Source: a virus. From it: DNA of 22,041 nt. Of this stretch, positions 1 through 22,041 are shown piece by piece. Where the stretch lies: positions 1-22,041 of the IMG/VR virus record IMGVR_UViG_3300024517_000121. One strand, given 5' to 3'. Numbering within the stretch: the stretch's first letter is position 1; each line of letters begins with the position of its first letter. The notes beneath the pieces are model-generated. The model did not search any database. It was given only the letters and a program-made list of their open reading frames with translations, and was not told the DNA's origin. Made by a program: the position numbers and the translations under genes.

Positions 1-884
1 TAGTTGGTGACAAAGTTGCTACCATCATCTGCCCTAAATCTAGCCGCAATCATAAAAGATGGCTGAACTATAGTAGGTCTTATTATAACTCCGTTTGCCT
101 CCGACCTATCAGCAGTAACTCCAAGACTCTGCGATGTCTCATTGTATGCAGCTCTTTCTATGGAGTGAAAACTATATTGATTAGTAGCAGCTACCGACAC
201 TATAGGAGGCTGAGGGCCATTAAATCCTGGCTGAGTCTGATCCCTATCTCTAAAACATTGAAAAGTAGTATCACCTGAGTTAAATCCAACATATGCCCAA
301 GTATCCCTTAATCTATCAGGCTCAGTATTAACAAGATCATTAAATATAACTATATATTTACATGGATCATCACCATCAGCTGGCTTTACATGCGAATAAA
401 CATCACTGGCTACTGTACAAATCACAGAACTTGATGTCACCACCATACTAATACTTCCAGTAGTAGGAATATATTTTAGAACAGTTGTATCAGTAGCTAC
501 AGCCGCACCGGCGGCATTCATCCTGTTCATTCCATTAAATGCTAATCCTAAACACTGTTCCATAAACAATCTACTGGAATCATGACAGAAGAGGACTCCC
601 CCTAATCGACCCTCTAGACGTTCACGTCCCTGTATCGGAAATAGCATGTTCCGACCTTGAACACCTACGCCAAAGAATGGTGCCCATTCAAAAGTCGGAG
701 TAGGTAAATCAACTCCACCAGTAACCAAACCCCATTGTCCCCATAGCTCATTAGCTGTAGTAGTCTGTCCTACGTTTAGGGCGAGAGCAGTTATAGCTGG
801 GGAATTTGCTATGGGATTTTCCCCATAGGTTTCTTCTTCCCCCCATGCAACGTCAACTAAATCGGCTCTAAATCTATTAGGCAT
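1..884 (-). CDS. Probable tail tube (major tail) protein, 3' end cut by window edge
   Basis: This reading frame is open for 294 codons from the ATG at 884 to the left edge, so its carboxyl end lies outside the window. The start is well supported: AAAGGAG sits about six bases upstream, just after the stop of the previous gene. The protein begins MPNRFRADLVDVAWGEEETY, and the E-E-T-Y-G-x-N-P stretch near residue 20 resembles the amino termini of several tail tube families. The rest is beta-rich, with no signal peptide or membrane segment. Its place after the adaptor and tail-completion genes is where a siphovirus or myovirus tail tube normally lies. The tube polymerises into the channel that carries DNA to the host. 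Assignment rests on position and the amino-terminal pattern, so another major tail or sheath-like protein is possible. That it is a real gene is near certain. Confidence 0.6.
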   Translation of the reverse strand, partial: MPNRFRADLVDVAWGEEETYGENPIANSPAITALALNVGQTTTANELWGQWGLVTGGVDLPTPTFEWAPFFGVGVQGRNMLFPIQGRERLEGRLGGVLFCHDSSRLFMEQCLGLAFNGMNRMNAAGAAVATDTTVLKYIPTTGSISMVVTSSSVICTVASDVYSHVKPADGDDPCKYIVIFNDLVNTEPDRLRDTWAYVGFNSGDTTFQCFRDRDQTQPGFNGPQPPIVSVAATNQYSFHSIERAAYNETSQSLGVTADRSEANGVIIRPTIVQPSFMIAARFRADDGSNFVTN

Positions 885-898
885 TCAATTCTCCTTTG

Positions 899-1336
899 TT
901 ATAGACCAAGACGTTTTATTATCTCAGATTTAAAAAGTTCTTCAGGAATTTTATCTGCAACAATCCAACTCCCATCACTTAATTGCCAAGGTCTTTGTCC
1001 AGTATAATTACGGGTATGTGGTTTAACAGTACTATTATTACGTCTAAATTTTCTTACTCTTTGAGTATATTTCCCTATTAGCTCACCTAGAAAAATCTTA
1101 AAAGTTAACCTAGCCTCAGAATTACTAATTTCATATAAGGAATCAATATCATCAATTTTTTGAATCAAAGGATCAGCAAATTCCAATGCAACAGCATCAG
1201 CCGCTGCCCTAATTCTAGTTGACATTTCCTGTAAAACTGCCTCAGCTAACGGTACTTTAAGTTGCTCTATAGCCGCCTCAGCCTTTGTTTCATCAATTCC
1301 TATCACTTTAAGACAACTCCGATATAGTTTCGCCAT
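899..1336 (-). CDS. Unknown 145-residue protein in the neck/tail module
   Basis: I do not recognise this family. The protein is mixed and partly helical, with an acidic and alanine-rich first half (residues 10-90), a basic middle (KYTQRVRKFRRN near 90-100) and a conserved-looking end with aromatic residues (TGQRPWQLSDGSWIVADKIP). It lies between a tail-completion-like gene and a probable tail tube gene, so a role in head-tail joining or tail assembly is reasonable, but that is inferred from position only. The start is uncertain. The ATG at 1336 overlaps the upstream gene by 29 bases and has no clear ribosome site. A GTG at 1306, one base after the upstream stop and about ten bases after GGAG, would give a 135-residue protein and fits the coupling style of the other genes. 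Confidence 0.7.
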   Translation of the reverse strand: MAKLYRSCLKVIGIDETKAEAAIEQLKVPLAEAVLQEMSTRIRAAADAVALEFADPLIQKIDDIDSLYEISNSEARLTFKIFLGELIGKYTQRVRKFRRNNSTVKPHTRNYTGQRPWQLSDGSWIVADKIPEELFKSEIIKRLGL

Positions 1337-2249
1337 GAGCTTTAAGAGTAGCCCTTAAACTAGAACTCCAATATTGAAAATTATTAGTATTTTCCTTAAA
1401 ACCCTTATATTCAGCAAATTGAAACTCTGAAGTAGACAAATCTATATGATCTATATCAAAAGTTCTATTTGCCGCTAATGATGTAAACGCTATTTCATCT
1501 ATCAATGTAGGGTCCCAAGTACCATTAGATGCATCAGCAGTAGACGTTATGTCTATTAAAAATTCAGTAAACGAAGTACTATCTACTGTTACATTCCAAG
1601 TACGATAAAGTCCAGTCCTGTTAGACGCATCTCTAAGTGTTACACCTATAACATCTGAACTGCTATCAATCTTAGCAAAAAACTTCACCTGTTGTAAACG
1701 TCTTGGGTAGGGTTTTACTGTAAAAGTTGTAGGAAATGCCCTATATGCCTCGCCAGCGCCTCCAGAGCCTACAACTATTCTTATAGAATTAGTTCCATAC
1801 TGTCTAGCAGAAGTAAGTAGAGTCATAGTGGAGTTATCAGTTGTATCTCCCCAAGTAGCGTTTACTGCTGTACTGTCTGCGTATCCCTCAAACCCGTCTA
1901 GTAAATAATCAGTAGGATCAAATCTTTTTGCTAATAAAATCCTACGAACTTCATCAATATGGTCATACATTCGCTGTCTAGACGTAAATGTATTAAATTC
2001 TACTAAAATATTAGCCTCAATAGTTAAATGTTGAAACCCAAGAGTTATAAAATTCTCTGTTACGCCTTCTAAACTGACTATACAATGATCCCCAGTGTTA
2101 CGTATATCTAGCCGTTGGGCATCTTCATAAGGTTTTTCTATAATAGTAGGCTTCGGTACATTGCCACCTTTAGTGTCCCAATAGGAATCCACTAAATTAG
2201 CTACCAATTCAGATGACTTAAATCTAGGTGTATACGTTAATGATGTCAT
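1308..2249 (-). CDS. Tail-completion/neck-like protein with inserted carbohydrate-binding-like domain
   Basis: The protein has 313 residues and appears to be one fold split by another. Residues 1-115 carry a PKPTI motif (about 33-37), a strand-rich middle and a helix (RMYDHIDEVRRILL), an arrangement seen in tail-completion and tail-terminator proteins at the head-tail junction. Residues 117-272 look like a jelly-roll carbohydrate-binding or galactose-binding-like domain: it opens with LLDGFEGYADS, has a G-x-N-S-I-R strand near 152 and closes with TFDIDHIDLS. Residues 273-313 (YKGFKENTNNFQYWSSSLRA) read like the missing last strands of the first fold. The start codon overlaps the adaptor stop as TAATG, which suggests coupling; the ribosome site (GGGTG) is weak. 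The domain split is my inference from sequence patterns. Confidence 0.7.
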   Translation of the reverse strand: MTSLTYTPRFKSSELVANLVDSYWDTKGGNVPKPTIIEKPYEDAQRLDIRNTGDHCIVSLEGVTENFITLGFQHLTIEANILVEFNTFTSRQRMYDHIDEVRRILLAKRFDPTDYLLDGFEGYADSTAVNATWGDTTDNSTMTLLTSARQYGTNSIRIVVGSGGAGEAYRAFPTTFTVKPYPRRLQQVKFFAKIDSSSDVIGVTLRDASNRTGLYRTWNVTVDSTSFTEFLIDITSTADASNGTWDPTLIDEIAFTSLAANRTFDIDHIDLSTSEFQFAEYKGFKENTNNFQYWSSSLRATLKAHGETISELS

Positions 2250-3346
2250 TACGGCACCCAGAGACGAACACTGCGTAGTTCTTCCAGTCTCTCATCCGCA
2301 TATTCACGCCAATAAGAAACTTTTTGATCTAATGAGAACCTATCAGTGCCTTGAGGAACCATAGTTGTGTAGTCATAATTAGAAATTATGTCAGCTGAAG
2401 CTAATTTAGTGGTAATATCTTCAACTTGTCCAGACGCTATATCCTCATCAAAGTCCCTTCCCCATACATAATTCATCCGGACAGCCCTTTTGAACTCTCC
2501 AAAGCCCCATGTATAGATAGCAGATCTAGTATAAGTAAACGGAATACTTAATAATCTAGTTAACGGTACAATTCCGGTCTTCTCGTCAACAAAATAGTCC
2601 TGAGCTCTACCTTCAAGCATTACATTGTAATCACTTCCGTCCCATATGGCCATTTCAATCAGCTTCATAACAGGCTGACGCTTCAAAACTATGCCATATC
2701 TACTAAATTCATACATTTCATCTTGTCTAAAATTAGGTTTCCATGAATTAGTAGAGTATCTATCTATTCTACTTTCGACTCTTTCTATAACTCTCTCTAT
2801 TTCAGACTTACTTGGGGACGTACTAGTAGAAAAGTCCTGCCTTAACTGTAAAAATTCGGCTATACGAGTAGGAGTAGTATATCCATAATTGGGAAATGGG
2901 AATGAACGCTTCATTGTACCCACAGTAGTGACTGCTGAAGCAGCTACCCTTATCCAATACTTGGCAGTTCCGGCAGAGGTATCCTCTGTCTTTAAGCCGC
3001 TGTTACCACTTTCTTTACCAGTGAGAGTGGTAGTATCCCAATTAGACGGTGATCTGAATTGTAATACGCCAGAAGCTGCATTAAGAACATAATTACGAGA
3101 AACCGGGAGATTAGCCCATGCAGAACCATTCCAATACTCCCAATCTAGTAGAGTTCCATAGTCTCCTGCTGTATCTAATTCAAAAAATACAGCATAGAAT
3201 TTACGATCAAGCCCCAAATAGAGCTTATCAGTAGTTTGACCCATTAAATTAACAGATGCTCCTGGTATATCTGAAGCAGCATATTCATAGTCTACGTATG
3301 CAGTAGCACTATTATCCCAAATATAGAATGAGTTCCAAACAATCAT
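2249..3346 (-). CDS. Head-tail adaptor (connector) protein with extra amino-terminal beta domain
   Basis: This 365-residue protein seems to have two parts. Residues 1-150 form a beta-rich domain with YLGLDRKFYAVFFELD, an LLDWEYWNGSAWANLP strand pair and KYWIRVAAS near 129; such domains occur in tail, baseplate and neck proteins. From about residue 158 comes a helical segment (PTRIAEFLQL, then SPSKSEIERVIERVESRIDR, then SW) that matches the pattern of gp6/gp15-type adaptors, which form a ring between portal and tail. The remaining 150 residues, with several aromatic strands, are less clear. The start at 3346 follows AGGA, which overlaps the stop of the upstream small gene. Usual single-domain adaptors have 100-200 residues, so this is long and may be a fusion. 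Confidence in the adaptor role is moderate. Confidence 0.65.
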   Translation of the reverse strand: MIVWNSFYIWDNSATAYVDYEYAASDIPGASVNLMGQTTDKLYLGLDRKFYAVFFELDTAGDYGTLLDWEYWNGSAWANLPVSRNYVLNAASGVLQFRSPSNWDTTTLTGKESGNSGLKTEDTSAGTAKYWIRVAASAVTTVGTMKRSFPFPNYGYTTPTRIAEFLQLRQDFSTSTSPSKSEIERVIERVESRIDRYSTNSWKPNFRQDEMYEFSRYGIVLKRQPVMKLIEMAIWDGSDYNVMLEGRAQDYFVDEKTGIVPLTRLLSIPFTYTRSAIYTWGFGEFKRAVRMNYVWGRDFDEDIASGQVEDITTKLASADIISNYDYTTMVPQGTDRFSLDQKVSYWREYADERLEELRSVRLWVP

Positions 3347-3355
3347 CCAAACATC

Positions 3356-3574
3356 CTAAGAATCGTCAGTATCATTAGTAATTTCAGAAGAATCTGACTC
3401 ACTAGGGGCATTTTCTCCTAATTTACCTCTTAAATACATAGCAATTCCATTTAAATTATGTATTTGCTGAGTTAAACTCTCTCTTTCAGTGTTTAATTTA
3501 GTTAATTGGCCTACCATTGCCTCTATTTGTGAATTAACCTGTGCCAAATCCTGCTGTATATTGATATCTGCCAT
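3356..3574 (-). CDS. Small coiled-coil protein, first gene of the neck/tail module
   Basis: The protein has 72 residues when started at the ATG at 3574, which is preceded eight bases upstream by GGAGG; an upstream TTG in frame at 3589 has no comparable site. Residues 5-50 show regular spacing of hydrophobic residues (L-x2-V-x3-I-x2-M-x3-L) typical of one long coiled coil. The last 20 residues are acidic and rich in serine and aspartate. There are no cysteines, signal peptide or membrane segment. It lies just downstream of a probable promoter and just upstream of the head-tail adaptor. It could be a small structural or assembly factor of the neck, but no family is recognised. Confidence 0.75.
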   Translation of the reverse strand: MADINIQQDLAQVNSQIEAMVGQLTKLNTERESLTQQIHNLNGIAMYLRGKLGENAPSESDSSEITNDTDDS

Positions 3575-3586
3575 TCCCTTTCCCTC

Positions 3587-3626
3587 CAAAGATTAATATA
3601 TTATATCATTTTTAACGTAATCTTTG
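3587..3626 (-). promoter_or_regulatory. Extended -10 promoter within a 9-bp inverted repeat
   Basis: On the minus strand TGATATAAT (TATAAT at 3600-3605) forms a consensus extended -10 element; no good -35 hexamer is found at 16-18 bases. A perfect inverted repeat, CAAAGATTA at 3587-3595 and TAATCTTTG at 3618-3626, flanks it with 22 bases between. Transcription would begin close to 3593 and give a short leader that contains GGAGGG. The repeat could bind a repressor or form a hairpin in read-through RNA. It lies in the largest gap between the fibre cassette and the neck genes, so it would let the neck/tail genes be transcribed independently. Confidence 0.45.
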
Positions 3627-3639
3627 ATAGTATATTAGT

Positions 3640-4044
3640 TTAATATCCCTCAATATTTAATCTTACCCGCATATTTAATTCTTCATAAGATAAATCTCCT
3701 GCTTCATGGGCAGTTTTAAGTAGTGCGGCTAACTCTGTTTTCTCTGCCGCAATTTCATCAGCAGTTTTATCTACTAGATAGAAATTCTCTTCAGTTCCAT
3801 TATCTCTATCCACTTTCTTAGTAGTCATACATGCACCCATTAAAACCTCTGTCCTAGTCACTTCTCTTGCTGGCGCTCTAGTAAACGCAGAACCATTCCA
3901 TGTCGCACCAATCTCACAATTAACACGAAAATCAACAAGGCTTTCACCAGCATTAGGCCACTCTGTTTTACTTTCCTCAATCGCACATACGTTGAGAACC
4001 AGTCCATCACTATCTCTTACTATTGCTTTACTTACTACTGCCAT
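3640..4044 (-). CDS. Small protein after the glycine-rich adhesins, possible fibre accessory
   Basis: The protein has 134 residues if started at the ATG at 4044; a GTG at 4050 is in frame but sits against its only upstream purine run. Residues 5-60 have the pattern of a small beta domain, with AIVRDSDGLVLNVC and then GATWNGSAFTRAP, a strand-turn-strand motif common in small proteins encoded next to phage tail fibre genes. The rest is helical (TADEIAAEKTELAALLKTA near 90-110). The short protein at 9580-9795 shares the feel of the first half (VNMINYEE, then AGTYNPSTDKF). A role as fibre assembly factor or small virion protein is inferred from this resemblance and from its place straight after three adhesin genes. 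I do not recognise a defined family. Confidence 0.65.
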   Translation of the reverse strand: MAVVSKAIVRDSDGLVLNVCAIEESKTEWPNAGESLVDFRVNCEIGATWNGSAFTRAPAREVTRTEVLMGACMTTKKVDRDNGTEENFYLVDKTADEIAAEKTELAALLKTAHEAGDLSYEELNMRVRLNIEGY

Positions 4045-4050
4045 ACTCAC

Positions 4051-5037
4051 CTACCAACTAAATATTCGTACTTCTCCACGCCCACCATCGCCGCCGTCTC
4101 CGCCAGCCGCACCAGAACCACCGCCATGCCCATGATAGGAACCGCCCCCGCCCCCACCGCCGGGTACTCCACCGTTGCCACCGTCAGTTTGGACTACGGC
4201 ATAACCCCCACCACCGCCGTCTCCACATCCGTAACCAGTTCGTGATTTACCATCGCTACCTGTAGTGCTACCAGAAGTTCCAATTGCTCCTCCTCCCCCA
4301 GCTACGTAACTTCCAAACGAGCCGCCTATTGAGGCGTGAGCGCCACCAGCACCGCCTCCAAAAATACTTGAGCCGCCAGTTCCACTATATCTACCTGCAC
4401 CACCGCCCCCACCGTATTCAGCGTTAGAGCCATTTGTCATGGGTACTGCGCCCCAAGCACCTTCACCGCCAGCAGAATCGCCAGTGGTAGTCCCACCACC
4501 CGAAGTTGTACGGCTAGCATATGTAGGTGTCCCACCAGCACCGCCAGCTGTAGTATTCACGCCATAGCTTCCAGAGGCTCCATCAGTGCCAGTGCCCCCT
4601 GTTCCGCCTCCACCTCCACCTGAGCCGGGCGAGTTGTCATTATTCGTACCACCCTTTCCACCGCCATATGCTTTGAGAATATAGTCACCGGATGGAATCT
4701 GGACAGAGGATGTGTTGCCAGTAGTGCCAGCACCGCCTTCTGTTCCGTTGTTGCCCGTACCGCCTGAAGCAGTTGCTCCAACTACCACAGCTAATGTTGC
4801 TCCAACTGCTTCAACCGCAAACCATCCACGAGCGCAAGCTCCACCGCCCCCACTTCCGCCACCATCATTTCCACATCCCGGTGAAGAACCACCACCGCCT
4901 ATCGCCTCAATAAATATCTTTGTGTGTCCAAGTGGTGCGTTCCATGTTCCATTAGATATAAATACTTCAACATTAGGTTTTTCCTTAATTAGTCCAGAAG
5001 AATTGGGGTCATTATTAGCTGATACTAAAGCACCCAT
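4051..5037 (-). CDS. Glycine-rich adhesin-like protein, third of a tandem set
   Basis: This 328-residue protein is largely glycine and serine after a 35-residue lead. It has the pattern of the phage glycine-rich domain family (Gly_rich_2 type): a F-I-S-N-G-T-W-N-A-P start near residue 26, a short strand IFIEAIGGGGS, then glycine runs. Shared landmarks with its two upstream neighbours are NAEYGGGGG, GGSSIFGGG, a YGCGDGGGGG motif near 270 and a closing GGRGEVRI. Such proteins are exposed tips of fibres, where loops between polyglycine helices contact the host receptor, as in T-even gp38. The ATG at 5037 lies 13 bases inside the previous gene, and its site GGGGAGGTG is five bases upstream. Location on the tail or the head is not shown. 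Confidence 0.8.
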   Translation of the reverse strand: MGALVSANNDPNSSGLIKEKPNVEVFISNGTWNAPLGHTKIFIEAIGGGGSSPGCGNDGGGSGGGGACARGWFAVEAVGATLAVVVGATASGGTGNNGTEGGAGTTGNTSSVQIPSGDYILKAYGGGKGGTNNDNSPGSGGGGGGTGGTGTDGASGSYGVNTTAGGAGGTPTYASRTTSGGGTTTGDSAGGEGAWGAVPMTNGSNAEYGGGGGAGRYSGTGGSSIFGGGAGGAHASIGGSFGSYVAGGGGAIGTSGSTTGSDGKSRTGYGCGDGGGGGYAVVQTDGGNGGVPGGGGGGGSYHGHGGGSGAAGGDGGDGGRGEVRIFSW

Positions 5038-6032
5038 ATACGCACCTCCCCTCTCGCACCTTTGCCGCCAGCGCCGCCCGGGTCACCATTTCCCATACCA
5101 CCGCCACCACCGCCAGCGCCGGGCGTACCGCCGTCACCGCCAGCACCACCAACAAAATCACCAGCCGCCGAATTTTGAACTCCAGCGCCACCGCCTCCAC
5201 CGTCTCCGCATCCATAGAGCCTCGATGTCCCAGCGGTTCCAGCACCAGCCGCCCCACCTATTATTGAACTGCCAGCCGCTCCGCCTGTTCCTACCGTATA
5301 TGAGTTCCATGCTCCACCAGCACGACCGTGTTGTGCACCTCCGTTACTTCCACCGGAGCCACCACCACCAGCAGCAAAGATAGAGCTACCACCTTCCATA
5401 GCGTTACCAGTGGCAGTTCCCCCGCCACCGCCTCCACCATATTCGGCATTACCACCTACGGCTCCACTTCCACCGTAGCCACCTTCACCACCTGATGAGT
5501 TACCACTTGCAGTCCTTCCGGCAACAGTAGGCTTACCACCTGCTCCACCAGTAGAGCTAGAAGCATCAGTACCAATAGTCCCTGTGCCTCCACCTCCACC
5601 GCCGCCAGTGATATCATTTGCAATAGACCCTTCGCCCCCAGCAAACGCACTGAGAGTCATATTCCCATATCCAGATGTTGAAGCAGTTCCAACTATAGAA
5701 GAATTATTGCCAGTATTCCCCGCAGTAGCCGCGGCTCCTCCAGCAACTTCTGCACCTACAGTGACGTTGAGGGCAGTTATTCCAGCGGTAGCCATATGAG
5801 AAATTGAATACATTCCCCATGCAAAGGCTCCACCGCCTCCTCCACCGCCGCCATCAAAGTTGCCACTACTACCACCAGCACCTGATCCACCACCGCCAAT
5901 GACCTCGCAGTAGAGCATGGTGTAACTGGCTGGAATAGTCCATGCGGAATTAGAAGCTGTAAACCTGAACAGTCTCCAATCGCCTGTTAATCCAGACGCA
6001 CCTAAATCACTGCTATGCACTAATCCACTCAT
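5025..6032 (-). CDS. Glycine-rich adhesin-like protein, second of a tandem set
   Basis: This 335-residue protein is a paralogue of its two neighbours. A lead of about 30 residues is followed by FTASNSAWTIPASY and the strand MLYCEVIGGGGSG, then by long glycine-rich stretches. The shared landmarks NAEYGGGGGGG, GGSSIFAAGGGG, LYGCGDGGGGG and GARGEVRIWVL occur in the same order, but the segments between them differ from those of the neighbours in length and sequence. This pattern of fixed frame and variable segment fits receptor-binding loops. The start lies just after the previous stop (TGATATG), with only a weak purine run upstream, so translation probably depends on coupling to the preceding gene. 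The GRGEV codons near its end supply the ribosome site of the next gene. Confidence 0.8.
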   Translation of the reverse strand: MSGLVHSSDLGASGLTGDWRLFRFTASNSAWTIPASYTMLYCEVIGGGGSGAGGSSGNFDGGGGGGGGAFAWGMYSISHMATAGITALNVTVGAEVAGGAAATAGNTGNNSSIVGTASTSGYGNMTLSAFAGGEGSIANDITGGGGGGGTGTIGTDASSSTGGAGGKPTVAGRTASGNSSGGEGGYGGSGAVGGNAEYGGGGGGGTATGNAMEGGSSIFAAGGGGSGGSNGGAQHGRAGGAWNSYTVGTGGAAGSSIIGGAAGAGTAGTSRLYGCGDGGGGGAGVQNSAAGDFVGGAGGDGGTPGAGGGGGGMGNGDPGGAGGKGARGEVRIWVL

Positions 6033-6033
6033 A

Positions 6034-7053
6034 TCACCACACCGTTATTCGTACTTCGCCTCTACCACCAGTACCACCAGCCCCACCAGACGCACCGCCT
6101 CGTCCATATTCTCCAGCAGCACCCCCACCACCGGGAGTGCCTCCATTCCCACCATTATTGCCGGGGTCAGTACCTGTAACAGAATTTCTAAGTCCTGAAC
6201 CTCCACCATCTCCGCAACCGTATACACGACTATCTCCAGTACCGCCTGTTACAACAGTACCTGTGGGAGAATCATTAGGTGCGCCACCCCCACCATTAGC
6301 ATACTGCCCCCATGAGCCACCTTCTCCACCATTTGGAGAACCCGGAGTAGCAGTCCATGCGACTCCTGACCCACCACCAGCACCATATATGGAAGAGCCT
6401 CCATCACCCTCATTTCCTCCGGCACCACCGCCACCATATTCACCGCTTCCAGCAGACTGAGCAGCGGTTTCACTGCCGTGATGCGCCCATCCACCGCCGC
6501 CACCCATTCCAGCAGCAGTATCATTTCCATTTCCAGCAGATGAAAGTAAGGCATTTACTGTTGGGTAACCACCCCGGCCACCTGCCGTGTTTGGGCTGCT
6601 TCCTGCACTTGCACTTCCAACAACTCCGGCCCCACCTGTACCGCCCCCACCAGCACCACTAGATGGGCCACCACTAGAATGACCCTTTCCTGCACCGCCT
6701 CCATAACCTTTAATAGTAAAAGTACCATCGCTAACCGAAGAAAAATTACCTGCCCCACCGTTGTTATTACCTGCGGCTCCCCCAGTTGTTCCTGCCGCAA
6801 CAACTACTGTGAGCCTTTCAGGAACTACTTCTGCTGGAAAGCGTTGGGTGAAAAATGCTCCACCACCACCTGCTCCACCATTATCACTTGTACCCCCGCC
6901 TCCACCAGCGCCACCACCACCAATTATTTCAAAATAAACCCAATTAGCGTTGGCTGGTTTTATCCATGTGCCATTAGCTATGAACCTCTGGTAGCTCTTG
7001 CCACCAACGAGTCCAGATAACAGACCGCTCGCACCGCCTATTAATTTACCCAT
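6034..7053 (-). CDS. Glycine-rich adhesin-like protein, first of a tandem set
   Basis: This 339-residue protein opens with a short helical or flexible lead (GKLIGGASGLLSGLVGG), then QRFIANGTWIKPANANWVYF and EIIGGGGAGGGG, the clearest instance in the window of the glycine-rich domain entry motif. It then carries SGEYGGGGAGG, GGSSIYGAGGGSG, VYGCGDGGGSG and GGRGEVRITVW, matching the downstream copies. The protein has few charged residues and is likely folded as packed polyglycine helices with exposed loops. The ATG at 7053 overlaps the stop of the small gene before it as TAATG; GGAG lies 11 bases upstream. It is probably the founding or most typical copy of the three, but which copy is ancestral cannot be told from the window. 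Confidence 0.8.
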   Translation of the reverse strand: MGKLIGGASGLLSGLVGGKSYQRFIANGTWIKPANANWVYFEIIGGGGAGGGGGTSDNGGAGGGGAFFTQRFPAEVVPERLTVVVAAGTTGGAAGNNNGGAGNFSSVSDGTFTIKGYGGGAGKGHSSGGPSSGAGGGGTGGAGVVGSASAGSSPNTAGGRGGYPTVNALLSSAGNGNDTAAGMGGGGGWAHHGSETAAQSAGSGEYGGGGAGGNEGDGGSSIYGAGGGSGVAWTATPGSPNGGEGGSWGQYANGGGGAPNDSPTGTVVTGGTGDSRVYGCGDGGGSGLRNSVTGTDPGNNGGNGGTPGGGGAAGEYGRGGASGGAGGTGGRGEVRITVW

Positions 7054-7394
7054 TAATCATCTTGCTCCAGATAACTAACAACAACATGTAATCCATCTGT
7101 ATCATCAGGATCACTGTCAGATTCTATCCAAAGCTCTTCACTTGCTAACAACACAATCTTTGATGTATGTTCAAAAGTAGCTTTAGCTGGAACACTCTGT
7201 TGTTCATATATATAGATAGGTGTGCCTTTACCAGATGTAGTACAAAACATATTAAATGTTTCGTCATTAGTAGCGTGAGAATTACAAACAGTCACACTTA
7301 ATATGGTGTATGTTTTGCTTGCGGCCCCATCTAGGACAGCCGAACCTGCGGTTGTCGTAATCTCAGCCCTCACATTTTTTAATACGTCTGCCAT
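7053..7394 (-). CDS. Small beta-rich virion protein between fibre and adhesin genes
   Basis: The protein has 113 residues and a compact beta-sandwich look: alternating hydrophobic strands (YTILSVTVCNSH, then PIYIYEQQSVPAKATFE, IVLLASEELWIES, LHVVVSYLE). The gene at 12290-12652 encodes a protein of similar size and strand pattern (VIGCLICNKH; VYLIKGVTIP; VVLANTSTN), including a C-N-x-H near the second strand. Small proteins of this type are common among fibre genes of marine phages and are probably virion components, perhaps trimeric caps or decoration proteins, though their job is not established. The start at 7394 has AAAGGAG six bases upstream, right after the stop of the fibre gene. The coding end overlaps the adhesin start. 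Confidence 0.75.
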   Translation of the reverse strand: MADVLKNVRAEITTTAGSAVLDGAASKTYTILSVTVCNSHATNDETFNMFCTTSGKGTPIYIYEQQSVPAKATFEHTSKIVLLASEELWIESDSDPDDTDGLHVVVSYLEQDD

Positions 7395-7406
7395 AATTTT
7401 CTCCTT

Positions 7407-8735
7407 TTAACTTAGTGCGATTACTAGGCCAAGCCCAACCCCAGCGGATGCTGTGGCCCAACTTAAAGCCCCGCTACCATTATTCTGCAAATGTGTGGAT
7501 GCCCCACCCTGTGCCGCAGGAAATGTAAGCGTATAAGTAGTAGTAGTCGCATTAGCCTCTAATGCTATATGTTGCCCACCACTACTATCTTGTAGACGTA
7601 AATCCCCTTGCGCCAGAATATCTACCTGAGTTCCAGTAAGCCCACCGGATGAAGTGATTGCACCAGAACCCACTGTCCCTAAACCAGAAACATTTCCAGA
7701 CGTATCAAATGTGTAGTTACCGTCTGTAAATACCCCATCAATGGTTAAGTTACGGATTGTGCCAATATCTTTGTTTGCGTCAAGAACAAGTACTTTACTT
7801 GCAGCAGCAGTTCCAGCAGTAATACCGTCTAATAGTTCTAACTCTGCCTCCGCAAGAACAGCACTGCCAGCAGTAAATCCTGTACCTGTTACTATTCCAG
7901 TTGAAGTAATTGCTCCAGAACCTATTGTTCCAGCAAAAGTTACGTTTGCGCCAGCAAATGTGGCAGCTGTAGTAGTTCCAGATTTAATGATTAGGTTTCC
8001 AAAAGTATTGGTGGCACTACCAAATGTAGTTCCGGCATCCTTAAAGAAAACATCGCCGCCGTCAGCATCTAATGTAATGTCTGTAGATGAATCTAGGGTT
8101 AATGCTCCAGTAGAATTAACTGAAATTGGAGTACCAGCTATAGTTGCTCCAGTAGTTCCATCATGAGTAATAGTAAAATCATTATCCGCACCCATATTAA
8201 AGACTGAAAAGTCTGATGTTAACGACACATCGTCCCCAACCTTTAAATCAGTGCCTATAAACCCCACCTTTGCAACACTTAAACCACCATCTGTCTGTAA
8301 AGATCCATCAGTTGCGCTAGTAGCATCAGTCGTATCATCCGTCTTGAGTATTCCAGAAAACACACCTGTACTTGCAGTCAAAGCAGCAGTAGCAAAGGTT
8401 CCGCCAGCAACAGTGAGAGTATTAGCAGAATGAGTTATAGTCATATCACCATTGTTAAAGTTTATAACAGATCCACTGGCTGCAAATAAATCTGACCACA
8501 TTAATGACGCAGTACCTAAAGCTGCTCCATCACTGGTTACAGGAGATAACACGTTTGCTGCTACATTAATTTCATTAACGCCAGCTACCCTAAGAATTAT
8601 CACGTCATCAGTAGTGGCGAAATCAATTAAATTGTCAGTATCCCTACCCATCTTTAATGCGACATTCGTTATACTAGTTATATTAGTTATTGGATCATCC
8701 GGTACGACGAAAAGGTTGGCTCCAATATACGGCAT
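7407..8735 (-). CDS. Tail-fibre-like repeat protein with MPYIG amino terminus
   Basis: This 442-residue protein begins MPYIGANLFVVPDDP, an amino terminus seen in many virion fibre proteins of marine phages and shared with the gene at 10781-12274. The body is made of short beta repeats rich in glycine, serine, threonine and alanine (GSGAITSTGIVTGTGF; ALTLDSSTDITLDADGGD; AELELLDGITAG), the signature of trimeric beta-helical fibre shafts. Near the end a YTLTFPAAQGGAS then LQNNGSGALSW motif marks a small terminal domain found in such fibres. There is no chaperone or peptidase domain. The ribosome site GGAG is seven bases before the ATG at 8735. It is likely a fibre of the tail or head that carries adhesins. 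Confidence 0.75.
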   Translation of the reverse strand: MPYIGANLFVVPDDPITNITSITNVALKMGRDTDNLIDFATTDDVIILRVAGVNEINVAANVLSPVTSDGAALGTASLMWSDLFAASGSVINFNNGDMTITHSANTLTVAGGTFATAALTASTGVFSGILKTDDTTDATSATDGSLQTDGGLSVAKVGFIGTDLKVGDDVSLTSDFSVFNMGADNDFTITHDGTTGATIAGTPISVNSTGALTLDSSTDITLDADGGDVFFKDAGTTFGSATNTFGNLIIKSGTTTAATFAGANVTFAGTIGSGAITSTGIVTGTGFTAGSAVLAEAELELLDGITAGTAAASKVLVLDANKDIGTIRNLTIDGVFTDGNYTFDTSGNVSGLGTVGSGAITSSGGLTGTQVDILAQGDLRLQDSSGGQHIALEANATTTTYTLTFPAAQGGASTHLQNNGSGALSWATASAGVGLGLVIALS

Positions 8736-8756
8736 ATCTATACTCCAGTTTTTTCT

Positions 8757-8785
8757 ACTGTATGAGTAGGTCTAAATTTTTCCAA
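8757..8785 (-). promoter_or_regulatory. Weak promoter-like pair before the 442-residue fibre gene
   Basis: In the 86-base gap upstream of the fibre gene the minus strand shows TTGGAA (8780-8785), 17 bases, then TACAGT (8757-8762), each matching four of six consensus positions. The spacing is ideal but the hexamers are weak, and in AT-rich DNA such pairs occur by chance. No terminator-like hairpin is seen in this gap. Confidence 0.2.
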
Positions 8786-8821
8786 TTTACTAGGTTGCAT
8801 TTATGGTCCTATCAACAGTGA

Positions 8822-9577
8822 CTATGTATGTTTAACTGGACAACCATGATTGTGTAGATACCCATCAGTGTGCTGCCCCTCTATGTGACTACGAGATATA
8901 GCGAAGTTCTTCTGATCTTCTTCAGTTGCTATACGTATCTCATGCTCCCACTCGTCTCTTTTGAATGGGATGATTTGTATTAAGGGAGTCCCACGTTTGA
9001 TTGTTCCTCTCCAATTTTTCCTAACAAAAAATGGAAAGTTCACTATGTTCTGATATGTGTCTGTGTTAACTATGCCTGATGAAAAGTGCAACGGTATATC
9101 AGAGTTAAGGACTGGGGTGAATAGGCTGGAATATCCCGGTGGGGTTCTAATCTGCCAAGGATTATATAGTATGAATGCGTTAGGTTTATCGGCATCTTCA
9201 GTACCCGGTAAGCCTATACCTGTTTCTTCATTTACAAATCCTGCCCAAGGTCTTACATCTGCTACTGGAGATTCAAGCATTGATCTCCACTGTAGTATAG
9301 GATTATCATTCTCATCGAGACCTACAATTAGATCACGCCACATAGGTATGCAGTACCCACTTCTTAGTGTATCTAGAAATGGAATACATTTCCTGATTGT
9401 AGGTGGGTTAGGTGATATGTCTGATACGTTGTTTGTACCTGTAAGGTCTGGATATCTATGACCATTCTTATCAAATGTTGTAGGCATCTGTCTCCACCAA
9501 TCGGGTATTGTCTTTGACATTGGATGAGGATGAGGATGCCCCATTGCGGTAGGAGAACCTATAAACTCTATTAACAT
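8822..9577 (-). CDS. DUF6065-like protein of unknown function
   Basis: Started at the ATG at 9577 (AGAGGAG five bases upstream), the protein has 251 residues; in-frame codons further upstream would overlap the preceding gene. It resembles the phage and bacterial family DUF6065 by these motifs: PDWWRQMP, then IRKCIPFLDTLRSGYCIPMW, then LYNPWQIRTPPGYSSLFTP, then TDTYQNIVNFPFF, then GTPLIQIIPFKRDEW. The late GTPLIQIIPF strand recalls beta folds such as dUTPase, but no catalytic set is evident. An early HPHPHP run and a closing H-x-HGCPVKH could bind metal. The family is found in marine phage genomes without known role. It has no repeat or adhesin features and may be an auxiliary gene carried within the fibre block. 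The family name is from memory and needs a profile search. Confidence 0.65.
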   Translation of the reverse strand: MLIEFIGSPTAMGHPHPHPMSKTIPDWWRQMPTTFDKNGHRYPDLTGTNNVSDISPNPPTIRKCIPFLDTLRSGYCIPMWRDLIVGLDENDNPILQWRSMLESPVADVRPWAGFVNEETGIGLPGTEDADKPNAFILYNPWQIRTPPGYSSLFTPVLNSDIPLHFSSGIVNTDTYQNIVNFPFFVRKNWRGTIKRGTPLIQIIPFKRDEWEHEIRIATEEDQKNFAISRSHIEGQHTDGYLHNHGCPVKHT

Positions 9578-9579
9578 TA

Positions 9580-9795
9580 CTACTCCTCTGCATCTAACAT
9601 AGCCTGATACCATGCCGTAACAACAAACTTATCAGTGCTAGGATTGTATGTGCCAGCCATCATGCAGACGCCTCTATCTTCAGTACACTCTTTTATTACA
9701 TGTCCTGTGGGTGGGGTATATGAGTCTCCCTCTTCGTAGTTAATCATATTAACAATAATGTTAGTTGAGTTTTCAACTAAAGCCCATATGCTCAT
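9580..9795 (-). CDS. Small 71-residue fibre-neighbour protein
   Basis: The protein starts MSIWALVENSTNIIVNMINY and continues with a YTPPTGH turn and a GTYNPSTDKFVV hairpin. Small proteins with this W-A-L-V-x-N start and a G-x-Y/W-x-P/N-x2-x-x-F hairpin are frequent next to fibre genes in marine phages; their role is not established, and assembly or capping of fibres is a guess. The start ATG at 9795 overlaps the stop of the zinc-ribbon gene (ATGA), so its translation is probably coupled. The final codons, GAG GAG TAG, provide the ribosome site of the following DUF6065-like gene. Confidence 0.7.
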   Translation of the reverse strand: MSIWALVENSTNIIVNMINYEEGDSYTPPTGHVIKECTEDRGVCMMAGTYNPSTDKFVVTAWYQAMLDAEE

Positions 9796-9935
9796 GGCGT
9801 ATCATCCTTTGTAAAGGTACTTCTTTGCCCACAAATAGGGCATAGTATCTCAATGGTATTAGTTCCATATAATTTTTGCCATACCGCAAATACTCTAGGA
9901 CAGCTTTCTGTTTTACAGGTAAATTTATCAGCCAT
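9792..9935 (-). CDS. 47-residue zinc-ribbon-like microprotein
   Basis: Reading the minus strand from the ATG at 9935 gives a 47-residue protein with the spacing C7-x4-C12-x19-C32-x2-C35: TCKTESC and then LCPICGQRSTF. This is a small zinc ribbon. Its start has AGGAG six bases upstream, and that site overlaps the stop codon (TAG) of the adhesin gene before it. Its stop overlaps the next start as ATGA. Good ribosome site, conserved-type cysteines and exact packing between two genes argue that it is real, despite its size. Zinc ribbons of this size bind nucleic acid or protein; which one applies cannot be seen. It is an odd gene to find within a fibre cassette. Confidence 0.75.
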   Translation of the reverse strand: MADKFTCKTESCPRVFAVWQKLYGTNTIEILCPICGQRSTFTKDDTP

Positions 9936-9944
9936 CACTATCTC

Positions 9945-10772
9945 CTATGCTGGATACCCTGTTATAGTTATTCTACCTGTAGCCCCTGCTCCACCGGGTT
10001 GGTAGTTTTGAGTCCAGTTACCATGTCCTCCTCCACCTCCACCGCCTCCGGGGGCTGTTCCTGCTGCACCACCCCAACCGGGATTGGTACACATATTATT
10101 GCCTTCGTAGTTTGGGCCATGAGCCTGTGATAGTATATTAGATGCGCCAGAACCCTGACCTCCAGCACCACCTATGTTTCCTGCCCCTCCAGCAAGTCCG
10201 TCATGGCTTGTATTAGTTTTGCCCCCGGCTCCTCCACCACAAGCACCAGCCTGTCCTGCTTGGTTAGGGTCACCGCCAACTCCTCCGGTAGTATTAGTAT
10301 TTCCACCTGACCCAGTGCCACCATTACCTTGGTTGTTGTTGCTTATACCATACCCACCATATCCACTACCATTATTAGCACCGTTAGCTGTTAAAGTGGC
10401 TAAACCTGTACCGGATACAGAGCTTGCAGCGTTTGCAGCTCCTACGGTTATAGTCATTGTCTCCCCAACAGTGTTACCAACAGATACAGTCCCAGTTTGT
10501 GTCGCTCCTCCACCCCCTCCACCGGGGCCGGGTGCAAGTTGAGGCCATGCACTAGCATTACCACCTGCGCCACCACCGCCAATTACGGTGTAATTAATAT
10601 TAGCTGCTCCTGCTGGTATAAGTAGGTTACTGCTACTATTGAAAGTCCAAGTAGTTTGTTCAAAAGTAACTAAATCTTGTCCATTAACACTTTGAATACT
10701 GGAAGCTGCTACCCTATTAATCTTATCAATAGAAGTTGCTCCTACACCATTTACATTTTCAATGTTTGGCAT
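9945..10772 (-). CDS. Glycine-rich adhesin-like protein with a distinct amino terminus
   Basis: The 275-residue protein begins MPNIENVNGVGATSIDKINR, a lead of the kind V-N-G-V-x2-x-S-I-x-K-I-N/L-x-V found in many phage virion proteins, and then SIQSVNGQD. Near residue 40 it enters the glycine-rich domain: TWTFNSSSNLLIPAGAANIN, then YTVIGGGGAGG. The remainder has glycine runs with intervening loops (SGYGGYGISNN; GACGGGAGGKT; GPNYEGNNMCTNPGWGG) and ends GGAGATGRITITGYPA. It shares the entry motif but not the inner landmarks of the three tandem proteins at 4051-7053, so it is a more distant relative. Two loop cysteines near residues 180 and 228 are notable. The start has AGGGGG four bases upstream, overlapping the previous stop. 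It is probably a receptor-binding protein. Confidence 0.8.
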   Translation of the reverse strand: MPNIENVNGVGATSIDKINRVAASSIQSVNGQDLVTFEQTTWTFNSSSNLLIPAGAANINYTVIGGGGAGGNASAWPQLAPGPGGGGGGATQTGTVSVGNTVGETMTITVGAANAASSVSGTGLATLTANGANNGSGYGGYGISNNNQGNGGTGSGGNTNTTGGVGGDPNQAGQAGACGGGAGGKTNTSHDGLAGGAGNIGGAGGQGSGASNILSQAHGPNYEGNNMCTNPGWGGAAGTAPGGGGGGGGHGNWTQNYQPGGAGATGRITITGYPA

Positions 10773-10780
10773 TATTCCCC

Positions 10781-12274
10781 CTATCCAGCACTTTCGATTG
10801 TTGTTAACTCTGGAGCAAAATATATAGAATCAGCAGTTAACGCAATTCCTACTACCTGTATGAAATCTCCATCATCACTAGGAGCAGTCTGAGTTAGAGC
10901 TCCAGCAGTTTCACCGACATATATTCTACCTCCAGGTGTCCAAGCCCAGGTATCATCCCTAACAATACCTTGAATTAAAATTCTTGTAGTCTCTCCAGCA
11001 CTCTTAGAGGCTGTATAATTAAGCCCCACTGCTGGCATAGTTCCCGTACCAGTAGCTAAGGCTTTACAGAATCTCCCTGTAGGAGTTTCACCGCTCTCAT
11101 GTAGAATATAAACCAATTCCATAAACCCAGCACCGCCAGTCCCTACTTCACCCTCTATGGTAATACCATTTACCTTATGATCATCATCAATCACAGTATC
11201 AAAACAAATAGTTTGGTGATTTCCACCCGATTTTTGCTCAAATTTCATATATCTACCAAAATCTGACGTATAAAACATGGTAAATATCTCTCTAGCGGCT
11301 ACAGACATATGGGTCTCACCAGTATCATATCTGCCAAATCCAGTAGTAGCATCACCATTAAAGCAAAATCCAGGATCACCAGCAGAATTGCTTGCTGAGT
11401 CATCTACCCTAATCTCATTAAGACCATATAAAATACCATACTGAGTGTCATATAAGGCATCACCATGAGTTTTAACAGCCTGATCGCCTGTTGCGGCATT
11501 AACAATGGCAAGATATGCAGCATTATCATTTGAACTGTCTACAGCAGTTGTAACTGTTGAAGCTACAGTCGCTGTGCCTGTTAAATTACCAATTACTGTT
11601 CCAGTATGTATTGTTACTCCATCATCCTGTATTGTAATAATGTCAGTACCGTCTACATCAAACACCATTTTACCGTGATGGCCTGTACCAGAGGCCGTGG
11701 CGGTAGAAAAATGAACTTCTTCAGCAGTTTTATTGCTTGCTCCGTTCAATACTTCTATTTTTAATGCCTCAGTAGCACTAGTTCCTATACTAAAAGAGGT
11801 ATCAGCATTATTAGCATCATGAAATAATGTAATATCAGAGAAAGTCATAGTCAAAGCATTAGCAACACTACCTACTGTAGTTAATCCAGCTAATGTAGTA
11901 ACGTCAGACTGAGAAGCGGCTAATGATACTACTCCTGCATTTGTCATTGTAGCTGCGCCTGATAAAGCGGCAACAGTAAAACCAGTACCATCCCCAATAA
12001 GTATTTGAGTAGTAGCAAGGGCTATTGCAGACAGAACGCCAGAGCTATTGGCGTCTCTTCCCAATATGGAATTAGCTGCAACATTTTGAATATGTGCAAA
12101 ATCAATAGACGCATCTACATATTGGTCAGAATCTACTGAATTAGCAGACATATGGGCTAAATCAACAGCACCATCAACAATCTCAGCACTATCTACAGCA
12201 TCATCAGCTAACTTAACATTAGTCACTGAATTAGTTGGAATGACTGAATTTACAACTTTACCGATATACGGCAT
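10781..12274 (-). CDS. Tail-fibre-like protein with MPYIG amino terminus and beta-rich terminal domain
   Basis: The 497-residue protein starts MPYIGKVVNSVIPTNSVTNV and then has a run of short repeats (VKLADDAVDSAEIVDGAVDL; SVDSDQYVDASIDFAHI), a common pattern in fibre proteins of marine phages. The middle (about 70-290) contains beta repeats such as ILIGDGTGFTV and TFSDITLFHDANNADTS. From about residue 295 a globular section begins (LYGLNEIRVDD; GFCFNGDATTGFGRY), and the last 60 residues (TPGGRIYVGETAGALTQTAP, then FIQVVGIALTADSIYFAPE) match a terminal beta domain found on many phage virion proteins. The start at 12274 has GAGG seven bases upstream. It is likely a fibre with its own receptor-binding or capping head. 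Confidence 0.75.
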   Translation of the reverse strand: MPYIGKVVNSVIPTNSVTNVKLADDAVDSAEIVDGAVDLAHMSANSVDSDQYVDASIDFAHIQNVAANSILGRDANSSGVLSAIALATTQILIGDGTGFTVAALSGAATMTNAGVVSLAASQSDVTTLAGLTTVGSVANALTMTFSDITLFHDANNADTSFSIGTSATEALKIEVLNGASNKTAEEVHFSTATASGTGHHGKMVFDVDGTDIITIQDDGVTIHTGTVIGNLTGTATVASTVTTAVDSSNDNAAYLAIVNAATGDQAVKTHGDALYDTQYGILYGLNEIRVDDSASNSAGDPGFCFNGDATTGFGRYDTGETHMSVAAREIFTMFYTSDFGRYMKFEQKSGGNHQTICFDTVIDDDHKVNGITIEGEVGTGGAGFMELVYILHESGETPTGRFCKALATGTGTMPAVGLNYTASKSAGETTRILIQGIVRDDTWAWTPGGRIYVGETAGALTQTAPSDDGDFIQVVGIALTADSIYFAPELTTIESAG

Positions 12275-12289
12275 ATTATTGCCTCACTC

Positions 12290-12652
12290 CTAAGTATTTT
12301 CTAAGATACACAAAAGAATATCTGCATTTGTATTACTGGCTAATACACGAATAGCATCTCCAGTATTCGTACTAGTATTTGCAAGTACAACTTTATTTCC
12401 ATTAATTATATCTAGAGAGCTTCCTGTTGGAATAGTTACTCCTTTAATTAGGTAAACATCTTCATTAGCTGCCGCTCCAACAGTTACACTAGTTTCCACA
12501 TCAATCAGCACATCTACAGTAATGTCAGCACTATGTTTATTACATATCAAACATCCTATAACTACTGTGTCACAATTAGAAGGAACCGTATATAAAGTAG
12601 TTAGAGATGTGGGAATATCGGCTAGACTTACTTTTTTAAATTCTGTTGCCAT
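12290..12652 (-). CDS. Small beta-rich virion protein following the giant fibre gene
   Basis: The protein has 120 residues with regular strands: FKKVSLADIPTSLTTLYTVP, VVIGCLICNKH, ITVDVLIDVET, DVYLIKGVTIPTGSSLDI, KVVLANTSTN, IRVLASNTNADILLCILE. This is the pattern of a small virion protein family common in cyanophages and other marine phages, which often sits beside fibre genes and is probably a jelly-roll or Ig-like decoration or fibre component. The start at 12652 has AAGGAG six bases upstream, directly after the stop of the giant fibre gene. The junction closely matches that before the 113-residue gene at 7053-7394, and both products share size and strand pattern. Confidence 0.75.
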   Translation of the reverse strand: MATEFKKVSLADIPTSLTTLYTVPSNCDTVVIGCLICNKHSADITVDVLIDVETSVTVGAAANEDVYLIKGVTIPTGSSLDIINGNKVVLANTSTNTGDAIRVLASNTNADILLCILENT

Positions 12653-12661
12653 AATTTCTCC

Positions 12662-15600
12662 TTATAAAGCTACAGACATTGCTATAGCAAAGCCTTCGTC
12701 AGCGGCCCCAATATATGTTTTTATTCTACTAGCCGCCATTTTTCTGTTTGTTCCACCAGCCCCATTATCAACAATAAATAAGTCTGCATCAACTAGAGCC
12801 TCTCCTATGTCAGTACCACCATCAATTTCTAAAGCGGCTAAATCAACCTTTCCTGCTGTACTAATAGTATTTAACTTACTATCTGCGATAGATCCAGCTA
12901 ACATAGAATTTTCTACTGAAGTTGCTTGAATTACTGCTGAGCCTGTCACATTACCAGAACCATTAAAGCTGGCAGAAGTCCAAACAACATCCCCCGTCAT
13001 TCCTATTGTTCTGCCACTAGCCAAAGCGGTAGCAGTGGTTGCATTTCCACTAACGGCTCCCGTGAATTGTGTAGAAGTTAAAATACCTGAGCTTGGATTA
13101 TATGTAAGTCCAGTATCAGTTTCTATACCTTGTGTACCTGTGGCACCATCTACAAAAGTGGGGTAAACCGTTTCATCGGTGCTATTATTTGCCACAGCTG
13201 TCACATTAGTAGCTTCTGTAGCTGTAGCCGCATTACCAGTAGCACTACCAGCACTACCTGACACGTTCCCTGTCACATTGCCCGTTAATGGCCCTGAGAA
13301 GCCCGTAGCGGTTAATACGCCTGTTCCAGCGTTATATGTTATACCCGCATCAGTTTTAGGGGCTAAATCGCCAGTAGCACTTTCAAATAAAGCGACATAA
13401 GAACTGATATCTGTTGTGTCTGCAACCGTTATAGTTGCAGGAACTATGTTTACACTACCATCAAAAGAAGTGCCTCCTATAGTTCTCGCATTTGCTAGGG
13501 TAGTGGCGGTAGCGGACAGTGCTACAGCTATATTAGCAGAGCCGTCAAAAGATGTGCCTCCGATAGTTCTAGCAGTAGCCAGTGTGGTGGCAGTAGCGGC
13601 TAAAGCAACCGCTATATTGGCAGTTCCGTCGAAGGATGTTCCTCCAATGGTTCTAGCATTAGCTAATGCTGTAGCCGTTGAAGCATTTCCTGTTAATGCT
13701 CCAGCAAAGGTAGTAGCTGTCACAGTTCCAGTGCTAGGATTATAATGGAAGTCTCCATCCGATTCTAATCCCACATTTCCTGTAGCTGAAGCATCTTCAA
13801 TAAAAGTAATAAGATTATTTTCATTGGTGCTTTCATTATCTGCTACGTTTACGTGTGTGGCATTGGTAGCAGTAGTAGCTGTGGTTGCATTACCACTTAC
13901 GGCTCCTGTAAACTGTGTAGCTGTTATTACTCCAGTACTAGGGTTATAAGTAAGTCCTGAGTCTGTCTCTGCTCCCTGTGCTCCTGAAACACCATCAATA
14001 AATACTGGATATACAGTTTCATTTGCTGTGTTATTAGCAGTAGCAGTAAACTCAGTTGCAAGTGCGGCAGTTCCTGATGTGTCTTGACTTCCTGCGGCAT
14101 TTACACCCGGAAGATTAATATTAGCAGACCCATCAAAGGATACTCCACCAATAGTTCTCGCACTAGCTAATGTAGTGGCTGTAGCGGCCAAAGCTACTGC
14201 TATATTTGCAGTCCCATCGAAGGATGTTCCTCCAATAGTCCTAGCTGTAGCTAATGCCGTGGCTGTAGAGGCATTTCCCTCTAAAGCGGCTACTATAGTA
14301 CCAGCAGTCCCTGAAAAGACTTCAGAGCTATTTGTAGCATCAGGAATAAAAGTAAACTTTCCGGTAGAATCATCAAATCCAAAGAAGCCTATCTTGGCTG
14401 CTGAACCATTATGCCATCTAAACTCTATTCCACGGTCTTTATTATCATCAGAACCGGGAGTCGAATCTCCACCTAAAGTAAAGATCGGATCATCTATAGT
14501 AACTGTAGTTGAATTAACTGTTGTAGTTGTCCCATTCACAGTTAGATTTCCAGCAGTTACGGTTCCAGTAGTTGTTATAGCCCCTGATCCAACATCTATA
14601 GAGGTAAATCCAGATGTTATAGAACCAGCATTTAATGCTCCTACAGATGTAATATTAGTTTGGGCCGCTGTTTGTAGTGTTCCTGATAATTGAGTCGCCG
14701 TTAATCGTCCTGTAGATGGGTTATAGTGGAAATCTCCATCCATTTCTAGACCATGAGTCCCAGTACCAGCACCAGCATTTTCCACAAATGGTATTAAATC
14801 GTTCTCGTTAGTACTTTCATTATCTGTAACAGTAACTTTTGTCGCACTTGTTGCAGTACCCTCCATTGTTCCATTGAAAGTAGTAGCAGTAAGGTTTCCA
14901 GTACTAGGATTATAAGATAATCCAGTATCAGTCTCTATACCCTGAGTACCTGTAGCTCCATCTACAAAGGTTAAATATACAGTCTCATTGGCTAAATTAT
15001 TTGCGGTTGCCGTAATACTCGTCGCAAGAGTGGCAGTTGCAGCATTTCCTGTAGTACTTCCAGAACTGCCAGAAGTGTCACCGGTTACATTTCCAGTTAG
15101 ATTACCTACAAAAGTAGTAGCAGTTACAGTTCCACTACTTGGGTTGTAATGGAGATTTCCATCCATCTCTAAACCATGATTACCAGTACCTGTACCTGCG
15201 TCAGCCACAAAAGCTATTAAATTATTTTCATTAGTACTTTCATTATCAGTTACTGTGACGCTCGTAGAAGTAGTAGCATTTCCAGATAAAGCACCAGTAA
15301 AGGTAGTAGAGGTAAGAACTCCAGTACTTGGGTTATAAGTTAATCCAGTATCGGACTCTAGCCCTTGACCACCTGTAGCACCGTCCACAAATATTGGGTA
15401 AACGGTTTCATCTGTACTGTTATTAGCACTAATGGTAATTGTACTAGCAGTTGGAATAGCCGCCCATGAAATATCTGTCCCATCTGATGTTAATACTGTA
15501 TCAGCACCACCTTGTCCTAATACAGCAGTAGCTCCGATGGAGTTACCATAAATAATCGAACCCCTATCTAACGCATCTAATAAATCTATTTCTGCCGCAG

Positions 15601-16834
15601 TTGCGTCAATGGCTGCTAACTTAGTAAGATCTGCTTGAACAAGTCCAGATACACCATTAAGTAAATTAATTTCTGCTGCAGTAGAATCTATGGCAGCTAG
15701 TTTAGTTAAGTCTGCTTGAACAAGACCAGAAACACCATCAAGAAGATTTAATTCAGCGGCAGTTGAAGTAACATTCGTACCACCTATATCTAATGTAGTT
15801 ACAGAAACTTCTCCAGCAATTGTCACTATACCATTAGCAACAGTAATTAAATCAGTATCGTCTGTATGACCAATAGTAGATCCATTAATAAGCACACTAT
15901 CTATATCTAATGAACCACCACTAATAAGACCTGTAGTAGTAATAGTGCTGGCTCCATTATCTATTGCACCGAATCCACTAGATATTGATCCACCAGATAA
16001 TGCCCCTACTGAAGTAATATTAGTCTGAGAAGCTGTTTGTAAAGTTCCACCTAACTGAGTAGCGGTTAATCTACCTGTTGATGGATTATAGATGAGATTT
16101 CCATCCATCTCTAATCCGTGATTACCAGTAGAAGTAGCTGCTCCTGCCACAAAAGTAATTAAATTGTCTTCATTAGTACTCTCATTATCAGTCACAGTAA
16201 CATTAGTGGAATTAGTAGCAGTACCAGAAGTATTTTGACTTCCAGCAGTATTCACACCCGGCAAATTTATATTGGCGGATCCATTGAAGGACACTCCACC
16301 AATAGTACGAGCCGTTTCTAACGTCGTAGCAGTAGTAGCATTTCCTGTTAAAGCCCCAGTAAATCCAGTAGAGGTTAAAGCACCTGTACTAGGATTATAG
16401 TGAAGATTACCGTCCATCTCTAACCCATGAGTTCCAGTAGAGGTAGCGGCATTAGCAACGAAAGTAACTAAATTATTCTCGTTAGTGCTCTCATTATCCG
16501 TGACTGTAACAGTTCCAGAGGTGGAATCAACATATGCCTTAATACTCTGTTGAGTGGCAACATGTGTGGCACTATCAGATGCCATATTGTCTTCATCTTT
16601 AACAGCACTGCCGGAAATTCCAGTATTTAATACTGGACTAGTTAAAGTTTTACTGCTTAATGTCTCAGCAACAGTATTACCAGACATTAAATTCCAAGAA
16701 TCCCCATCCCACTGATACATATCATCAGTATCAGTCTCAAAAAATCTGAGATTAGCTTGTAAACTGCCAGTAGAGAGGTTACCTCTCTGAGTTGCTGTGC
16801 CAGAAATAAAATTTCCTGCTCTATAAGTAACCAT
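12662..16834 (-). CDS. Giant modular repeat fibre protein, 1390 residues
   Basis: The protein starts at the ATG at 16834 (TAATG overlap with the stop of the gene before; GGAGG 11 bases upstream). It carries MVTYRAGNFISGTATQRG, then a DEDNMASDSATH module (residues 75-105), then ten modules each ending in a YN[PA]xxG motif. Five are type A (VTVTDNESTNENNL ... HGLEMDG) and four type B (ANNxTxETVYPxFVDGATG ... ETDTGL), with one divergent. Between them sit 27-residue repeats around AELNLLDGVSG (about 356-420), a globular insert with DNKDRGIEFRWHNGS and GFFGFDDSTGKFTF (about 780-845), and 28-residue ARTIGGTSFDG repeats. It ends with VDADLFIVDNGAGGTNRKM and SRIKTYIG, a terminal piece seen in other phage fibres. 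It is likely a long trimeric fibre; head or tail attachment is unresolved. Confidence 0.85.
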   Translation of the reverse strand: MVTYRAGNFISGTATQRGNLSTGSLQANLRFFETDTDDMYQWDGDSWNLMSGNTVAETLSSKTLTSPVLNTGISGSAVKDEDNMASDSATHVATQQSIKAYVDSTSGTVTVTDNESTNENNLVTFVANAATSTGTHGLEMDGNLHYNPSTGALTSTGFTGALTGNATTATTLETARTIGGVSFNGSANINLPGVNTAGSQNTSGTATNSTNVTVTDNESTNEDNLITFVAGAATSTGNHGLEMDGNLIYNPSTGRLTATQLGGTLQTASQTNITSVGALSGGSISSGFGAIDNGASTITTTGLISGGSLDIDSVLINGSTIGHTDDTDLITVANGIVTIAGEVSVTTLDIGGTNVTSTAAELNLLDGVSGLVQADLTKLAAIDSTAAEINLLNGVSGLVQADLTKLAAIDATAAEIDLLDALDRGSIIYGNSIGATAVLGQGGADTVLTSDGTDISWAAIPTASTITISANNSTDETVYPIFVDGATGGQGLESDTGLTYNPSTGVLTSTTFTGALSGNATTSTSVTVTDNESTNENNLIAFVADAGTGTGNHGLEMDGNLHYNPSSGTVTATTFVGNLTGNVTGDTSGSSGSTTGNAATATLATSITATANNLANETVYLTFVDGATGTQGIETDTGLSYNPSTGNLTATTFNGTMEGTATSATKVTVTDNESTNENDLIPFVENAGAGTGTHGLEMDGDFHYNPSTGRLTATQLSGTLQTAAQTNITSVGALNAGSITSGFTSIDVGSGAITTTGTVTAGNLTVNGTTTTVNSTTVTIDDPIFTLGGDSTPGSDDNKDRGIEFRWHNGSAAKIGFFGFDDSTGKFTFIPDATNSSEVFSGTAGTIVAALEGNASTATALATARTIGGTSFDGTANIAVALAATATTLASARTIGGVSFDGSANINLPGVNAAGSQDTSGTAALATEFTATANNTANETVYPVFIDGVSGAQGAETDSGLTYNPSTGVITATQFTGAVSGNATTATTATNATHVNVADNESTNENNLITFIEDASATGNVGLESDGDFHYNPSTGTVTATTFAGALTGNASTATALANARTIGGTSFDGTANIAVALAATATTLATARTIGGTSFDGSANIAVALSATATTLANARTIGGTSFDGSVNIVPATITVADTTDISSYVALFESATGDLAPKTDAGITYNAGTGVLTATGFSGPLTGNVTGNVSGSAGSATGNAATATEATNVTAVANNSTDETVYPTFVDGATGTQGIETDTGLTYNPSSGILTSTQFTGAVSGNATTATALASGRTIGMTGDVVWTSASFNGSGNVTGSAVIQATSVENSMLAGSIADSKLNTISTAGKVDLAALEIDGGTDIGEALVDADLFIVDNGAGGTNRKMAASRIKTYIGAADEGFAIAMSVAL
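13458..13690 (-). repeat. Three tandem 84-base repeats (28-residue ARTIGGTSFDG unit)
   Basis: On the plus strand the anchor CC[AG]TC[AG]AA[AG]GA[AT]GT[GT]CCTCC begins at 13458, 13542 and 13626, which gives an exact spacing of 84 bases. The unit encodes ARTIGGTSFDG followed by ANIAVALxATATTLA. Two more copies, again 84 bases apart, begin at about 14130 and 14214, and a single copy at about 16281. Confidence 0.85.
15576..15770 (-). repeat. 81-base tandem repeat (27-residue AELNLLDGVSG unit)
   Basis: The plus-strand anchor TCTGCTTGAACAAG begins at 15630 and 15711, 81 bases apart. The unit encodes GVSGLVQADLTKLAAID then TAAEINLL, with about two and a half copies. A related AELELLDGITAG occurs in the fibre gene at 7407-8735. 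This motif is common in phage fibre proteins. Confidence 0.8.
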
Positions 16835-17306
16835 TAAGCTATTTGCCTCCACTCAGGAAGTTCAAGTTCGTAAGTATGTCCACACCATAGATTAAGTATC
16901 ATAATTCCACGCTGGAAATCGTAAGTAGGGTCTGTAGCACCATCAGAGCTACCACATTCAGCACAAACTGCACCTGGAGATGTTAGTTCTACTTCAACAA
17001 TGCTACCCGCTTTCTGTATTTTAACGGCTAAAGCATTATTATTAGCATTTACCTCTTTTAGATAGAGTCTTCCCTCTTCTGCTCCGGGATCAGCAGGAGC
17101 AGCTATCTTAGCAAAATCTAAATATGTGGAGTTTATCCAATTACTGCCATTATATTGAGTGAAATTGTTGTCAGCTAAAGACGAAAACGAGGTATCATTT
17201 AATCCTGATAGAGTACCACTAACACTATCTACATAAGCCTTAATACTTTGTTGACTGGCTAGGTGAGTAGCTGAGTCTGAAGCCATATTGTCTTCATCTT
17301 TAATGG
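16521..17306 (-). repeat. Duplicated DEDNMASDSATH module across two adjacent fibre genes
   Basis: Two segments, 16521-16605 in the giant fibre gene and 17221-17306 in the gene before it, encode nearly the same stretch (KDEDNMASDSATH, then QQSIKAYVDS, then SGT). They share exact runs such as GCCATATTGTCTTCATCTTT on the plus strand. The coordinates given here span both copies. Confidence 0.8.
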
Positions 17307-18162
17307 CTGTACCTGATATTGCACTCGTATTGAGAGTAATAGCACCTGAAGAAGATATAGTAGTGGCCTTTTGGAAAGCAAAAGCCCCATCAGTCCAATC
17401 TAATTGAGAAGTTGCATTAATAGTAACATTCAGAGTGTTACTAGAATGCGTATAAAGGATTTTACCCACATCAGCGTCCGCTGCATCCCCAAAAAGTAGC
17501 GCACCTGAGGTAGGAGCAAGTATATTTATAGCCCCAGTACCACTATTCTCTATAGTTAACAGTGAAGTACCGTCAGCATTTATGCTACCTGCACTGGCTG
17601 CCCATATATGGACCAATGAATCAGGACTAGGAGCACTACTCCTTCCTATAACTACGTCTGCGGTATTCGGAACTATCCACTTTACGTCAGTACCATCAGA
17701 GGAAATATCTGCATCTGCACCACTATTTCCTAATTTAATAGAAACATTGTCAGGTAGGACAATATCACCACCAGAAAAGGTCTGAGTCACTGCTCCAGAA
17801 GAAGAACTGCTAATTTCCATTACATTTGTTAGAGTATCTCCAGTCTGAACGGACCAAACTACTTTAGAATCCTTTGTATTGGAGGTAACATCGTTAGCAG
17901 TCCAAGTCATCCTAGCAAATTCAGTCTGAGTCCCAGCTGAATTATCTAACGTATAACTTATATATCCAGCATCTCCATCAGCCGGAGTACCCCTATTACC
18001 TCCCCTAAAGACTGCTACCTGATTAGAGGAATTATCTCTAGAAGATTGGGCAATAAAAGCTGGTCCGGTCGAAGTATTCGTCATACTGATAGCGGATTCA
18101 CTATTACCGGACGTAAAAGTTTGAGGTATTACATGATGTATTTGTCTAAGTTCAACTGGCAT
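16834..18162 (-). CDS. Fibre-like protein with possible zinc-binding carboxyl end
   Basis: The 442-residue protein starts MPVELRQIHHVIPQTFTSGN and has beta-rich repeats through residue 330 (GDIVLPDNVSIKLGNSGADA; LLFGDAADADVGKILYTHSS), then a TAIKDEDNMASDSATHLASQ module also found near the start of the next gene, and a PADPGAEEGRLYLKEVN segment. The last 45 residues contain C400-x2-C403-x23-C427-x-H429 (VCAECGSS, then ILNLWCGHTYELELPEW), which could bind one zinc. The ATG at 18162 overlaps the previous stop (TAATG), with AGAGGG seven bases upstream. It is likely a virion fibre or fibre base. A metal-stabilised end is known for some fibre tips, but zinc binding here is inferred from residue spacing alone. 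Confidence 0.7.
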   Translation of the reverse strand: MPVELRQIHHVIPQTFTSGNSESAISMTNTSTGPAFIAQSSRDNSSNQVAVFRGGNRGTPADGDAGYISYTLDNSAGTQTEFARMTWTANDVTSNTKDSKVVWSVQTGDTLTNVMEISSSSSGAVTQTFSGGDIVLPDNVSIKLGNSGADADISSDGTDVKWIVPNTADVVIGRSSAPSPDSLVHIWAASAGSINADGTSLLTIENSGTGAINILAPTSGALLFGDAADADVGKILYTHSSNTLNVTINATSQLDWTDGAFAFQKATTISSSGAITLNTSAISGTAIKDEDNMASDSATHLASQQSIKAYVDSVSGTLSGLNDTSFSSLADNNFTQYNGSNWINSTYLDFAKIAAPADPGAEEGRLYLKEVNANNNALAVKIQKAGSIVEVELTSPGAVCAECGSSDGATDPTYDFQRGIMILNLWCGHTYELELPEWRQIA

Positions 18163-18857
18163 TAAAAAGCCCTCTGATCATCGAATCCACGATAGAATAC
18201 ATGACAGAATCCCACATCTAATGTAGAACTTCCACCACTCTCACTCGCACAATAAAAAGTTAAATATGGCAATGTATCGGGTAAATTAGTAGTATGAGTG
18301 GCCACCTGATTACCATTGATCCAAAACTCTACTTGACCCTCAGTAATCGATATTTTAAATAGATTTCTGTTAGTCAAAGTAATATCTGATATAGAAGTTA
18401 CTGTCTCAGTACCGGAACTATCATTTATCGTCTGTATAGCATCACTACTAAGTCCAAATCCTATGATATCCGCTGTAGTTCTGACACCTGTTGTAGAGTC
18501 ACTAAGACCCATAAAGAACGAAGCATTATCAATATTAGCTACATTTGTGAATTTAGCCTCGAATTCTAGGAATACTCCACGTACCATAGTGGTATTATTG
18601 GTGTTAGAGAACTTACTGGGAGTGGCTCTAAAGGTAAATAAAGATCTAAGCCTAGCAGTATTGCTTGCAGGAACTGTAAGAGAGCATTTTGGCATGTCAA
18701 CATCAGTGTTAACCCTAGTAATAGTAGCAGAACCAGTCGTATCACGGTTCCACATACCAGTAAATTCATTCTCAGATGTAGCCCACTGCTCTGACAGATA
18801 CTGAAAGTAGTCAGATCGATAGCCATTTGACACTGTATGGACGTTAAAAAGTCCCAT
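18162..18857 (-). CDS. Lectin-fold-like virion protein
   Basis: The 231-residue protein looks like one beta-sandwich of concanavalin A/LamG type: strands GVFLEFEAKFTNVANI, SFFMGLSDSTTGVRT, IIGFGLSSDAIQTI, LFKISITEGQVEFWINGNQV, then LPYLTFYCASES and TLDVGFCHVFYRG. The W-I-N-G-N-Q-V hairpin is typical of the family and follows a K-I strand. Such domains bind glycans, so a host-recognition or capsid-decoration role is plausible; sugar-binding residues cannot be assigned. The ATG at 18857 is preceded by AAGGA at a long 13-base distance. Its stop overlaps the start of the next fibre gene. Confidence 0.7.
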   Translation of the reverse strand: MGLFNVHTVSNGYRSDYFQYLSEQWATSENEFTGMWNRDTTGSATITRVNTDVDMPKCSLTVPASNTARLRSLFTFRATPSKFSNTNNTTMVRGVFLEFEAKFTNVANIDNASFFMGLSDSTTGVRTTADIIGFGLSSDAIQTINDSSGTETVTSISDITLTNRNLFKISITEGQVEFWINGNQVATHTTNLPDTLPYLTFYCASESGGSSTLDVGFCHVFYRGFDDQRAF

Positions 18858-18871
18858 AACTATATTTTATC

Positions 18872-18899
18872 CTTATATTAGTCTAGATTCTACCGCCAA
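18872..18899 (-). promoter_or_regulatory. Possible promoter in the gap before the lectin-fold gene
   Basis: In the 68-base gap the minus strand has TTGGCG (18894-18899), 16 bases, then TATAAG (18872-18877), matching four and five of six consensus positions. Transcription would start close to the gene, and would leave out the AAGGA purine run, so if this promoter is used the transcript would have almost no leader. Chance occurrence is possible. Confidence 0.25.
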
Positions 18900-18925
18900 C
18901 ACCCCTAATTAGAGTCATTTGACGA

Positions 18926-19885
18926 CTAAATTCCCCTTACGTACCCAATTACGTTACAAGTTTCACCATTAGTGTTATTTCTAAAACTAATATTATGCTT
19001 AACTATCTGTCTGATATTGATGGCATAGGATATTCCAGCCTTTAGTACCATTCCAGGAGTACCAGTGTTAGTGGCTGTCCTATTAAAGTCAATTACAGCA
19101 TCATTAGTCAAAGAATATAAATAAATATCATGTATTTCTGATATGCTAGGCTCTCTTATAGATACTGAGGCGTCAGTAGTGCCTAAATACCGTGAAAATC
19201 TATCAGATAATGGGTCTATAAAGTCAGTGGCAACCGCCATAGGAGGATTAGGATCGCTAGTTCCTCCTGCCATGCCCATTACATAGCCCCAGGCTGGCTC
19301 AACTTGAGCATCTTCAACGAAATAAGTGATATTTTGTTGAGTATTAGTAACTATATAGAAGTCTAGAGTAGCATTATCAGTAGTAACTTGATGTAAAACA
19401 CTGACTCTGCCAGTCCAGTTATCGGCCATAGTAACAGCAGGACTATCTGAGAAGGTTGTTCCTCCATCACTAGTTGCTCTACCTATAACAGTTCCTCCTC
19501 CATCTCGCCGTACATACGCAGTACAGGCATACCAGCCACGAGGAATTCCAGTCATTCTAAAGTATGCACCCTCATTAGCAGCAGCATTAGCAGTAACACA
19601 TCGCATAACATTGCTACCAGTTCGGGGATTAGTGGTCTGACGTGTCATCGTAGAGCCACTTGCTGTCCATCCTGTAAGACCTGCGCCAGTCTCCATGCTA
19701 GGATTAGTTATTAAATTCATAGCTGGGAGCTTAGCATTGTCTAAATTAATTAGATCTTCCGCAGTATTAGCAGAAGATAGGGTCACATTTATAGGAATAA
19801 ACTTTGAAAGAGTGCCTACCGACTCACGAACGGTTCTAACCTCGTGTTCTGAAAATCTGTACTCAAATCCTCTAGGTATTGGCAT
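18926..19885 (-). CDS. Virion protein with carbohydrate-binding-like jelly roll
   Basis: The 319-residue protein has a short amino-terminal part (1-54, beginning MPIPRGFEYRFSEHEVRTVR) that probably anchors it, and then a domain at about 55-195 with the CBM4/9-like opening NLITNPSMETGAGLTGWTAS, a T-G-S-N-V-M-R-C strand, GWYACTAYVRRDGG and the closing YFVEDAQVEP. The C-terminal third (220-319) is beta-rich with a VIDFNRT strand and no recognised family. The domain type usually binds polysaccharide, fitting attachment to host surface glycans. The start at 19885 has GGAG seven bases upstream. It is the first gene of the adhesin cassette, following small virion genes. Confidence 0.75.
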   Translation of the reverse strand: MPIPRGFEYRFSEHEVRTVRESVGTLSKFIPINVTLSSANTAEDLINLDNAKLPAMNLITNPSMETGAGLTGWTASGSTMTRQTTNPRTGSNVMRCVTANAAANEGAYFRMTGIPRGWYACTAYVRRDGGGTVIGRATSDGGTTFSDSPAVTMADNWTGRVSVLHQVTTDNATLDFYIVTNTQQNITYFVEDAQVEPAWGYVMGMAGGTSDPNPPMAVATDFIDPLSDRFSRYLGTTDASVSIREPSISEIHDIYLYSLTNDAVIDFNRTATNTGTPGMVLKAGISYAINIRQIVKHNISFRNNTNGETCNVIGYVRGI

Positions 19886-19926
19886 TATAAAACTCCATTA
19901 ATAAGGGCATTACTACCCGAATAGGA

Positions 19927-20271
19927 CTATCGTCCCCATATAGCTCCGATTATTCGTCCATTTCCCTGGTTAGCTCTAATAACTGATATATCTCCAGTTA
20001 TACTGATGTCAGTTTCAGTATATCCAGTACCAGAAGGTAGCAACATCGAACTTTCATCAGCAGTAGCAGTACCATTAAAACTTATATATAGATCATTCTT
20101 ATCCACTACTAATGTAATTCTATGTGCCTCCTCCATATAGTCAGATACTGTCAGTACTGTAGTAGCATCCTCACTAGATGTAGTTAACGAAAAGGGCTTA
20201 AACGCCGTATACGGCTGACTAAGGTCCATAATTGACCTAAGACCGTACGTACTTCCTGACTGAATCGACAT
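19927..20271 (-). CDS. Small beta-rich virion protein, second of a paralogous pair
   Basis: The protein has 114 residues and aligns without gaps to the product of the gene just upstream over its last 97 residues; by eye about 56 positions are identical. Shared landmarks are MEEAxRIT, DLYxxF, SSM/TSM-L-x-P-x-GTGYTE, GxISVxRA and NGRIxGxxWGR. The start at 20271 overlaps the previous stop as TAATG. No known family is recognised. Size, beta-rich pattern and position near the capsid gene suggest a capsid decoration or small fibre protein; this is inference. Confidence 0.75.
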   Translation of the reverse strand: MSIQSGSTYGLRSIMDLSQPYTAFKPFSLTTSSEDATTVLTVSDYMEEAHRITLVVDKNDLYISFNGTATADESSMLLPSGTGYTETDISITGDISVIRANQGNGRIIGAIWGR

Positions 20272-20600
20272 TATCTACCCCAGACTCCACCACGGATACG
20301 ACCATTAGTAGTACCTGCCCGCATAACCGAAATAACTCCAGTTACTTGAATTTTCTCTTCAGTGTATCCAGTACCAGCAGGTATTAACATAGAAGTACCG
20401 TCACTAGTGGCAGCACTTCCAAAATTTACGTATAGATCACCTAATTCGACTACAAAAGTAATTCGATTAGCCTCTTCCATCACAGTAGAAGTATCTAAAA
20501 CAGTGGTGGCAGTACCATCACTAGTAGTTTTAGTGAATCCACGAAATGAAGTTAACGGCTGTTCGAGTTCAATTTGGGTCCTAATCTTCGGTGCTGCCAT
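20271..20600 (-). CDS. Small beta-rich virion protein, first of a paralogous pair
   Basis: The protein has 109 residues when started at the ATG at 20600, five bases after AGGGAG; a second ATG at 20603 and a GTG at 20606 stand immediately upstream and are too close to that site. It is the tandem paralogue of the following gene (MEEANRIT, DLYVNF, TSMLIPAGTGYTE, NGRIRGGVWGR). Its first bases lie inside the end of the 71-residue gene before it, so the two are probably translated in a coupled way. Function is unknown; a virion surface role is inferred from position and duplication. Confidence 0.75.
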   Translation of the reverse strand: MAAPKIRTQIELEQPLTSFRGFTKTTSDGTATTVLDTSTVMEEANRITFVVELGDLYVNFGSAATSDGTSMLIPAGTGYTEEKIQVTGVISVMRAGTTNGRIRGGVWGR

Positions 20601-20796
20601 CATCACTCCCTGAAAGCTTAGTTAGGGTCTTTGGGTCCACGTAGAAAAGCTTAGGAGTCCCAATATGAGGATGAGCGAATCCAACTATAGGTAATTCATA
20701 ATTATTAAAATGAATTGCACCAAAATTGTACTTACCTATATTCTTTCTACGGACACGAAGGCTAAAATATGAGGCCAACCGTCCTAATAAACTCAT
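20581..20796 (-). CDS. Unknown 71-residue protein
   Basis: No family is recognised. The protein has a basic start (SLLGRLASYFSLRVRRKN), a central NFGAIHFNNYELPIVGFAHP segment and an acidic end (SGSDDGSTED). No membrane segment or cysteines are seen. The start at 20796 follows GGAGG by four bases and lies one base below the stop of the gene before, so it belongs to the same transcript. The last codons overlap the start of the next gene by about 20 bases. Confidence 0.65.
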   Translation of the reverse strand: MSLLGRLASYFSLRVRRKNIGKYNFGAIHFNNYELPIVGFAHPHIGTPKLFYVDPKTLTKLSGSDDGSTED

Positions 20797-20979
20797 TTAA
20801 CCTCCAGCTGAATCAAATACACCCAGCAAATTTCCTAATTCTGTCCATTCTTTTTTAGTACACTTACCATCACCCAAAACATCCAACAAAGTGGTTACTA
20901 ATTCAGCACGATTATCTGAACTCTGTAACTTTTTAAGGATGGCTGAACCTATCTTTAGTCCCTGTAATACCTGAAACAT
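20797..20979 (-). CDS. 60-residue helical protein with EF-hand-like loop
   Basis: The protein has an amphipathic start (MFQVLQGLKIGSAILKKL) and then DVLGDGKCTKKEWTELGNLL. The L-x-D-G-K-x-T-x2-E-W stretch matches the second half of an EF-hand loop with its following helix, lacking the usual first aspartates, and is a common form in small phage proteins encoded near virion genes. It probably does not bind calcium in the classical way. The start is firmly set by AGGAGG seven bases upstream. It is the first gene after the terminator at 21020-21050. Its function is unknown. Confidence 0.7.
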   Translation of the reverse strand: MFQVLQGLKIGSAILKKLQSSDNRAELVTTLLDVLGDGKCTKKEWTELGNLLGVFDSAGG

Positions 20980-21019
20980 CTATCTTCCTCCTACCTAATA
21001 AATACCTTTTCCAACTAAA

Positions 21020-21050
21020 AAGAAGGATAGCCTACTCGACTATCCTTCTT
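21020..21050 (-). terminator. Intrinsic terminator after the small capsid-neighbour gene
   Basis: A perfect 11-bp stem (AAGAAGGATAG with CTATCCTTCTT) closes a nine-base loop. On the minus strand the stem is followed at once by TTTTAG, giving a run CTTCTTTTTAG, so it is a good rho-independent terminator for the gene at 21135-21488. No strong promoter is visible between it and 20979; the gene after it may rely on partial read-through. The 155-base gap holds nothing else apart from a 9-base inverse copy of part of the loop at 21089-21097. Confidence 0.7.
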
Positions 21051-21134
21051 AATCATAAAATGGACAAACCATAAAATGTTTTAGAACAATAGTCGAGCTG
21101 ACTCGTACTACCGTTTTAAATTTTTGTTAAATTC

Positions 21135-21488
21135 CTAATAACCTATGATACAGGCTCTAATTCTAACACCAGTTAGATCAACTGCGTTAGCAACTTGTAT
21201 GCTAGGACCGTCGGCAGCAGCGTTAAGGTCCGAATAAGTCATTATTAATTTATTATTAGTATAATCAAACGTCGGGCTATGGCCCAAGTCTGCTGCCAAA
21301 TCCTCATCAGCAGTATTACTGATTGACTGAGGAGTTAACAATACTATGTCGAAACCAATTAGTCCTACATCGGCAGGAGTCAGAGACTCACCGGCAGTAG
21401 GATAGCTGGAATCGCAATCTAAGTCAGCAGTAACAATTCTCTTGTTACCGAAAACTGAACGATGAATTTCCGTAATAGTTAAAGCCAT
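21135..21488 (-). CDS. Small virion protein encoded next to the major capsid gene
   Basis: The 117-residue protein starts MALTITEIHRSVFGNKRIVT and has a D-x-S-Y-P-T-A-G-E-S-L-T-P-A-D-V-G-L core (near 27-43) and an IRACIIGY end. Proteins with this G-x-K-R-x-V start and S-Y-P-T-x-G-E-x-L core are frequent just after the major capsid gene of marine phages, usually called hypothetical or structural. A role as capsid decoration or small fibre protein is likely but not shown. The start has GGGAG seven bases upstream, and the gene sits between two hairpins in its own transcription unit. Confidence 0.75.
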   Translation of the reverse strand: MALTITEIHRSVFGNKRIVTADLDCDSSYPTAGESLTPADVGLIGFDIVLLTPQSISNTADEDLAADLGHSPTFDYTNNKLIMTYSDLNAAADGPSIQVANAVDLTGVRIRACIIGY

Positions 21489-21505
21489 ATAAACGCTCCC
21501 TTACT

Positions 21506-21541
21506 GGATACCGCCTATCCCACCCTCAGAGGTCTCCCTCT
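21506..21541 (-). promoter_or_regulatory. Two small hairpins in the leader of the capsid-neighbour gene
   Basis: Two short stem-loops lie in the 5' region: GGATA/TATCC with a five-base loop (21506-21520) and AGAGG/CCTCT with a four-base loop that reads GAGA on the minus strand, a GNRA tetraloop (21528-21541). They are 7 bases apart and lie between the terminator-like hairpin and the ribosome site. They could stabilise the message or act as processing sites. Short stems occur by chance, so confidence is low. Confidence 0.3.
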
Positions 21542-21571
21542 TACTTCCAGCATAAGAATATTAAGAATACC

Positions 21572-21603
21572 ATAGGGAAGCTAGAATAAACTAGCTTCCC
21601 TAT
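21572..21603 (-). terminator. Strong hairpin after the major capsid gene
   Basis: A perfect 13-bp stem (ATAGGGAAGCTAG with CTAGCTTCCCTAT) encloses a six-base loop and lies 26 bases beyond the stop of the capsid gene. On the minus strand the stem is followed by GGTATTCTTAATATTCTT, only moderately rich in T. It is either an intrinsic terminator that lets some read-through pass, or a 3' stabilising hairpin of the capsid message. Hairpins after a major capsid gene are common and let it be expressed above its neighbours. Confidence 0.6.
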
Positions 21604-21629
21604 ATTATTGTACCAACAATAAGCCTAAA

Positions 21630-22041
21630 TTAGGCGTTAAGGTCAGTGATCTTGGCGTGTGCGTCCAAACGTAAAGCTCTTAATTCACCTATGGTGTAGA
21701 AGAGTCCACGTAGAACGAACGCATTTGCCTGGAAGAAATCTCTGTTGTCGATATACTGCGTTGGGGCAGCTATAGCGAGTTCCAAATATCTCGTATCCAT
21801 GACATATACGTTAGAACCAAGGTTGGCATCAGCAGCAGTGAAAGCACCCTGACAATCAGGATCAACAATTACTGGGATACCCCTATAGGTAGCTACCTGG
21901 AAACCAGCATGGGAGCCGGGTAGAGTGGATTCGTCTCCAACTTTGACTACGAACTCACCCCAGTCCAGATACCGTTGCTGGGCCTGTAGCAATGAAGAGA
22001 GTCGGTCGAACTGGTCATAACCCATCAGAATTACATCAGGA
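21630..22041 (-). CDS. Major capsid protein, carboxyl end (5' part beyond window)
   Basis: The frame is open to the right edge, so only the last 136 or so residues are present. An ATG at 22025 is internal: the codons before it read PDVIL in frame. The visible part reads LMGYDQFDRLSSLLQ, then FQVATYRGIPVIVDPDCQG, NVYVMDTRYLELAIAAP, then TQYIDNRDFFQANAFVLRGL. The G-I-P-V-I-x-D-P strand, followed by a V-Y-V-M-D-T-R-Y-L-E strand and a closing L-R-G-L/M-x-x-I-G-E-L strand, is the P-domain/A-domain pattern of HK97-fold capsid proteins. It forms the icosahedral shell. A strong hairpin follows the stop. Whether the host is bacterial or archaeal cannot be decided from this piece. Confidence 0.75.
   Translation of the reverse strand, partial: PDVILMGYDQFDRLSSLLQAQQRYLDWGEFVVKVGDESTLPGSHAGFQVATYRGIPVIVDPDCQGAFTAADANLGSNVYVMDTRYLELAIAAPTQYIDNRDFFQANAFVLRGLFYTIGELRALRLDAHAKITDLNA

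Follow-up and report, generated by a model that had tools for sequence, protein, structure and literature searches.

The locus described here raises the question of why a virus would carry three similar glycine-rich adhesin genes in direct succession, i.e. whether their products represent (i) three independent adhesins that widen the host range, (ii) redundant copies that exchange sequence with each other or (iii) parts of a single structure. The window, by which we mean the whole stretch of DNA analysed, is a viral record of 22,041 bases (IMGVR_UViG_3300024517_000121), the recognisable genes of which are carried by the minus strand. The three adhesin genes are abutting open reading frames (ORFs), here called slots 1, 2 and 3 in transcription order (Table 1), and their products exhibit a pairwise identity of 45–53%. 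The motifs EYGGGG, GGSSI[FY], YGCGDGGG and GEVRI, which an earlier note on this DNA had described as landmarks in a fixed order, were indeed present in all three ORFs, while the non-glycine middle regions of the window copies are only 0.25–0.34 identical among themselves, and no DNA match of at least 90 nt at 75% identity or more was detected between the copies. The genes of slots 2 and 3 overlap by 13 nt, as they do in the related arrays of L083, L084 and G014, and the LVSAN tag of slot 3 is common to slot 3 of these same relatives.

Table 1. Features of the adhesin module in the window.
Feature	Position	Strand	Remarks
Small beta-type protein, 113 aa, first gene of the module	7053..7394	-	Precedes slot 1 directly
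Slot 1 glycine-rich adhesin, 339 aa	6034..7053	-	PF21722 E 7e-8; PHROG 863; array profile E 1e-69
Slot 1 anchor, residues 1-43	6925-7053	-	Glycine-rich domain follows the anchor
Slot 2 glycine-rich adhesin, 335 aa	5025..6032	-	PF21722 E 5e-7; AlphaFold model; PDB fold matches
Slot 2 anchor, residues 1-44	5901-6032	-	
Slot 3 glycine-rich adhesin, 328 aa	4051..5037	-	PHROG 863 E 2e-15
Slot 3 anchor, residues 1-45	4903-5037	-	Bears the slot 3 LVSAN tag
Module-closing protein, 136 aa, candidate fibre-assembly chaperone	3640..4050	-	Beta N-part, helical C-part

Homologues were gathered by means of a DNA pattern for [YF]GCGDGG, the flanking small proteins and the N-terminal anchors, since tblastn probably masks the low-complexity adhesin sequence; a scan with the slot 2 anchor pattern returned only known contigs, together with others lacking the motif in a glycine-rich ORF. 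Landmarks were assessed by residue class in 17 homologues from other contigs (window rows excluded), because shared glycine alone would inflate identity. In non-glycine columns the landmarks displayed an identity of 0.57 versus 0.28 elsewhere (0 of 5000 permutations), and in glycine columns the values were 0.88 and 0.74, respectively. Columns with any gap amounted to 0% of the landmarks versus 53% of the remainder. Since aligning the sequences by its nature favours landmark columns without gaps, the size of this contrast is to be read with some reserve. Per-column diversity, which had been suggested as a check, is thus lower in the landmarks than in the remainder of the protein, and neither equal divergence of landmarks and loops nor a lack of variation among related viruses was found when looked for. 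The description of the intervening segments as strongly differing holds in so far as the sequence outside the landmarks is variable; it requires amendment in that one tip type is retained at high amino acid identity across saturated synonymous sites (see below), and the segments between the landmarks are thus not hypervariable in every case.

With regard to family, all three adhesins match PHROG 863 (tail fibre assembly), and the products of slots 1 and 2 pass the curated cut-off of the Gly_rich_2 family PF21722 (24.3 bits) at 33.1 and 30.5 bits, respectively; slot 2 of L083 scores 25.6 bits, and slot 3 of the window gave no match to PF21722 at E 0.01. The AlphaFold model of the slot 2 product, built from a 20-sequence alignment (pLDDT 85.9, pTM 0.87), displays strands close to the two termini, separated by a long, irregular glycine-rich stretch, and the adhesin is accordingly predicted to comprise a beta-sandwich (TNF-like) base and a glycine-rich distal part. 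A Foldseek search of the PDB with this model identified Bxb1 gp33 (9d93, E 2e-8), the Pam3 fibre (7ypx, E 4e-4) and, more weakly, the glycine-rich domains of ALK/LTK, while query-normalised TM scores of 0.36–0.41 to solved relatives indicate similar rather than identical structures. Furthermore, the adhesin sequence profile finds Bxb1 gp33 at E 7e-11, the significant alignment being confined to profile positions 33–170. By fold, the model combines the beta-sandwich base and glycine-rich extension of fibre tips of the Pam3/Bxb1 type; it is devoid of an N-terminal helix, and the helical shaft that Pam3-type proteins carry at their own N-terminus is absent, the core starting at residue 44–46 in the window copies. 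S16 gp38 was considered as a direct template and rejected: 6F45 was absent from the PDB matches (48 at E ≤ 10), the model lacks N-terminal helices, and the gp38-type architecture, in which a beta-helix bears the polyglycine sandwich and helices at the N-terminus serve for attachment, was not recovered. Judged from the model, the closest relative is of the Pam3/Bxb1 type and not S16 gp38. A fourth, more distant Gly_rich_2 protein (9945-10772, minus strand; 275 aa; PF21722 E 1e-8) with a different N-terminus is encoded upstream of the array and escaped detection with the array profile at a threshold of E 1e-8.

That the three proteins are receptor-binding tips with a variable distal part, as the earlier note had proposed, is well supported by the fold (Bxb1 gp33, Pam3 and ALK/LTK), the profiles (PF21722 and PHROG 863) and the per-column divergence. 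Its additional suggestion of packed polyglycine helices is reasonable given the polyproline II (PPII) bundles described for Bxb1 gp33 and Pam3 in a later paper, which likens them to S16 gp38 (PMC13243192), with the reservation that gp38 itself is not the closest relative. Pam3 gp24 is a trimer of a TNF-like domain and a glycine-rich tip that is conserved near the base and variable distally, and is assembled by the chaperone gp25 (PMC9608196). The array resembles gp24/gp25 (PDB 7YPX, 7YFW) in its predicted TNF-like base, glycine-rich distal lattice, variable tip and adjoining small gene (a chaperone in Pam3, a candidate here), whereas gp24 is a homotrimer encoded by one gene with its own helical shaft and the window holds three shaft-less genes with slot-specific anchors. 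Bxb1 gp33, the 'tail wing brush' of a mycobacteriophage (PDB 9D93, an entry with three chains) and the closest solved relative by profile and fold, is one gene product, unlike the window array. S16 gp38 (T-even-like, PDB 6F45) similarly presents glycine-rich motifs between hypervariable segments at the distal tip, with variability tied to host range (PMC6851490), but possesses a beta-helix middle domain and conserved tryptophans that dock a single copy on gp37. The adhesins of haloarchaeal Hafunaviridae are likewise glycine-rich, lie in a hypervariable region, are followed by a small gene and are implicated in host range (PMC8651126), although they are encoded by a single gene and act on archaeal hosts. 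Finally, gp35/gp36/gp37 of the mycobacteriophage Mysterious, encoded by three consecutively numbered genes, form a heterotrimeric fibre-like baseplate part (PMC13252515, preprint), yet this is a baseplate element that is not described as glycine-rich.

The adhesin triplet is part of a recurring unit consisting of a small beta protein, the three adhesins and a protein of ~135 aa. Homologues of the small protein (38–79% identity) are encoded just ahead of the adhesin array in L083, L084, G014, G009, G013 and G015, while homologues of the module-closing protein (43–48% identity) directly follow slot 3 in L084 and G014, both of which retain the complete gene order of the window; in L083, G009, G013 and G015 the small protein and the first adhesins are followed by the end of the contig. 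Beyond the module, the contigs G014, G009 and G015 have no detectable protein in common with the window and its close relatives, save for one weak fibre match, and the module therefore occurs on unrelated viral backbones. The model of the 136-aa protein (pLDDT 74) displays a two-part layout like that of a fibre chaperone; its fold search gave no significant match, whether to tail fibre assembly (Tfa) chaperones or to Pam3 gp25 (ranked 13th, E 2.2), nor was a Pfam or PDB sequence match obtained, and the protein is regarded as a candidate fibre-assembly chaperone. In L096 (149-3562), the module-closing protein is located near a tyrosine integrase-like gene, which suggests that the cassette is also present in temperate phages; two scans of genome contigs did not reveal a provirus. 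Searches of cultured phages with the adhesin, the small protein and the downstream protein yielded no match, the anchor search matched only cyanophage proteins with short shafts of their own, and, as far as collection searches could show, arrays of this type are absent. The small proteins of 7053-7394 and 12290-12652 (minus strand) are distantly alike (19% identity), each preceding or situated among fibre-type genes, and possibly represent a recurring fibre accessory.

The number of copies per array proved to be constant. In an alignment-profile search, nine of nine distinct complete shaft-less arrays (the window, L084, G014, G012, G008, L111, L115, L116 and L118, with L111 represented by three identical records) carry exactly three copies, although the searches were seeded from arrays and the nine belong to few clades, and are thus not independent. 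The glycine core starts at residue 36–50 in array members. Profile matches in which the core starts at residue 118 or later, i.e. behind an N-terminal shaft, are all single (L015, L027, L028, L120 and relatives, L127, L129, L130, L133 and L134), and related cyanophage proteins with short shafts are found in one or two copies. At the same place, L087, which derives from a 141-kb relative (a sister) of the window's virus whose adjacent structural genes are 72–81% identical to those of the window, contains three consecutive ORFs with MSGLV/MSALV-like N-termini and C-parts that are not glycine-rich; this virus retains the three slots with another C-terminal domain.

Nor are the slots interchangeable. 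N-termini of the window-type clade are 0.57 identical within the same slot versus 0.37 between slots (0 of 2000 permutations), with little slot signal in the middle region, while in a second clade, comprising six viruses, slot specificity extends to the N-terminal, stem and distal regions (0/1000 for each; C-terminus 63/1000). In a three-virus SGLV subset of the window's clade (complete arrays), slot specificity was not significant (144/1000), and the N-terminus of slot 1 of the window is nearest to slot 2 of its relatives; the slot assignment of the window is consequently based largely on the order of the genes, the conserved overlap and the slot 3 tag. Near-identical segments are nearly all common to the same slot of different viruses, and none were seen between copies within one virus. 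Moreover, distal identity in the second clade is 0.23 for copies within a genome, 0.22 for other slots of different viruses and 0.31 for the same slot. The suggestion that three redundant copies exchange sequence with each other is not supported in view of this same-slot sharing, the slot-specific N-termini and the fixed count of three. Slots of the two main clades do not correspond, and the tree splits these clades at 0.999, which suggests, as the simplest reading, two separate triplications that each stopped at three; concerted evolution is a possible alternative cause of this appearance.

Comparison of close relatives indicates how the tips change. L084 and G014, which are closely related at the module, exhibit DNA homology from the small gene into slot 1 as far as approximately codon 86, where it is lost, returning 38 nt before the slot 1 stop; it is continuous throughout slot 2, and in slot 3 extends to approximately codon 92, is lost and returns 45 nt before the stop. 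Identity at fourfold sites is 0.92 (slot 1) and 0.73 (slot 3) in the anchors versus 0.24–0.26 distally, and slot 1 of G013 and G015 displays the same pattern of loss and return. The distal segment is thus replaced between viruses while both ends are kept. Furthermore, slot 2 of L083 combines a slot 2 anchor and slot 2 C-terminus (RIWAW) with, at residues 159–255, the tip of slot 1 of G014 at 88% amino acid identity. Since the fourfold sites of these tips are only 37% identical, the tip type crossed slots and unrelated backbones long ago and has subsequently been maintained by purifying selection, which speaks against simply hypervariable loops. Exchange by recombination, which had been anticipated, is therefore upheld for the distal segment between viruses, including one cross-slot case, but not for exchange from copy to copy or for redundancy of the three; a widening of the host range may nevertheless apply.

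From these results we lean, with modest confidence, towards the view that the three genes encode three non-equivalent subunits of one tailed-bacteriophage fibre tip, probably a heterotrimer, with distal exchange. Each protein would consist of a short slot-specific N-terminal anchor of ~45 residues, a beta-sandwich (TNF-like) base to which strands from both the N- and the C-terminus contribute, and, distally, a glycine-rich lattice that would touch the host with its outer turns. Within one cap, each of the three would have a fixed position not equivalent to the others, and the cap would most likely be a heterotrimer where the shaft-bearing Pam3 gp24 forms a homotrimer; the anchors may dock this tip on a separate fibre protein, and the downstream 136-aa protein may aid folding. 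Host recognition would change as recombination between viruses replaces distal segments, the crossovers falling in the conserved ends, such that any slot could be re-tipped without disturbing assembly. It is the homotrimeric relative, the copy rule, the slot-specific anchors and the single closing gene that together favour a heterotrimer, a type of assembly for which gp35/gp36/gp37 of Mysterious offer a precedent. A more far-reaching version is offered tentatively, its chances being somewhat below even: an obligate shaft-less heterotrimer from three tandem genes that arose at least two times, with one anchor per position and three receptor specificities per tip, each horizontally replaceable across unrelated viruses.

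That the copies are independent, each forming its own homotrimeric or monomeric tip, so that three would widen the host range as the earlier note had suggested, is considered rather unlikely. Tips within one virus do differ strongly and can move between slots, a single glycine-rich adhesin sets host range in haloarchaeal viruses (PMC8651126), and three copies could serve three separate fibres; such independence would not, however, predict exactly three copies in all complete arrays of several clades, the three slots of L087 with another C-domain, or slot-specific anchors. A recent duplication with recombination between copies within a genome, akin to a reservoir for antigenic variation, would draw on tandem paralogues with conserved glycine tracts that could recombine, and one cross-slot tip transfer was seen, albeit between viruses. 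It is very improbable given that, in the second clade, copies from the same genome resemble each other no more than copies from different slots of different viruses do, and that copies of one virus, including those of the window at the DNA level, lack near-identical segments. Similarly, there is little prospect that these are glycine-rich structural or decoration proteins (antifreeze-, PE_PGRS- or collagen-like) without receptor binding. Glycine-rich sequence of low complexity is indeed common and the non-viral ALK/LTK domains have the same fold, but the adhesins belong to a tail-fibre PHROG, their closest solved relatives form part of the tail tip of one phage and the fibre tip of another, and the array sits in a block of fibre-like genes with a distal part that is replaced modularly.

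The usual picture of a phage fibre tip is that of a homotrimer or a single cap with one specificity. The adhesins are receptor-binding domains of a known kind, but newly arranged. If true, a three-gene tip with fixed positions would confer three specificities on one phage tip while assembly remains constant, and would account for the trading of host-recognition parts among unrelated phages. The copy rule (one copy with a shaft, three without) provides a simple prediction for any virome, while the slot-specific anchors are handles by which uncultivated viruses with a common receptor may be linked; a tip type that is kept at the protein level despite saturated synonymous sites is a candidate for a shared receptor.

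As regards the host, an archaeal virus was considered, as structural proteins resemble those of haloarchaeal tailed viruses. The 141-kb relative, however, encodes a RecA of bacterial type, a DNA polymerase of family A and a protein resembling the clamp loader of DNA polymerase III, by which a bacterial host is favoured. The SU10-type major capsid protein encoded in the window (21630-22025, minus strand) and in L108 (5002-6306) has its closest cultured relatives, albeit distant, among haloarchaeal viruses, while the same genome (G002) possesses bacterial-type replication genes. Situated among the fibre genes, a 263-aa PHROG 7084 protein (8822-9613, minus strand) has counterparts of ~30% identity in haloarchaeal tailed viruses and in some cyanophages. 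The ORFs at 12662-16852 and 16834-18162 (minus strand) encode large fibre-like proteins that contain internal repeats, and segments of these recur rearranged in L083 and L087, which suggests mosaic fibre genes. Between the capsid and fibre genes, two adjacent ORFs (19927-20271 and 20271-20606, minus strand) encode visibly similar small proteins of 114 and 111 aa, respectively.
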